Shown here: one piece after another, positions 1 to 64,000 of the stretch
Numbering within the stretch: the stretch's first letter is position 1
Layout of the letters: every line of letters starts with the position of its first letter
Assembly (NCBI RefSeq): GCF_024496245.1
Contig: NZ_CP101740.1
Coordinates: forward strand, 2,541,501 to 2,605,500
Direction: 5' to 3'
DNA length: 64,000 nucleotides
Source: Sphingomonas qomolangmaensis
Lineage (GTDB): Bacteria; Pseudomonadota; Alphaproteobacteria; Sphingomonadales; Sphingomonadaceae
Made by a program: the position numbers and the translations under genes
The notes under the pieces: generated by a model
Seen by the model: the letters and a program-made list of their open reading frames with translations, nothing else
Database searches by the model: none
What the model was told of the DNA's origin: nothing

Positions 1-1218
1 GAGATAGCTTGTCGCGCGATCAAAGATCGCGGGGGCAAGCCCGAGCGCATGCGCAGCAGCGTTGAGGCCCGCGACTAGCCCCTGCCCCGCGGCTTCCTCG
101 TAGCCAGTAGTACCGTTGATCTGACCCGCGCAGAACAGCCCCGGCGCGCTGCGCACCCCGAGCGTCGGCGCGAGCGCGCGCGGATCGATATGGTCGTATT
201 CGACCGCATAGCCGGGGGCGGTGATCCGCGCGCGCTCGAGGCCATCGATCGAAGCAATCATCGCCGCCTGCACATCGGTCGGGAGCGAGGTCGAGATGCC
301 GTTGGGGTAGATCGTCGGATCGTCGAGCCCTTCGGGTTCGAGGAATATCTGGTGGCCGTCGCGGTCGGCGAAGCGGTGGATCTTGTCCTCAATCGAGGGG
401 CAATAGCGTGGCCCCTGCGCATCGATCGCGCCGGTGAACAGCGGCGAGCGCGAGAGTGCGGCACGGATAACGTCATGGGTGTGATCGTTGGTGCGGGTGA
501 TGGCGCAGAATAATTGCGGCAGGCGCGTGGGCTGCGGCAGCGACGACATCGTCCATTGCTCGGCATCCGAGACCTGCTGCGGCAGTCGCGCCCAGTCGAT
601 TGTCCGACCGTCGATGCGTGGCGGGGTGCCGGTCTTGAGCCGCGCCATCGGCAGGCCTTGGTCGCGCAACTGGAAGGCAAGCTTCGTCGCGGCACGTTCT
701 TCGATCCGCCCGCCCTCGCCGCGCTCTTCGCCGCGGAAGATACGGCCGCCGAGGAAGGTGCCGGTCGCAAGCACGACGGCCTGCGATTCGATTCGGGTGC
801 CGTCGGATAGCTCGACACCGCCGACGCTGCCGTCGGGGTTGAAGATCAGCGCGACCGCTTCACCCTCGGCAATTTCAAGATCGCGCTGGTCGGCGAGCAT
901 TGCCTGGATCGCGGCGGCGTAGCGCTTGCGATCGGCCTGGACGCGCGGGCCCTGGACGGCGCTGCCCTTGCTGCGGTTGAGCATGCGGTAATGGATCGCT
1001 GCGGCATCGGCGGCGCGTGCGATCAGGCCGTCGAGCGCATCGACTTCGCGGACGAGATGCCCTTTGCCGAGCCCGCCGATCGCGGGGTTGCACGACATGG
1101 CCCCGAGCGTTGCACGCGAAAAGCTCAGCAGCAGGGTGCGCGCACCGCGCCGGGCTGCGGCAGCCGCGGCTTCGGTGCCGGCGTGGCCGCCGCCGATCAC
1201 GATCACGTCATAGGTCAT
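1..1218 (-). CDS. mnmG: tRNA uridine-5-carboxymethylaminomethyl modification enzyme MnmG (GidA), 3' end outside window
   Basis: FAD-binding subunit that works with MnmE to install the cmnm5/nm5 group on the wobble uridine of certain tRNAs. The start ATG is at 1216-1218. The protein opens with a Rossmann dinucleotide motif ([14 protein letters not shown]) and continues with [19 protein letters not shown], then [16 protein letters not shown], all typical of MnmG. The 406 codons present end in the middle of the protein at the window edge; the family is usually about 620 residues, so roughly the last third is missing. It lies downstream of mnmE on the same strand, the usual alphaproteobacterial order, in which rsmG, parA and parB normally follow. 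The identification is secure. Confidence 0.97.
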
Positions 1219-1256
1219 CGCCGACGATTAGAAGCACCGAGCGCGACCGTCAAAGC

Positions 1257-1272
1257 TGTTCCACGTGGAACA
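1257..1272. promoter_or_regulatory. parS: parS centromere site (ParB-binding palindrome)
   Basis: The sequence TGTTCCACGTGGAACA is a perfect 16-bp palindrome that matches the widely conserved chromosomal parS consensus (tGTTNCACGTGNAACa). It directly abuts the mnmE stop codon at 1273 and lies 38 bp upstream of the mnmG start. Chromosomal parS sites are nucleation points for ParB and lie close to the replication origin. The candidate origin here is about 6 kb away, which fits. No second copy was noticed in the window. Confidence 0.9.
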
Positions 1273-2568
1273 TCACTTGCCGATGCAGAAACGCCCGAAC
1301 AATGCGTCGAGCATCGCTTCGACATCGGCACGGCCGGTAATGCGATCGAAGGCGAGGCGTGCCCGGCGAAGGTGTTCGGCGACCAGCAAAAGATCGGTCT
1401 CGCGCGATGCGGCTTCCACGGCATCGCGCGAATGGCCCATCAGCGCGTGCTGGCGCTGGTTCATCGCTACGCTGTCGGCAGGGGGCGTCAGGTCGGCGAT
1501 CGCGGCGATGACGCGTTGCCACAATTCGGGAAAGCCCTCGCCGGTGCGCGCGGAAATCGCCAGCCGGCCCTCTCGGGTGCCTCCCCTGCCCGCTTCGTCG
1601 GCGCGGGGATGCAGCGCGATGGCGCGATCGGCATGAGCCCGGGGCACGACATCGTCGCCCAGCCACAAAATAACATCGGCCTGCGCCATCGCGTCATGCG
1701 CGCGTGCGATGCCCATGCGTTCGATCGCGTCACTGCTGTCTTCGGCCAAGCCGGCGGTGTCGGTCAACATGATCGGGTAGCCTTCGACGACGACATGCGC
1801 TTCGATCCGGTCGCGGGTGGTGCCGGCGATGTCGGACACGATCGCGACCTCGCGGTCGACGAGCGCGTTGATGAGCGTCGACTTGCCGCTGTTGGGCGGA
1901 CCGGCGAGGACGACGCGAAATCCGTCGCGCAGGCGATCGACGGTAGGGCGTACGAGCAGGTCGGTCAGTGTTGCGGCCAGCTTGGCGATGTCGGTCCGCA
2001 ATAACGCTACCGCGGCATCGTCGTCGCCGACATCGGCTTCGTCGGAGAAGTCTAGCAACGCCTCGGCACGCGCCGACACCGCCAGGATATCGTCGAGCAG
2101 CGTGTCGATGGTGCGGCGCAACATGCCCCCGCTCGCCTGGACCGCGGCGCGGCGCTGCAATTCGGTTTCGGCGGTGAGCAGGTCGGCGAGCCCCTCGGCC
2201 TCGGTCAGGTCGATCCGGCCATTGAGCAAGGCGCGGCGGGTGAACTCGCCCGCTTCGGCGGCGCGGGTGCGCGGGTCGGCGGCGAGCGCCGCCTCGACCG
2301 CGCGCACCACCGCCCTGCCCCCGTGGAGATGGAGTTCGACCAGATCCTCGCCGGTGGCGGTCGCCGGAGCGGGAAAGGCGAGGATGATCGCCTGATCGAG
2401 CAACGCGCCGGTCGCCGGATCGCGCAGCGATCGCAGCCGCGCCGTCCGTGGCGGCGGCAAGCTGCCCGCCAGCGCGGTCACCACCGAAAACGCGTCGGTA
2501 CCGCTGACGCGCAGCACCGCGATCGCGGCGGGCGGATGGCCGCTCGACACCGCATAGATCGTGGCCAT
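1273..2568 (-). CDS. mnmE: tRNA modification GTPase MnmE (TrmE)
   Basis: Partner of MnmG in wobble-uridine modification. The order is an N-terminal folate-binding domain (about 1-115), a helical domain, and an inserted GTPase domain with G1 GPPNSGKST at 223-231, DIAGTTRD at 246-253 and DTAG at 270-273. The C-terminus is CIGK, the conserved Cys-x-Gly-Lys end. At 431 residues it is slightly short for the family (about 450). The G4 position that normally reads NKxD is HPRAD at 320-324, so the guanine-specificity motif is degenerate although the rest of the site is intact. The start ATG is one base after the stop of the upstream DUF6489 gene, which suggests co-translation. Confidence 0.97.
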   Translation of the reverse strand: MATIYAVSSGHPPAAIAVLRVSGTDAFSVVTALAGSLPPPRTARLRSLRDPATGALLDQAIILAFPAPATATGEDLVELHLHGGRAVVRAVEAALAADPRTRAAEAGEFTRRALLNGRIDLTEAEGLADLLTAETELQRRAAVQASGGMLRRTIDTLLDDILAVSARAEALLDFSDEADVGDDDAAVALLRTDIAKLAATLTDLLVRPTVDRLRDGFRVVLAGPPNSGKSTLINALVDREVAIVSDIAGTTRDRIEAHVVVEGYPIMLTDTAGLAEDSSDAIERMGIARAHDAMAQADVILWLGDDVVPRAHADRAIALHPRADEAGRGGTREGRLAISARTGEGFPELWQRVIAAIADLTPPADSVAMNQRQHALMGHSRDAVEAASRETDLLLVAEHLRRARLAFDRITGRADVEAMLDALFGRFCIGK

Positions 2569-2569
2569 G

Positions 2570-2803
2570 TTATTCGGGTCGCTTGCCCGACATGTCGAAC
2601 ATCTGGCGCCAGAAGTTCATCCCCGCCTCGCCCATCGGCGCCCAGCTGCGCATCATCGATTCGAGCACTTCGGGGCTGACGCCCTTGTCGACGGTATCGA
2701 CCATCATCGCGACATAGCGTTCGTGCACCGGGGTGAAATCGGGCAGCCCCATCGCGCGACGCGCCTCTTCGGGGGTACAATCGACCTCGACATTGATCTT
2801 CAT
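2570..2803 (-). CDS. DUF6489 family small protein
   Basis: A 77-residue acidic/basic mixed protein of unknown function beginning MKINVEVDCTPEEARRAMG and ending MFDMSGKRPE. It has no signal peptide and no membrane segment. The PEEARRxxGLPDF core recalls the DUF6489 family found next to mnmE in many alphaproteobacteria. Its stop codon is separated from the mnmE start by a single base, so it is almost certainly co-transcribed and translationally coupled with mnmE. An upstream start at 2866 would add 21 poorly conserved-looking residues and is less likely. Confidence 0.85.
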   Translation of the reverse strand: MKINVEVDCTPEEARRAMGLPDFTPVHERYVAMMVDTVDKGVSPEVLESMMRSWAPMGEAGMNFWRQMFDMSGKRPE

Positions 2804-2908
2804 CGGCACAATCTCCAGCTTCCAAGCGACCGCGTCGCAAGGCCGTTCTAAGCGATCGTCGGGCATCCGCCTATCGCCGCTTCCACCCCATGATTTTCAG
2901 GAGTTCGC

Positions 2909-3607
2909 ATGCGCGAGATTTCGATACCCGCCCTCGATAACAATGGCAGCTTCAACGCCCATGTCGCCACGCCCGAAGGTGCCGCGCGTGCGGCGATCGT
3001 CGTCATCCAGGAAATCTTCGGGGTGAACCGCGGGATCCGCCAGAAATGCGACAAGCTCGCCGCCGCAGGCTATCTGGCAATCGCACCCGACCTGTTCTGG
3101 CGGATCGAGCCCGGGATCGAACTCGACCCCGATGTCGATGCCGAGATGCAGCAGGCGCTGGGGTTGATGGGCAAGTTCGACCAAGACCAGGGCGTCGCCG
3201 ATATCGAAGCAACGATCACCGCGGCGCGCAGCCATCTCGCCGAGGGCGGCAAGGTGGGGGTGGTCGGATATTGCCTGGGGGGCCGCCTGGCCTTCATGAC
3301 CGCAGCGCGGACCGATGCCGATGCGAGCGTCGGCTATTATGCGGTGGGGATTGACGGGTTGCTGGGCGAGGCCGACGCGATCGCCAAGCCGGTGCTGCTG
3401 CATGTCCCCAAGGACGATCATTTCGTGGGGCCGGAAACGCAGGCGAAGATGCACGAGGGGTTGGATGATCACCCGATGGTGACGCTGCATGATTATGCCG
3501 GCGAGGATCACGGGTTCGCGACCGAGGTGGGGAATCGGCGGTCGCCCGAGGCGGCGGAGCTGGCCGATGCGCGGACGATGGCGTTTTTCGGGGAATATCT
3601 GGGGTGA
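2909..3607 (+). CDS. dienelactone hydrolase family protein
   Basis: A 232-residue alpha/beta hydrolase. The nucleophile elbow is VGYCLGGR, with Cys as nucleophile as in carboxymethylenebutenolidase. Before it come VVIQEIFGVN and IAPDLFWR, and the catalytic Asp and His appear in the VPKDDHF and GEDHGF stretches. Members open dienelactones in aromatic degradation, but many housekeeping paralogues have unknown ester substrates, and no aromatic-catabolism genes are nearby, so the substrate is not assigned. A clear purine-rich ribosome site (CAGGAG) precedes the ATG. It is the only plus-strand gene left of the predicted origin. Confidence 0.92.
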   Translation: MREISIPALDNNGSFNAHVATPEGAARAAIVVIQEIFGVNRGIRQKCDKLAAAGYLAIAPDLFWRIEPGIELDPDVDAEMQQALGLMGKFDQDQGVADIEATITAARSHLAEGGKVGVVGYCLGGRLAFMTAARTDADASVGYYAVGIDGLLGEADAIAKPVLLHVPKDDHFVGPETQAKMHEGLDDHPMVTLHDYAGEDHGFATEVGNRRSPEAAELADARTMAFFGEYLG

Positions 3608-3665
3608 ATTGAGGGGGCGGGTTTCGGCCCTCCCCTTAGAAAGCCGGCGCGGGGCGGGCGCTTTG

Positions 3666-3791
3666 CTCCCCTCCCTGAAAGGGAGGGGTCGGGGGTGGGT
3701 CGAGTGTTCGCGATACGGTTATCGTCGCGAGCCTGGCTTGCGTAACCCCCGGCCTCGACCCACCCCAGCCCCTCCCTTTCAGGGAGGGGAG
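3666..3791. repeat. Palindromic intergenic element, family A, copy 1
   Basis: Long imperfect inverted repeat: the left arm (3666-3704) begins CTCCCCTCCCTGAAAGGGAG and the right arm (3754-3791) is its near complement. Each arm is itself a small hairpin. It fills the space between the convergent dienelactone hydrolase and rho genes. The inner 50 bp are related, in opposite orientation, to the centre of the copy at 24725-24849. Confidence 0.85.
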
Positions 3792-3878
3792 TTAAGTGCT
3801 GACGTCGGTCGGTTGCCTTCGGCACCGCCGGCCGAGCCGATGCGAGTCCTGCGCCAGCATGGCGCAGGCCGCATTCGG

Positions 3879-5135
3879 CTACTGATTCATGCTGTCGAAG
3901 AAGTCTTCGTTGGTCTTCGAATCCTTCATCTTGTCGAGCAGGAACTCCATCGAATCGATAGTGCCCATCTGCATGAGGATGCGGCGCAGCACCCACATTT
4001 TGCTGAGCTTGCCCTTGTCGACCAGCAGCTCTTCCTTGCGCGTGCCCGACTTGCCGACGTCGAGCGCGGGGAAGATGCGCTTGTCAGCGACCTTGCGGTC
4101 GAGGACGATCTCGGAGTTGCCGGTGCCCTTGAACTCTTCGAAGATCACTTCGTCCATGCGGCTGCCGGTGTCGATCAATGCGGTGGCGATGATCGAGAGC
4201 GAGCCGCCCTCCTCGATGTTGCGCGCGGCGCCGAAGAAGCGCTTGGGGCGCTGGAGCGCGTTGGCATCGACACCGCCGGTCAGCACCTTGCCCGACGACG
4301 GCACGACGGTGTTGTAGGCGCGGCCGAGGCGGGTGATCGAATCGAGCAGGATCACCACGTCCTTCTTGTGCTCGACCAGGCGCTTGGCCTTTTCGATCAC
4401 CATTTCCGATACCTGGACGTGGCGCTGCGCGGGTTCGTCGAAGGTCGAGCTGATGACCTCGCCCTTCACGCTGCGCTGCATGTCGGTGACTTCCTCGGGC
4501 CGCTCGTCGATCAGCAGGACGATCAGGAACACCTCGGGGTGATTGTCGGTGATCGCACGCGCGATGTTCTGGAGCAGCACGGTCTTGCCGACGCGCGGCG
4601 GCGCGACGATCAGCGCGCGCTGGCCCTTGCCCTGGGGTGAGATGATGTCGATCACCCGCGCCGACTTGTCCTTGACCGTCGGGTCGGCGGGATCGAGCGT
4701 CAGCTTCTCGTCGGGATAGAGCGGCGTAAGATTGTCGAAATTGACGCGATGGCGGACGACGTCGGGGTCGTCGAAATTGACCGATACCAGCCGCGTCAGC
4801 GCGAAATAGCGTTCGCCGTCCTTGGGCCCACGGATCTCGCCTTCGACGGTGTCGCCGGTGCGCAGGCCCATCTTGCGGACCTGGTTGGGTGAGACATAGA
4901 TGTCGTCGGGACCGGCGAGATAGCTCGCCTCGGGGCTGCGCAGGAAGCCGAAGCCGTCGGGCAGCACTTCGATCGTGCCAACGCCCATGATCATCTCGCC
5001 CTGCTCGGCCTGGACCTTGAGGATCGCGAACATCAGGTCCTGCTTGCGCATCGTCGACGCGCCTTCGATCCCGAGCCCTTCGGCCATTTCGACCAGTTCG
5101 GCGGGCGGTTTCTTCTTGAGGTCCTTGAGGTGCAT
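3879..5135 (-). CDS. rho: transcription termination factor Rho
   Basis: Hexameric RNA-dependent ATPase that ends transcription. The 418-residue product has the N-terminal Rho domain ([20 protein letters not shown]), the cold-shock RNA-binding domain with GFGFLRSP, and the RecA-like motor with Walker [19 protein letters not shown] and the Q-loop region. The chosen ATG at 5135 gives the standard N-terminus; upstream starts would add a sequence without family resemblance. It follows the hemE-hemJ pair on the same strand, as in many alphaproteobacteria. Confidence 0.98.
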
Positions 5136-5328
5136 GCGCTGAGGTGTCCGGTCTGGGCAGGAAGCAAGGATAGCGTCGGTCGGTGGAACGCGAAGGGTTC
5201 GGCACACGGGCGAGGCTGGAGGGAGACAGTAGCCGGCAGACGCGGATGCGCTGCCGACCACAGACCGCCGGATTAGGTAGGCGGCGAAATCAAGTCAAGC
5301 CGGATCGGCGCGCCCAACAGGCGCGGCG

Positions 5329-5709
5329 TCAGCGGCCCTTGGGCGCCGCGCCGCCGGTCTTGGCCCGCGCCTGGACCGCATTGCCCACCGATGCCAGCCG
5401 CTTGGCATTGTCCTGCAGCTGGCTGCCGCAGCGGGGGGTATGTTGCTTCACGAAGGCGTTCAGCCCGGCCTCGTCCGACGGGAGCGTCGCGAGGATCGCC
5501 TTTTGCAGGTCGAAGCCCGGCTCGCGCCCGTCGATCCGCCCGACGTAATACATCGTACCAGCGAGCACGCCGGGGCGCTGCGCCTCGGGCACGGTGTTGA
5601 CGATCGCGCCGAGCACCGCGACGCAGGTGACGTCGGCGGCCTGGCTGTCCTGTGCGGCGGCGGCGGTTGCGGGAGCGGCGAGTGCGAGCGCAAGAAGGGG
5701 AAGCAGCAT
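5329..5709 (-). CDS. hypothetical exported protein
   Basis: A 126-residue protein with a clear signal peptide (MLLPLLALALAAPATAAAA, cleavage likely near 19-20). The mature part holds two cysteines (DVTCVAV and TPRCGSQL) that could form a periplasmic disulphide, and ends in a basic tail (AKTGGAAPKGR). No family was recognised. It lies 12 bp after hemJ on the same strand, so it may be the last gene of the hemE-hemJ transcript. Function unknown. Confidence 0.75.
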   Translation of the reverse strand: MLLPLLALALAAPATAAAAQDSQAADVTCVAVLGAIVNTVPEAQRPGVLAGTMYYVGRIDGREPGFDLQKAILATLPSDEAGLNAFVKQHTPRCGSQLQDNAKRLASVGNAVQARAKTGGAAPKGR

Positions 5710-5721
5710 CGATATCGCCTT

Positions 5722-6177
5722 TTAGAAGGGTTTGACGATCGCCAGGATGACGATCAGCGTCACGGCGATCGCGGGGACTTCGTTGATCAACCGCAATTGC
5801 CGCGCCGCGAGCGTGGGGCGTCCCGCGGCGAGCTTGCGGCCATAGCCGACCGCCCAGCCGTGATAGCCCGACAGCAGCACTACCAGCAGCAATTTGGCGT
5901 GCAACCAGCCAAGCCCGGTTTCGCCCTCGAACAGCCCCAGATTGGCGGCGAGCAGAAGCCCGAGCACCCAGACGACGATCAGCGAGGGGGTGAGGATCAT
6001 CTTGCGAAGCTTCGCCTCGCGCTCGATCCAGCGTTCGGGTTCGCCCGCGATCGACAAGCCTTCCTGGTGATGGACCAGATAGCGCGGCAGGATGAACAGC
6101 CCCGCCATCCAGAAAATCACGAAGATCAGATGCGCAGTCTTCATCCAGGGATAGGCCTGGCCGAGGAAGCCGGTCAT
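5722..6177 (-). CDS. hemJ: protoporphyrinogen IX oxidase HemJ
   Basis: Integral membrane oxidase of haem synthesis, replacing HemG/HemY in most alphaproteobacteria. The 151 residues contain four hydrophobic segments. The conserved His is in KTAHLIFVIFWMAGLF and the conserved Lys in WLHAKLLLV. The ATG overlaps the hemE stop in ATGA form (6174-6177), so the two consecutive-pathway genes are translationally coupled. Confidence 0.95.
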   Translation of the reverse strand: MTGFLGQAYPWMKTAHLIFVIFWMAGLFILPRYLVHHQEGLSIAGEPERWIEREAKLRKMILTPSLIVVWVLGLLLAANLGLFEGETGLGWLHAKLLLVVLLSGYHGWAVGYGRKLAAGRPTLAARQLRLINEVPAIAVTLIVILAIVKPF

Positions 6178-7250
6178 CGCGGCGCGGCGCCGCGGACGCG
6201 CGCTAGCAGTTGCTCGACATGCGCGATCGGGGTGTCGGGCAGGATGCCGTGGCCCAGATTGAACACATGCGGGCGATCGGCGAAGGCGGCAAGGATATGG
6301 TCGATCGCGGCGTCGAGCGCGTCACCGCCGGCGATCAGCGCGAGCGGGTCGAGATTGCCCTGCACCGGCATGTCGGCGGGCAGTTCGCGGTTTGCCCAGA
6401 CCGGGTCGACGGTCTCGTCGATCCCCATCGCATCGACCCCGGTTTCGCGCGCATAGGCGCCGAGCTTGCCCCCTGCCCCCTTGGGAAAGCCGATGATGAT
6501 GAGTTCGGGGCAGCGCGACCGCAGCCCGGCAACGATCGCGGCGTTGGGGGCGATTACCCAGCGTTCGAACTGCGCCGGCGAGAGGCTACCTGCCCAGCTG
6601 TCGAACAGCTGGACCGCGGCGACCCCGGCTTCATGCTGCTTGGCGAGATACTCGATCGTCACCGCGATGATCCGGTCGACCAGCAGCTGCATTGCCGCAG
6701 GATCGCCGTACGCCAGCCTTCTGGCCTTGTGCTGGTCCTTCGAGCCTTGGCCTGCGATCATGTACGTCGCGACCGTCCACGGGCTTCCAGCGAACCCCAG
6801 GAAGGTAGTTTCGGGCGGGAGCATCGTGGCGACCTGGCGCACCGTCTCGTACACCGGCGCGAGCACGTCTTCGCTCGGCGGCACCAGCGCCTCGATCGCG
6901 TCGCGATCGTCGGCGGTGGGGGCGAGGCGTGGCCCTTCCCCCGTTTCGAACCACAGGTCCTGCCCGAGCGCCATCGGCACCGTCAGGATATCCGAGAAGA
7001 GGATCGCGCCGTCGAAGCCGAAGCGACGGATCGGCTGGATCGTGATCTCGGCGGCCGAGGGCGGGTCCATCGCCAACGCGAGAAAGCCCCCCTTTTCGGC
7101 CCGGAGCGCACGATATTCGGGAAGATAGCGCCCCGCCTGCCGCATCAGCCAGACGGGAGCGACGCGCTGCTTCTCGCCGAGCAAGGTCGCGAGCAGGGGT
7201 TTCTTGATCGAGCCGGGGGTCTGCACGGGGGTCAGTCTGCCTTCCTTCAT
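6174..7250 (-). CDS. hemE: uroporphyrinogen decarboxylase
   Basis: Cytosolic enzyme that decarboxylates uroporphyrinogen III to coproporphyrinogen III. The signature WLMRQAGRYLPEYR is near residue 35 and the second, GFAGSPWTVATYMIAG, is near 145; the C-terminal FNLGHGILPDTP is also typical. At 358 residues it has normal length. The start is taken as ATG at 7250; an in-frame GTG eight codons later (7226) is an alternative. It is the first gene left of the probable origin and reads away from it, as in Caulobacter, where hemE borders the origin. Confidence 0.97.
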   Translation of the reverse strand: MKEGRLTPVQTPGSIKKPLLATLLGEKQRVAPVWLMRQAGRYLPEYRALRAEKGGFLALAMDPPSAAEITIQPIRRFGFDGAILFSDILTVPMALGQDLWFETGEGPRLAPTADDRDAIEALVPPSEDVLAPVYETVRQVATMLPPETTFLGFAGSPWTVATYMIAGQGSKDQHKARRLAYGDPAAMQLLVDRIIAVTIEYLAKQHEAGVAAVQLFDSWAGSLSPAQFERWVIAPNAAIVAGLRSRCPELIIIGFPKGAGGKLGAYARETGVDAMGIDETVDPVWANRELPADMPVQGNLDPLALIAGGDALDAAIDHILAAFADRPHVFNLGHGILPDTPIAHVEQLLARVRGAAPR

Positions 7251-7389
7251 AGTTAAGAAGAATCTTGAAAAAGGATGTTGATGGTAGATGGCGCGTGGAT
7301 GTCGGGGCTTAAGGCGTCGTGCGGTTTTTGCCAACAGCTTGACCCCGAGGCGCGCGCCGAGCGCCGATGAGTCGGGACGCGCTTCCACG

Positions 7390-7398
7390 TTTTCCACA
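7390..7398 (+). promoter_or_regulatory. DnaA box candidate 1 (TTTTCCACA)
   Basis: Fits the relaxed DnaA-box consensus TTWTNCACA exactly and differs by one base from the strong box TTATCCACA. It sits in the middle of the hemE/DUF299-kinase gap. Confidence 0.6.
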
Positions 7399-7512
7399 GG
7401 GTGGGGACAAGATCGGGCCTCTGCGCAGGGATTGTGGACGGCATGGGGATCGAACCCCCGGTTTTGCACGGCTTGGCCACGGGGCCGGGTTACGCTAGCC
7501 ACTGTCACCATG

Positions 7513-7521
7513 TTGTCCACA
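7513..7521 (+). promoter_or_regulatory. DnaA box candidate 2 (TTGTCCACA)
   Basis: One base away from TTATCCACA. It forms the right end of a 14-bp inverted repeat arm whose partner (7433-7446) carries the same TGTGGAC core. It lies 17 bp upstream of the DUF299 kinase start. Confidence 0.55.
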
Positions 7522-7538
7522 GATCGGCCCCGTCGGTG

Positions 7539-8360
7539 ATGAAGCTGCACCTCCACCTGCTGTCGGATTCGACCGGGGAGACGCTGGAGAATATCGCGAA
7601 GGCGGCGCTGGCGCAGTTCGACGACGTCGAGACGCTGCGCCATTTCTGGCCGATGGTGCGAAGCGAAGCGCATCTCGAGCGGATCCTGCAAGAGATCGCG
7701 CAGAATCCCGGGCTCGTCATCTTCACGCTGGTGAACAAGGAAGTGCGCCGGACGCTCGAGGCGCGCTGCCGGGCGATGGGGCTGCCCGCGATCGCGCCGC
7801 TCGACGGGGTGAGCCACGCGCTGTCGGGGTTGCTGGGGCAGGAGGCCAAGGCGCGGCCGGGGCGGCAGCATATCCTCGATGCAGCCTATTTCGCGCGCGT
7901 CGATGCAATCCAGTTCACGATCGCGCATGACGACGGGATCGCCGCCGAGGATTGGGAAGAGGCCGATATCCTGCTCGCCGGCGTTTCGCGATCATCGAAG
8001 ACCCCGACCTCGATCTATCTTGCCAATCGCGGCTACAAGACCGCCAACATCCCGATCGTGATCGAAAGCCCGCCGCCGCGCGAGTTGTTCAGCCTGAAGA
8101 ACCCGCTGATCGTCGGGCTGACCACCAGCGCCGACCGACTGATCCAGGTGCGGCGCAACCGCTTGCTGTCGCTCAACCAGGCGCCCGAGACCGCCTATGT
8201 CGACCAGGAGGCGGTGGTGCGCGAAGTCGCGTTCGCGCGCCGGATGTTCGCCGATAATGGCTGGCCGGTGATCGACGTCACGCGGCGCTCGATCGAGGAA
8301 ACCGCCGCGGCGATCATCACCCTGTGCAACGAACGCGCCGCCGCGAAGCGCGACGCATGA
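7539..8360 (+). CDS. DUF299 kinase/pyrophosphorylase (PEP synthase or PPDK regulatory protein)
   Basis: Bifunctional serine/threonine kinase and phosphorylase family that switches pyruvate phosphate dikinase or PEP synthase off and on. The protein begins MKLHLHLLSDSTGETLE, a family hallmark, and carries the P-loop-like LLAGVSRSSKTPTSIYLANRG near the middle. Taken from ATG 7539 it is 273 residues, close to normal. A GTG immediately upstream is also in frame. It is the first gene right of the predicted origin, equivalent to the gene beside the Caulobacter origin. Its stop overlaps the maf start (ATGA). Which dikinase it controls cannot be seen here. Confidence 0.92.
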   Translation: MKLHLHLLSDSTGETLENIAKAALAQFDDVETLRHFWPMVRSEAHLERILQEIAQNPGLVIFTLVNKEVRRTLEARCRAMGLPAIAPLDGVSHALSGLLGQEAKARPGRQHILDAAYFARVDAIQFTIAHDDGIAAEDWEEADILLAGVSRSSKTPTSIYLANRGYKTANIPIVIESPPPRELFSLKNPLIVGLTTSADRLIQVRRNRLLSLNQAPETAYVDQEAVVREVAFARRMFADNGWPVIDVTRRSIEETAAAIITLCNERAAAKRDA

Positions 8361-8953
8361 CGCTGATCCTGGCTTCGAAGAGCGCGAGTCGGCGCGCGAT
8401 GCTGACTGCCGCGGCGGTGCCGCACGAGGCGGTTGCGGCGCAGGTCGACGAGGATGCCGCCAAGGCGAGCTTCGCCGCGCAAGGATTGTCGGCGCGCGAT
8501 ACCGCCGATGCGCTCGCCGAATTAAAGGCGAGCAAGGTGTCGCGGCTGGCGGGTGCGGGGCTGGTGCTCGGCTGCGACTCGGTGGTCGCGCTCGCCGATG
8601 GGAGCCTTATCGACAAGCCGGTCGACCGCGCCGATGCCGCGGCGCAATTGCGGCGGATGGCAGGCGCGACGCACGAGCTGTATTCGGCGGCGGTGATCGT
8701 CGAGAACGGCCATCCGGTGTGGCGGCACGTCGATCGCGCGCGGCTGACGGTACGGCCGCTGTCCGATGCGTTTATCGAGGCGTATCTCGATGCCGAATGG
8801 CCAGCGATCGCGGGCTGTGTCGGCTGTTATCGTATCGAGGGGCCGGGGGTGCAGCTGTTCTCGCGGATCGAGGGCAGCCATTTCACGATTTTGGGGCTGC
8901 CGATGCTGCCTCTGGTCGATTATCTGCGGGTTCGAGGGGTGTTGACGGCATGA
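8357..8953 (+). CDS. maf: Maf-family nucleotide pyrophosphatase
   Basis: House-cleaning hydrolase of non-canonical or excess nucleoside triphosphates. The 198-residue protein starts MTLILASKSASRRAML, the Maf signature, and includes VLGCDSVVAL (catalytic Asp region) and GPGVQLFSRIEGSHFTILGLP at the C-terminus. The ATG overlaps the stop of the upstream gene, and the stop overlaps the aroE start (ATGA at 8950-8953), so DUF299 kinase, maf and aroE form a coupled chain. The motifs do not let me choose between dTTP/UTP and m7GTP substrate classes with certainty. Confidence 0.95.
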   Translation: MTLILASKSASRRAMLTAAAVPHEAVAAQVDEDAAKASFAAQGLSARDTADALAELKASKVSRLAGAGLVLGCDSVVALADGSLIDKPVDRADAAAQLRRMAGATHELYSAAVIVENGHPVWRHVDRARLTVRPLSDAFIEAYLDAEWPAIAGCVGCYRIEGPGVQLFSRIEGSHFTILGLPMLPLVDYLRVRGVLTA

Positions 8954-9759
8954 CGCGCTATGCAGAGGTGATCGGCGATCCGATCGACCATTCGAAGTCG
9001 CCGCTGATCCACGGTTTCTGGCTCGCGGAACTTGGGATCGATGCGCGCTACGAGCGGCATCGCGTCGAGGCCAGCGAGCTCGGCGGCTATTTCGCCGAGC
9101 GCGCGGGCGATCCCGAATGGCGCGGGTGCAACGTCACGCTGCCGCACAAGGAAGCCGCGCTCGACCATCTCCCCGATCCGGGCGGGCTGCGCCAGTCGAT
9201 CGGCGCGGTGAACACGGTGTTTCGCGGCGACGATGACGGCTTGGTCGCGACCAATACCGACGCCGCGGGCTTTTATGCGCCGCTGGGGGCGACCGATCTG
9301 GTCGGCGCGCATGTCGCGCTGGTCGGATCGGGCGGTGCGGCGCGGGCGATTCTGTTCGCATTGTCGCGGATCGGTGCGGCGCATGTGACGCTGATGGCGC
9401 GCAACCCGCTGAAGGGCGCGGGACTGCTTGCGGCGTTCGGGTTGAAGGGCGACATCGTCCCGCTCGATTCGCCGCTGCCGCCGGTCGACCTGCTGGTCAA
9501 TGCCAGCGTGCTGGGGATGGCGGGGCAGCCCGCGCTGGCGATCGACCTCGATCCACTGCCCGACCACGCGATCGTCTACGACATCGTTTATGCTCCGCTC
9601 GAAACGCCGCTGTTGGCGGCGGCGCGCGCGCGCGACCTGGCGACGATCGACGGGCTCGAGATGCTGATCGGGCAGGCGGCGCTGGCGTTCGAATTATTCT
9701 TCGGGGTCGAGGCGCCGCGGGGGAAGGATGCCGAGCTGCGGACGCTGCTGACGGCGTGA
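8950..9759 (+). CDS. aroE: shikimate dehydrogenase (NADP+)
   Basis: Reduces 3-dehydroshikimate to shikimate in aromatic amino acid synthesis. The 269-residue protein has the substrate site DPIDHSKSPLIHGFW, the catalytic Lys in NVTLPHKEAALDH, NTDAAGFYAPL and the nucleotide-binding VALVGSGGAARA. It starts in the maf stop codon. Length and all key motifs are normal. Confidence 0.97.
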   Translation: MTRYAEVIGDPIDHSKSPLIHGFWLAELGIDARYERHRVEASELGGYFAERAGDPEWRGCNVTLPHKEAALDHLPDPGGLRQSIGAVNTVFRGDDDGLVATNTDAAGFYAPLGATDLVGAHVALVGSGGAARAILFALSRIGAAHVTLMARNPLKGAGLLAAFGLKGDIVPLDSPLPPVDLLVNASVLGMAGQPALAIDLDPLPDHAIVYDIVYAPLETPLLAAARARDLATIDGLEMLIGQAALAFELFFGVEAPRGKDAELRTLLTA

Positions 9760-9778
9760 GAGTGAGATGCCCCAGACT

Positions 9779-9874
9779 CCGTTCGTGCTGAGCTTGTCGA
9801 AGCACGGCCCGCATCTTCGGTTGGACCGTTCGCGGATGGTGCGGGGCGCGCTTCGACAAGCTCAGGGCGAACGG
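9779..9874. repeat. Palindromic intergenic element, family B, copy 1
   Basis: Inverted repeat with left arm 9779-9806 (CCGTTCGTGCTGAGCTTGTC then GAAGCACG) and right arm 9847-9874, nearly its complement. It sits between aroE and coaE on the same strand and ends 8 bp before the coaE start. It is closely related to the copy at 51685-51769. Confidence 0.85.
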
Positions 9875-9882
9875 TGGTCGGA

Positions 9883-10485
9883 ATGGTAGGTCCAGTAATT
9901 CTCGGGCTAACCGGCTCGATCGGGATGGGCAAGTCGACCGTCGCGGCGATGTTCGCCGATGCCGGGGTGCCGGTGTTCGATGCCGATGCCGAGGTGCATC
10001 GCTTGCAGGGGCCGGGCGGCGCGGCCCTTTCCGAAATCGAGGCGGCGTTTCCCGGCACTACCGGGCCCGCGGGGGTTGATCGCGCCGCGCTGGGGGCGAC
10101 GGTGTTCGGTGACGATGCAGCGCTCGCGCGGCTCGAGGCGATCGTGCATCCGATGGTCGCGCAGGCGCGTGCCGCATTCATGGCGTCACATGTCGACAAG
10201 CCGCTGGTGCTGCTCGATATTCCCTTGTTGTTCGAGAAGCAGGGCTGGTCGCAGGTCGACAGGATCGTGGTGGTGTCGGCGCCCGCCGAGGTCCAGCGCG
10301 CGCGAGTGCTCGCGCGGCCGGGGATGACGCCCGAGCGCTTCGAGGCGATCCTGGCGCGGCAATTGCCCGATGCGCAGAAGCGCGCGCGCGCCGACTACGT
10401 GATCTCCACCGCCGGCCCGCTCGACGAGACCCGCGCGGCAGTCGCGCGGGTGATCGCTTGCGTTGGCGCGCTGCCGGGAGAATAA
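9883..10485 (+). CDS. coaE: dephospho-CoA kinase
   Basis: Last step of coenzyme A synthesis, phosphorylating the 3'-OH of dephospho-CoA. The P-loop is [12 protein letters not shown] near the N-terminus, followed by [10 protein letters not shown] and the lid region [16 protein letters not shown]. Taken from ATG 9883 it has 200 residues; an in-frame GTG three codons earlier lies inside the repeat and is less likely. It follows aroE, as in Caulobacter and other alphaproteobacteria. Confidence 0.96.
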
Positions 10486-10491
10486 GGTCCG

Positions 10492-11172
10492 ATGCGCGAA
10501 ATCGTCTTCGATACCGAAACCACCGGCCTCAGCTTCGCCGCGGGCGACCGGGTGGTCGAGATCGGCTGTGTCGAGCTGGTGAACCAGTGCGAGACCGGCG
10601 AGGTTTTCCACGTCTATTTCAACCCGCAACGGCCGATGCCGCCCGAAGCGCAGGCGGTGCACGGCTTGTCCGACGCCTTCCTGCGCGACAAGCCGCTGTT
10701 CCACGAGCAGGTCGAAGCGCTGCTCGACTTCATCGGCGAGTCGCCGATGGTGGCGCACAATGCCGGGTTCGATTTCGCCTTCCTCAACGGCGAATTGCAG
10801 CGCTGCGGACGACCGAGCGTGGCGATGTCACGGATGGTCGATACGCTGCAGATCGCGCGGCAGAAGCTGCCCGGCGCCAAGCACACCCTCGACGCCTTGT
10901 GCAGCCGCTTCGGGGTCGATCGCAGCCGCCGCGTGCTCCACGGCGCGTTGCTCGACGCGCAGTTGCTCGCGCAGGTCTATGTCGAATTGTCGGGCGGGCG
11001 GCAGATCGGGCTCGGGCTGCTCGAAGAAACCGTGGTCGAGACGATCGATTTCGCCGAGCCGATCGTCGTCGCGATCCGTCCGCCGCGGGTGTTCGCCGCG
11101 TCGGCGGAGGAGCTCGCGCGGCATGCTGCGTTCGTTGCCGGGCTGAAGGAACCGCTCTGGGCGTCCGGTTGA
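10492..11172 (+). CDS. dnaQ: DNA polymerase III epsilon subunit (3'-5' proofreading exonuclease)
   Basis: DEDDh exonuclease that proofreads for the replicative polymerase. Exo I is DTETTG (D7, E9), Exo II lies in HNAGFDFAFLN, and Exo III gives His and Asp in HGALLDAQLLAQVY. The 226-residue length fits the alphaproteobacterial enzyme. It begins 6 bp after coaE, continuing the origin-proximal block DUF299 kinase-maf-aroE-coaE-dnaQ seen in Caulobacter. Confidence 0.96.
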   Translation: MREIVFDTETTGLSFAAGDRVVEIGCVELVNQCETGEVFHVYFNPQRPMPPEAQAVHGLSDAFLRDKPLFHEQVEALLDFIGESPMVAHNAGFDFAFLNGELQRCGRPSVAMSRMVDTLQIARQKLPGAKHTLDALCSRFGVDRSRRVLHGALLDAQLLAQVYVELSGGRQIGLGLLEETVVETIDFAEPIVVAIRPPRVFAASAEELARHAAFVAGLKEPLWASG

Positions 11173-11223
11173 CGCCGGTATCGCGCAACCCTAGGTCCGA
11201 CCTCTTGTAATTAGGAGATTGTC

Positions 11224-11826
11224 ATGGAAGTTCGCGTCTCGGGCCATCAGGTCGAAACGGGCGGTGCACTCCAGCAGCAGGTCACCGACCGGCTCCAGGC
11301 GATTGCCGACAAATATTTCTCGCGCGCGATCTCGGCACAGGTGGTGTTCGGCAAGGGCCCGCACGACCATGGCTTCACCTGCGACATCGTCGCGCATGTG
11401 ATGCAGGGGCTGGTGCTCAAGAGCGCCAACAACGGCAATGATGCGCATGGCGCGTTCGACGGCGCCGCCGACAAGGTGGAAAAGCAGCTGCGCCGCTACA
11501 TGCGCCGGCTCAAGGATCGCAACGCCGGCCAGGCGAACGCGGTCGCCGAGAGCATGGGCTATGACAACAGCCACGACAATGCCGGCTACACCGTGTTCGG
11601 CGGTACTCCCGACGAGGTTGAAGAGGTCGTGGCCGATGCACCGCTGATCATCGCCGAAACGCGGGTCGATATTCCCGACGCGACGGTTTCGGATGCGGTG
11701 ATGATGCTCGATTTGCGGCACACCAATGCGATGCTGTTCAAGAACAGCGGCACCGGTGCGTTCAACATGGTGTATCGCCGCAACGACGGCACGATCGGCT
11801 GGGTCGAGCCCAACCGCGCTTCGTGA
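11224..11826 (+). CDS. hpf: long-form ribosome hibernation promoting factor HPF (RaiA/YfiA family)
   Basis: Binds the 30S subunit in stationary phase; the long form dimerises ribosomes to 100S. The N-terminal S30AE domain runs over about 1-100 (MEVRVSGHQVETGGALQQQV), followed by a linker, and the C-terminal dimerisation domain over about 145-200 (VMMLDLRHTNAMLFKNSGTG). At 200 residues it is the long form. A TAGGAGATT ribosome site precedes the ATG. It is coupled to ptsN by a GTGA overlap. Confidence 0.94.
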   Translation: MEVRVSGHQVETGGALQQQVTDRLQAIADKYFSRAISAQVVFGKGPHDHGFTCDIVAHVMQGLVLKSANNGNDAHGAFDGAADKVEKQLRRYMRRLKDRNAGQANAVAESMGYDNSHDNAGYTVFGGTPDEVEEVVADAPLIIAETRVDIPDATVSDAVMMLDLRHTNAMLFKNSGTGAFNMVYRRNDGTIGWVEPNRAS

Positions 11827-12317
11827 ATGATCGCGCCGGCAGCCCGGGCGCGTCCGATCTGGGCGAATTGCTGACGCATGATTGCGTGGTGTCGGGCGTA
11901 TCGGTCGGCGCGAAGAAGGCCTTGTTCCAGCAGCTCGCGGCGCTTGCCGCCGAGCGGCTGGGGCTGGCCGCCAAACTGGTCGGCCAGCGGCTGGCGGCGC
12001 GCGAGAAACTGGGATCGACGGGGTTTGGCGGCGGGATCGCGATCCCGCACGCGCGGATCGAATCGCTCGACCGGGTGCGCGGCATGTTCGTGCGGTTGAG
12101 CCAGCCGGTCGATTTCGATGCGGTCGATGCGCTGCCGGTCGATCTGGTGTTTCTGCTGCTGTCGCCGGTCGATGCCGGCGCCGATCATCTCAAGGCGTTG
12201 GCGCGGGTGTCGCGGTTGCTGCGCGATCGCACGCTCGCCGACAAATTGCGCGGGGCGGGATCGAACGATGCGTTGTTCGCGCTCCTGACCGGGGTCGAAA
12301 ACCGCGATGCCGCCTGA
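11823..12317 (+). CDS. ptsN: nitrogen PTS EIIA component PtsN
   Basis: Phosphocarrier of the regulatory PTS-Ntr chain (PtsP-PtsO-PtsN), which senses nitrogen and potassium state rather than moving sugars. The 164-residue EIIA fold has the active His in FGGGIAIPHARIE (near residue 79). The GTG start overlaps the hpf stop (GTGA), so the two are translationally coupled. The hpf-ptsN pairing is common in Proteobacteria, though here the usual upstream rpoN is absent and dnaQ takes its place. Confidence 0.93.
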   Translation: MNDRAGSPGASDLGELLTHDCVVSGVSVGAKKALFQQLAALAAERLGLAAKLVGQRLAAREKLGSTGFGGGIAIPHARIESLDRVRGMFVRLSQPVDFDAVDALPVDLVFLLLSPVDAGADHLKALARVSRLLRDRTLADKLRGAGSNDALFALLTGVENRDAA

Positions 12318-12765
12318 ACCCTCGGGCGCCGAGGCGCATTATCGCGCGCTCGAGGCGCTCTATGCCGCCGCGCCGATCAACCAGTTGTTCGATTCGCGGC
12401 TCGAGATCAGTGGGCCCGGCATGGCGCGGATCCATTTCACGATCGACGAGCGTTATTTCCACGCCGCGGGCGCGGCGCACGGGACGAGCTATTTCAAGAT
12501 GCTCGACGATGCCGCCTTCTACGCGGCCAACAGCCTGGTCACCGATCGCTTCCTGCTGACGACGCAGTTCAACCTGTTGTTCACCGCGCCGCTGCGCGAG
12601 GGGCCGGTAATCGCCGAGGGGCGCTGGATCAGCGGCCAGCGGCGCGTGTTCGTCGCCGATGCGCGGCTGATCGCGGGCGATGGCGAGGAGGCGGCGCGCG
12701 GCACCGGCACCTTCATGCGGTCGCGCATCGCGCTCGCTGGGTTGCCGGGGTACCGCGCGGGGTGA
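12307..12765 (+). CDS. PaaI-type hotdog-fold thioesterase
   Basis: A 152-residue single hotdog domain that probably hydrolyses an acyl-CoA. The core includes HAAGAAHGTSYFKMLDDAAFYAANSL, where the His-Gly and the following Asp/Glu helix correspond to the hotdog active site, and the strand TQFNLLFTAPLREG. It overlaps ptsN by 11 bp and the next gene by 4 bp. The substrate cannot be told from sequence or neighbours. Confidence 0.88.
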   Translation: MPPEPSGAEAHYRALEALYAAAPINQLFDSRLEISGPGMARIHFTIDERYFHAAGAAHGTSYFKMLDDAAFYAANSLVTDRFLLTTQFNLLFTAPLREGPVIAEGRWISGQRRVFVADARLIAGDGEEAARGTGTFMRSRIALAGLPGYRAG

Positions 12766-13097
12766 ACCGGCTCGCGGCGCATGTACGGGTAAGCGCCTTG
12801 CTGCGGCGGACGCACGATGCCGGCGGCAGCGCGATGGTGCTGGCCAAGGGCGAGGCGATGGGCGGCGCGATCCTGGTGCAAACGCTCGATCGCGGGCGAC
12901 ATGTGGGCTTTTGCGAGCGTGGATATGGCCCCGATGGCCTGCCAGCGTTGATCGTCGCGGGGCCGGTCGATGCCGATTCGCAAACCGCGACTCAATATTG
13001 GCAGCGTCGGCGCCGTAACGACCCCGATCTATGGGTGGTAGAGCTCGACGTCGCAGCCGCGCAACGCCTGGTCGCTGAAATAATCGTTAACGATTGA
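12762..13097 (+). CDS. DUF1491 family protein
   Basis: A 111-residue protein (MNRLAAHVRVSALLRRTHDAGGS...) resembling the DUF1491 family, which is nearly confined to alphaproteobacteria and has no known function. The GTG start overlaps the stop of the thioesterase gene (GTGA). It contains the GGSAMVLAKG, TQYWQRRRRNDPDLWVVELD blocks typical of the family. No signal peptide or membrane segment is seen. Confidence 0.88.
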   Translation: MNRLAAHVRVSALLRRTHDAGGSAMVLAKGEAMGGAILVQTLDRGRHVGFCERGYGPDGLPALIVAGPVDADSQTATQYWQRRRRNDPDLWVVELDVAAAQRLVAEIIVND

Positions 13098-13252
13098 CAA
13101 TATTGCGCTGCACAACGATAGGCGCCGCTTGGTTTGGACGCGTTGTGTCGAACGGGGTGCGATCCCGATCGGTTACGCAGTCGGGGGACCCGCCCGATCG
13201 GCGCTGAAGTACAGCAGTCGGTCGCGCATCCACCGCATTTATTAGTTCCGAA

Positions 13253-13942
13253 ATGAAGTTCTTTGCACGTGCCGCCGGATCGGTGGCGGTGACTCTCTGC
13301 GCGGCCGCCATGGTGTGCGCCACGACCCCGGGTCTCGCGGTCGAACTCGCCAATACCGAGTTCCTTGCCGTCGATCGACCCGACATCCAGACCAAGAACG
13401 TCGCATACCCCGCACAGGTTCCCATCCCGCCGGCACCGATCGTGCCCGCCGAATGGACCAGCGAAGGCGACCAGGGCCCGCAGACGCTGGCCGACAGCAC
13501 CAAATCAGACGCCCGCCCCGACGCCGACTATGCCTCGCTTTCCGACGCGGTTGCAGCGCAGGGCATCCCCGATTCGCCCGACGACGAGCTTCGCTGCCTG
13601 GCGATCGGCGTCTATTATGAATCGAAGGGCGAACCGCTCGCAGGCCAGCTCGCGGTCGCCGAAGTCATCCTCAACCGCGCCGATTCGGGGCGTTTCCCGC
13701 CGTCGGCCTGCTCGGTGCTGAAGCAGCGCGGGCAATTCTCGTTCGTGCGCGGCGGGCGTCTGCCCAATGTCTCGACCGGATCGACCGCGTGGAAGACCGC
13801 GGTCGCGATCGCCAAGGTCGCGCGCGAGGAATTGTGGGAGAGCAAGGCGTCGAACGCGATGTTCTTTCACGCGCGCCATGTGTCGCCGCGCTGGAAGCTG
13901 GCGAAGGTCGCGTCGGTGGGCAACCACATCTTCTATCGCTGA
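13253..13942 (+). CDS. cell wall hydrolase, SleB/CwlJ type (Hydrolase_2)
   Basis: Exported peptidoglycan hydrolase of 229 residues. A signal peptide covers about 1-30 (MKFFARAAGSVAVTLCAAAM). A proline-rich linker follows, then the Hydrolase_2 domain from about 110 (LRCLAIGVYYESKGEPLAGQ) with the conserved Glu in YYESKGEP, ending HVSPRWKLAKVASVGNHIFY. The domain is a lytic transglycosylase-like fold known from spore cortex enzymes, but non-sporulating alphaproteobacteria use it in wall remodelling. A 155-bp gap before it probably holds its promoter; a terminator follows. Confidence 0.92.
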   Translation: MKFFARAAGSVAVTLCAAAMVCATTPGLAVELANTEFLAVDRPDIQTKNVAYPAQVPIPPAPIVPAEWTSEGDQGPQTLADSTKSDARPDADYASLSDAVAAQGIPDSPDDELRCLAIGVYYESKGEPLAGQLAVAEVILNRADSGRFPPSACSVLKQRGQFSFVRGGRLPNVSTGSTAWKTAVAIAKVAREELWESKASNAMFFHARHVSPRWKLAKVASVGNHIFYR

Positions 13943-13952
13943 GTGATTTACG

Positions 13953-13979
13953 AAGCCGGTCCTCGGCGGGCCGGCTTTT
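13953..13979 (+). terminator. intrinsic terminator after the cell wall hydrolase gene
   Basis: A 7-bp perfect stem AAGCCGG (13953-13959) with CCGGCTT (13971-13977) plus inner partial pairing, followed by a short T-run (CTTTTC). It starts 10 bp after the stop codon. The T-run is short, so termination may be partial. Confidence 0.7.
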
Positions 13980-13983
13980 CATC

Positions 13984-13998
13984 GTTCGCGAAATGTTC
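13984..13998 (+). promoter_or_regulatory. SOS box (LexA operator) for mmcB
   Basis: The sequence GTTC-GCGAAAT-GTTC is an exact match to the alphaproteobacterial LexA operator GTTC-N7-GTTC. It ends 12 bp before the mmcB start codon, where a bound repressor would block transcription. The Caulobacter mmcB gene is known to be DNA-damage inducible, so position and gene identity agree. Confidence 0.87.
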
Positions 13999-14010
13999 TA
14001 AAGCGCGGGG

Positions 14011-14496
14011 ATGATGCTCGCCCCCGCCGTGCCGCTGTCGCCCTGCGCCGCCGATGTCGTGCGCGGGGTGTCGCGCATGCTGCTGCGCCACGATTGCGTC
14101 GCGATCGCCGAGGTGCCGCTGGCAGGGGGCCGCCGCGCCGACCTCATGGCGATCGACGCCAATGGCGGGATCGTGATCGTCGAGATCAAGGTGTCGCGCG
14201 CCGATTTGCTGGGCGACGGCAAATGGACCGACTATCTGGGGCATTGTGACCGCTTCTTCTGGGCGGTGCCCGAGGGGTTCGACACCGCGCCGCTCGAGCG
14301 CGAGGCGTTCCTGCCCGAGCGCGCGGGGGTGATCGTCGCCGATCGCTACGACGCGGCGATCCTGCGCGAGGCGCGGACGCATCCGCTGGCGGCGGCTACC
14401 CGGCGCAAATGTACGCTGGCTTTTGCCCGGCGCGCGGCGCGGCGGGTGATGGGGTTGGTCGATCCCGATACGGTGGGGCTTGCGGCTGGGTTGTGA
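14011..14496 (+). CDS. mmcB: MmcB family DNA repair protein (DUF1052)
   Basis: A 161-residue protein related to Caulobacter MmcB, a mitomycin-C-inducible repair factor. A PD-(D/E)xK nuclease-like core is visible: GGRRADLMAIDANGGIVIVE followed by IKVSRADLLGD, with the D...ExK arrangement in ADLMAID and VEIKVS. Either of two tandem ATGs (14011 or 14014) may be used. It stands alone after a terminator, directly behind a perfect LexA operator. Biochemical activity is inferred only from the fold-like motif. Confidence 0.9.
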   Translation: MMLAPAVPLSPCAADVVRGVSRMLLRHDCVAIAEVPLAGGRRADLMAIDANGGIVIVEIKVSRADLLGDGKWTDYLGHCDRFFWAVPEGFDTAPLEREAFLPERAGVIVADRYDAAILREARTHPLAAATRRKCTLAFARRAARRVMGLVDPDTVGLAAGL

Positions 14497-14540
14497 GGCG
14501 TGCCCTCACGTGGTTCCTTTCCGGCGCACCTACCATCCCC

Positions 14541-14618
14541 CCGTTCGTTTCGAGCGTGGTCGAGAAACGGTGATGATGCGCTACGTGGCGGTTGCTCGAC
14601 TTCGCTCGAAACGAACGG
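14541..14618. repeat. Palindromic intergenic element, family B variant, copy at mmcB end
   Basis: Left arm 14541-14564 begins CCGTTCGTTTCGAGCGTGGT and the right arm 14595-14618 is its near complement, with a 30-bp centre. It lies between convergent mmcB and the ankyrin gene. The outer CCGTTCG matches other family B copies, but the inner arm differs. Confidence 0.8.
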
Positions 14619-14652
14619 TTGGGGTGATGCCTGAACCGAACGATCGCGCTAT

Positions 14653-15276
14653 TTAAAGCCGCGGCCCCGCCGCAGCCGCCGGCGCCCGCGCGCGCTTGGG
14701 GGCGTCGGCGAGCAATTTTGTGATCGCGGGCGAGCGCGCGTCACGGGTGGCGTATTGGCGCGCCGAGAGCCCGGCGATCACGTCGGTCTGGTCGGGATCG
14801 GCACCTGCGGCGAGCAGGTCGCGCACCAGTTCGAAGCGGCGCATCTGCACCGCGCGGATCAGCGGGGTTTCGCCGCTGCTGTTCGCCAGATTGGGATCGG
14901 CCTTGTAGGTCTTGAGCGCCTCGATCCCCTCGCTGAAGCCGTTTTCTACCGCGAGCATCATCGGCGTGTTGCCGCGCGCGTCGGCCAGATTGGGATTGGC
15001 GCCCTTTTGCAGCAGGAAGCGCAGATAGGTGGCGTCGCCGCGCTTGGTGACGATGTGGACCGCGCCCTCGCCGGTCGAGCGATCCTTGGTGTTGATGATC
15101 GACTGGCCGGGTTCGCCCAGGATCTTGTTCACCTCGTTGCCGTCGGCATCGCGGACCGCCTTCAGGAACTTGTAGCTGGCCGAGAATTGCTGCGCGGCGA
15201 CCGGGCTGGCGAAGGTCGCGGGCAGCGCCATGAGCGAGAAGACGAGCGCGATCCGAGCGCGGGCGGTAATGGTCAC
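14653..15276 (-). CDS. exported ankyrin-repeat protein
   Basis: A 207-residue protein with a signal peptide (MTITARARIALVFSLMALPA, then TFASPVAAQQ). At least three ankyrin repeats follow: GEGAVHIVTKRGDATYLRFL, GNTPMMLAVENGFSEGIEAL and GETPLIRAVQMRRFELVRDL, each with the usual helix-turn-helix spacing. The C-terminus is basic and alanine/proline rich. The start is GTG at 15276, chosen because it places the signal peptide at the N-terminus. Ankyrin repeats bind proteins; the partner is unknown. It diverges from the Sco1 gene. Confidence 0.85.
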   Translation of the reverse strand: MTITARARIALVFSLMALPATFASPVAAQQFSASYKFLKAVRDADGNEVNKILGEPGQSIINTKDRSTGEGAVHIVTKRGDATYLRFLLQKGANPNLADARGNTPMMLAVENGFSEGIEALKTYKADPNLANSSGETPLIRAVQMRRFELVRDLLAAGADPDQTDVIAGLSARQYATRDARSPAITKLLADAPKRARAPAAAAGPRL

Positions 15277-15360
15277 GGGCAGATATCCCCAATCAGTAAC
15301 GGGCGTCGCAAGGTCTGCGGCTTGCAACGCTTCGCCTATCAGATCATGGCTGGCGGTGCC

Positions 15361-15957
15361 ATGAACGAGTTCAAAACCAGCGTCGCCGCCCTGTTGTTCC
15401 TGCTGCTTGCCGCGTGCGGCCAGCCGGCGTCCGAGCCTGCGGGCGAACCCCCGCTTGCCGGCGCGCGGATCGGCGGGCCGTTCGCGCTGACTGACCCGCA
15501 AGGCAAGACGGTGCGCGACACCGATTTCGCGGGCAAATATCGGATCGTCTATTTCGGCTACACCTTCTGCCCCGATGTCTGCCCGGTCGACATGCAGAAT
15601 ATCGGCGCCGGGCTGAAGCAGTTCGAGGCGAGCGATCCTGCGCTTGCCGCCAAGGTGGTGCCGATCTTCATCACCGTCGATCCGGCGCGCGATACCCCCG
15701 CAATAGTCGGCGAATTCGTCGCCAATTTCCATCCGCGTACGGTGGGGCTGACGGGATCGCAGGAAGCGATCACCGCGGCGCTCAAGGGCTATGCCGGCAT
15801 GGCGACCAAGCGCGATTCGCCCAATCCCGACGCGTATCTGGTCGATCACACGCGGATCACCTATCTGATGGGGCCTGAAGGACAGCCGATCGCGCTGATC
15901 CCCGCCGATGAAAGCCCCGAAGCGGTGACCGAGATGCTCAAGCGCTGGGTCCGTTGA
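15361..15957 (+). CDS. Sco1/SenC family copper-chaperone lipoprotein
   Basis: Membrane-anchored thioredoxin-fold protein that delivers copper to the CuA site of cytochrome c oxidase. The lipobox is LLLAAC with the cysteine near residue 19. The copper ligands are CxxxC in YFGYTFCPDVCPVD and the distal His in YLVDHTRITYL. ATG 15361 gives the shortest N-terminus with a normal lipoprotein signal; an in-frame ATG at 15346 is possible. The stop overlaps the TTG start of the next gene. No oxidase genes are in the window. Confidence 0.93.
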   Translation: MNEFKTSVAALLFLLLAACGQPASEPAGEPPLAGARIGGPFALTDPQGKTVRDTDFAGKYRIVYFGYTFCPDVCPVDMQNIGAGLKQFEASDPALAAKVVPIFITVDPARDTPAIVGEFVANFHPRTVGLTGSQEAITAALKGYAGMATKRDSPNPDAYLVDHTRITYLMGPEGQPIALIPADESPEAVTEMLKRWVR

Positions 15958-16403
15958 ACGCGCCCGCGACCGGGCGCTTCTGGGAAGGCGATATCCCGCT
16001 CGAAAAGCTCGACCGCGGCCAGTGGGAAGCGCTGTGCGACGGCTGCGGCAAATGCTGCCTCCACAAGTTCGAGGACGAGGACACCGGCGAACTGGCGGCG
16101 ACCAATGTCGCGTGCAAGCTGCTCGACAACGCCACCGCGCAGTGCAGCGATTATCGCAACCGCCGCGCCTATGTGCCCGATTGCGTGCGGCTGACGCCCA
16201 AGGCGGTGTACCGGATCCACTGGCTGCCATCGACCTGCGCGTACCGGCTACGCGCCGATTTCCTGCCGCTGCCCGAATGGCATCATCTGGTGTGCGGCGA
16301 CCGCGACGCGGTGCATCGCGCCGGCGTGTCGGTGCGCGGCTGGACGATTTCGGAGAATGACGCGGGCGACCTCGAACATCATCTGATCGACCGCGAATTG
16401 TGA
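15954..16403 (+). CDS. YcgN/YkgJ-type cysteine-cluster protein (UPF0260)
   Basis: A 149-residue protein with the CDGCGKCCLHKFED cluster near residue 28 and further cysteines in VACKLLDNATAQCSDY and VPDCVRL, the pattern of the UPF0260/YcgN family thought to bind metal or an Fe-S centre. It starts with TTG inside the Sco1 stop codon (TTGA), and its stop overlaps the next GTG start, so three genes are chained. Function is not established. Confidence 0.88.
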   Translation: MNAPATGRFWEGDIPLEKLDRGQWEALCDGCGKCCLHKFEDEDTGELAATNVACKLLDNATAQCSDYRNRRAYVPDCVRLTPKAVYRIHWLPSTCAYRLRADFLPLPEWHHLVCGDRDAVHRAGVSVRGWTISENDAGDLEHHLIDREL

Positions 16404-17083
16404 GCAGCGCGGGCGACATCGATGTCGTCCGCCACCCCCGCGCCCGGGGCATGCGGCTGTCGGTCGACCCAGCGAGCGGGCGGGTGCGGCTGACGATCCC
16501 CAAGCGCGGATCGGCACGCGCGGCGCTCGCCTGGGCCGAGGAGAAGCGCGGCTGGATCGACGCGCAGCGCGCGCGGCTGCCTGCAGCGATCCCCTTCGTC
16601 GATGGCGCCGAGCTCCCCTTCGGTGACGAGCGGCTGACGATCGTCTGGCGCGAGGCGGCGCGGCGGATCCCGGTGCTTGAGGATCGGGCGCTGGTGGTGG
16701 GTGGCCCCGCCGATCGGCTCGGCGCGCGGGTGGAAAGCTGGCTCAAGCGCGAGGCGTTGCGCTTGCTCGATGCCGATACCCACGCGATCGCGGCGGCGGC
16801 GGGGATCGCGATCAGCGGCGTGGCGATCGGCGATCCGCGGTCGCGCTGGGGCAGCTGCACTGCGACGGGGGCGATCCGCTATAGCTGGCGGCTGGTGCTG
16901 GCGCCTGGGTTCGTCCGGCGAGGAGTGGTGGCGCACGAGGTCGCGCACCGGCTCCACATGGACCACAGCCCGGCCTTCCATGCGGCGGTGGCGCGGTTGC
17001 TCGGCGAAGACCCCGCGCCGTCGATGGCGTGGCTACGCCGCCATGGCGCTGGGCTTCACTGGTATGGGCGTTCGTCTTCGTAA
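16400..17083 (+). CDS. YgjP/SprT-like zinc metallopeptidase (M48-type, DUF45)
   Basis: A 227-residue protein with the zinc-binding HExxH in VVAHEVAHRLHMDHS and the third ligand region downstream, plus the RSRWGSCTATGAIRYSWRLV block characteristic of the YgjP/DUF45 group. It starts with GTG in the stop of the upstream gene. The 3' end overlaps the convergent PBP gene by 28 bp. The family is predicted to be a cytosolic metalloprotease with unknown substrates. Confidence 0.9.
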   Translation: MSSAGDIDVVRHPRARGMRLSVDPASGRVRLTIPKRGSARAALAWAEEKRGWIDAQRARLPAAIPFVDGAELPFGDERLTIVWREAARRIPVLEDRALVVGGPADRLGARVESWLKREALRLLDADTHAIAAAAGIAISGVAIGDPRSRWGSCTATGAIRYSWRLVLAPGFVRRGVVAHEVAHRLHMDHSPAFHAAVARLLGEDPAPSMAWLRRHGAGLHWYGRSSS

Positions 17084-19245
17084 TAGCGCTCGCGCGGTGG
17101 GGCTTCGCGATAGCGTTGTTCCCTGGGCGGCGCGTCGCGATAGCGTTGGTCGCGCGGCATCTCGCGGATTGGCGGCGGCGGCGCGCGCTCTTCGCGCTCG
17201 CGGCGCGGCGGCGGGTTGCGCCCCAGCGCGCGGTTGATCCAGTCGGCGTCGAGCGCTTCGTCCTCGGGGGGCGGCGCGGCTTCTTCCTCGCCGGGGGTCA
17301 CATACACCCCCTCGCCATCGGGGGTGGCTTGGCGATCGGGGGTGATCGGCAGGCCATATTCGTCGACGAACACGCCATTGTCGGGTTCGCCGAAATAGGA
17401 TTCGTCGTCGGGCTCGAGCTGCCATTCGGGTAGCGTGATCTTGGTGTCGAATTCCTCGACCGGTCGCTTGGCGACCGCGGTGCGCATGAAGCTGGCGAAG
17501 GCCTTGGCGGGTGCGGTGCCGCCCTGCAGTCCGCCGACCGCGCGCGCATCGTCGCGGCCCATCCACACCCCGGTGGTGAGGCCGCTCGAAAAGCCCATGA
17601 ACCAGCCATCCTTGTTCGAGGTGGTGGTGCCGGTCTTGCCCGCGACCGGGCGACCGATCGACGCCGCGCGCCCGGTACCGGTGGCGACCGCGGTCTGGAG
17701 CAGGTCGGTCATCTGCGCCGCGACATAGGGCGCGACCAGCACGCGCGAGCTATCGACCTCGTGCGCATAGATCACCGATCCGTTGGCGGTGACGCGGGTG
17801 ATGCCATAGGGCGCGACCGCGACGCCCTTTTGCGCGACGCTGGCATAGGCGCGCGTCATGTCGATCAGCCGCACGTCGCTGGTGCCGAGCACCATGGCGG
17901 GGCGGGTGTCGATCGGGGTGGTGATGCCGAAGCGCCGCGCCATGTCGGCGACGGTCGCGAAGCCTACTTCCTGGCCGAGCCGCGCGGCGACGGTGTTGAC
18001 CGAATAGGCAAAGGCGGTGCGGATATCCATCGCGCCCGCGAACCGGCCCGAGCTGTTGCGCGGGCTCCAGCCGTTGATCGTGATTGGCGCGTCGACGACC
18101 GCGTCGTCGGCCTTGATCCCGGCTTCGAGCGCGGCGAGGTAGACGAACAGCTTGAACGCCGATCCCGGCTGGCGCGTCGCCTGCGTCGCGCGGTTATAGT
18201 TCGACGAGACATAATCCTTGCCGCCGATCATCGCGCGCACCGCGCCGTCGCGGTCAAGCGATACCAAGGCGCCCTGGACCCCGGCGGGAGTGTTGGTGCG
18301 GATCGCGCGCTCGGCGGCGGCCTGCATCGGCAGGTCGAGCGTGGTCCACACGTCGAGCGGCGCCTGCGTTTCGTCGATCAGCATTTCGAGCTGGGGCAGC
18401 GCCCAATCGGTGAAGTAGCGCACGCTGTTGCGCTTGGGCTCGGGCGCGAGCTCCACGTCGGAGGGTTCGGCCATATCGGCTTCGGTGCGGCTGATCGCGC
18501 CGGTTTCGACCATGATGTCGAGCACGACGCCGGCGCGGCCGCGCGCCGCCTCGGCATCGGCGGTGGGCGAATAGCGCGAGGGCGCCTTGACCAAGCCCGC
18601 GATCACCGCCGCCTCGGACAGCGACAAATTGGTCGCAGGGTGCGCGAAGAAGCGGCGCGAGGCGGCGTCGATGCCATAGGCGCCACCGCCGAAATACACC
18701 TTGTTCAGATAGAGTTCGAGGATCTGGTCCTTGCTGAACTTCTGCTCGATCGCGAGCGCCAGGATCGCCTCGCGGACCTTGCGGCCGAAATCATATTTGT
18801 TCGACAGGAAGACGGTGCGCGCGACCTGCTGGGTGATCGTCGATGCACCCTGCAGCCGGCGATCGGTGCCGCGCCGCTGATAGGCGAGCTTGACCGAACG
18901 CGCGATGCCGATCGGGTCGATCCCCCAATGCGAGCGGAAGCGGCGATCCTCGACCGCGACCATCGCCTGGCGCATCACCGTGGGGATATCGCCATATTCG
19001 ATCCACTCGCCATAGCTCGGCCCCAGCGACACGATCACCGTGCCGTCGGCGGCATGGACGCGGATCATCTGGCCGTTGGGCGAGGATTTCAGCGTGTCGT
19101 ACGACGGCAGCGAGGTGCGCGCGGTGTAGACCGCGATGACCAGCGCCACGAGCGCGACGAGCGCCAGCGCGACGCCGGTGCCGAGGGTCCAAACCGCGAT
19201 GCGGCGCCAGCGCGGCGCGCGGGTCTTTTTCTTCGCGGTTGCCAT
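17056..19245 (-). CDS. class A penicillin-binding protein (PBP1A family)
   Basis: Bifunctional peptidoglycan synthase. A membrane anchor is at about 14-40. The GT51 glycosyltransferase has EDRRFRSHWGID and the GASTITQQVARTVFLSNK block; the transpeptidase has the active Ser in QPGSAFKLF (SxxK), SVN in AYSVNTVAARLG and KTGT in VAGKTGTTTSNKDG. The 729-residue protein ends with a long Pro/Glu/Arg-rich tail of near-repeats (RYRDAPPREQRYREAPPRER), unlike the enzymatic part, which may bind envelope partners. Its gene end overlaps the convergent metallopeptidase gene. Confidence 0.95.
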   Translation of the reverse strand: MATAKKKTRAPRWRRIAVWTLGTGVALALVALVALVIAVYTARTSLPSYDTLKSSPNGQMIRVHAADGTVIVSLGPSYGEWIEYGDIPTVMRQAMVAVEDRRFRSHWGIDPIGIARSVKLAYQRRGTDRRLQGASTITQQVARTVFLSNKYDFGRKVREAILALAIEQKFSKDQILELYLNKVYFGGGAYGIDAASRRFFAHPATNLSLSEAAVIAGLVKAPSRYSPTADAEAARGRAGVVLDIMVETGAISRTEADMAEPSDVELAPEPKRNSVRYFTDWALPQLEMLIDETQAPLDVWTTLDLPMQAAAERAIRTNTPAGVQGALVSLDRDGAVRAMIGGKDYVSSNYNRATQATRQPGSAFKLFVYLAALEAGIKADDAVVDAPITINGWSPRNSSGRFAGAMDIRTAFAYSVNTVAARLGQEVGFATVADMARRFGITTPIDTRPAMVLGTSDVRLIDMTRAYASVAQKGVAVAPYGITRVTANGSVIYAHEVDSSRVLVAPYVAAQMTDLLQTAVATGTGRAASIGRPVAGKTGTTTSNKDGWFMGFSSGLTTGVWMGRDDARAVGGLQGGTAPAKAFASFMRTAVAKRPVEEFDTKITLPEWQLEPDDESYFGEPDNGVFVDEYGLPITPDRQATPDGEGVYVTPGEEEAAPPPEDEALDADWINRALGRNPPPRREREERAPPPPIREMPRDQRYRDAPPREQRYREAPPRERYYEDERPYQ

Positions 19246-19304
19246 GAGTGGGTGCTGGATACGCGCTCGCCCGACCTCTCACAAGGCCCGGCGAGCAGGC
19301 GCGG

Positions 19305-19712
19305 TCAGTCGGTCGCTGCGTCGCGCGGGCGGAAGTCGAGCGATACCGAATTCATGCAGTAACGCTGGCCGGTGGGCGGCGGGCCATCGGGGAAGACATG
19401 GCCGAGATGGCTTTCGCAGCGGCCGCACAGGCTTTCGATGCGCACCATGCCGTGGCTGGTGTCGCGGCGATCCTCGACGGCGTCGGCGCTCAATGGCCGG
19501 GTGAAGCTGGGCCAGCCCGATCCCGAATCATATTTGTCGTCGCTGTCGAACAACGGCAGCTCGCAGGCGGCGCAATGATAGATGCCGTCGGCCTTGTTGG
19601 CGTTTAATTCGCCCGAAAAGGCGCGTTCGGTGCCGGCTTCGCGCAGCACATGATATTGGGTGGGGGTCAGGCGATCGCGCCATTCGGCTTCGGACAGGTT
19701 GAGCTTTTCCAT
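19305..19712 (-). CDS. msrB: peptide-methionine (R)-S-oxide reductase MsrB
   Basis: Repairs R-methionine sulfoxide in proteins. Two CxxC zinc pairs are visible (YHCAACELP and [14 protein letters not shown]), and the catalytic Cys is in [13 protein letters not shown]. From ATG 19712 the protein has 135 residues without a signal peptide, so it is cytosolic, unlike the exported MsrA encoded at 32395-33054. It starts 4 bp after the FAD oxidoreductase stop and may share its transcript. Confidence 0.96.
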
Positions 19713-19716
19713 AGGC

Positions 19717-20826
19717 TCAAATGTGTTGTGCCGGGGGGCGAGCGTCAATGGGCAGGTGGGTGATGCGGGTCAGCCGCGCGGCGAGCGCGGCGCCGCCGGG
19801 GATGGCGGCGGCGGCGGCGAGCAGCAGCCGGGCGCCGGCGGGGCGTTCGGCGAGGTCGCGCAGCAGGCGGGCGCGAGCAACAGGCGCGCGGGAGCGCTGC
19901 GCGAAGGCGCGTTGGTAGGTGTCGGCGGTGGCGCCTGCGGCCCAAGCGTGTGCGGCGGCGACGCCGCTGGCGATCGCGATCCCCATGCCTTCACCCGCCA
20001 GGCTGGGGATCACCGCCGCCTGGTCGCCGAGCCGCCACGCCGCGAAGGGGGCTGCGAGCGCGCGCCAGCCATAGGGGACGTTGGCGATCGCATCGATCGC
20101 GCCGCTGCCATAGGCGAGCCGGTCACCGAGCGCGGGAACTTCGCGGCCGATCGCAGCGAGCAGGGCTTCGGGATCGCCCTCGGCGCGCATCCGCGAGCGG
20201 CGGACCGCGAGGCACAGATTGGCGCTGCCGTCTTCCTGGAGCATCAGCCCGACATAGCCGCGATCGAACAGATGGAGTTCGATCGCACCGCGCACCAGCC
20301 GGGTCAGGCCGGGGGCAGGGGGGATCCGCGTGCGCAGGCCGATCGTCGGGTCGGCGAGCGTCGGCGTGTCGCGGGGCAGGCCGCGCAGGTCGTGCTTGCC
20401 GGTGGCGAGGAACAGCGTGGGCGGCGCGAGTTCGCCGCCATCGGCGAGGCGGAGCGTGCCGTCATCGAACCCGCGCACCGCGACACCGCGGTCGATCGTC
20501 GCTCCTGACGTCATCGCATGGGCTTGCATCAGCGTGTCGAGGTGGCGGCGCGAGACGCCCTTGGCGGCGTGGGGAAGCGCGGCTTCGGTGCGGTGACTTC
20601 CCGCGAACAGCCGGACGCGCGTGACGTCGGCAGCGCCGAGCGTATCACGCGCGATGCCGAGCCGTTCGAGCGCGTCGAGCGTGCACCAGCTCAGGAATCC
20701 GCCGCAGATCGCGTCGCCGGTCTCGGCGTTGCGCTCGATCACCAGCGGCGGAGCGCCCGCGCGCGCCAGCGTGATCGCCGCGGCGCAGCCGGCGGGCCCG
20801 GCGCCGACGATCAGCGGCGCTTGCAT
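19717..20826 (-). CDS. FAD-dependent oxidoreductase (geranylgeranyl-reductase-like), third gene of the T3PKS operon
   Basis: A 369-residue flavoprotein with the GxGxxG motif in [31 protein letters not shown] in the middle and [19 protein letters not shown], which is the GD motif contacting FAD ribityl phosphate. This is the group that includes geranylgeranyl reductases and aromatic hydroxylases. Start [10 protein letters not shown] at 20826 overlaps the methyltransferase gene by 16 bp. By analogy with T3PKS operons that carry a hydroxylase (for example srsABC in Streptomyces griseus), it may oxidise the polyketide ring or reduce a side chain; this is inference. Confidence 0.85.
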
Positions 20827-21500
20827 ACGCACAGCCTGAAGGGGAAGGCGCGGGCGATCCGCGCCTCGGCGATGCCGGCCTCGGCGAGGATCGGGGGCCA
20901 TTCGCCGGGGCGATAGGACCGCGCGATCGACAGCCGGCCGTCGTGGCGGACGATCGGATGCCAGCGCATCACCCGCGCGAGCAACGGATAGCCGGCATAC
21001 GCGAACCCGTGGCGGTGGAGGTCGTTGACCAGCCAGCCCTGCCGCGCCTGCGCATCCATGAAGCGCAGGAAGGCAACGAGCTGGTCGTGCGTCATGTGGT
21101 GCGCGACCAGGCTGCTGAGGATCACGTCCCAGCCCTCGCCCGCCAGATCGGCATAGTCGCCGGTGCGATAGGTGATCGGCAGGTCGGGCGGCGTATCTGC
21201 GCGCGCGACCTGCTCGCTGCGCGGGTTGAGATCGATCCCGACCAGGTCGATCGCGACACCGCGGCGCTTCGCCCAGCCGGCGATCCGCCGCAGCATGTCG
21301 CCATCGCCATAGCCCACATCGAGGATGCGAAGGTCGCGCGATTGCCGTGCGATGCGATCGAGGAACGCCAGCGTCGGTCGCGCCGCAAGCGTGATCGCGT
21401 TCACCTGCGCCAGGTCGCGCAGCACCGCGGCATAGGTTTCGGGCGCCAGATCGGCGGCGTCCATCAGCTCCTCGGCGATGGCGCGCCGCGCGAGCGTCAT
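20811..21500 (-). CDS. class I SAM-dependent methyltransferase of the T3PKS operon
   Basis: A 229-residue methyltransferase. Motif I is LRILDVGYGDGDMLRRIAGW, with the acidic ribose-binding residue in LVGIDLNPRSEQVA and motif IV in WDVILSSLVAHHMTHDQLV. Start ATG 21500 overlaps the PKS stop (ATGA), and the stop lies inside the start region of the flavoprotein gene, so it is translationally coupled on both sides. It is a likely tailoring O- or C-methyltransferase of the polyketide product. Confidence 0.88.
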   Translation of the reverse strand: MTLARRAIAEELMDAADLAPETYAAVLRDLAQVNAITLAARPTLAFLDRIARQSRDLRILDVGYGDGDMLRRIAGWAKRRGVAIDLVGIDLNPRSEQVARADTPPDLPITYRTGDYADLAGEGWDVILSSLVAHHMTHDQLVAFLRFMDAQARQGWLVNDLHRHGFAYAGYPLLARVMRWHPIVRHDGRLSIARSYRPGEWPPILAEAGIAEARIARAFPFRLCVCKRR

Positions 21501-22570
21501 CCGACGCTCCGGAACGCGAACCCCTCGGCGGCGAGGCCGGGGCCGAAAGCTAGCGCGACGCCATGCTCGACGCGGCGCTGAAGCGTGCGTTCGAGCACGA
21601 ACATCAAGGTCGCCGACGACATGTTGCCGAAGGATTCGAGCACGTCGCGCGAATCGGCCAGCGCGCCCCGTGGCAACGACAGCGAGCGCTCGACCGAATC
21701 GAGGATCGATCGTCCCCCGGCATGGACCGCCCAGGCATCGATCGCCTGCGGGTCGTGCCCGCCGGTGAGCGTCGCGACGAAATCGGGATCGGCGAGTCCC
21801 GCCGCGATCCGGCCCGGGACCTCGCCCGACAAATGCATCACGAAGCCCTGATCGGTGATGTTCCAGCGGATCAGCTGGTCGCTGTCGGGCAAGGTGGTGG
21901 CGAAGGGCGAATCGATCGCAAGCCCCTGCGGGTCCGCGCTGACCAAAGCCGCTGCGGCACCGTCGCCGAATTGGAGCATCGCGAGCAGGGGTTCGAGCTC
22001 GACGGTGTCCGACAGGTGCAGCGTCGAGAGTTCGACGCACAGCACGAGCACGCGAGCCTCGGGCTGCGAACGGACGATATGCCGCGCGCTGCGCAGCGCG
22101 GCGACCGCGGCATAGCAACCCATGAATCCGACCAGCAGTCGTTCGGTGCTGGGCGGCAGGCCGATCGCACGCGCGATGATCTGGTCGATCCCCGGCGCGA
22201 CGAAGCCGGTGCAGCTGGCGACGACGAAATGGGTGATCCCCGACAGGTCGGCGCGCTCGCGCAGCGCCTCGATCGCCGCGATGCCGAGGATCGGTGCGGT
22301 CTCGGCGTAGGATTCCATCCGCTCGGCGGTGCCGGGCAGGCGGCTGCCGCCATAGAAGCCGTCCGAGGCGACGGGCGACCCGCCCGCGGCGGTGGGGGGC
22401 AGCACCGACCAGCGATGGCGGATCCCTGCGCGGTCGGCCATCCGGCGGAACAGGATCGCGTCGCGCCGCTCGGGCATCCGTCGCTGCGCCCAATCGATGA
22501 AGGCCGCATGGATATCGTGGGTCGGCACCGCAGTAGCGACGGCATTCAAACAGGCGTCGACTCGCTGCAC
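21497..22570 (-). CDS. type III polyketide synthase (chalcone/stilbene synthase superfamily)
   Basis: Homodimeric ketosynthase that extends an acyl-CoA with malonyl-CoA. The catalytic triad is present: Cys152 in VGFMGCYAAV, His283 in WAVHAGGRSIL and Asn316 in ESFGNMSSATL. At 357 residues it fits bacterial enzymes such as PhlD-, ArsB- and BpsA-type synthases. The only start giving full length is GTG at 22570. It heads an overlapping PKS-methyltransferase-flavoprotein operon. The product class (alkylpyrone, alkylresorcinol or other) cannot be read from sequence. Confidence 0.93.
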   Translation of the reverse strand: MQRVDACLNAVATAVPTHDIHAAFIDWAQRRMPERRDAILFRRMADRAGIRHRWSVLPPTAAGGSPVASDGFYGGSRLPGTAERMESYAETAPILGIAAIEALRERADLSGITHFVVASCTGFVAPGIDQIIARAIGLPPSTERLLVGFMGCYAAVAALRSARHIVRSQPEARVLVLCVELSTLHLSDTVELEPLLAMLQFGDGAAAALVSADPQGLAIDSPFATTLPDSDQLIRWNITDQGFVMHLSGEVPGRIAAGLADPDFVATLTGGHDPQAIDAWAVHAGGRSILDSVERSLSLPRGALADSRDVLESFGNMSSATLMFVLERTLQRRVEHGVALAFGPGLAAEGFAFRSVG

Positions 22571-22644
22571 TTGCCCTCGCTGACGGGCGTACTCACGCCG
22601 TGGCTTCGCTACCCGGTGAGGCGGCTTTGGTTACCGGGCGGCGG

Positions 22645-23292
22645 CTACGCGGCGAGTTCGACCTCGCACGGCGCATCGTCGGCCCATGCCCAATACAATT
22701 GGGCTGGCGGTACGTTCCACCATTCCATCTCGTGGTCGATACGGCCGAAATGCGCATCGAAGAAATCGCGGCACTTGGTGGAGAATTGATAGACCAGGAA
22801 AGCGCCGCCGGGCCGCACCACGTCGCGCGTCGCCAGACCGATCGCGTCGCCGACGCCCGGCGGCAGCGTCGAGAAGGGCAGCCCCGAGAGCACGTAATCG
22901 GCGTGCGCATGGCCGTGATCGGCGATGATCTGGCGCACATCGGCGGCCGAGCCGTGGACGACGATGAAGCGCGGGTCGCGGATCGTCTGGCGCAGATAGC
23001 GGACGAAATCGATATTGGTGTCGATCGCCAGCAAGGTCGCGTCGGGGGCAAGCCGATCGAGCACCGCCTGGCAGAAATTGCCGGTGCCGGGGCCATATTC
23101 GACGAACAACTTGGTCGCCGACCAGTCGACGCGGTCGAGCATGCGATCCATCAGCTTCTTCGACGACGGCATAATCGAACCGACCATCACCGGATGTTTG
23201 ATGAAACCGCGCAGGAACATGCCCCAGGGCGAGGGGGTCGCATCCGAACGTCGGGCGGCGCGACTGGAAGGCGTCGTCGTTACAGGGGTCAT
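22645..23292 (-). CDS. PmtA-like phospholipid N-methyltransferase
   Basis: A 215-residue SAM-dependent methyltransferase with an N-terminal amphipathic stretch (MFLRGFIKHPVMVGSIMPSS), motif I VEYGPGTGNFCQAVL, DTNIDFVRYL and LSGLPFSTLP. This arrangement resembles the Rhizobium/Agrobacterium PmtA group that converts phosphatidylethanolamine towards phosphatidylcholine; a related rRNA-dimethylase-like enzyme is an alternative. Start ATG 23292 is preferred over an upstream start at 23391. It lies 74 bp upstream of the T3PKS gene on the same strand, so it could be expressed with it. Confidence 0.78.
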   Translation of the reverse strand: MTPVTTTPSSRAARRSDATPSPWGMFLRGFIKHPVMVGSIMPSSKKLMDRMLDRVDWSATKLFVEYGPGTGNFCQAVLDRLAPDATLLAIDTNIDFVRYLRQTIRDPRFIVVHGSAADVRQIIADHGHAHADYVLSGLPFSTLPPGVGDAIGLATRDVVRPGGAFLVYQFSTKCRDFFDAHFGRIDHEMEWWNVPPAQLYWAWADDAPCEVELAA

Positions 23293-23428
23293 CGCGAACT
23301 CATGCTGGGAAAAGTGCGGCGACCATGCCGCGTCACGACGGAGTCGTAAAGTTGTAACGATCCTGTAAGCGTCTGAGTTGCACCGCGCCATGGCTTGCCT
23401 GGCTCGACAGGGCGGCTAATCCGAACCG

Positions 23429-24703
23429 GTGGACCGGTTCGATCGCACCTTTGCGTTGTTGTTCGTGGTGATGCTCACCATCGCAGCGGGGAATACCGCG
23501 CTGCAATCGGTGCTGCCCGCGCTCGGAAGATCGTTGGGGGTCGCCGACAGCGCGGTGGCGGCGGCGTTTTCGGTGTCGGCATTGCTGTGGGTGATCGCTG
23601 CCCCATTCTGGGCCAATCGATCGGATCGACGCGGGCGGCGCGCGATGGTGTTGCTGGGATTGTGTGGCTTCACGCTGTCGCTGTTCGTCTGCGCGATCTT
23701 CCTGATGGCGGGGATCAACGGCTGGATCGCGCCGACCGCGGCCTTCGTCGCGTTCGTCGGCGGACGAATGATCTATGGCAGCCTGGGCGCTGCGGCGCCG
23801 CCCGCGGTGCAGGCGATGGTGGCGGGCCAGACGACGCGCGAGGAGCGGACCAAGGCGCTGGCACTGCTGGGGTCGGCATTCGGGCTGGGGACGATTTTGG
23901 GGCCGGCGATCGGGCCGTATCTGGTGCTGGGCAGCATCGGCGCGGTCGAGGTCGGGTTGTCGGGACCCGCCTATCTGTTCGGGCTGTTCGGGCTGGCGAT
24001 GACGATCATCGTGTGGCGGCTGCTGCCCGACGATCGATCGCCGTCGGAAACGCATGGCGCGGCGCAGAGCTATCCCTCGATCGGCGGGCAATCCTCGGGC
24101 GCGGCGATCGCCGCGGCAACGCAATCGCGCGCCGAGCCGGTTGGGTTCTTCGACCCGCGGATTCGCGCCTGGATGATCATCGGGCTGGTGATGGGGCATG
24201 CGCAGGCGATGACGGGGCAGGCGATCGGCTTTCTGGTGATCGACCGGCTGGGGGTGCCGCCGATCGAGGCGCTGGGCGCGACCGGCATCGTGCTGATGAT
24301 CGGCGCGGGGGCGTCGCTGCTGGTGCAATGGGGGTTCATCCCGTTGCTGAAGCTGCGGCCCGCGGCGCTGATCCTGGCGGGGTGCATTTTCGCCGCGCTC
24401 GGCTGCGTCGCGGTGGGGAGCGCGGTGTCGCTGTACGGGATCGCGATGGGGTTCGGGCTGGCGTCGATGGGATTCGGGTTTTTGCGGCCTGGGTTCACCG
24501 CGGGGGCGTCGCTGGCGGTGGGGCCGGCGGCGCAGGGCTCGGTCGCGGGCAAGGTGACGTCGGTGAACGGCGCGGCCTTCGTGCTGGGGCCGTCGATCGG
24601 GGTGGGGCTGTACGAGCTGTGGCACCCGCTGCCGTATCTGGTGGCGGCGGGGGCGTTGGTGGTGTTGCTGGCTTATTCCTGGGTGGCGTTGCGGCGGGGG
24701 TAA
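23429..24703 (+). CDS. MFS transporter (TetA-like drug:H+ antiporter family)
   Basis: A 424-residue protein with about twelve hydrophobic segments. The loop 2-3 motif is SDRRGRRAMVLLG, matching motif A of MFS drug antiporters, and GLGTILGPAIGPYL corresponds to the antiporter motif C region. GTG at 23429 is the start. It diverges from the PmtA/T3PKS run, so it could export that product, but it could equally be an unrelated efflux pump. Confidence 0.88.
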   Translation: MDRFDRTFALLFVVMLTIAAGNTALQSVLPALGRSLGVADSAVAAAFSVSALLWVIAAPFWANRSDRRGRRAMVLLGLCGFTLSLFVCAIFLMAGINGWIAPTAAFVAFVGGRMIYGSLGAAAPPAVQAMVAGQTTREERTKALALLGSAFGLGTILGPAIGPYLVLGSIGAVEVGLSGPAYLFGLFGLAMTIIVWRLLPDDRSPSETHGAAQSYPSIGGQSSGAAIAAATQSRAEPVGFFDPRIRAWMIIGLVMGHAQAMTGQAIGFLVIDRLGVPPIEALGATGIVLMIGAGASLLVQWGFIPLLKLRPAALILAGCIFAALGCVAVGSAVSLYGIAMGFGLASMGFGFLRPGFTAGASLAVGPAAQGSVAGKVTSVNGAAFVLGPSIGVGLYELWHPLPYLVAAGALVVLLAYSWVALRRG

Positions 24704-24724
24704 TTGGAGGCCGGCGGCGCGGAT

Positions 24725-24849
24725 CTCCCCTCACTGGAAGGGAGGGGGCGGGGTTGGTGGAGGCCTGGGGTTACGGGAGGTGCATGGGCTACCCTGCCGT
24801 ATCGCGAGCACTCGACCCACCCCCAGTCCCTCCCTTTCAGGGAGGGGGG
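24725..24849. repeat. Palindromic intergenic element, family A, copy 2
   Basis: Left arm 24725-24760 begins CTCCCCTCACTGGAAGGGAG and the right arm 24811-24849 is its near complement. It fills the convergent junction between the MFS gene and the CDC48-like gene. The centre (TTACGGG... CCGTATCGCGAGCA) is related to the reverse complement of the centre of copy 1 at 3666-3791. Confidence 0.85.
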
Positions 24850-24863
24850 TTTGTTGGTGGAGG

Positions 24864-27155
24864 TTAGCCCTTGGGTCCTCGGCCCTGCACCATCCCGGGG
24901 GCGATGAAGCCGATCGGCTGGAGCGCGACCGAATCCTGCTTCAGCCGCGATGCCATCTGCTCGTATTCCTGCTCCATCTCGGGGGTCACCGTCGCACGCG
25001 ACTCGCCGAGCGCGGCTTCGAAATGGCGCATGCTCACCTGTGCGCTGGCGAGCGATTCGCGCAGCGCCATCAGGCCTGCGCGGCGGACGACGTCCTCGAG
25101 ATCGGCGCCGGTGAAGCGCTCGGCGCGATCGGCGATCGATGCGAGGTCGACATCGTCCGCCAGCGGCATCTTCTCGGTCTGGATCTCGAGGATCCGCTTG
25201 CGCCCCGCGGCATTGGGGACGGCGACATAGACCAGTTCGTCGAATCGGCCGGGGCGCAGCAGCGCGGGGTCGATCAGGTTGGGCCGGTTGGTCGCACCGA
25301 TCACCACCACCGATTGCAACTCCTCGAGCCCGTCCATCTCGGCGAGGATGGTGTTGACCACGCGCTCGGTGACCTGCGGCTCGCCCGCGCCGCTGCCGCG
25401 CGCGGGAACCAGCGAATCGAGCTCGTCGATGAAGATCACGCACGGCGCGACCTGGCGCGCACGCGCGAACAGCTTGGTGATCTGCTGCTCGCTTTCGCCA
25501 TACCATTTGCTCAGCAGGTCGCTCGACTTGGTGGCGATGAAGTTTGCCTGCGATTCGCGTGCCACCGCCTTGGCGAGCAGCGTCTTGCCGGTGCCGGGCG
25601 GGCCATAGAGCAGGAAGCCGCGCGCGGCGCGGATACCCATCCGGCGGAAAGCGGCGGGTTCGCGCATCGGCAGCTCGACGCCCTCGCGCAGCCGCTCCTG
25701 CGCGGCATCGATTCCGCCGATGTCGCTCCAGCGGACCTGCGGCACCTGGACCATCACCTCGCGCATCGCCGAGGGCTGGACGCGCTTGAGCGCCTCGATG
25801 AAGTCGCTGCGCTTGACCGAGAGCGTGTCGAGCACCTCGGCGGGGATCGTCTGATCGCCAAGGTTGAGCTGCGGCATGATCCGCCGCACCGCATCGATCG
25901 CCGCCTCGCGGGTAAGCGCGGCGAGATCGGCGCCGACGAATCCGTAGGTGGTACGCGAAAGCTCGTCGAGATCGACGTCTTCGGCGAGCGGCATGCCGCG
26001 GGTGTGGATGCCGAGGATCTCGCGTCGGCCGCGCTCGTCGGGGACGCCGACGATGATCTCGCGATCGAAGCGGCCGGGACGCCGCAGCGCTTCGTCGATC
26101 GCCTCGGGCCGGTTGGTGGCGGCGATGACGACCAGATTGGCGCGTGCCTCGAGCCCGTCCATCAGCGTCAGCAATTGCGCGACGAGGCGCTTCTCGGCCT
26201 CGCCCTGGACGCGGTCGCGGCGCGGGGCGATCGAATCGACCTCGTCGATGAAGACGATCGATGGTGCCGAGCGAGTCGCTTCCTCGAACACTTCGCGCAG
26301 CCGCTTTTCGGACTCGCCATAGGCCGAGCCCATGATCTCGGGGCCGTTGATCAGGAAGAATTCGGCATCGGATTCGTTGGCGACCGCGCGCGCGAGGCGG
26401 GTCTTGCCGGTGCCGGGGGGGCCGTGCAGCAGCACTCCCTTGGGTGGATCGACGCCAAGCCGCTGGAACAATTCAGGGTAGCGCAGCGGCAATTCGACCA
26501 TCTCGCGCAATTGGTCGATCGTCGCGGTCATGCCGCCGATATCGTCATAGGTGACGTCGGCGCGGCGGGCGTCCTTGGGCTCTTCGTAATCGGTGCGGAG
26601 CTCGATCTCGGTGCCCTCGGCGATGTGGACGACGCCGCGCGGGACGGTCGAGATCACCGCGAGGCGGATTTCCTGCAGCGCATAGGCCGGCGCGCGCAGA
26701 TGCTGCGCGACGTTGGGCGGGATGTTGGCGACGCGCTGCTGGCCGACGGTCGAGACGGTGTCGCCCTGGCAGAGCGGCCGGTTGAGGAAGGTGCGCTTGA
26801 GCGCGGTCGCCGACCCCTGGAGGCGCAAATTCTGCGACGCAGGTGCCAGGACGACGCGAGTCGCGGGCTTCGATTCGACCTTGCGCACCTCGACGAAATC
26901 GCCCGAGCCGACGCCGGCATTAGCGCGCTGTAGCCCGTCGAGCCGAAGGATTTCGAGCCCCTCGTCCTCGGCATAGGGGAGCACCGCGCGCGCGGGGGTG
27001 GTGCGCTTGCCGACGATCTCGATGACGTCGCCTTCCTGCAGCGCCAGCGCAGTCATGAACGCACGCGGCAGATGGGCCACGCCGCGGCCGCTGTCCTCGG
27101 CGCGTGCGCTCGCGACTTGCAGCTTGCGCACAGGGCTGTCGTCTTGGTCGGCCAT
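24864..27155 (-). CDS. CDC48/VCP-type double AAA+ ATPase
   Basis: A 763-residue protein with the full p97/CDC48 architecture: an N-terminal double-psi-barrel domain (about 1-190), D1 with Walker A GPPGTGKT (245-252) and Walker B VFIDE (301-305), and D2 with Walker A GPPGTGKT (518-525) and FIDE (575-578). Arginine-finger RPGRFD motifs follow in both rings. Archaeal and eukaryotic CDC48 unfolds tagged proteins; bacterial copies occur in some groups and their clients are unknown. No obvious Ufd1/Npl4 or proteasome partner is in the window. An intrinsic terminator lies 91 bp upstream of the start, on the same strand. Confidence 0.95.
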
Positions 27156-27245
27156 AAGCTTTTACTCCCGCGTAAGAGCGGGCGAGATAGGGGCAGGGTT
27201 CCCTTCGCGCGAGGGCAAAGCCTCCGCGACTACAAAAAGAAGGCC

Positions 27246-27275
27246 AAAAAAAAGGCCGATCCCTGGGGACCGGCC
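27246..27275 (-). terminator. strong Rho-independent terminator upstream of the CDC48-like gene
   Basis: On the minus strand the stem is GGCCGGTCCC with GGGATCGGCC (27254-27275, one G-U pair, 2-nt loop), followed by eight T residues (27246-27253). It has no gene upstream on the minus strand that it would obviously serve: it lies between the divergent LysR gene and the CDC48-like start at 27155. It may end a small RNA or act as a leader attenuator. Confidence 0.8.
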
Positions 27276-27361
27276 GTGAAAGGTTTAGGAGAGGATGCCT
27301 GAAAGGCCTGCTCTATGTGCAGTGCAGCATGATTCTTCGCAAGTGCGAATAATTGTATGAT

Positions 27362-27380
27362 GATTGCATAAACTGCAATC
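27362..27380. promoter_or_regulatory. inverted repeat in the LysR upstream region (likely operator)
   Basis: GATTGCA-TAAAC-TGCAATC is a perfect 7-bp inverted repeat with 5-bp spacer. It contains the T-N11-A spacing favoured by LysR proteins and lies 72 bp upstream of the LysR ATG. A second perfect inverted repeat, TTCGCA-AG-TGCGAA, lies at 27336-27349. Binding is inferred. Confidence 0.55.
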
Positions 27381-27452
27381 GTTCGGGCGGTCGCGTCGAC
27401 GACATGCGCAAGCCCATGGATTTTCCTACTGATGCAGTGCACAATCGATGCC

Positions 27453-28343
27453 ATGCGGCGCCTTCCTCCCCTTTCGGCCATCGAAGCGTTCGTCGAGGTG
27501 GCGAGGCTGGGATCGATCAAGGCCGCCGCGGTCGAGCTGGCCTTGTCGTCGCCCGCGCTCAGCCGGCGGGTGCAGGCGCTCGAGCGTTTCATCGGCAAGC
27601 CGCTGTTCGAGCGCCGCCACCAGGCGATCCTGCTCAATGCCGAGGGCGAGCGGCTGCTGGCACAGATCGCCCCCGCGCTCGATGCGATGAGTGACGCGGT
27701 CGAATCGATGAGCCACAGCGCCGAATTGCTGCGCCTGCGATTAGGGGTGCTGCCGCTCTATGCCTCGCAGCGGCTGATGCCGCGGCTGGGCGAGCTGCGC
27801 CGCGCGCATCCGCAGCTGCACATCGACGTCGATACCGGGGGCCGACGCGAGGCACGGCTGGGCGACACACTCGATGCCGCGATCATCCTGGCGCAGGAGG
27901 TCGATCCGGCGCTGTATGCGCGGCGACTGGATCGCAACCGCGTCTATGTGATCGGTGCCAAGGCGCTGATCGAGGGCGCGAACCCGATCACGACCCCCGA
28001 GCAACTCGGCGGGCTGACCGCATTGGTGCATCGCGACATGCCCGACACCTTCGTCGAGTGGCGGCGATCGGCGGGGGTTCCCGCGCTCGAGCCGCTGGCG
28101 GTCGACCATTTCGATTCGGGGCCGCTGATGCTCGAGGCGGCGGCGCAGGGGCTCGGCGTCGCGTTCATGCTCGAGATGCATTACGAAGGCGCGCGCGATC
28201 CGCGACTGGTGCGGTTGTTCGAGCCGGTGGCGAGCGAATACAGCTACTGGTTCGTGTGCCGCCCGCGCGCGCTCGCCACGCGCCCGGTGAAGATCTTCCA
28301 CGACTGGCTGGTCGAGGTGATGGGGCCCGAGCCCGCGATCTGA
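27453..28343 (+). CDS. LysR family transcriptional regulator (GcvA-like)
   Basis: A 296-residue regulator. The N-terminal winged HTH (about 1-60) reads RLPPLSAIEAFVEVARLGSI then KAAAVELALSSPALSRRVQAL, close to GcvA-type LysR proteins; the rest is the effector domain. ATG 27453 gives the usual N-terminus; an ATG seven codons upstream is possible. It is divergent from the CDC48-like gene, so this ATPase gene is a candidate target besides its own promoter. The effector is unknown. Confidence 0.92.
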   Translation: MRRLPPLSAIEAFVEVARLGSIKAAAVELALSSPALSRRVQALERFIGKPLFERRHQAILLNAEGERLLAQIAPALDAMSDAVESMSHSAELLRLRLGVLPLYASQRLMPRLGELRRAHPQLHIDVDTGGRREARLGDTLDAAIILAQEVDPALYARRLDRNRVYVIGAKALIEGANPITTPEQLGGLTALVHRDMPDTFVEWRRSAGVPALEPLAVDHFDSGPLMLEAAAQGLGVAFMLEMHYEGARDPRLVRLFEPVASEYSYWFVCRPRALATRPVKIFHDWLVEVMGPEPAI

Positions 28344-28351
28344 AACGCCAA

Positions 28352-28388
28352 GGCCGAGCCTGTCGACGAAGGGTCGACAGGCTCGGCC
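28352..28388. terminator. perfect 16-bp hairpin between convergent LysR and PPIase genes
   Basis: GGCCGAGCCTGTCGAC (28352-28367), a 5-nt loop and its exact complement (28373-28388). There is no T-run, but it occupies a 56-bp convergent junction and may act as a bidirectional transcript end or mRNA-stabilising hairpin. The flanking GCCCGAACGGG recalls family B elements. Confidence 0.7.
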
Positions 28389-28399
28389 CGAACGGGTGG

Positions 28400-28855
28400 T
28401 TAGGCGACGGTCGCCTTGACGATCTTGCCGGGTGCGCGCGGCGGTTCGCCCTTGGGCAGCGCGTCGACATGCTCCATGCCCTCGGTCACTTCGCCCCAGA
28501 CGGTGTACTGGCCATCGAGGAAGGTCGCGTCGTCGAGGCAGATGAAGAACTGGCTGTTCGCGCTGTTGGGGTTCATCGTGCGCGCCATCGAGCACACGCC
28601 GCGCTTGTGCGGTTCGCGGCTGAATTCGGCGGCGACGTCGGGCAGGTCCGAACCGCTGGTGCCGGTGCCGGTGGGGTCGCCACCCTGCGCCATGAAGCCG
28701 TCGATCACGCGATGGAACACCACCCCGTCGTAGAAACCGCGCTTGGCGAGCGTGGTGATGCGTTCGACATGGTTGGGCGCGAGATCAGGGCGAAGGCGGA
28801 TCGTGACGTCGCCGCCGTCGAGGGTCAGCGTCAGCGTGGCTGGGGTATCGGACAT
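28400..28855 (-). CDS. cyclophilin-type peptidyl-prolyl cis-trans isomerase
   Basis: A 151-residue single cyclophilin domain without a signal peptide (start MSDTPATLTLTLDGGDVTIR at 28855), so cytosolic. The catalytic Arg is in VVFHRVIDGFMAQGGDPTG, with NSANSQFFICLDDATFLDGQ and YTVWGEVTEGMEHV following. It catalyses prolyl isomerisation during folding. Upstream starts would add residues unlike the family. Confidence 0.96.
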   Translation of the reverse strand: MSDTPATLTLTLDGGDVTIRLRPDLAPNHVERITTLAKRGFYDGVVFHRVIDGFMAQGGDPTGTGTSGSDLPDVAAEFSREPHKRGVCSMARTMNPNSANSQFFICLDDATFLDGQYTVWGEVTEGMEHVDALPKGEPPRAPGKIVKATVA

Positions 28856-28988
28856 TGCAGCATTCTCCGGATAGGGTGCGCGCCACTTAGGGACCCAGGC
28901 GGGCGCTGGCAACGTTGGGCGCGGATTGGCAGCCCGAATCGGCTGGGCTAAGGCCATGTTTTGGTGCAGCGCAACGGGAGGGCACGAT

Positions 28989-30398
28989 ATGAGCGAGGCC
29001 GAGCTTCCCGACATCGACGAAGCGCGCGAGACCGGGCTCGACGAGGACGATCGGCTCAAGCCCGCATTCGTCCGCGCGATCCTCGACGCGGTCGAAGCCG
29101 GCGACAACGAGGGCGCCAACGCGCTGGTCGAACCGCTCCACGCCGCCGACATCGCCGATCTGATCGAGATCGCGCCCGCCGACATGCGCGCATCGCTGGC
29201 GGCGGCGATTTCGGAACGAATCGACGGCGACGTGCTCGCCGAGATGAACGACTGGGTGCGCGACGCGCTGGTCGACGCGCTCAACCCGCGCCAGCTCGCC
29301 GACATCGCGGGCGAGCTCGACACCGACGACGCGGTCGCGATCATCGAGGACCTCGACGAGGAAGACCAGCGCGCGGTGCTGCGCGCGCTCGACCCCGACG
29401 ATCGCGCGGCGATCGAGGAGGCGCTGTCCTACCCCGAGGAATCGGCGGGCCGGTTGATGCAGCGCGAGCTGATCGCGGTGCCCGAACATTGGACCGTCGG
29501 CGACGTGCTCGATTATCTGCGCGCCGACGATCAGCTGACCACCGATTTCTGGGAAATCTTCGTCGTCGATCCCGCGCATCGCCCGGTCGGCACCTGCAAT
29601 TTGTCGTGGGTGCTGCGCACCCCGCGGGTCGTGTCGATGACCGACGTCATGAAGCGCGAACAGACGCTGATCCCGGTCGACATGGACCAGGAGGAGGTAG
29701 CGCTACGCTTCCAGAAATATGCGTTGATCTCGGCGGCGGTCGTCGATCCCAGCGGGCGACTGGTGGGGGTGGTGACGGTCGACGACATCGTCCACATCAT
29801 CAGCCAGGAAGCGGGCGAGGACGCTTTGCTGATGTCGGGCGCGGGCGATGGCGACATCAACGAGCCGATCCGCGACAGTTATCAAGCGCGGGTGCGCTGG
29901 CTGATCGCGAATTTGTTCACCGCAATGCTGGCGTCGGGAATCATCGCAGCGTTCGGCGGCGCGATCGAGCAGATGGTGGCCTTGGCGGTGTTGATGCCGA
30001 TCGTCGCGTCGATCGGCGGCAATGCGGGCACGCAGGCGATGGCGGTCGCGGTGCGCGCGCTGGCGACCAACCAGCTGACCAAATCGAACACGCTGCGCAC
30101 CGTCCGCCGCGAGATTTTGGTCGCACTGATGAACGGGCTGACGATCGCGGTGCTGCTGGGAAGCGGCGCGGCGTTGCTGTACGCCAGCCCGATGCTGGGG
30201 ATGGTGATCGCGTCGGCGATCCTGCTCAACATCCTGGTCGCGGGACTTGCCGGGGTGCTGGTGCCGGTGGTGCTCGAACGGCTCGAGCAGGATCCGGCGG
30301 TCGCTTCGTCGGTCTTCGTGACGATGGTCACCGATTCGATGGGGTTCCTGGCGTTTCTCGGGCTCGCCGTTCTCAGCGGCCTGGTGACGATGGGTTGA
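28989..30398 (+). CDS. mgtE: magnesium transporter MgtE
   Basis: Mg2+ channel of 469 residues: a cytosolic helical N domain (about 30-150), a CBS-domain pair that senses Mg2+ (about 160-280), and five C-terminal membrane helices. The pore signature GGNAGTQAMAVAVRAL is present. The start at ATG 28989 follows a GGGAGGG ribosome site. It is the first gene of a plus-strand run with DUF1489 and dinB. Confidence 0.95.
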   Translation: MSEAELPDIDEARETGLDEDDRLKPAFVRAILDAVEAGDNEGANALVEPLHAADIADLIEIAPADMRASLAAAISERIDGDVLAEMNDWVRDALVDALNPRQLADIAGELDTDDAVAIIEDLDEEDQRAVLRALDPDDRAAIEEALSYPEESAGRLMQRELIAVPEHWTVGDVLDYLRADDQLTTDFWEIFVVDPAHRPVGTCNLSWVLRTPRVVSMTDVMKREQTLIPVDMDQEEVALRFQKYALISAAVVDPSGRLVGVVTVDDIVHIISQEAGEDALLMSGAGDGDINEPIRDSYQARVRWLIANLFTAMLASGIIAAFGGAIEQMVALAVLMPIVASIGGNAGTQAMAVAVRALATNQLTKSNTLRTVRREILVALMNGLTIAVLLGSGAALLYASPMLGMVIASAILLNILVAGLAGVLVPVVLERLEQDPAVASSVFVTMVTDSMGFLAFLGLAVLSGLVTMG

Positions 30399-30429
30399 TC
30401 GCACGCGCATCCCCGCCCAAATGCGGGCG

Positions 30430-30834
30430 ATGCCGTTGCATCTGACCAAGGTCGCGTTTGCCGCCGAGAGCGTCGAGCATCTGCGCGCGCGCCTGGCGGT
30501 GCGTGCCGAGGCGGGGCCGGTGTTCCTGACCACGCGCTATCTGCCCAAGCGGCATGCCGAGGTGGCGGGGCAGGGGTCGCTATTCTGGATCCTGAAGCAC
30601 CAATTGGTCGCGCGATCGCCGATCCTGGGGTTCGGCGAGGCCGAGGGTGGGCGCGTGGCGATCCTGATCGATCCCGCGTTGGTGCTGGTCGAGGCGCGAC
30701 CCAAGCGCGCGCACCAGGGCTGGCGCTATCTGGAGGATGCCGATGCGCCGCGCGACCTGGGGGAGGGCGGCGCGGCGATCGCGGCGATGCCGTCGGCGAT
30801 GATCGGCGAATTGCACGCCTTAGCCTTGCTGTGA
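30430..30834 (+). CDS. DUF1489 family protein
   Basis: A 134-residue protein beginning MPLHLTKVAFAAESVEHL with FLTTRYLPKRHAEVAGQGSL and WRYLEDADAPRDL, the conserved blocks of DUF1489, a mostly alphaproteobacterial family of unknown function. The start at 30430 matches the family; an ATG at 30421 would add three residues. Its stop overlaps the GTG start of dinB, so it is translationally coupled to DNA polymerase IV. No membrane segment is seen. Confidence 0.9.
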   Translation: MPLHLTKVAFAAESVEHLRARLAVRAEAGPVFLTTRYLPKRHAEVAGQGSLFWILKHQLVARSPILGFGEAEGGRVAILIDPALVLVEARPKRAHQGWRYLEDADAPRDLGEGGAAIAAMPSAMIGELHALALL

Positions 30835-31916
30835 GCGCCGCCGCGCCGGGGGTGCGCAAGATCATCCATATCGACATGGATGCCTTTTACGCCTCGGTCG
30901 AGCAGCGCGACTTTCCCGAATTGCGCGGCAAGCCGGTGGCGGTGGGGGGATCGCGCGCGCGCGGCGTCGTGGCGGCGGCGAGCTACGAAGCGCGCACGTT
31001 CGGGGTGCGATCGGCGATGCCCTCGGTCACCGCAGCCAAGCGCTGCCCCGATCTGGTGTTCGTGTCGCCGCGCTTCGACGTCTACAGCGCGGTGTCGCGG
31101 CAGATCCGCGCGATCTTCGCCGAGTTCACCCCGCTGATCGAACCGCTGTCGCTCGACGAGGCGTATCTCGACGTCAGCGCCGACCTCGCGGGGATCGGCT
31201 CGGCGCGCGATACCGCCGCCGCCATCCGCGCGCGGATCGCCGCCGAGACCGGGCTGACCGCGTCGGCGGGGGTGTCGTACAACAAGTTCATCGCCAAGCT
31301 CGCCTCGGACCAGAACAAGCCCGATGGCTTGTGCGTGATCCCGCCGGGGCATGGCGCGGCGTTCGTCGGCAGCCTGCCGGTGCGGCGCTTCCATGGCGTG
31401 GGGCCGGTGACCGCAGCGAAGATGGAGCGGATGGGGATCCTCACAGGCGCCGACCTGGCCGGGCTGACGGTCGACGAGATGCGGCGCGCGTTCGGCAGCT
31501 TCGCCGAATATCTATACGCGGCGGCGCGCGGCGAGGATCATCGCCCGGTGCGGGTGAATCGCGAATCGAAGTCGATCGGCGCCGAGCGGACCTTCGAGCA
31601 TGATCTGTCGGACTGGGACTCGCTGCAGGAAGGGCTCGAGCGCGTGGCCGATGCCGCCTGGGTACGGATCGAGCGGCACCAGGCGCGCGGGCGGCGGGTA
31701 ACGCTGAAGCTGCGCTACAACGATTTCCGGACGATCACGCGCGCGCGGACCGTGCCGGCGGGGGTGGCCGATCGCGCGGCGTTCGGCGCGGCGGGCGATC
31801 TGCTGTTGCGCGCGCTCTACCCGGTCGAGATGCCGGTGCGGTTGCTGGGGCTGACGCTGTCGGCGCTGGGGGAGGAGCGCGGGGAGGACGCGCAGCCGGG
31901 GTTGCCGCTGGGGTAG
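30831..31916 (+). CDS. dinB: DNA polymerase IV (Y-family, DinB)
   Basis: Error-prone translesion polymerase of 361 residues. The catalytic acidic residues are in HIDMDAFYASVEQRD and LSLDEAYLDVS; the helix-hairpin-helix region is PVRRFHGVGPVTAAKMERMG. The C-terminus QPGLPLG resembles a beta-clamp-binding motif. It starts with GTG in the DUF1489 stop. No GTTC-N7-GTTC operator was seen in front of dinB or mgtE, so it may not be under direct LexA control here. Confidence 0.96.
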   Translation: MSAAAPGVRKIIHIDMDAFYASVEQRDFPELRGKPVAVGGSRARGVVAAASYEARTFGVRSAMPSVTAAKRCPDLVFVSPRFDVYSAVSRQIRAIFAEFTPLIEPLSLDEAYLDVSADLAGIGSARDTAAAIRARIAAETGLTASAGVSYNKFIAKLASDQNKPDGLCVIPPGHGAAFVGSLPVRRFHGVGPVTAAKMERMGILTGADLAGLTVDEMRRAFGSFAEYLYAAARGEDHRPVRVNRESKSIGAERTFEHDLSDWDSLQEGLERVADAAWVRIERHQARGRRVTLKLRYNDFRTITRARTVPAGVADRAAFGAAGDLLLRALYPVEMPVRLLGLTLSALGEERGEDAQPGLPLG

Positions 31917-31932
31917 CAACCTTCCCAACAGA

Positions 31933-32053
31933 CCGTTCGTCCTGAGTAGGGGCTGAGCGAAGGCGAAGGCCCGTATCGAAGGACATTGTCCTAAGCTGGG
32001 CGGTCCTTCGATACGCCGCTTCGCCGAGCTCAGCGGCTACTCAGGACGAACGG
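31933..32053. repeat. Palindromic intergenic element, family B (long form)
   Basis: Long inverted repeat: the left arm begins CCGTTCGTCCTGAGTAGGGG and ends in GTATCGAAGGAC; the right arm runs from GTCCTTCGATACG to ACTCAGGACGAACGG. It occupies the convergent junction between dinB and the CsbD gene. The termini match other family B elements, but the arms are about twice as long. Confidence 0.85.
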
Positions 32054-32066
32054 TTTGGGATGGCAA

Positions 32067-32339
32067 TCAGTCGCGGCGACCGCCCGACAACAGCAAATAG
32101 CCGAGCACGCCGGCGATCCCGAGCGACAGCAACGGCTGGCGGCGGACGAAATCGACCACCGGGCCGGCGAGTTCTTCGACCGCGGCCTGGGCGTGGCCGG
32201 CAGCCTTTTGCGTCTTGCCGCCGAGCTTGTCGGCCGATCCTTCGGCGCGGAGGTCGTTGCGGCCGAGCACGTCGCCCGCTGCCTGCTTGAGCGAGCCGCC
32301 GATATCGCGGCCGGTGCCTTCGACGATGTTCTCATTCAT
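32067..32339 (-). CDS. CsbD-like stress protein
   Basis: A 90-residue protein: MNENIVEGTGRDIGGSLKQA followed by GDVLGRNDLRAEGSADKLGG, the CsbD repeat-like core, then a C-terminal hydrophobic segment (QPLLSLGIAGVLGYLLLSGG) and a basic end. CsbD proteins are induced by general stress in many bacteria, with unknown biochemical role. The membrane tail resembles ElaB/YqjD-type inner-membrane anchors. It lies downstream of msrA on the same strand. Confidence 0.88.
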   Translation of the reverse strand: MNENIVEGTGRDIGGSLKQAAGDVLGRNDLRAEGSADKLGGKTQKAAGHAQAAVEELAGPVVDFVRRQPLLSLGIAGVLGYLLLSGGRRD

Positions 32340-32394
32340 GGCAATCTCCTGTGCAAAGTCGGCGCTAGTACGCACTTGGCGATCGAAGGTTGCG

Positions 32395-33054
32395 TCAGCT
32401 GCCCACCAGCTGGGGGAAACCGGCGCGGAATGCCGCGACCTTGGGCTTGTCCCAGCGCACGATGTACGGATGGTTGGGGTTCTTGCGGTAGAAGTCCTGG
32501 TGATAGGCCTCGGCGGGGAAGAAGCCGCCGCCTTCGATCCGGGTGACGATCGGCTTGCCCCACGCCTTGGTCTTGCCGAGCTGGGTGACATAGCGCTGCG
32601 CCACCAGTTTCTGCTGCGGGGTCTGCGGGAAGATCGCCGAGCGATAGCTGGGGCCGGTATCGGGCCCCTGGCGGTTGAGCTGGGTCGGATCGTGCGCGAC
32701 CGAGAAATAGACGCGCAGCAGCGTGCCGTAGCTCACCTGCGCGGGGTCGTAGACGATCCGCACCGCTTCGGCGTGACCGGTCCTTTCGGTGCTGACTGAG
32801 GCGTAATTCGCGGTGTCGCGGGTGCCGCCGGCATAGCCGTTGACGACCTGGCGCACGCCCTTCGTCTGTTCGAACACCGCCTCGAGCCCCCAGAAGCAGC
32901 CGCCGGCGAACACCGCCACCGCCTGGCCCTTGGTGACGGGAACGTCGATCGCGGGGGCGGGGATCGGGACGGCGCGCTCGGCATGGCCGGCGACGGGCAG
33001 CGTCACGAGGGCGGTAGTGGCGATCGCGGCAGCGATCAGGATCGGTTTTAGCAT
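32395..33054 (-). CDS. msrA: exported peptide-methionine (S)-S-oxide reductase MsrA
   Basis: Repairs S-methionine sulfoxide. The 219-residue protein has a signal peptide (MLKPILIAAAIATTALVTLP then VAGHA), so it acts in the periplasm. The catalytic motif is VFAGGCFWGLEAVF, with YAGGTRDTANYASVSTERTG and GPSYRSAIF typical of the family. Cysteines available for resolution other than the catalytic one are not obvious in the C-terminal part. It complements the cytosolic MsrB at 19305-19712. Confidence 0.94.
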   Translation of the reverse strand: MLKPILIAAAIATTALVTLPVAGHAERAVPIPAPAIDVPVTKGQAVAVFAGGCFWGLEAVFEQTKGVRQVVNGYAGGTRDTANYASVSTERTGHAEAVRIVYDPAQVSYGTLLRVYFSVAHDPTQLNRQGPDTGPSYRSAIFPQTPQQKLVAQRYVTQLGKTKAWGKPIVTRIEGGGFFPAEAYHQDFYRKNPNHPYIVRWDKPKVAAFRAGFPQLVGS

Positions 33055-33103
33055 CACGCGACTCCGGTACGGGGCGGGTGCGCCCCTGTTACACCAGATA
33101 CGT

Positions 33104-33250
33104 TCAGCCGACCGAATCGGTTACCGCACTGGCCGAATACATTGGCGGGTTTTCGGGCTGCGCGGTCTGCACCGCGACGAGGCCGATCGCACCGATCGCG
33201 AAACCGCTGAGGAAATGCCGGAAATAGCCGGCGCGCAGAAACTTGAGCAT
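33104..33250 (-). CDS. hypothetical small membrane protein
   Basis: A 48-residue product: basic N-terminus (MLKFLRAGYFRHF), one hydrophobic helix (LSGFAIGAIGLVAVQTA) and a polar tail (QPENPPMYSASAVTDSVG). A good ribosome site (GGAAGAAAG) precedes the ATG. It looks like a single-span membrane microprotein. No family was recognised. It lies between msrA and the aminotransferase gene, same strand. Confidence 0.6.
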   Translation of the reverse strand: MLKFLRAGYFRHFLSGFAIGAIGLVAVQTAQPENPPMYSASAVTDSVG

Positions 33251-33424
33251 CGTCTTTCTTCCTTGCTGGCGGAAAGCACTGGTACTTTCAGCTACGTCGG
33301 AACCGGGCACTCGGACGTCGGGTGCCTTGCCAGCAAACATATAAGGGTCCGCGGTGAACGACCGCTTGCGTGATCGTTCATCTAGGGTTCGGGTAACGAC
33401 GCAGCAATGCGCCGCTACGGAAAC

Positions 33425-36411
<2,987 letters not shown>

Positions 36412-36505
36412 CACGCCAGCACTGACGCCATGTTCGCGCGGGGGCAAGGCTAGTTGTAAGGCGGGGGCAGTTGTGGTCGGTCGGCGCGGTGCCTATGCCG
36501 TGCGC

Positions 36506-37168
36506 ATGACCGACCATCCGCTCCGCGCCGCGATCATCCCCGTCACCCCGCTCCAGCAGAATTGCACGCTGCTGTGGTGCACCAAGACGATGCGTGCCGC
36601 GGTGATCGACCCCGGCGGCGACCTGCCGCGGATCCATGCCGCGATCGCGCAGGCGGGCGTGACGGTCGAAAAGATCGTGCTGACCCACGGGCATATCGAC
36701 CATTGCGGCGAGGCGAAGCCGCTCGCCGACGAGCTCGGCGTGCCGATCGAGGGGCCGCACGAGGCCGATCGCTTTTGGATCGCGCGACTCGATGAGGACG
36801 GACGCAATTACGGTATCCATGGCGTGCCGTTCGAACCTTCGCGCTGGCTGGTCGAGGGCGACACGGTGACGGTGGGCGAGCTGGTGCTCGACGTCTATGA
36901 AACCCCCGGCCACACCCCGGGGCATGTCGTGTTCCACCATCCCGAATCGAAGCTGGCGGTGGTCGGCGACGTGCTGTTCAAGGGATCGGTCGGCCGTACC
37001 GACTTTCCGCTGAGCGATACTCAGACGCTGATCGATTCGGTGGTGACCAAATTATGGCCGATGGGCGACGACACCGTCTTCCTGCCGGGGCATGGCGAAC
37101 CCAGCCAGTTCGGGGTCGAGCGGCTGAACAATCCCTTCGTCGCCGATCGGGTGCTGGCGCAGGGCTGA
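36506..37168 (+). CDS. metallo-beta-lactamase-fold hydrolase (glyoxalase II-like)
   Basis: A 220-residue MBL-fold protein with the metal-binding HxHxDH in VLTHGHIDHCGEAKPLADEL, the second His in TPGHTPGHVVFHH, Asp in VGDVLFKGSVGRTDFP and the final His in LPGHGEPS. This subgroup (YcbL-like) is often a short glyoxalase II. The ATG at 36506 gives the normal N-terminus. It diverges from pabB. Exact substrate not determined. Confidence 0.92.
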   Translation: MTDHPLRAAIIPVTPLQQNCTLLWCTKTMRAAVIDPGGDLPRIHAAIAQAGVTVEKIVLTHGHIDHCGEAKPLADELGVPIEGPHEADRFWIARLDEDGRNYGIHGVPFEPSRWLVEGDTVTVGELVLDVYETPGHTPGHVVFHHPESKLAVVGDVLFKGSVGRTDFPLSDTQTLIDSVVTKLWPMGDDTVFLPGHGEPSQFGVERLNNPFVADRVLAQG

Positions 37169-37189
37169 GGGCCCCGCGGTCGGGTGCGG

Positions 37190-37627
37190 TCAGCCGGTCA
37201 TTACCGCGGGGGCGGGGGCTTCGATCGTTCGCGGATCGGGGCTGTGCGAGATCAGGATCGCATAGCCTGCCAGCAGCGCGGTGATCGTCAGCGTCGTGAT
37301 CATCCCCACTTGGCGCGGCCAAAGGCGGCCTTCCATGCCGAAGGGATGAAGCAAGCGGCCTATGAGGAACACCACCGCCGCAACCCCGAGCAGCGTCGAA
37401 GGGCCGCGGACCAGTTCGATGCCGCCGATCAGCAGCAGGACGATCGGGGTATATTCGATGAAATTGGCCTGCGCGCGCATGCGGGCGAGCAACTTGCTAT
37501 TGCCGCCATCGCCCAGCGCCACCCGATCGCTGAATCGCACGCGGATCGTGCGGATGCCGAGCCACACATTGATGAGCGCGGCGATCCCGATCGTCGCCAG
37601 CGTGATCGGCAGCATCAATCCGTGCAT
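37190..37627 (-). CDS. MAPEG family membrane protein
   Basis: A 145-residue protein with four predicted membrane segments (LMLPITLATIGIAALINVWL; FIEYTPIVLLLIGGIEL; LLGVAAVVFLIGRLL; MITTLTITALLAGYAILI). The NFIEYTP motif is typical of MAPEG proteins (microsomal glutathione transferase/eicosanoid group), whose bacterial members are poorly characterised. It converges on the MBL gene with only 21 bp between. Confidence 0.9.
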   Translation of the reverse strand: MHGLMLPITLATIGIAALINVWLGIRTIRVRFSDRVALGDGGNSKLLARMRAQANFIEYTPIVLLLIGGIELVRGPSTLLGVAAVVFLIGRLLHPFGMEGRLWPRQVGMITTLTITALLAGYAILISHSPDPRTIEAPAPAVMTG

Positions 37628-37841
37628 CGCTTCTTCCCCCGATCGTGTCGCAGGCAGCGTCGCACGGCAGGCCAACCCTTGCAACGGCGCGGGAATTCGG
37701 TATAGGCGCACGCTCGCTTCGTGACCTGCCCGGATGTCGGTCTAGCATGCGACCGGCTTGTCCGTGTCGTTTGTCCCGCTCGTCGGTGCAGCGAATCGCG
37801 ACCCCGAACGTTTTGAAGAATATCGAAGAAGGTTTGCCGAC

Positions 37842-38021
37842 ATGGCCGTTCCAAAAAGAAAAACGTCGCCGTCGAAGCGCGGCATGCGCCGTTCGCACGA
37901 TTCGCTGTCGGTCGAGTCGTTTCAGGAATGCCCCAATTGCGGCGAACTGAAGCGTCCCCACATCCTGTGTGGTTCGTGCGGCCATTATAACGGTCGTGAA
38001 ATCGTGGCGGTCGAGGCTTAA
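37842..38021 (+). CDS. rpmF: 50S ribosomal protein L32
   Basis: A 59-residue basic protein beginning [20 protein letters not shown], with a zinc ribbon of two CxxC pairs ([13 protein letters not shown] and [10 protein letters not shown]). The ATG at 37842 gives the universal L32 start. It heads the rpmF-plsX-fabH-ihfA run that links ribosome, lipid and nucleoid genes across Proteobacteria. Confidence 0.98.
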
Positions 38022-38049
38022 GCCACGTCACCCGAGAGGCAGTAGCTAG

Positions 38050-39081
38050 ATGGGGTCGAGCGCACGGATCGCCGTCGATGCGATGGGCGGCGATGGTGGC
38101 TTGGCGGTCATGCTCGCGGGTGTCGCGCGGGCCCGTGCCCGCTTCCCCGACATGCACTTTCTGCTGGTCGGCGACGAAAATGCGATTCGCGAAGAGCTGC
38201 GCACCCACCCCAATTTGAGCGCGGCATCCGAAGTGCTGCACGCGCCCGAGGTGGTGAAGTCCGACGCCAAGCCGAGCCAGGCGATTCGCCGCGCCAAAAC
38301 CACGTCGATGGGAATCGCCATCGCGCAGGTGAAGGCGGGGCGTGCGGCCGCGGCAGTGTCGGCGGGCAATACCGGCGCGCTGATGTCGATGGCCAAGCTG
38401 TCGCTGCGCACGATGCCGGGGATCTACCGGCCGGCGCTGGCTGCGTTGATGCCCTCGCTCGGCGACACCGACACGGTGATGCTTGACCTGGGCGCCAACA
38501 CCGAGTGCGACGCGCGCAACCTGGTGCAGTTCGCGGTCATGGGCGCCGCCTATGCGCGCACCGCGCTCGATCTCGAGCGGCCGCGGGTAGCATTGCTCAA
38601 CATCGGCACCGAGGACCAGAAGGGCACCGACATCATCCGCGATGCCGCTGCCGAGATCCGCGCCGCGCCGCATCTGCCGCTCGAATTCGCCGGCTTCATC
38701 GAGGGCGACCGGCTGTCGCGCGGCGAAGTCGATGTGATCGTGTGCGACGGGTTTTCGGGCAATATCGCGCTCAAGACCGCTGAGGGCACCGCGCGATTCG
38801 TCGCCGACCTGCTCAAGCGCGCGTTCCGCAGCTCGATCCGCTCGAAGGTCGGCTTCCTGATCTCGAAGCCCGCGACCGAATTGCTGCGCGATCATCTCGA
38901 TCCCAACAACCACAATGGCGCGGTCTTCCTGGGCCTCAACGGCCTGGTCGTGAAAAGCCATGGCGGCGCCAACGCGATCGGCATCGAAAATGCGATCGCG
39001 GTGGCGGCCAAGATGGTGCGCGATGATCTGGGGCGCCGGATCGCCGAGGACCTGGGTAATTTCGAGGCGAAAGCAGCGTGA
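38050..39081 (+). CDS. plsX: phosphate acyltransferase PlsX
   Basis: Makes acyl-phosphate from acyl-ACP for phospholipid synthesis. The 343-residue protein opens with [16 protein letters not shown] and contains [33 protein letters not shown] and [17 protein letters not shown], all family signatures. It is 28 bp after rpmF, and its stop overlaps the fabH GTG start. Confidence 0.98.
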
Positions 39082-40049
39082 TTCGTTCGGTCATCACCGG
39101 CACGGGATCGGCGCTGCCCAAGCGCCGCGTCTCGAACGCCGAACTCGCCGAGGCCGTCGACACCTCGGACGAATGGATCGTCGAGCGCAGCGGTATCCGC
39201 TTCCGCCATGTCGCGGGCGAGGGCGAGACCACCGGCACGCTGGCGACCGATGCGTGCCGCGCCGCGCTTGCCGCCGCGGGAATCGAGGCATCGGCGATCG
39301 ACCTGATCGTGCTCGCGACCGCCACGCCCGACCAGACCTTCCCCGCCACCGCGACCAAGGTGCAGGCGGCGCTCGGCATCGACGATTGCGTCGCGTTCGA
39401 TGTCGGCGCGGTGTGTTCGGGGTTCCTCTACGCGCTGCAGGTCGCCGATTCGATGCTGCGGTCGGGCGCCGCGCGGCGTGCGCTGGTGATCGGTGCCGAG
39501 ACGTTTTCGCGGATCCTCGACTGGGAGGATCGCACTACCTGCGTGCTGTTCGGCGACGGCGCGGGGGCGATCGTGCTCGAGGCGCAAGAAGTGGCCGAGG
39601 GGGAGGCCGATCGCGGCATCCTGGCGATGCGGCTCCACGCCGACGGGCGCCACAACGAGCTGCTCTATGTCGATGGCGGTCCCTCGACGACCGGTACCGT
39701 CGGCAAGGTCCGGATGAAGGGGCGCGAGGTGTTCCGCCACGCCGTCGTCAACCTGGCGGCGGTGATGACCGAGACGCTGGCGGTGTCGGGGCACGATGCG
39801 AGCGAAGTCGATTGGGTCGTCCCGCACCAGGCGAATGCGCGCATCCTAGATGCCACCGCGCGCAAGCTGGGACTGGCACGCGAGCGCGTGATCGTGACCG
39901 TCGACCAGCATGCCAACACCTCCGCAGCATCGGTGCCGCTCGCGCTCGACGTTGCGGTACGCGATGGACGAATCGAGCGTGGTAACCTGCTGGTGCTCGA
40001 AGCGATGGGCGGCGGATTCACCTGGGGCGCAGCGATCGTCCGTTATTAG
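39078..40049 (+). CDS. fabH: beta-ketoacyl-ACP synthase III
   Basis: Starts fatty-acid synthesis by condensing acetyl-CoA with malonyl-ACP. In the 323-residue protein the triad is Cys113 ([11 protein letters not shown]), His250 ([10 protein letters not shown]) and Asn280 ([10 protein letters not shown]). [18 protein letters not shown] near the N-terminus is also typical. The GTG start lies inside the plsX stop region, so the pair is coupled. Confidence 0.98.
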
Positions 40050-40144
40050 TACGTTGACACCGGTATTGACGCCACCTGACTGTATTTGCGCGATTCGGTC
40101 GATGTGTTAGCATCTTCGATCGAGATGTTTGAAGGATAAGCGTA

Positions 40145-40444
40145 ATGGATTCGGGTGGCACGTTGACGAGGGCCGACCTGGCCGATGCCCTGCATCGCGA
40201 AGTGGGTCTTTCGCGTACCGATTCATCGAAAATGGTCGAGGATATCCTTGATCATATGTGCGATGCGCTGACCAAGGGCGAGAACGTCAAGATCTCGGGC
40301 TTCGGTAGCTTCATCCTGCGCGACAAGGGGGAACGCGTCGGGCGCAATCCCAAGACCGGGGTAGAAGTGCCGATCGCGCCGCGCCGCGTACTCACCTTCC
40401 GTGCCAGCCAGATGATGCGCGAGCGGATCGTGGCGGGAAGCTGA
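40145..40444 (+). CDS. ihfA: integration host factor subunit alpha
   Basis: DNA-bending nucleoid protein, partner of IhfB. The 99-residue product has [20 protein letters not shown], the DNA-contacting arm [20 protein letters not shown] and the [11 protein letters not shown] end that distinguishes IHF-alpha. A 95-bp gap after fabH probably holds its own promoter. It is followed 11 bp later by the MerR gene. Confidence 0.96.
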
Positions 40445-40455
40445 CGGACGACCAA

Positions 40456-40806
40456 ATGGCGGGTTCGGACAAAACGGCAACTGCGTTTCGCACGATCGGC
40501 GAACTGGCGATCGAAACCGGGCTGCCGCAACACCGGCTGCGCTATTGGGAACAACGTTTTCCGCAGCTGCGCCCGCTGCAGCGCGCCGGGCAGCGGCGCT
40601 ATTATCGTCCCGAGGACGTCGCGCTGGTGCGGCGGATCCACCGGCTGCTGAACAACGAGGGCTATACGATCTTGGGGGTGCAGAAGCTGCTGGCCTCCGA
40701 GGCCGCGGCGAAGCCAAAGCCCGCGGCGGCGGGCGCCGCGGGACGATCGCCCCTGGTGCAGGTGCGCGACCGGCTCAGCCAGGCATTGGTTCGCGATCGG
40801 AGCTGA
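40456..40806 (+). CDS. MerR family transcriptional regulator
   Basis: A 116-residue protein consisting almost entirely of the MerR winged helix (FRTIGELAIETGLPQHRLRY then WEQRFPQLRPLQRAGQRRYY), with RRIHRLLNNEGYTILGVQKL after it and a short Ala/Pro/Lys tail. It lacks an evident metal or drug effector domain. The plsX-fabH-ihfA-merR order is conserved in alphaproteobacteria, but its targets are not established. Its 3' end overlaps the convergent ABC1 kinase gene by 32 bp. Confidence 0.92.
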   Translation: MAGSDKTATAFRTIGELAIETGLPQHRLRYWEQRFPQLRPLQRAGQRRYYRPEDVALVRRIHRLLNNEGYTILGVQKLLASEAAAKPKPAAAGAAGRSPLVQVRDRLSQALVRDRS

Positions 40807-42133
40807 ACGCCGCGGTGCGATAGCGCTCGACCATCGTGCGGACGTCGACCTTGGCCTGGAGCCGCGCGGCGAGCAACGCGGTGCCGCTGATCTTGCGCTG
40901 CGCGAACAAGGTCTCGACCGGCGGAATGTGCCAGGTGTCGCGATCGTTCGCCATCGTCATCGCCTGTTCGCGGAGCACGCCGACGAACGAGCGATCGGCG
41001 AAATCGAAGGCGCCGGGGCGGCCGAGTTCGCCGATTACCACGTCGATCATCCGGTCGATCAGCGCGCGATGGCGCGCGACGGCAGCTTCGCCGAGGAACC
41101 CCGAGGCGACCGCGGCATCGCGCGCACGGTCGCGATCCCCGTCGAGCCCCGCCATCAACAGCGCGTGATAGCCGTCGCGCGTTTCCGCGGTGACCGGGCG
41201 CGCGGCACCGAAATCGAGCAGGACGATCCGCCCGGTATCACGCTGGATCCGGTAATTGGCGAAATTGGGATCGGTCTGCATCCAGCCGAAGTCGAACAGC
41301 TCGCGCAGCACCAGGTCGATCATCGCATGCGCCGCGGCGTCGCGCTCGGCCTGCGGGGCATCGACGATGCTTTCGATCGCGACGCCGGGGACATATTCCA
41401 TCGCCAGCACCTGCGGCGTGGTGAGCGAGCGTTCGAGCGCGGGCACCTGGTAGCGCGGATCGGCGGCGAGCAGCGCCCCGAAGCGTTCGATCTGCTCGCC
41501 TTCGCGGACGTAATCGGCTTCTTCGTGGAGCTGGCGCTTGGCCTCGGCGAGCAAGGGCGCGATGTCGAGGGTCTTGGGCATCAGCCCTGAGACACGCAGC
41601 AAGGTCGCGACATTGTCGACATCGGCATCGATGCTGGCGGCGACGCCGGGATATTGTACCTTGATCGCGAGCAGCCGGCCATCGGGCAAGGTCGCGCGAT
41701 GGACCTGGCCGATCGAGGCGGCGGCCATCGGATGCGCTTCGAAATGCCGGAAGCGGTTGCGCCAGTCCTTGCCCCAGGCGGCGATCAGCACCGCCTGCAG
41801 CTGCGCCGGGGGCATGTGATGCGCGCGCTCGCGCAGCCGCGCCATGATGTCGCTGAGCTCGGTGGGGAGCACGTCGCCCGCGTCCATCGAGATCATCTGC
41901 CCCAGCTTCATCGCCGCGCCGCGCAGGTGCGCGAGCTGGTCGGCGACGCGGCCGATGTTGCGCGGGGTCAGCATCATTTCGCCCATGCTGGGACGCTGGC
42001 CATCGGCGAGGCGGCGTGCGCCCTCGGCCATCATCCCGCCGGCAAGCCCGCCCGCGAGTTTGCCGAAGGCGCCGAAGCGCGCCAGCCGGCTGGCGGGGAC
42101 GGCGCGGCCGCGGGCGTCGCGGGGGTCGGTCAT
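40775..42133 (-). CDS. ABC1/ADCK (UbiB-like) atypical protein kinase
   Basis: A 452-residue protein with the ABC1 hallmarks: KxGQ motif in GAAMKLGQMISMDAGDVLP, the Ala-rich loop MAAASIGQVHRATL, the catalytic DPNFANY and the DFG-like LLDFGAARPV. Unlike E. coli UbiB it has no obvious C-terminal membrane helices. Relatives (AarF, COQ8, ADCK) support ubiquinone synthesis, so that is the best guess, but the role is not certain from sequence. Confidence 0.9.
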   Translation of the reverse strand: MTDPRDARGRAVPASRLARFGAFGKLAGGLAGGMMAEGARRLADGQRPSMGEMMLTPRNIGRVADQLAHLRGAAMKLGQMISMDAGDVLPTELSDIMARLRERAHHMPPAQLQAVLIAAWGKDWRNRFRHFEAHPMAAASIGQVHRATLPDGRLLAIKVQYPGVAASIDADVDNVATLLRVSGLMPKTLDIAPLLAEAKRQLHEEADYVREGEQIERFGALLAADPRYQVPALERSLTTPQVLAMEYVPGVAIESIVDAPQAERDAAAHAMIDLVLRELFDFGWMQTDPNFANYRIQRDTGRIVLLDFGAARPVTAETRDGYHALLMAGLDGDRDRARDAAVASGFLGEAAVARHRALIDRMIDVVIGELGRPGAFDFADRSFVGVLREQAMTMANDRDTWHIPPVETLFAQRKISGTALLAARLQAKVDVRTMVERYRTAAFSSDREPMPG

Positions 42134-42216
42134 GCAGCAAATCCTCGCGATACGGTGTCACCGCGATATGGCGGCGGCGGCGGCGCGATCAACGCTGACC
42201 TATCGGCGGTATCGGC

Positions 42217-42756
42217 TCAGTCGTCGTCGGGGCCGAGCGCGGCATCGAGGTCGCGCGGGCGAACGAAGCGGGTGAGACGTGCGCCGCCTTCACGCGCATC
42301 GGCCCAGCCGCCCTCCCATTCGAGCACCGCGACCGCCGCGGTGGGATATTTCAGCTCGACCTCGCCGCGCAGCGCGTCGCGCTTCGATTGCGGGACCAGC
42401 AGCAGCACCAGGTCCTCGAGCCCCGGATTATGCCCGACCATCAGCGCCCTTTGCGAACCCGCGGGCAGATCGTGGACGACGTCGAGCAGGGTCGCGGCCG
42501 ACGCCAGATAGATGCGGCGATCCCAGGCGGGGGCAAGCTTCTCGCCATAGCCGGTGTAGAAATGGTCGAGCGTTTCGATCACGCGGATTGCGGGCGAGGC
42601 GACCACATGGTCGAACCCCAGTTGCTCGGCTTTGAGATAGCGGCCGATCGTCTGCGCAGCCTGTTTGCCGCGGGCGTTGAGCGGGCGATCGAAATCGCGG
42701 GTGACGGGGTCGGTCCAGCTCGATTTGGCGTGGCGAAGCAACGTCAGGCTGGGCAT
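42217..42756 (-). CDS. SixA-like histidine phosphatase
   Basis: A 179-residue protein with the LRHAKSSWTDPVTRDFDRPL signature near the N-terminus, where RHA is the phospho-accepting RHG-type motif of SixA, and the second catalytic His in MVGHNPGLEDL. E. coli SixA removes phosphate from histidine-phosphorylated signalling proteins such as PtsO/Npr and ArcB. The PtsN at 11823-12317 suggests a possible PTS-Ntr link (inference). It ends 83 bp before the ABC1 start. Confidence 0.92.
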   Translation of the reverse strand: MPSLTLLRHAKSSWTDPVTRDFDRPLNARGKQAAQTIGRYLKAEQLGFDHVVASPAIRVIETLDHFYTGYGEKLAPAWDRRIYLASAATLLDVVHDLPAGSQRALMVGHNPGLEDLVLLLVPQSKRDALRGEVELKYPTAAVAVLEWEGGWADAREGGARLTRFVRPRDLDAALGPDDD

Positions 42757-42767
42757 CGTCGTCTCCG

Positions 42768-45473
42768 TCAGGCTGTCTCGCGGCTCTCTTGCCCCAGCGT
42801 CGCGGCGATGGCCAGCCCGCGCGAGATCTCGACCGCCTCGTCGAGCGTGACGCGGCGGATCGGGGTGCCGGCGGGGAAGGCGGTGAGCAGCCGCGTCGGG
42901 CAGGCCGAGGACAGCAGCACGAACGCCCCGTGATCGTCGGCGCGGCGGATCAGCCGGCCGAACGCCTGCGCCAGCCGGGCGCGTACCAGCCGGTCGTCAT
43001 AGTCCTTGCCGCCATTGGCCAGTCGCCGCGCGGCGTGGAGGACGCTCGGCTTGGGCCAGGGCACCCCCTCCATCACCACCAGCCTGAGCGAACGCCCGGG
43101 GACGTCTACACCGTCGCGCAGCGCGTCGGTGCCGATCAGCGAGCTTGCCGGATCGTCGCGGAAGATGTCGACCAGCGTGCCGGTGTCGATCGGATCGACA
43201 TGCTGCGCGAGCAGGGTCAGCCCCTCGCGCGCCAGCCGATCGGCGATGCGGGCATGGACACCGCGCAAGCGCCGGATCGCGGTGAACAGCCCGAGCGCGC
43301 CGCCGCCCGAGGCGACGATCAGCCGGGCATAGGCGTTGGCGAGCGCGGGCAGATCGCCGCGCTTGATGTCGGTGACGATCAGCACTTGCGCCTGGCCGGC
43401 ATAGTCGAACGGGCTTTGCGCCTCGAAATGCAGCGGCGGGCGGATCAGATGCGGCGCACCAACGCGGGCATCGGCGACGTCCCAGTCGCCGCCCGCGCGC
43501 AACGTCGCCGAGGTGATCAGCACGCCATGCGCGGGTTTGAGCACCGCATCGGCAAAGGGTCGGGTGGGGTCGAGCCAGCGGCGGTGGATGCCGATGTCGA
43601 ATTCGCGGCCCTCATAGCGCTCGACCGCGAGCCAATCGACGAAATCGGGGTCGGCGGGGCCGCCGATGCGGGCGACCAAGGCGCTCCACGCCCCGACCAT
43701 GTCGGCGCGCCAGCCGAGCGACGCCACCGCGCCCTCGATCCGCGCGCGCGCCTGGCCGTCGAGCCAGTCGGGGGCGTCGGACAGCACGGCTTCGAGGCGG
43801 CGACCGAGCACCACCAACGGGCGCAGCAGTGCGTCGAGCGCGACCGCGGCTGCGGCGGCGGCTTCGATCAGCGCAGGATCGGGTTCGGCGAGCTCGGTCT
43901 CGAGGCCATAGCCGGCATCGACCCCGCCGCTTTCGTCGCGCGCGAAGACCAGGCCGCGCACGGCGGCGAGCAGATGCTCGATCGGGCCGAACGGCTGGCC
44001 TTCGAGCACGCGGCCAATCCAGCCATCAGCGGGCAAGGCGCGCGCCGCATCGACTGCTTCGCCGATCGCGATGCCGCCCTGTTCGTCATAGCTTGCGACG
44101 TCGGACAAGCGCGCCGCCAGCCCTCGCCTGCGGCCACGGCCCGATCCTTCAGGCCCCATGATCCAGCGGCGGACCTCGATCGTCTCGGCCCCCGACAGCG
44201 CGACGCCGAACATCGAATCGGCGGCCTCGAACAAGTGATGACCCTCGTCAAAGACATAACGGGTGGGGCGGGTCGTTGCTTCGCGCCCGCGCGCGGCGTT
44301 GACCATCACCAGCGCGTGGTTGGCGATGACGATATCGGCGTCGGCCGATGCGCGCGCTGCGCGCTCGATGAAGCATTTGCGGTAATGCGGGCAGCCGGCA
44401 TAGACGCACTCGCCGCGCCGGTCGGTCAGCGCGGTCGATCCGTTGCGGCGGAACAATTGCGGCAGCCAACCGGGGAGATCGCCGCCGATCATGTCGCCAT
44501 CGGCGGTATAGGCCGCCCAGCGCGCGACGAGCTGCGCCAATATCGCCGCCCGGCCCGCGAAGCCGCCCTGCAACGCATCCTCGAGATTGAGCAGGCAGAC
44601 GTAATTCTCGCGCCCCTTGCGGGTGACGATCCGCGCCTTTCGCTCGGCGGCGTCGGGGAACAGCCGCGCGCCTTCATGCCCCAATTGGCGTTGCAACGCC
44701 TTGGTGAAGGTCGACACCCACACCGCGCCGCCTGCGCGCTCGGCCCAGAGCGAGGCAGGCGCGAGATAGCCCAGGGTCTTGCCGATCCCGGTGCCCGCTT
44801 CGGCCATCACCATATTGGGGGTGTCGCGCATCGCGCGCGGGGCAAAGGCCTGCGCGACGGTGGTGGCGAAGCTGCGCTGGCCGGCGCGAATCTCAGCCCC
44901 CGCGCCCGTCAGCGCGTGGAGGCGGGTGAGCACCGCGTCCTCGTCGACCTGGACGGTGCGCGGCGCCGGGCGCGGCGCGGCTTCGTCCCATTCGGGCAGT
45001 TTGGAGAACAGCCAGCGTTCGGCGGTGGCGGGCTTGGTGAGGCGCGGGCCGACCACCGGTGCCCAGGGCCAGCGCGCGCGTGCGAGCGACTGCGCCGCGG
45101 TCCACGCCCCCTCGCGCTCCGACCAGTCGCCGCCCGCCAGATCGAGCAGCGCGATCGCGGTGGCGCGCAGCATCGCGGCAATCTCGCCGTCGCTCGCGGG
45201 CACCGGCAGCGCGCAGGCGCGCGCGATTCCGGCGGGCGTGGGAACGATGAAGCGCGCGGGGAAGAGGAAGGCGTAAAGTTCGAGCAGGTCGAGCCCTGAG
45301 AGTTCGGGATGGCCGAGGCGCTGGCCGACCAAGGGTGCGTTGAGCAGGATCACCGGCGTGTCGGCGGCGGCGCGGATCGCTGCGCCGCGCGAAAGTTCGC
45401 GCACCCCGTCGGCATCGGCGAGCCAGACCCCCGAATGGCTGGCGTGGAGTGCGGGGAAGGGGAGGGTGGTCAC
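42768..45473 (-). CDS. DinG-type XPD-like superfamily 2 DNA helicase
   Basis: A 901-residue helicase. Walker A is AEAGTGIGKTLGYLAP, motif II FDEGHHLFE. The Fe-S cluster cysteines lie between them (RENYVCLLNLED, RGECVYAGCPHYRKCFIE), as in XPD/DinG. A large N-terminal region (about 1-200) precedes the helicase core, typical of the alphaproteobacterial form. GTG at 45473 is the start. An imperfect LexA-operator-like sequence lies 22-36 bp upstream. It probably unwinds R-loops or recombination intermediates. Confidence 0.9.
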   Translation of the reverse strand: MTTLPFPALHASHSGVWLADADGVRELSRGAAIRAAADTPVILLNAPLVGQRLGHPELSGLDLLELYAFLFPARFIVPTPAGIARACALPVPASDGEIAAMLRATAIALLDLAGGDWSEREGAWTAAQSLARARWPWAPVVGPRLTKPATAERWLFSKLPEWDEAAPRPAPRTVQVDEDAVLTRLHALTGAGAEIRAGQRSFATTVAQAFAPRAMRDTPNMVMAEAGTGIGKTLGYLAPASLWAERAGGAVWVSTFTKALQRQLGHEGARLFPDAAERKARIVTRKGRENYVCLLNLEDALQGGFAGRAAILAQLVARWAAYTADGDMIGGDLPGWLPQLFRRNGSTALTDRRGECVYAGCPHYRKCFIERAARASADADIVIANHALVMVNAARGREATTRPTRYVFDEGHHLFEAADSMFGVALSGAETIEVRRWIMGPEGSGRGRRRGLAARLSDVASYDEQGGIAIGEAVDAARALPADGWIGRVLEGQPFGPIEHLLAAVRGLVFARDESGGVDAGYGLETELAEPDPALIEAAAAAAVALDALLRPLVVLGRRLEAVLSDAPDWLDGQARARIEGAVASLGWRADMVGAWSALVARIGGPADPDFVDWLAVERYEGREFDIGIHRRWLDPTRPFADAVLKPAHGVLITSATLRAGGDWDVADARVGAPHLIRPPLHFEAQSPFDYAGQAQVLIVTDIKRGDLPALANAYARLIVASGGGALGLFTAIRRLRGVHARIADRLAREGLTLLAQHVDPIDTGTLVDIFRDDPASSLIGTDALRDGVDVPGRSLRLVVMEGVPWPKPSVLHAARRLANGGKDYDDRLVRARLAQAFGRLIRRADDHGAFVLLSSACPTRLLTAFPAGTPIRRVTLDEAVEISRGLAIAATLGQESRETA

Positions 45474-45494
45474 CTCCCGAGATTAGCCTAGGCG

Positions 45495-45509
45495 GAACAG
45501 AAAGAAAAC
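45495..45509 (-). promoter_or_regulatory. imperfect SOS-box-like sequence upstream of the DinG-type helicase
   Basis: On the minus strand GTTT-TCTTTCT-GTTC differs from GTTC-N7-GTTC by one base. It lies in the 38-bp gap between the bestrophin stop and the helicase GTG. DinG is SOS-induced in E. coli, so the site is plausible but could be chance. Confidence 0.45.
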
Positions 45510-45511
45510 GC

Positions 45512-46402
45512 TTACCAGAGCACGCCCTTCACCGGCTTGATCGGTTCGGGGGCGGGGTCGCCGATCGATTGCTTGAGGTCGATCTCGATCGTCCGGCACA
45601 TCGCGGTCAGCGGGACGTCGTGGATGGTGTTGCTGAACGGATCGGTGAGGTCGTCGCCGATCTGGAGCGCGGCGAGGAACATCAGCCCGGCGATCGTCGA
45701 TCCGACCGGGGTCGCCCAGCCCAACGTCTCGACCAACCCGATCGGCAGCAACAGGCAAAAGACGCGGGCGAAGAATTGCGGGAAGAAGCGATATTGCATC
45801 GGCAGCGGGGTGTTCTTGATCCGCTCCATCCCGCCTTGCGCATTGGCGATGTCGACCATGATGCGCTCGACCTGGGTCTGCTGGATCGTGTCGAGCCAGC
45901 CTTCGGCCTGCGCCTGCGCCAGCCGCTTGGCGGTACCGTCGAGAAAGCCGTTGGCGGGGTTGGCGCGCGCCATCGCCTCGTCGGCCTCTTCCTTCGAGAG
46001 CAGCGCATAGACTTCGGGGCAATCGCCGGTGCGCCGCAACTGGCTGCGCAGCGCGTGGACATAGGCGACGTGGCGCAGGACGATCGATCGCTTGAGGTCG
46101 ATCGCGCGCTGTGGCTGGTCGGGCAGGAACGCCACCGCCTCGCGCGCCAGGTTGCGCGAGGCGTTGATCATCGCGCCCCAGAGGATCCGGCCCTCCCACC
46201 AACGCTGATAGGCCGAGCTGTCGCGAAAGCCGAGGAACAGCGCGAGCACGGTGCCGAAGATCGTCAGCGGCAGCGAGGGGGCGGTGTAGGGCAGTTCGGT
46301 GTAGAAATAGGTGACCGCGACGTCCCAGACGAACAGCAAGGTGAGTGGCCGCCACACTTCACGGACGATCCGCGTGAAGCGCGGGGTGCTGTTCAAGATC
46401 AT
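45512..46402 (-). CDS. bestrophin family ion channel (YneE-like)
   Basis: A 296-residue membrane protein with hydrophobic segments near PLTLLFVWDVAVTYFY, LPLTIFGTVLALFLGFRDSS, FARVFCLLLPIGLVETLG and TIAGLMFLAALQIGDDLTDP. The block LALFLGFRDSSAYQRWWEGR and GDDLTDPFSNTIHDVPL are bestrophin signatures. Bacterial members form pentameric cation or anion channels. It starts at ATG 46402 and diverges from the LysRS gene. Confidence 0.92.
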   Translation of the reverse strand: MILNSTPRFTRIVREVWRPLTLLFVWDVAVTYFYTELPYTAPSLPLTIFGTVLALFLGFRDSSAYQRWWEGRILWGAMINASRNLAREAVAFLPDQPQRAIDLKRSIVLRHVAYVHALRSQLRRTGDCPEVYALLSKEEADEAMARANPANGFLDGTAKRLAQAQAEGWLDTIQQTQVERIMVDIANAQGGMERIKNTPLPMQYRFFPQFFARVFCLLLPIGLVETLGWATPVGSTIAGLMFLAALQIGDDLTDPFSNTIHDVPLTAMCRTIEIDLKQSIGDPAPEPIKPVKGVLW

Positions 46403-46512
46403 GTCGGTTATCCGAGGCTTGGCAAAATGGTGCGCGGCAACAATTACCCTGTGCCGGCATGGTTCCGTCAACGCATTTGTCGGGAACGCTATCGGACGCT
46501 AGATCGCGCAGC

Positions 46513-48090
46513 ATGACCGACACCAACAGCATCCGCGACGCCGCTCTCGTTTCCAAGGCCTGGCCCTATGAAGAGGCGCGCAAGCTTCTGAAGCGCTATC
46601 CAGGCGGCAAGCCCGGCGGCGCACCGGTGCTGTTCGAAACCGGCTATGGTCCGTCGGGGCTGCCGCATATCGGCACCTTCAACGAAGTGCTGCGCACGAC
46701 GATGGTACGGCGCGCCTTTGCCGAACTCAGCGACCAGCCGACGCGGCTGCTGGCGTTCAGCGATGACATGGATGGCTTGCGCAAGGTGCCCGACAATGTG
46801 CCCAACCGCGCGATGCTGACCGAGCATCTGGGCAAGCCGCTGACGCAGGTGCCCGACCCGTTCGAGAAGTTCGAAAGCTTCGCGCATCACAACAACGCGA
46901 TGCTGCGCTCGTTCCTCGACGGGTTCGGCTTCGAATACGAGTTCGCCTCGTCGACCGATTATTATCGCGGCGGCCAGTTCGACGACGCGCTGCGCGGGGT
47001 GCTGCGCCATTACGCCGCGATCATGGACGTGATGCTGCCGACGCTGGGGGCCGAGCGGCGCGCGACCTATTCGCCGATCCTGCCGATCAGCCCGACCAGC
47101 GGCGTGGTGCTGCAGGTGCCGGTCGAGGTTATCGACGCCGAGGCGGGAATCGTCGCCTTCGAGGATGACGGCCAGCGGATCGAGCAATCGGTGCTGGGCG
47201 GCGGCGCCAAGCTGCAATGGAAGGTCGACTGGGCGATGCGCTGGGTCGCGCTCGGCGTCGATTACGAGATGTCGGGCAAGGACCTGATCGATTCGGTGAT
47301 CCAGAGCTCGAAGATCGCGCGGGTGCTGGGCGCGCGGCCGCCCGAGGGGTTCAACTACGAGATGTTCCTCGACGAACTGGGGCAGAAGATTTCGAAGTCG
47401 AAGGGCAATGGGCTGAGCCTCGAGCAATGGCTGAGCTACGGCCCGCCCGAGAGCCTGGCCTTCTATGCCTATCGCGAGCCCAAGAAGGCAAAGCAGTTGC
47501 ACCTTGGCGTCATCCCGCGTGCGATCGACGAATATTGGCAGTTCCGCGCGGCCTATGCCGACCAGCCGGTCGAGCAGCGGCTGGGCAATCCGGTGCACCA
47601 CATCCATGGCGGCCCGCCGCCAGCCGAGGCGCTGCCGGTCACTTTCGGGCTGCTGCTCAACCTGGTCGGGGTGATGGGCGAGACGACCAAGGACCAGGTT
47701 TGGGGGTATCTCGCCAATTACGTCCCCGATGCGTCGGCTGCGCGCTATCCCGCGCTCGACCGGCTGATCGACCATGCGATCGCGTACACGCGCGACGTGG
47801 CCGAGAAGCCGGTGCGGCGCGCGCCCGAGGGCGTCGAGGTCGCGGCGCTCGAACGGCTCGATGCCGAACTGGCGGCGCTGCCTGCGGGGGCTTCGGCCGA
47901 GGACATCCAGAACATCGTCTACGAAATCGGCAAGACCGGCGGGTTCGACAATCTGCGCGACTGGTTCAAGGCGTTGTACGAGACGCTGCTAGGGACCAGC
48001 CAGGGGCCGCGGATGGGGAGCTTTGTCGCATTGTACGGCGTGGCGAATACGCGGGGGTTGATTGGCGAGGCGCTGGGGCGAGCGGCGTGA
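46513..48090 (+). CDS. lysK: class I lysyl-tRNA synthetase
   Basis: Charges tRNA-Lys using the class I (HIGH/KMSKS) fold found in archaea and many alphaproteobacteria, unrelated to the class II LysS of most bacteria. The HIGH equivalent is PHIGT at 51-55 and KMSKS equivalent is KISKS at 292-296. At 525 residues it has normal length. ATG 46513 gives the expected N-terminus. The extended N-terminal alternative lacks family resemblance. Confidence 0.96.
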   Translation: MTDTNSIRDAALVSKAWPYEEARKLLKRYPGGKPGGAPVLFETGYGPSGLPHIGTFNEVLRTTMVRRAFAELSDQPTRLLAFSDDMDGLRKVPDNVPNRAMLTEHLGKPLTQVPDPFEKFESFAHHNNAMLRSFLDGFGFEYEFASSTDYYRGGQFDDALRGVLRHYAAIMDVMLPTLGAERRATYSPILPISPTSGVVLQVPVEVIDAEAGIVAFEDDGQRIEQSVLGGGAKLQWKVDWAMRWVALGVDYEMSGKDLIDSVIQSSKIARVLGARPPEGFNYEMFLDELGQKISKSKGNGLSLEQWLSYGPPESLAFYAYREPKKAKQLHLGVIPRAIDEYWQFRAAYADQPVEQRLGNPVHHIHGGPPPAEALPVTFGLLLNLVGVMGETTKDQVWGYLANYVPDASAARYPALDRLIDHAIAYTRDVAEKPVRRAPEGVEVAALERLDAELAALPAGASAEDIQNIVYEIGKTGGFDNLRDWFKALYETLLGTSQGPRMGSFVALYGVANTRGLIGEALGRAA

Positions 48091-48132
48091 ACGACGGGGG
48101 TCCGAACGTCGGAAAGCTACAAAAGCTACACT

Positions 48133-48199
48133 ACGTCCCCCCCGGATTCGCCCCTCCCGCCGCACGAGACGCGATGCGGGTGGGGGATGAGGGGGACGT
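48133..48199. repeat. Imperfect palindrome after the LysRS gene
   Basis: ACGTCCCCC at 48133 pairs with GGGGGACGT ending at 48199, with further partial pairing of CCCCTCCCGCCGCA to TGCGGGTGGGGG inside. It begins 42 bp after the LysRS stop and may be its transcript end. It does not match families A, B or C closely. Confidence 0.65.
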
Positions 48200-48313
48200 G
48201 TTCATGCGGTTTGGTTATCAAAGCGAGGGCTTGTAGGACAGCGGGGTTTGGTTGGCGGCTTAGCGGTCTGGTTGACGGAGTTGCGCGAAGTGGTGGTTAG
48301 CTGCCGTTCCCAG

Positions 48314-48446
48314 ATCGTCACCCCGGACTTGGTCCGGGGTCCACCGAGCCGCCGGGTGCTGTCGGTACTAGTGGAAAGCGAACTCGACGAGACTCGCCGC
48401 ACTGCCTGCTGCACGGCAGACCCCGGACCAAGTCCGGGGTGACGAT
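48314..48446. repeat. Palindromic intergenic element, family C, copy 1
   Basis: ATCGTCACCCCGGACTTGGT then CCGGGGT on the left, with the near-perfect complement ending in GGGGTGACGAT on the right, and a 75-bp centre. It lies within the 562-bp gap between the LysRS gene and ydbS, which holds no supported gene. Confidence 0.85.
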
Positions 48447-48509
48447 GGAAATCCCGGCGGCAAATGAGCGGAAGCCGACAGGGCGCATTGATAGGTCGAC
48501 GCCCAGCTT

Positions 48510-48593
48510 CGTCACCCCAGCGACAGCTGGGGTCTCTCGCGACCGCAAGACCGCCGCTTGCCGCACTGGACCCCAGCTTTCGCTGGGGTGACG
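48510..48593. repeat. Palindromic intergenic element, family C, copy 2
   Basis: CGTCACCCCAGCGACAGCTG then GGGTC on the left, complement GACCCCAGCTTTCGCTGGGG then TGACG on the right. The CGTCACCCC terminus is shared with the neighbouring copy, but the inner stem differs. It ends 60 bp before the ydbS start. Apart from the two family C elements and the palindrome at 48133, nothing is seen in 48091-48652. Confidence 0.85.
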
Positions 48594-48652
48594 GTTGAAG
48601 GGGGGCGGGGGATTTCGGTTGAGCGCGCCGCGGCGCGTGGCATAGTGGGCTA

Positions 48653-49135
48653 ATGCACCTTGCTCCCGTCACGCTGACCCCGCTCGAACCCGGCCAGCGC
48701 CGGGTGATGCACCTGCATGCCATCGTCCCCGCGCTGGTGCCGGTGATCGTCGGCGCCGGCATCGGCACCGCGCTGTTCGTGCAACTGGGCTGGCCCGGCT
48801 GGGTGCTGCCGCTGCTCGCGCTGCCGCTGGCCTATTGGATCGTCGCGATCGCGCCGAAGCGGCGATTCGAGGCGTGGGGGTGGGCGCTCGCCGAAGACGA
48901 ATTGCATGTCGCCTGGGGGGTGTGGACGCAGGTGCATACGATCGTGCCGCTGAGCCGCGTCCAGCATCTCGACGTCGCGCAGGGGCCGATCGAGCGCGCG
49001 AACGGCGTCGCGCGGCTGATCGTGCATACCGCGGGGACCGCGCATGCGACCGTGGTGCTGCCGGGGATCACCCGCGCCACCGCCGAAGACCTGCGCGACC
49101 GGATCCGCGAGCATATCCGCGCCGAACCCTGGTGA
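48653..49135 (+). CDS. YdbS-like PH-domain membrane protein (DUF304/bPH2)
   Basis: A 160-residue protein with two adjacent membrane segments (AIVPALVPVIVGAGIGTALF and GWVLPLLALPLAYWIVAI), then one bacterial PH domain beginning KRRFEAWGWALAEDELHVAW and including TIVPLSRVQHLDVAQGPIER. Proteins of this pair (YdbS-YdbT) affect membrane lipid and small-molecule resistance in Bacillus. It overlaps ydbT in GTGA form, so the two are coupled. Confidence 0.9.
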   Translation: MHLAPVTLTPLEPGQRRVMHLHAIVPALVPVIVGAGIGTALFVQLGWPGWVLPLLALPLAYWIVAIAPKRRFEAWGWALAEDELHVAWGVWTQVHTIVPLSRVQHLDVAQGPIERANGVARLIVHTAGTAHATVVLPGITRATAEDLRDRIREHIRAEPW

Positions 49136-50631
49136 GCGGCTTGCCGACCCTCGACGCGCCGCGGCGGCTGCATCCGGCGACGGTGCTGCTGGGCGTGCTG
49201 CGCCAGGCGCCGTCGACCTTGCTCGGGCTGCCGGCGCTGTTCGCGGTGATGTCGCGGACGTCGTTCCTCTATATCGCGCTGGGGGCGGTGGCGATCACGC
49301 TGGTGGCGGCGGGGTTCAAATGGCTGGCGTGGCGGCGCTTCACCTATGCGCTGACCGCCGATTCGGTGGTGATCGAGAGCGGGATGCTCAGCCGCAACCG
49401 GCGGATCATCCCGTTCGAGCGCGTGCTCGACGTCGATATCGAGCGCAAATTGCTCGCGCGGGTGTTCGGGCTGGCGAAGGTGAAGCTCGAGACCGGCGGA
49501 TCGGGCGAGGATGAGGGCGATCTCGACAGCGTGTCGCTGACCGAAGCGTATCGGCTGCGCGAGGTGATCCGGCGGCGCGGGGTTGCGGTCGATTCGGCAC
49601 CGGCTGCGAGCGCTGAGGCGTCACCGATCGTGTTCGCGATGGGGGTGCCGCGCGTCGTGCTGTGGGGGTTGTTCAACTTCTCGCTGGTGTGGCTAGGCGT
49701 GCTGTTCGGGACGCTGCAATATTTCGAGGATTGGCTGGGTTACAATATCTGGGGGCGTGCATTCTGGCAGCAACTGTTCGCGCGCACCGAGCTAGCCGCC
49801 GACTGGACGATGGTGGCGTGGCTGATCGCGGGAATTGCGATCGCGTCGCTGGGGGTGGTCGCGGGGCTCGTGCGGACGCTGCTGCGCGATTTCGGCTTTA
49901 CGCTGCGCGACGAGGACGGGCGCTATCGCCGCTCGCGCGGGCTGCTGACGCATAGCGAAGTGGTGATTGCGCTGCGCCGGGTGCAGCTGGCGGTGATCGA
50001 TACCGGCTGGGTGCGGCGGCGGCTGGGTTGGTCACGGCTGAAGCTGCAGACGATGGGCGGCGAAGGCGAGACGGGGACGCCCGAGGTCGCGCCGTTCGCG
50101 CGCGATGCCGAGGTCGATCGGCTGCTCGCGCCGCTGGCGATGGTGCGCGCCGATCCCGAAGCGTTGACGCGGGTGTCGAGCGGGCATGTGTGGCGCGCGG
50201 TGCTTCGCCATGTCGGGGTGCCCGCGGTCGCGATCGTGATCGGCGCATTCTTCGCGCTGCCGATCCTGTTCGCGTTGCCCTTGCTGCTGCCGGTGCTGGC
50301 GGTGGCGCTGCTGCGGCGGCGTTATCATCGCTACGGCCTCACGGGGGAGGTGTTGCCGGGGGATGCGCTCTATGTCCAGCGCGGGGTGCTGACGCGCAAG
50401 CAGTGGATCGTCCCGGTGCGCAACGTCCAGGTGGTGACGATCCGCCGCAGCTGGCTGCAGCGCCGGCTGGGGGTGGCGACGCTGCACCCCGATACCGCGG
50501 GCGGCGCGGTGCTCGACGGGGCGTCGGTGCGCGATATCCGGGTGGGGGATGCGTGGGCGCTGGCGGGGGCGTTGCGCGAGCGGCGGCTGGGGTTGGGCGA
50601 GCTTCCCATTTCTGCTCCCCTCCCTGGTTAA
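49132..50631 (+). CDS. YdbT-like protein with several PH domains (DUF304/bPH2)
   Basis: A 499-residue membrane protein. Repeated bPH2 domains are visible around RRFTYALTADSVVIESGMLS, RDFGFTLRDEDGRYRRSRGL and RRYHRYGLTGEVLPGDALYV, separated by hydrophobic hairpins. Each contains the RxxPFxRVxD- or PVRNVQVV-type strand of the family. It starts with GTG inside the ydbS stop. The last codons and stop (50629-50631) lie inside the palindromic element at 50615-50724, so the C-terminal SAPLPG residues derive from that element. Confidence 0.9.
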   Translation: MSGLPTLDAPRRLHPATVLLGVLRQAPSTLLGLPALFAVMSRTSFLYIALGAVAITLVAAGFKWLAWRRFTYALTADSVVIESGMLSRNRRIIPFERVLDVDIERKLLARVFGLAKVKLETGGSGEDEGDLDSVSLTEAYRLREVIRRRGVAVDSAPAASAEASPIVFAMGVPRVVLWGLFNFSLVWLGVLFGTLQYFEDWLGYNIWGRAFWQQLFARTELAADWTMVAWLIAGIAIASLGVVAGLVRTLLRDFGFTLRDEDGRYRRSRGLLTHSEVVIALRRVQLAVIDTGWVRRRLGWSRLKLQTMGGEGETGTPEVAPFARDAEVDRLLAPLAMVRADPEALTRVSSGHVWRAVLRHVGVPAVAIVIGAFFALPILFALPLLLPVLAVALLRRRYHRYGLTGEVLPGDALYVQRGVLTRKQWIVPVRNVQVVTIRRSWLQRRLGVATLHPDTAGGAVLDGASVRDIRVGDAWALAGALRERRLGLGELPISAPLPG

Positions 50632-50724
50632 GGGAGGGGTTGGGGGTGGGTCGGTTCTTTGGGAACCGCTGCGCCCGCCAACCGGCCTACCCACCCCCGG
50701 CCCCTCCCTGTCCAGGGAGGGGAG
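50615..50724. repeat. Palindromic intergenic element, family A, copy 3
   Basis: Left arm begins CTCCCCTCCCTGGTTAAGGG, right arm ends CCAGGGAGGGGAG. It fills the convergent junction of ydbT and crtB and contains the ydbT stop codon. Its centre (GGGAACCGCTGCGCCCGCCA) is closely related to that of the copy at 55247-55354. Confidence 0.85.
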
Positions 50725-50728
50725 AAGT

Positions 50729-51673
50729 CTAGCGCGGGCGGGTCCATAGCAACGGATCGCGCGGGGTGTCGGGGTAGCCCTCGCGCGCCCGCGCTTGGCT
50801 GAAGCTCCGCACGATCCAGCCGAGCTTTTCGCCGCCCGAGGTGGTGACGCGGTGGTCCCAGGCATGTTCGCCGCGCTCGCCGACGCGGCGTGCGATGTCG
50901 CCGTAGATCCCCGCGGCCGCGAGCACCGCCCAGGCCGAGCGGAAGGACAACGCCTTGGTGCCGACGCGCGCGCTTGCCTCGTGGAGTTCGGCGCGGTCGG
51001 CCAGGCGCTTCGAGAGCACCGCTAGCCGCTGGCGGAAGGGGGGCTTCATGTGCTGGCCCGGCGGGATGTCCATCTCGACCAGCCATTCGACGGGGAGGTA
51101 GCAGCGGCCGACGCGGTCATCCTCCTCGATATCGCGCGCGATATTGGCGAGCTGGAAGGCGAGGCCGAGGTCGCAGGCGCGGTCGAGCGTTGCCTCGTCG
51201 GCGGGGTCGACCCCCATCACCACCGCCATCATGCAGCCGACGACGCCGGCGACATGATAGCAATAGCGATAGAGATCGGCCTCGCTGCGCGGGCGCCAGT
51301 CATCGGCGTCGAGCTGGAAGCCCGCGACGACATCGTCGGCGAAGCGCTTGGGCATGCGCGTTTCGGCAGCGACGATCCGCAGCGCGTCGAAGGCGGGATC
51401 GCCGACCCATTGGCCGGCAAAGGCGGCGTCGGTCTTGGCGCGGATTTCAGCGATTCGCGCCTGCGGATCGGCGACGATCTGCATGCCATGGCCATGGTCC
51501 TGCCCGTCGGCGAGGTCGTCGCACGCGCGGCACCAGGCGTAGAGCAGCCAGGCGCGCTCGCGGGTGGCGCGATCGAACAGCCGCGAGGCGGCGGCGAAGC
51601 TCTTCGATCCACGCGCGATCGATTGCTGCGCGGTGGCGACGATCGCGGCGCGCGCGGGCAGGGGGTGGGTCAC
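50729..51673 (-). CDS. crtB: phytoene synthase
   Basis: Joins two geranylgeranyl-PP to phytoene, the first committed carotenoid step. The 314-residue protein has the two Asp-rich clusters in CRACDDLADGQDHG and LANIARDIEEDDRVGRCYLP, plus YCYHVAGVVGCMMAVVMG. GTG at 51673 (MTHPLPARAAIVATAQQSIA) is the chosen start; a longer reading from 51763 would take its first 20 or so residues from the intergenic repeat and is rejected. It is on the same strand as LOG, crtI and crtY. Confidence 0.96.
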   Translation of the reverse strand: MTHPLPARAAIVATAQQSIARGSKSFAAASRLFDRATRERAWLLYAWCRACDDLADGQDHGHGMQIVADPQARIAEIRAKTDAAFAGQWVGDPAFDALRIVAAETRMPKRFADDVVAGFQLDADDWRPRSEADLYRYCYHVAGVVGCMMAVVMGVDPADEATLDRACDLGLAFQLANIARDIEEDDRVGRCYLPVEWLVEMDIPPGQHMKPPFRQRLAVLSKRLADRAELHEASARVGTKALSFRSAWAVLAAAGIYGDIARRVGERGEHAWDHRVTTSGGEKLGWIVRSFSQARAREGYPDTPRDPLLWTRPR

Positions 51674-51684
51674 TGGCTTACATT

Positions 51685-51769
51685 CCGTTCGCACTGAGCT
51701 TGTTGAAGTGCCGTACTTCTTTTGCCGGGATAGAGAAGAACGGTGCTTCGACAAGCTCAGCACGAACGG
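51685..51769. repeat. Palindromic intergenic element, family B, copy between LOG and crtB
   Basis: CCGTTCGCACTGAGCTTGTT on the left and the near complement ending in CAGCACGAACGG on the right. It is very close to the copy at 9779-9874 and lies 11 bp upstream of the crtB start. Confidence 0.85.
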
Positions 51770-51795
51770 GGAGGGAGTAAGGGATCAAATATGCG

Positions 51796-52377
51796 TCAAA
51801 GCTCTTCGCGCGACATCCGGAAGATCGGGGTGTGGGGCTCGTACGCCGCCATCTTGCCCAGCAGCCGCGAGAGGTCGTCCTCGACGATCAGGATGTCGCG
51901 GTGCTGCGGGCGCAGGAAGCCGGTGGCGGCCATCTGGTCGACGAAGGCGATCAGATGGTCGTAATAGCCCGCCACGTTGAGCAACCCGACCGGGTCCGAA
52001 TGATAGCCCAATTGCGACCAGCTCATCGCTTCCCATAATTCGTCCATCGTGCCGGTGCCGCCGGGGATGGTGACGAAGCCGTCGGACAATTCGGTGAATC
52101 GCGCCTTGCGCTCGTGCATCGTCGCGACGGTTTCGAGCGACGTGAGCCCGCGATGCGCGACCTCGGCATTGACCAGCGCTTCGGGGATCACGCCGATGAC
52201 TTCGCCGCCGGCTTCGAGCGCGGCGTCGGCGACCGCCCCCATCAGGCCGAGCCGCCCGCCGCCATAGACGACGCCGATGCCGCGCTCGGCGAGGGTGCGG
52301 CCCACGTGCCGCGCGCATTCGATATACACCGGGTCGGCGGGGGTCGCCGAGCCGCAATACACTGCGAGCCGTTTCAT
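51796..52377 (-). CDS. LOG family protein (TIGR00730, Rossmann fold)
   Basis: A 193-residue protein with the LOG signature PGGTGTMDE and YGGGRLGLMG near the middle. The family comprises cytokinin-activating nucleoside 5'-monophosphate phosphoribohydrolases and related nucleotide hydrolases. It sits between crtI and crtB, an arrangement seen in several sphingomonads, but no link to carotenoids is known. Start ATG 52377 gives MKRLAVYCGSATPADPVYIE, the usual N-terminus. Confidence 0.92.
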   Translation of the reverse strand: MKRLAVYCGSATPADPVYIECARHVGRTLAERGIGVVYGGGRLGLMGAVADAALEAGGEVIGVIPEALVNAEVAHRGLTSLETVATMHERKARFTELSDGFVTIPGGTGTMDELWEAMSWSQLGYHSDPVGLLNVAGYYDHLIAFVDQMAATGFLRPQHRDILIVEDDLSRLLGKMAAYEPHTPIFRMSREEL

Positions 52378-52386
52378 GCTGCCGAA

Positions 52387-52506
52387 CCTCCCCCGCAGGG
52401 GGAGGGGGACCATGCGCAGCATGGTGGAGGGGGGCTGCCAAGGGCGATACCGCGTGGGGCGATCCCCCTCCACCGCTTCGCGGTCCCCCTCCCCCTGCGG
52501 GGGAGG
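52387..52506. repeat. Palindromic intergenic element, family A subtype 2, copy between crtI and LOG
   Basis: CCTCCCCCGCAGGGGGAGGG on the left, then GGACCATGCGCAGCATGGTGG; the right arm mirrors it and ends GCGGGGGAGG. Each arm is again a double hairpin. The same subtype recurs at 60585-60704. Confidence 0.85.
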
Positions 52507-52519
52507 ATTGCGCTAGGGT

Positions 52520-53998
52520 TCATCGCGCGCTCTCCAGCATCAGCTTGGCGGTAGCCTTCGCGCTACCCACGACCCCCGGGATGCCCGCGCCCGGATGCGT
52601 GCCCGCCCCGACGAAATACATGTTGGGGATGTTGTCGTCGCGATTGTGCGCGCGGAAATAGGCGCTCTGGGTCAGCAACGGTTCGAGCGAGAAGGCGCTG
52701 CCCTGGTGCGCGTTCAAATCGTCGCTGAAGTCCTTTGGCGTATAGCTGAACTTGGTGACGATCCGTTCGTGGATGTCGGGGATCAGCCGGCGACCGATCT
52801 CGTCGAGGATGCGCTTTTCGAGGATCGGCGCGATCTCGTCCCAGTCGGCGGGGAATTTGCCGCGATGCGGGACCGGGGCTAGCGCGTAGAAGGTCGAATG
52901 CCCCTCGGGCGCCATCGACGGATCGGTGACGGTCGGGTGGTGGAGGTAGAGCGAGAAATCCTCGGACAGCACGCCATGATCATAGATGTCGGCGAGCAGC
53001 TCCTTATAGCGCGGGCCGAACAGGATCATGTGGTGCGGGATGCCGGGCCAGGTGCCCTTGATGCCGAAATGGACGACGAACAGCGACGGTGAATATTTCT
53101 TCTTCTCGAGCTTCTGCGCGGTGCGCTGCGCGCTGCGCGAACCCTTGAGCAGTTCGCGATAGCTGTGGACGATATCGCCGTTCGACGCGCAGGCATCGAC
53201 GTCGAGATGATAGCCCTTCTGCGTCGTCACGCCGGTGACTCGGTCGCCGAGCGTTTCGATCGCGGCGACCGGATCGTCGAGGCGCACTTCGCCGCCGAGC
53301 CGCTCGAAATGGCGAACCATGCCAGCGACCAGCTTGTTGGTGCCGCCCATCGCGAACCACACGCCGCCGTCGCGCTCGAGCTTGTGGATCAGTGCGTAGA
53401 TGCTCGACGTCTTCATCGGATCGCCGCCGACCAGCAGGGTGTGGAACGACAGCGCCTGGCGCAGTTTCTCGTTCTTCACGAAGCCCGAAACGATCGAATA
53501 GACCGAGCGCCACGCCTGGTATTTGGCGAGCGCGGGCGCGGCCTTGAGCATCGAGCCGAAGTCGAGGAACGCGGTCGAGCCGAGCTTGAGATAGCCCTCC
53601 TCATACACGCCGGCCGAATATTCGAGGAACTTGGCATAGCCTGCGATGTCGGCGGGATCGAGCTTGGCGATCTCGGCCTTCAGCACCGCATCGTCGTTGG
53701 TATAGTCGAAATTCGTGCCGTCGACCCAGTTGAGCCGATAGAAGGGCAGCACCGGCGCGAGCGTGACGTCGTCGGCCATGTCGTGGCCCGACAGCGCCCA
53801 CAGCTCCTGCAGCGCTTCGGGCGCGGTGATGACGGTGGGGCCGCCATCGAAGACGAAGCCGTCCTTCTCCCAATAATAAGCGCGGCCGCCGGGCTTGTCG
53901 CGGCCTTCGAAAATCGTCGTCTGGACGCCGGCCGCCTGGAGGCGGATGGCGAGGGCAAGGCCACCAAAGCCTGCGCCGATCACCGCTGCGGTCTTCAC
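52520..53998 (-). CDS. crtI: phytoene desaturase (lycopene-forming CrtI)
   Basis: FAD enzyme that converts phytoene to lycopene. The 492-residue protein has the N-terminal FAD motif AAVIGAGFGGLALAIRLQAA, GGPTVITAPEALQELW, and the C-terminal NMYFVGAGTHPGAGIPGVVG signature of bacterial CrtI. GTG at 53998 overlaps the crtY stop by one base (TAGTG), so the two are coupled. Four-step desaturation is inferred from CrtY being beside it. Confidence 0.96.
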   Translation of the reverse strand: MKTAAVIGAGFGGLALAIRLQAAGVQTTIFEGRDKPGGRAYYWEKDGFVFDGGPTVITAPEALQELWALSGHDMADDVTLAPVLPFYRLNWVDGTNFDYTNDDAVLKAEIAKLDPADIAGYAKFLEYSAGVYEEGYLKLGSTAFLDFGSMLKAAPALAKYQAWRSVYSIVSGFVKNEKLRQALSFHTLLVGGDPMKTSSIYALIHKLERDGGVWFAMGGTNKLVAGMVRHFERLGGEVRLDDPVAAIETLGDRVTGVTTQKGYHLDVDACASNGDIVHSYRELLKGSRSAQRTAQKLEKKKYSPSLFVVHFGIKGTWPGIPHHMILFGPRYKELLADIYDHGVLSEDFSLYLHHPTVTDPSMAPEGHSTFYALAPVPHRGKFPADWDEIAPILEKRILDEIGRRLIPDIHERIVTKFSYTPKDFSDDLNAHQGSAFSLEPLLTQSAYFRAHNRDDNIPNMYFVGAGTHPGAGIPGVVGSAKATAKLMLESAR

Positions 53999-55158
53999 TA
54001 ATTCGTCTCCCGGATGGCGGCGATCGCGCGGCCGATGGGCACCGGCGGCTTGCCGGTTAATACCCTCAGCTTGTCGAATGCCGTGGAATGGCCCGCGTAG
54101 AAGCGGCTGACCAGCCGCGCGTCGAGGCGGTAAAAGCGTTCGAGGACGCGATAGCGTTCCTCGGGTTCGGCGGCCTTGAACAGCATCGCCGAAAGCATGC
54201 GGTAGAAGCGACGGCTGCCCCAGGTCGAGGCGGCCATGCCGTGCAAGGCTTCGTGGAGCGCGGCACCCGAATAATCGGTCATCCGCGCGACCGCGGCGGC
54301 CGTGCGGACCGCATCGGGCAGCGAATAGCCGGTGAGCGGGTGGAATTGGCCCGCGCGCATGCCGGCCTTGGCCACCTGTTTGCCGCCCGAATTCCAATAG
54401 CCCGCGAAATCGCCGCCGAACGCCACGGGCAGCGCGCCGCTTTCCTGGCGGGCGACCCGCTCGACCTGCCAGCCGCGCGCGGCGGCGTATTCGGCGATTC
54501 GCGATTTGTTGTCGGTCACGGCGATCTCGGGGGTGTCGCTGTAATAGGTGTCCTCGACGAACATCCTTTTGCGACCGAAGGGCAGGCAATAGACGAAGCG
54601 ATAGCCGTCGATCTGCTCGACCGTCGCGTCCATCACCATCGGGCGCGGGGCTTCGTGCGGTGCGGCGAGCTCGAGCTCCTCGCCGACGAATTTCTGCCAG
54701 CCCATGTCGAGATGCGACAGGTCGCCCGCGCCGCGGCAATCGATGACGCCATCGGCCTCGACCCGGTCGCCATCGGCGAGCACGACGGCGGTGGGGGTGA
54801 CCTCGGCCACCTTGCGGCGAAGCATCAGCGCCTGCGGTGGCAGCTTTTCGCGCACGACCTTGTCGAGCCGGTCGGATTCGATGCTGAAATAGGGTTCGCG
54901 GATCGTCCGGCCATGCGCCGGAAAGGCGATGTCGTAGCTGTCCCAGCCGTAGGTGATCAGGGGGCTGAGGATCCAGCGATGTTCGGGTGCAACGTCGGAG
55001 GCGAAGAACGACCACACATGGTTGCCGCCGATGACGCCGGCGGCGTCGATCAGCCGGACGTCGCAGCCCGGGCGCATCTCGCGCAGCGCCAGCGCGATGA
55101 GGCCGCCAGCCAGACCTGCCCCGACAATGGCGACGTTGCAGCGGATGATCGACGACAT
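53998..55158 (-). CDS. crtY: lycopene beta-cyclase
   Basis: Forms beta rings on lycopene to give beta-carotene. The 386-residue protein starts with a dinucleotide motif (VAIVGAGLAGGLIALAL) and contains NHVWSFFASD, GAGDLSHLDMGWQKFVG, VEDTYYSDTPEI and the FHPLTGYSLPDAVR motif of CrtY. It heads the crtY-crtI pair. No crtZ, crtG or crtE gene is present, so later hydroxylation to zeaxanthin or nostoxanthin must be encoded elsewhere. Confidence 0.96.
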   Translation of the reverse strand: MSSIIRCNVAIVGAGLAGGLIALALREMRPGCDVRLIDAAGVIGGNHVWSFFASDVAPEHRWILSPLITYGWDSYDIAFPAHGRTIREPYFSIESDRLDKVVREKLPPQALMLRRKVAEVTPTAVVLADGDRVEADGVIDCRGAGDLSHLDMGWQKFVGEELELAAPHEAPRPMVMDATVEQIDGYRFVYCLPFGRKRMFVEDTYYSDTPEIAVTDNKSRIAEYAAARGWQVERVARQESGALPVAFGGDFAGYWNSGGKQVAKAGMRAGQFHPLTGYSLPDAVRTAAAVARMTDYSGAALHEALHGMAASTWGSRRFYRMLSAMLFKAAEPEERYRVLERFYRLDARLVSRFYAGHSTAFDKLRVLTGKPPVPIGRAIAAIRETN

Positions 55159-55246
55159 GCGCTCAGGCCTAGCCGGGATCGTGGCGGGGCGAAAGGGGAC
55201 GAAAGGTGGTGGGGTGGGGTGGGGGAAGCCACCATCCCTCCTTTTG

Positions 55247-55354
55247 CTCCCCTCCCTGGTCAAGGGAGGGGCCGGGGGTGGGTCGGCTTGTTGGGGAACG
55301 GCGCGCCCGGCAACTGGCCTACCCACCCCCAACCCCTCCCTTACAGGGAGGGGA
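55247..55354. repeat. Palindromic intergenic element, family A, copy 4
   Basis: Left arm CTCCCCTCCCTGGTCAAGGG onward, right arm ending TTACAGGGAGGGGAG. It lies between the DEAD-box gene and crtY, both on the minus strand. The centre resembles that of the copy at 50615-50724. Confidence 0.85.
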
Positions 55355-55392
55355 GAAGGTTGGCGCCTACCCTCTTCCTTAGAGCAGTTAAG

Positions 55393-57126
<1,734 letters not shown>

Positions 57127-57181
57127 GCAATGTCCGAATGTTGGGGCGCATCATGCACCCGTCAAGCCATGGTTTGGGGGC

Positions 57182-58354
57182 TCAGAGGGATTGGCCGGCG
57201 GCGACGCCGCTGGCCCATGCCCACTGAAAATTATAGCCGCCCAGCCACCCGGTGACGTCCACGGCCTCACCGACCCCATACAGACCTTGGACGCGTTTGG
57301 CTTGCATTGTTTGCGATGAGAGCTCGGCGGTGGCGATTCCGCCCGCGGTGACCTCGGCCTTGGCATAGCCTTCGGTGCCGTTGGGGGTGAAGGACCAGGC
57401 CGAAAGCGTGCGTTCGGCCTCGTCGAGGCGGCGGTCGGTGAGCGCCGAGAGTTCATCCGCATGGCCCAGGCGTTCGGCGAGTGTCACCGCGAGTCGTTCG
57501 GGCAATGCCTCGGCGAGTTGGCGCCGGAGCGTCGAGCGCGGTTGCGCGCGCTTGGCCTCGCGCAGCCAGCCCTGCGCGCGCCCGGGGAGAAAATCGATGC
57601 CGACGGGGGTACCATGCTTCCAATAGGACGAGATTTGCAGGATCGCGGGGCCCGAGAGGCCGCGATGGGTGAACAGCGCCGCCTCGCGAAATGCGGTCTT
57701 GCCGGTGCGTGCGACGACGTCGGCGGCGACGCCCGAGAGTTCGCGGAACAGCACATCGTCGCCGCCGAGGGTGAGCGGGACGAGCGCGGGGCGCGGCTCG
57801 ACGACCTTGAGGCCGAAGCGGCGGGCGAGGTCATAGGCGAAGCCGGTGGCACCCATCTTGGGGATCGAAGGCCCGCCGGTGGCGATCACCAGCGCGGGCG
57901 CGTCGTGGACGACGCCGCCCAGCGTCACGCGGAAGCGGCCATCGGCATGGTCGATCGCGCTCGCCGCATGGCCGAGGTGCAGGGCGACGCCGCCGCGCTC
58001 GCATTCGCCGAGCAGCATCTCGACGATCGCCTTGGCCGAGCCATCGCAGAAGAGCTGGCCGAGCGTCTTTTCGTGCCAGCCGATGCCGTGCCGCTCGACT
58101 AAGCTGAGAAAATCCTGCGGGCTGTAGCGCGCGAGCGCCGACTTGGCGAAATGCGGATTGGCCGAGAGAAACCGGTCGGGCGCGGTGTGCAGATTGGTGA
58201 AATTGCAGCGCCCACCGCCCGAGATCAGGATCTTCTTGCCTGGGCGATCGGCGTGATCGACCAGCAGCACGCGCTTGCCGCGCTGGCCGGCGACGGCAGC
58301 GCACATGAGGCCTGCGGCACCGGCACCGAGGATGATCGCGTCATGGGAAGGCAT
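57182..58354 (-). CDS. HI0933/YhiN family NAD(P)/FAD-dependent oxidoreductase
   Basis: A 390-residue flavoprotein: DAIILGAGAAGLMCAAVAGQ at the N-terminus, KKILISGGGRCNFTNL (family signature), and at the end EVTAGGIATAELSSQTMQAK with VGEAVDVTGWLGGYNFQWAW. The ATG at 58354 gives the typical start; one four codons upstream is also possible. The reaction of this widespread family is unknown. It lies downstream of the Trm112 gene with a palindrome between. Confidence 0.93.
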   Translation of the reverse strand: MPSHDAIILGAGAAGLMCAAVAGQRGKRVLLVDHADRPGKKILISGGGRCNFTNLHTAPDRFLSANPHFAKSALARYSPQDFLSLVERHGIGWHEKTLGQLFCDGSAKAIVEMLLGECERGGVALHLGHAASAIDHADGRFRVTLGGVVHDAPALVIATGGPSIPKMGATGFAYDLARRFGLKVVEPRPALVPLTLGGDDVLFRELSGVAADVVARTGKTAFREAALFTHRGLSGPAILQISSYWKHGTPVGIDFLPGRAQGWLREAKRAQPRSTLRRQLAEALPERLAVTLAERLGHADELSALTDRRLDEAERTLSAWSFTPNGTEGYAKAEVTAGGIATAELSSQTMQAKRVQGLYGVGEAVDVTGWLGGYNFQWAWASGVAAGQSL

Positions 58355-58407
58355 GGTCGAGGGCATGGGGGGGCGGGTAGCGGAAATCGGCGGGGTTGGC
58401 GAATGAG

Positions 58408-58513
58408 CTCCCCTCCCGCTTTGCGGGAGGGGCTGGGGGAGGGCTTGTTCGAGGGGGCAGCGCGGCGTTCGTGACACGCCCTCCCCCGACCCCTCCCGCA
58501 AGCGGGAGGGGGG
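58408..58513. repeat. Palindromic intergenic element, family A, copy 5
   Basis: CTCCCCTCCCGCTTTGCGGG on the left and the complement ending CCCGCAAGCGGGAGGGG on the right. It lies in the gap between the HI0933-type gene and the Trm112 gene, both minus strand, and ends 6 bp before the Trm112 stop. Confidence 0.85.
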
Positions 58514-58519
58514 AAGAAG

Positions 58520-58693
58520 CTATTTCGCGATCACTCTTGCTTCCTCGGCCAGCATCACCGGCACCCCATCGCGGATCGGATAGGCAAGCCCCGCCGCCTC
58601 GGACACCAATTCCCCCGCCGCCTCGTCGTAGCGCAGCGGCGTCCGCGTCGCCGGACAGACCAGCACTGACAACAGCCACGGATCGAGGCTCAT
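58520..58693 (-). CDS. Trm112-like protein (UPF0434)
   Basis: A 57-residue protein: [20 protein letters not shown] then [20 protein letters not shown], with a single Cys in LVCPAT where bacterial members often have two CxxC ribs reduced. Eukaryotic Trm112 activates methyltransferases; the bacterial role is unclear. Start 58693 is chosen over 58729. It lies 10 bp after the LON-domain gene on the same strand. Confidence 0.88.
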
Positions 58694-58703
58694 TGCGGCG
58701 ACA

Positions 58704-59312
58704 TCACTGCAGCGTGCCCGCGCCGTCATCGCCTGCGCGCCCGAAGAATTGCATCAGCTGGACGATCAGCTCGGCGCGGTCGTCCAATCGGTCGCTTTCG
58801 AGCAGCGCCTGTTTCGAGGCGACGTCGAACGGTGCGATCTGGGCGATGCCGTTGACCAGGCTTTCGTCGTCGAGTCGGCTGACGGCTTCCCAATCGACCG
58901 CATAGCCCTGGACCTCGGCGAATCGCCGTGCCTCCATCTCGATCGAGGCGCGGCTGCCGAGCGACAATGTTTCGCCCTCGCGCGCGGTTTCGATCTCGGC
59001 CTCGACCTGGCGGAACGACGTGGTGACGTCGAGCTCGCGGATGATGCGGAAGCGCGCGACGCCTTCGAGCACCACGTCGTAGCGCCCGTCCTCGAGCGCT
59101 TCGACATCGATGATCCGGCCGACGCAGCCGACCTCGAACAAGGGCGGCGGATCGCCGGGGCCGCGCGGCTGGACCATGCCGATCCGCCGGTCGCGCGCGA
59201 GCGAATCGCTGATCATCGCGCGATAGCGCGGCTCGAAGATGTGCAGCGGCAGATGCATCCGCGGAAACAGCAGCGCCCCGCCGAGCGGGAAGACCGACAG
59301 GCGGTTGCTCAT
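58704..59312 (-). CDS. stand-alone LON substrate-binding domain protein
   Basis: A 202-residue protein holding only the N-terminal domain of Lon: [40 protein letters not shown], and [20 protein letters not shown]. It has no AAA or protease part. Such proteins are common in alphaproteobacteria and have unknown function. The ATG at 59312 overlaps the thioredoxin stop (ATGA). Confidence 0.93.
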
Positions 59313-60259
59313 CCGAACAGGATCGCCGACAGGCGGCGGCGCTGCGACGAGACCCAGGGGTCCTCGAGCCCGACGACCTCGAACAATTTGAGCAAACGCT
59401 GGCGCGCCGCGCCGTCGCTCCATTCGCGATCGGCGGCGACGATGTGGAGCAGGTGATCGGCGGCGGCGTCGCGTTCGCCCGCCGCCATCTGCCCGCCCGC
59501 GAGTTCGTAGCGCAGTGCGTGATCGTCGGGATTGGCCGCGACCTGCGCCTCGAGCCCCGAAAGATCGTCGACCGGGGTCGCCTCGCGCGCCAGCGCCAGC
59601 GCCGATCTGGCGCGGGCGATCGCGGGCGCCTTGGCGGCTTCCTCGGGCAGCGCGGCGATCGCCGCCTCGGCCTCGTCATGGCGCCCTGCGGCGACCAGCG
59701 CGCGGACCTGGCCCGAGGCGACCGCGGGATGATCGGGGACCATCTGCGCCAATTGGTCGAACAGCGACAATGCGCGGTCGGCATCGCCCGCGGCGAGCGC
59801 TTCCTCGCCCATCGCGATCAGCGGTTCGAGTTCGGCTTCCTGGTCGGCGCTCTCGCTCTGGATCGGCAATTGCGCGAGCAGCTGGTCGAGCATCGCCTTC
59901 AGCTGCGATTCGGTGCGCGCAGGCGTCAGATCGGCGATCGGCTGGCCCTGGAACATCGCATAGACCGTCGGCACCGATCGCACCTGGAATTGCGCGGCGA
60001 TGAACTTGTTCTCGTCGATGTCGAGCTTGGCGAGCACCACGCCCTTGTCGGCATAGGCGGTCGACACCTTGTCGATCACCGGGCCGAGCGCCTTGCACGG
60101 CCCGCACCAGGATGCGGTGAAATAGACGATCACCAGCGCGTTCATCGAGGGTTCGACGACGTCGCGGCGGAAGGTTTCGACGGCTTCCTTGTCGGCGGCG
60201 GTCATTCCAAGCGTGGCCAAGTCGGGCTTCCTTGCGGATGTTTCGGGTCGATCCCTCAT
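59309..60259 (-). CDS. thioredoxin-TPR fusion protein (CnoX/YbbN-like co-chaperone)
   Basis: A 316-residue protein: a thioredoxin domain near 55-140 with the active site FTASWCGPCKALGPVIDKVS and cis-Pro in RSVPTVYAMF, then a helical TPR-like region (AMGEEALAAGDADRALSLFD; ALRYELAGGQMAAGERDAAA). This is the architecture of CnoX, which protects client proteins from over-oxidation and hands them to GroEL/DnaK. The start at 60259 is preferred, though a TTG about 11 codons later (LATLGMTAADKEA) is also plausible. Confidence 0.92.
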   Translation of the reverse strand: MRDRPETSARKPDLATLGMTAADKEAVETFRRDVVEPSMNALVIVYFTASWCGPCKALGPVIDKVSTAYADKGVVLAKLDIDENKFIAAQFQVRSVPTVYAMFQGQPIADLTPARTESQLKAMLDQLLAQLPIQSESADQEAELEPLIAMGEEALAAGDADRALSLFDQLAQMVPDHPAVASGQVRALVAAGRHDEAEAAIAALPEEAAKAPAIARARSALALAREATPVDDLSGLEAQVAANPDDHALRYELAGGQMAAGERDAAADHLLHIVAADREWSDGAARQRLLKLFEVVGLEDPWVSSQRRRLSAILFG

Positions 60260-60395
60260 GTGGGCGTTTTGCGGCGGCAGGCCAACCCCCGTCGAAAAGC
60301 CGCAGCCGGGGGGTTGCCGCATCCGAAACAGGGTGCTAGTGGCCGCCGCCTTGACCAGACACGCGGGCTTGCCGCTGTCGGGTCGAAGCGCCAGA

Positions 60396-60470
60396 GCGGG
60401 CGTAGCTCAGGGGTAGAGCACAACCTTGCCAAGGTTGGGGTCGAGGGTTCGAATCCCTTCGCCCGCTCCA
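60396..60470 (+). tRNA. tRNA-Gly (anticodon GCC)
   Basis: A full cloverleaf of 75 nt including the encoded CCA. The acceptor stem is GCGGGCG with CGCCCGC, the D arm TAGCTCAGGGGTAGAGCA, the anticodon stem-loop CAACC-TTGCCAA-GGTTG with anticodon GCC at 60428-60430, and the T arm GAGGGTTCGAATCCCTT. It reads GGC and GGT codons. No canonical terminator with a T-run directly after it is seen. Confidence 0.98.
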
Positions 60471-60560
60471 GCGACTTGATCGATACATCGATAGGGTTGC
60501 TGCCGACCGTCGGGATGACGGTCGCCGCCGAGGCGTGCGGGTTTTTTCGGGAAATGCTCC

Positions 60561-60581
60561 TTCTTCTTCTTCTTCTTCTTC
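60561..60581. repeat. (TTC)7 microsatellite
   Basis: Seven perfect TTC units directly before a family A element, in the 303-bp gap between the tRNA and the ferredoxin reductase gene. It is unusual in such GC-rich DNA and may vary in copy number. Confidence 0.8.
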
Positions 60582-60584
60582 AAT

Positions 60585-60704
60585 CCTCCCCCGCCAGGGG
60601 GAGGGGGACCGCGCAGCGGTGGAGGGGGAGGACCCGAGCGAGTCGTTGGGAGTCCTCCCCCTCCACCATGCTGCGCATGGTTCCCCTCCCCCTGGCGGGG
60701 GAGG
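60585..60704. repeat. Palindromic intergenic element, family A subtype 2, copy before the ferredoxin reductase gene
   Basis: CCTCCCCCGCCAGGGGGAGG on the left and the complement ending CCTGGCGGGGGAGG on the right, with GCGCAGC/GCTGCGC inner stems. It matches the copy at 52387-52506 arm for arm. It ends 69 bp upstream of the reductase ATG. Confidence 0.85.
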
Positions 60705-60773
60705 AAAGTGGTTCGCCCCTCCCTATCGCTGCGGTCTCCGCGCCTTTAGACGTCTCCTCCTTCAGGAGGATCG

Positions 60774-62006
60774 ATGCGACTCGAAGGCGACACGGCGGAC
60801 ATTGTGATCGTGGGGACCGGGCATGGTGGGGCGGCGTGCGCGATCGCGCTGCGGCAAGGCGGGTTTGCGGGATCGATCGTGATGGTCGGCGACGAGGCCG
60901 AGCTTCCCTATGAGCGCCCGCCCTTGTCGAAGGACTATCTGAGCGGCGAGCGCGCGTTCGAGCGGTTGCTGATTCGCCCGGCGGCGTTCTGGGCCGAGCG
61001 CGACGTCGCGTTTCGCTTGTCGACCCGGGTCGTCGCGGTCGATCCGGCGGCGCATCGGCTGACGACGCAGGCGGGCGAGACGATCGGCTATCGCCAGCTG
61101 ATCTGGGCGACCGGCGGCGCGCCGCGGCGGTTGAGCTGCGCAGGCGGCGATCTCGCCGGCGTCCACACCGTTCGCACGCGCGCCGATGCCGACCGAATGA
61201 TGGCCGAGCTGCCGCACGTCGCGCGCGCGGTGGTCGTGGGGGGCGGCTATATCGGGCTCGAGGCCGCGGCGGTGCTCGCCAAGGCGGGCAAGCAGGTGGT
61301 GTTGGTCGAGGCGCTCGATCGCGTGCTCGCGCGGGTGGCGGGCGAGCCGCTGTCGCGATTCTTCGAGGCCGAGCATCGCGCGCATGGCGTCGACATCCGA
61401 CTGAACAGTGCGGTCGACTGCATCGTCGGCGAGGATCGGGTCACCGGGGTGCGGCTTGCCGATGGCGAAGTGCTGCCCGCCAATCTGGTGGTGGTAGGCA
61501 TCGGCATCGTCCCCGCGGTCGAGCCGTTGCTGGCGGCGGGCGCGGCGGGCGGCAACGGGGTGGCGATCGATTCGCAGGGGCGGACCTCGCTGCCCGACAT
61601 CTTCGCGCTGGGCGATTGCGCGCTGCATCCCAACGGCTTTGCCGGCGGCGAAGTGCGGCTCGAATCGGTGCAGAACGCCAACGACCAGGCGACGGTGGTT
61701 GCGCGGACGATCCTGGGCATCCCCGCCGCCTATGATTCGGTGCCCTGGTTCTGGTCGAACCAGTACGACCTGAAATTGCAGACCGTCGGGATTTCGGCGG
61801 GGCATGACGAAGCGATCCTGCGCGGCGATCCTGCGAGCCGGAGTTTTTCGGTGGTGTATCTGCGCGAAGGCCGGGTGATCGCGCTCGATTGCGTCAATGC
61901 GGTGCGCGACTATGTCCAGGGGCGCAAATTGGTGGTCGAGCAGGCGCGTCCGCCGCGCGAGCAGCTTGCCGATGCCGCGGTGCCGCTCAAGGCGCTCGCC
62001 GCCTGA
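60774..62006 (+). CDS. ferredoxin/rubredoxin-type NAD(P)H reductase (FAD)
   Basis: A 410-residue class II flavoprotein reductase: FAD motif [43 protein letters not shown] motif [32 protein letters not shown] and the C-terminal [15 protein letters not shown], all typical of putidaredoxin/terpredoxin/rhodocoxin reductases. It would feed electrons to a [2Fe-2S] ferredoxin of a cytochrome P450 or dioxygenase, but no such partner is in the window. Confidence 0.93.
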
Positions 62007-62061
62007 GCTTCGGGCGCAATCTTCGGGTCGTCCGGCCGCCGGGCCATGCTAATCCTGCGCG

Positions 62062-62865
62062 ATGACCAACGCCCTGATTCGCGCCGGCATCGGCGGCTGG
62101 ACCTATGAACCCTGGCGCGGCGGAGTCTTTTATCCCGAGGGGCTCGTCCAGAAGCGCGAGCTCGACTATGCCGCGTCGAAGCTGACCGCGATCGAGATCA
62201 ACGGCACCTATTATTCGAGCTTCAAGCCCGCCTCGTTCGCGGGCTGGGCCAAGGCGGTGCCAGACGGCTTCGTGTTTGCGGTGAAGGCGTCGCGCTACAC
62301 CACCAATCGCAAGGTCTTGGCCGAGGCGGGCGAATCGATCGGCAAGTTCCTGGGGCAGGGGCTGACCGAGCTCGGCGACCGGCTGGGGCCGATCCTGTGG
62401 CAGTTCATGGCGACCAAGAAGTTCGATGCCGATGATTTCGGCGCGTTCCTCAAGCTGCTGCCCGCCGCGCACGACGGGGTGGCGCTGCGCCATGCGGTGC
62501 AGGTGCGGCACGAAAGCTTCCACGTCGCCGAATTCGTCGCGATGGCGCGCGCGGCGGGGGTAGCGATCGTCTATGCCGATTCGGCGGAGTATCCGGCGAT
62601 CGCCGATGTGACCGGCGATTTCGTCTATGCGCGGCTCGAAAATGCCGAGGAGCGGTTTGTGGCCGGCTATGCGCCGACCGCGCTCGATCGCTGGGCCGAG
62701 GTGGCGCGCGAATGGGCGTCGGGCCGGCAGCCCAAGGGGCTTCCCTATGCGAGCGACGTGGCGGCGCCGAAGCAGCCGCGCGACACCTTCGTCTTCATGA
62801 TCAACGGTGCCAAGGAGCGCGCCCCCGCCGCGGCGATGGCGTTGCTCGAGCGGCTGGACGGCTAG
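62062..62865 (+). CDS. DUF72 family protein
   Basis: A 267-residue TIM-barrel-like protein: IRAGIGGWTYEPWRGGVFYP, YYSSFKPASFAGWAKAVPDG, FVFAVKASRYTTNRK, and FVYARLENAEERFVAG. These are DUF72 (YecE/YunF) signatures. The family is linked to stress and perhaps nucleotide or sugar chemistry but has no settled activity. It lies 55 bp downstream of the reductase, same strand. Confidence 0.9.
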   Translation: MTNALIRAGIGGWTYEPWRGGVFYPEGLVQKRELDYAASKLTAIEINGTYYSSFKPASFAGWAKAVPDGFVFAVKASRYTTNRKVLAEAGESIGKFLGQGLTELGDRLGPILWQFMATKKFDADDFGAFLKLLPAAHDGVALRHAVQVRHESFHVAEFVAMARAAGVAIVYADSAEYPAIADVTGDFVYARLENAEERFVAGYAPTALDRWAEVAREWASGRQPKGLPYASDVAAPKQPRDTFVFMINGAKERAPAAAMALLERLDG

Positions 62866-62920
62866 CCGACCGGACCCTTTGGCGGGGTCGGCGGTTGTCG
62901 CGGCTCCGAATAGCAGGAGA

Positions 62921-63862
62921 ATGAAGATCCTTAGGCTGCAGCAGATCGTCATCGAAATCGCCGAGGAAATTGCCGACAAGGCCGCCGAGATCGAAGGCGC
63001 AGCCGATGCCAAGGTCGAGGGCGAGGCGCCGGGCGGGTTCGGCATCGCGGTGGCGACGATCGACGGCGAGGTCGTATCGGCGGGCGAGGCGGCGACCCAG
63101 TTCCCGCTGCAGAGCATATCGAAGGTGTTCGCGCTCGAACTGGCGCTGTGCGCGCTGGGCGACAAGGTGTTCGAGCGTGTGGGGCGCGAGCCTTCGGGCG
63201 ATCCGTTCAACTCGATCATTGATCTCGAAAAGACCTCGGGGCTGCCGCGCAATCCGTTCGTCAACGCCGGCGCGCTGGCGGTGGTCGATATCCTGGTCGA
63301 GGAGCTTTCGGCCAAGAAACAGTCCGAAGCCGTCGTCGAATTCGTGCGGCGCCAGGCGGGGCTCGATAGCGTCGAACTCAATGACGAGGTGATGGCGTCG
63401 GAGCATGAGGGCGGCGACCTCAACCGCGCGATCATGAGCTTCATGCGGCATCACGGCAATTTCCACTCGCCGATCGACGAGGTGATGGAAGCCTATGTGA
63501 AGCAATGCGCGTTCCTGATCGATTGCGCGGGGCTGGCGCGCGCCGGGCTGTTCCTGGCGCATACCCGCCGCTCGCCCGACGACGAGAAGGCCGATGCCAA
63601 GGCGCAGCGGATGCGCAAGGTGCTCGCGCTGATGATGACCTGCGGCCATTATGACGGATCGGGCGACTTCGCGCTGCGTGTCGGCCTGCCCGCCAAGAGC
63701 GGCGTCGGCGGCGGGATACTGGCGGTGGTGCCCGAGATCGCATCGGTCGCGGTATGGTCGCCGAACCTGGATCAGCATGGCAATTCGATGCTGGGGGTGC
63801 GCGGGCTCGAGATGCTGGCGTATCGGACGGGATGGTCGGTGTTCGGGCCGCCGATCGAGTAG
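62921..63862 (+). CDS. glsA: glutaminase (serine beta-lactamase-like fold)
   Basis: Hydrolyses glutamine to glutamate and ammonia. The 313-residue protein has the catalytic SxxK in FPLQSISKVFALELALCALG, with NPFVNAGALAVVDIL, AFLIDCAGLARAGLFLAHTR and VGGGILAVVPEIASVAVWSP. A strong ribosome site (CAGGAGA) sits directly before ATG 62921, which rules out the longer upstream reading that overlaps DUF72. Confidence 0.96.
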   Translation: MKILRLQQIVIEIAEEIADKAAEIEGAADAKVEGEAPGGFGIAVATIDGEVVSAGEAATQFPLQSISKVFALELALCALGDKVFERVGREPSGDPFNSIIDLEKTSGLPRNPFVNAGALAVVDILVEELSAKKQSEAVVEFVRRQAGLDSVELNDEVMASEHEGGDLNRAIMSFMRHHGNFHSPIDEVMEAYVKQCAFLIDCAGLARAGLFLAHTRRSPDDEKADAKAQRMRKVLALMMTCGHYDGSGDFALRVGLPAKSGVGGGILAVVPEIASVAVWSPNLDQHGNSMLGVRGLEMLAYRTGWSVFGPPIE

Positions 63863-63971
63863 GGGGCGACAGGGTGCTATATCTGAAATAGCGCGGAGTG
63901 ACCGAAACGCCGCTTGGGCCCTAGTGGCACAAAGAATTTGCTTCACGCAGGTCCGTGCCAGCAAAACAAGG

Positions 63972-64000
63972 ATGTCCAAGCACCCGATCAAGGGCCGGGC
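63972..64000 (+). CDS. possible start of a gene running off the window
   Basis: ATG at 63972 opens MSKHPIKGRA, preceded by a weak purine-rich AAGG. Only 9 codons are visible before the window ends, so identity cannot be judged. The 110 bp between glsA and this point hold no other supported feature. Confidence 0.2.

Follow-up and report, generated by a model that had tools for sequence, protein, structure and literature searches.

The replication origin of Sphingopyxis granuli has been placed near hemE, and the same location is predicted for most Sphingomonadaceae in DoriC (PMC4741004, 2016). In its account of the origin, that paper points to conserved putative DnaA boxes, together with a putative unwinding element, within the intergenic region, and requests that the S. 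alaskensis entry be relocated to the hemE site (PMC4741004). The experimentally identified origin of Caulobacter crescentus, Cori, lies in the gap between hemE and a COG1806 gene and, as described in the relevant sections of two papers, contains an AT-rich stretch, DnaA boxes that are moderate or very weak, a reported IHF site and five CtrA sites of the form TTAA-N7-TTAA (PMC1914354, PMC4468827). The origin of the Wolbachia/Rickettsia group, predicted in silico, is also bounded by hemE and contains DnaA and IHF sites; in the corresponding section, CtrA sites are given for most Wolbachia strains and the gene opposite hemE belongs to COG1253 (PMC1914354).

The window analyzed here is a stretch of 64,000 bp (genome positions 2541501-2605500) of Sphingomonas qomolangmaensis, whose genome is represented by one contig of 3,429,145 bases (99.75% complete) that was assumed to be a closed circle. 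Within this window, the 288 bp gap between hemE and a DUF299 gene (window 7251-7538, genome 2548751-2549038) is, with a probability of roughly 0.9, oriC, the start of bidirectional chromosome replication in this sphingomonad. The basis for this assignment is the sequence anatomy of the gap, its conservation, the strand switches and the placement of parS and dif. The gap and its boundary genes are as follows.

7251..7538, no strand: predicted oriC, intergenic gap between hemE and DUF299 (profile of the gaps of 61 relatives; best octamer switch interval)
6174..7250, minus strand: hemE, left boundary gene, with its start at 7250 (TIGR01464, 374 bits)
7539..8360, plus strand: DUF299/COG1806 gene (kinase/pyrophosphorylase), right boundary gene (PF03618, NF003742)

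The gap shares with Cori, as presented in PMC1914354 and PMC4468827, the hemE and COG1806 boundaries, an AT-rich stretch and DnaA boxes, and where Cori has a reported IHF site it has an IHF-like one; in contrast to Cori, it contains two boxes only one letter away from TTATCCACA and no CtrA site of the exact form. The likeness to the Wolbachia/Rickettsia group extends to the hemE boundary and to the DnaA and IHF sites, the latter IHF-like here, whereas the gene opposite hemE is different (PMC1914354). With Sphingopyxis granuli TFA and other Sphingomonadaceae, the hemE site, the gene organization, the putative boxes and the unwinding element are shared (PMC4741004; DoriC), whereas the genome and the sequence are others and the evidence on the IHF-like element, parS, dif and the octamers comes from the present analysis. 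Because the consulted part of PMC4741004 already predicts a hemE oriC in most Sphingomonadaceae, the place and the general anatomy of this origin are known, and the present genome is a further member.

The gene neighborhood agrees with what the sequence-only reading had described, namely a gap between divergent hemE and DUF299 genes, with genes mostly directed outward on both sides and a maf-aroE-coaE-dnaQ run on the right. This run follows the DUF299 gene with all four genes on the plus strand; the maf and aroE proteins score above the Pfam domain cut-off, yet below most of the NCBIfam equivalog cut-offs. To the left, hemE, a UPF0093 gene, an ORF at 5329-5709, rho and mnmE are all on the minus strand and point outward, and the single gene directed towards the gap on this side is located at 2909-3607 on the plus strand.

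The arrangement is conserved across Sphingomonadaceae. The DUF299 gene is present in 115 of the 119 family genomes searched, the present one included; the four genomes without a match (G020, G021, G073 and G104) are all 2.1-2.3 Mb in size, and the origin boundary there may differ. Among the 70 of these 115 loci that were read, again including the present one, 69 contain divergent hemE and DUF299 genes, the exception being a locus (L075) in which hemE is not within the available sequence. Gap lengths, taken from aligned gene starts, range from 247 to 934 and fall between 250 and 330 in 62 of the 69 loci. A profile built from the gaps of 61 relatives, with the own genus left out, produced a single match in the 1,084,000 sampled bases (31.6% of the genome), at window 7272-7523 (E 4.6e-23). 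Two loci of genomes titled Bacillus sp. 2B10 (L140) and Microvirga sp. SRT01 (L144) encode DUF299 proteins 84 and 83% identical to that of the window, so these names are probably wrong.

The elements found within the gap are listed below, in the order of their positions.

7251..7290, no strand: AT-rich end adjoining hemE, 68% AT, a possible unwinding region
7260..7264, no strand: GANTC, CcrM-type methylation site (sequence reading)
7294..7302, minus strand: weak DnaA-like box ACATCCACG with 3 mismatches, within a block alignable family-wide
7326..7342, plus strand: conserved element TTTTGCCAACAGCTTGA with a putative IHF-like core YAAN4TTGA
7369..7373, no strand: GANTC (sequence reading)
7390..7398, plus strand: DnaA box TTTTCCACA, exact, one mismatch to the consensus
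7402..7410, minus strand: weak DnaA-like box TTGTCCCCA, containing the hexamer TCCCCA (sequence reading)
7433..7441, minus strand: weak DnaA-like box CCGTCCACA with 3 mismatches (sequence reading)
7444..7449, minus strand: hexamer TCCCCA, which we take to be W-box-like (sequence reading)
7513..7521, plus strand: DnaA box TTGTCCACA, exact, one mismatch to the consensus

The two better boxes, at 7390-7398 and 7513-7521, had been noticed from the letters alone; both are found exactly there, one letter away from TTATCCACA, and their closeness goes beyond chance. The genome contains 15 TTNTCCACA sites, and the gap is the sole place with two such boxes less than 8 kb apart, the gap pair being separated by 123 bp and the next closest pair by 8.5 kb; for 15 sites placed at random, the chance that two fall within 123 bp of each other is P 0.0076. 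In the family, at least one TTNTCCACA is present in 59 of the 69 gaps and at least two in 27, and at least two TCCACA hexamers are found in 61. The AT-rich end also holds, with 68% AT in 7251-7290 vs 39% across the gap (GC 0.61), a level reached by 0.027% of the 40-mers in the window; however, the 50 bp on the hemE side are AT-richer than the 50 bp on the DUF299 side in only 36 of the 69 gaps, so this end is no general family mark. The GANTC sites of the sequence-only reading are likewise present, but their count carries no weight: with 1.43 sites per kb in the genome sample, 0.4 are expected in 288 bp, so that two sites are by themselves unremarkable. At least two GANTC are found in 68 of the 69 family gaps.

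The element RACANNTTGAC, which resembles an IHF site read backwards and is likely to be an IHF site as predicted from sequence, occurs in 35 of the 69 gaps, usually inside TTGCCAACAGCTTGACTC, and is absent from the other 34; it is found in 24 of the 29 closest loci vs 11 of the 40 others. In the window's gap, the core YAAN4TTGA of the IHF consensus is present and the longer pattern, extended by the two letters that follow, is unmatched; the core occurs 63 times in a 1.02 Mb sample, which corresponds to about 0.02 expected in the gap. Exact CtrA sites (TTAA-N7-TTAA) are found neither in this gap, which contains single TTAA at 7253 and 7309, nor in any of the 69 family gaps, and CtrA control of the origin through sites of this form was therefore rejected.

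According to section 13 of PMC8287927, a BUS consists of a DnaA box, a spacer of 0-16 bp and at least three NAN DnaA-trios. A scan that allowed up to 2 mismatches in the box, with a spacer of 0-16 bp and at least three NAN trios, yielded no BUS in the window and 4 among the 69 gaps (shuffle mean 1.3, maximum 6), so the published form was rejected for the window. With 3 mismatches, there is one in the window and 13 of the 69 gaps contain one, vs a shuffle mean of 7.8 and a maximum of 17. Over the initial 60 bp of the 69 gaps, TAGTAG occurs 13 times on the plus strand (shuffle mean 1.3, maximum 5) and GTTG 65 times (shuffle 30, maximum 44), whereas TAG alone is not enriched (81 vs 72, maximum 94); this enrichment is a lead only, because the shuffles preserved nothing beyond single letters and the gaps are related to one another. 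The stretch GGGGATCGAACCCC at 7445-7458 resembles a tRNA T-arm on the minus strand and is identical in the genus-mate. A tRNA or another RNA in the gap was rejected, given that ARAGORN detects none there and the four Rfam matches are all below the gathering scores.

The gap of the genus-mate is of equal length and differs by 13 substitutions, which leave both good boxes, the IHF-like element and GANTC untouched; one, at 7408, lies within the weak box 7402-7410. In another locus (L083), a hairpin with perfect arms of 13 bp (AAAAAGCGACTCG), rich in GACTC/GAGTC, is seen by eye between a conserved CCAACAG element and the DnaA boxes.

Strand-biased octamers were counted in a sample of 1,084,000 bases (31.6% of the genome), with training arms centred on the candidate gap and sources between 2481500 and 2645500 left out. 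First among them, at 76:2, is GGGCAGGG, presumably a form of KOPS GGGNAGGG, the FtsK-orienting sequence. In the left-out region, the best switch of six biased octamers is the 0.9 kb interval 2548433-2549335, which includes the gap. The switch score is the number of agreeing minus disagreeing sites among 97, with overlapping octamers counted apart; a score of 45 is reached by three further intervals between 2547972 and 2561812, vs 47 for the best, so the resolution is about 10 kb. The site that delimits the switch on the left is the following.

6933..6940 (genome 2548433), minus strand: last reverse KOPS-like octamer left of the switch (octamer count)

The next GGGNAGGG after the switch is forward, at window 20313 (genome 2561813), and within 20 kb of the gap there are 1 forward and 12 reverse GGGNAGGG on the left and 2 and 0 on the right. 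In 10 relatives, the 20 kb on the hemE side contain 10 forward and 63 reverse copies and those on the DUF299 side 19 and 22; the bias of the relatives is thus clear for the left arm and not for the right arm. Among the sampled stretches, most of which are 65-69% GC, three (L043, genome 2992000-3011999; L024; L025) are 48, 59 and 62% GC and are probable acquired islands.

The opposite octamer switch of the genome is located at 904452-907175, and a dif-like sequence, CGAACTGATAATATATATTATGTTAAA, is found inside this interval at 906173; its 20-base core, at up to 3 mismatches, has no second match in the genome. The arms from the gap to this site are about 1.64 and 1.79 Mb. In the genus-mate (G086), for which the sample is thinner, all 7 stretches from 1 to 600 kb show a forward bias of GGGNAGGG, and 10 of 11 stretches from 620 kb to its gap at 2208.7 kb a reverse bias, one stretch being without a site; right of the gap, the counts are 3:1, 1:1, 1:0 and 1:0. 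The opposite switch there falls between 600 and 620 kb, and the stretches sampled on either side of these 20 kb yielded no dif-like site.

The palindrome TGTTTCACGTGAAACA, which we take to be parS, has matches with up to 2 mismatches at two places genome-wide, 2540321 and 2542757, to the left of the gap at distances of 8.4 and 6.0 kb. The copy at 2540321 falls left of the window; the other is inside it.

1257..1272 (genome 2542757), no strand: parS-like site TGTTCCACGTGGAACA, up to 2 mismatches

All 10 single-contig relatives in which 20 kb on each side were examined have parS-like sites on the hemE side only, 4.7-12.3 kb out. These findings bear on the view that the gap is no origin and simply a shared regulatory region with DnaA-controlled promoters of two divergent genes. 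Such genes do require promoters, but this view leaves the strand switch, the parS placement and the position of dif unaccounted for, and appears extremely improbable.

Origins adjacent to dnaA are common among bacteria. Here, dnaA is at 390 kb, 1.27 Mb from the gap, and in 15 genomes, the present one included, the distance between dnaA and the gap varies from 326 to 1996 kb. An origin near dnaA, with the hemE gap reduced to just two promoters, would fit the general bacterial pattern, but there is no KOPS switch at that place: all 12 stretches sampled from 1 to 875 kb have a forward bias, with 7 forward and 0 reverse copies at 380-400 kb. Moreover, no TTNTCCACA is closer to dnaA than 30.7 kb and no parS-like site is present there. 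On octamer bias, parS and TTNTCCACA positions, an origin at dnaA was thus rejected as very improbable. A cluster of three boxes (up to 2 mismatches) within 300 bp at 1.88 Mb was rejected as well, given that the surrounding sampled stretches are all reverse-biased, without a switch. The sequence-only reading had placed the origin at the gap, away from dnaA, and is supported in this by the KOPS-like octamer switch, the dif-like site at the opposite switch, the parS-like sites nearby and the gap sequence conserved in the family. It had also described the group as one in which origins are often assigned by dnaA position alone; records that start at dnaA are indeed common, 6 of 19 single-contig relatives having dnaA within 1 kb of the record start, but a hemE origin was already predicted in the part of PMC4741004 that concerns the family.

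One test proposed in that reading, a GC-skew minimum at the gap, went against it. Skew, like the octamers, was read over 31.6% of the genome. It has a positive sign to the left as well as to the right of the gap, and it rises from about -0.01 to about +0.08 in a step near 2.5015-2.5055 Mb, which is 43-47 kb left of the gap, though nowhere near dnaA. This step is also seen in third codon positions and intergenic bases (custom gene prediction), which left of the gap carry the sign of the right arm, and the genus-mate shows a step at about the matching place, near 2163700 (L248). In 9 of 9 relatives of other genera, by contrast, skew is negative across the 20 kb on the hemE side. There is no support for an inversion behind the offset, because the genus-mate is collinear over 67 kb left of the gap (pieces mostly 92.6-95.6% identical, one 77%) and hemE, rho, mnmE and parS hold their position.

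These observations would fit a start that, in this genus, has moved 43-47 kb left to the skew step at about 2.50 Mb, with the hemE gap as a relic or one of two start zones. A working or second start would then be located at about 2.50 Mb, with parS, the KOPS-like octamers and the old gap marking the ancestral place of an origin in mid-move. We consider this very unlikely, given that from 2.5015 Mb to the gap GGGNAGGG occurs in 17 reverse and 3 forward copies, the two parS-like sites lie close to the gap and the interval between 2481424 and 2548889 is free of TTNTCCACA. The genus-mate gap, moreover, keeps the good boxes, the IHF-like element and GANTC, a comparison that, with 13 substitutions, has little power. 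Skew itself is noisy over short stretches: among 80 named loci, the hemE-side sequence of about 2.7 kb shows negative skew in 49 and positive skew in 31, and 8 of these 80 loci have a short left flank and a misplaced cut. It is also patchy elsewhere in the genome, for example negative at 2.82 Mb. GC skew alone is insufficient to predict ori in several alphaproteobacteria, as stated in the pertinent part of PMC1914354. On the strength of the GGGNAGGG orientation, the parS sites and the lack of TTNTCCACA in that interval, the gap is kept as the origin despite the skew offset. In a comparison of fossil decay with other intergenic regions, most of the regions listed look like missed genes.

With the hemE gap as oriC, initiation may proceed as follows. 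DnaA would bind the good boxes at 7390 and 7513 and spread to the weaker boxes between and beside them, and a bending protein such as IHF would probably bind the conserved CAACAGCTTGA element. The duplex would then melt, most likely at the AT-rich hemE end, where the helicase would be loaded. The left fork would pass through hemE, rho, mnmE and parS and the right fork through DUF299, maf, aroE, coaE and dnaQ, and the two would meet near the dif-like site at 906 kb. Methylation control by CcrM is also conceivable. Candidate regulator genes include ihfA at window 40160-40435 and a GcrA gene in the genome, and two PF01555 methyltransferase genes in the genome are candidates for CcrM.

The literature searched contains no experimental origin mapping in Sphingomonas and no report of a displaced skew in the genus. 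For this genome, the same origin is indicated by octamer orientation, parS and dif, whereas the GC-skew step misses it by 43-47 kb and dnaA lies 1.27 Mb away. The genome record begins at neither oriC nor dnaA, and the gap gives it a well supported origin. This may matter for the rotation of genome records and for growth-rate estimates based on coverage, which would be wrong if the origin were set at dnaA.
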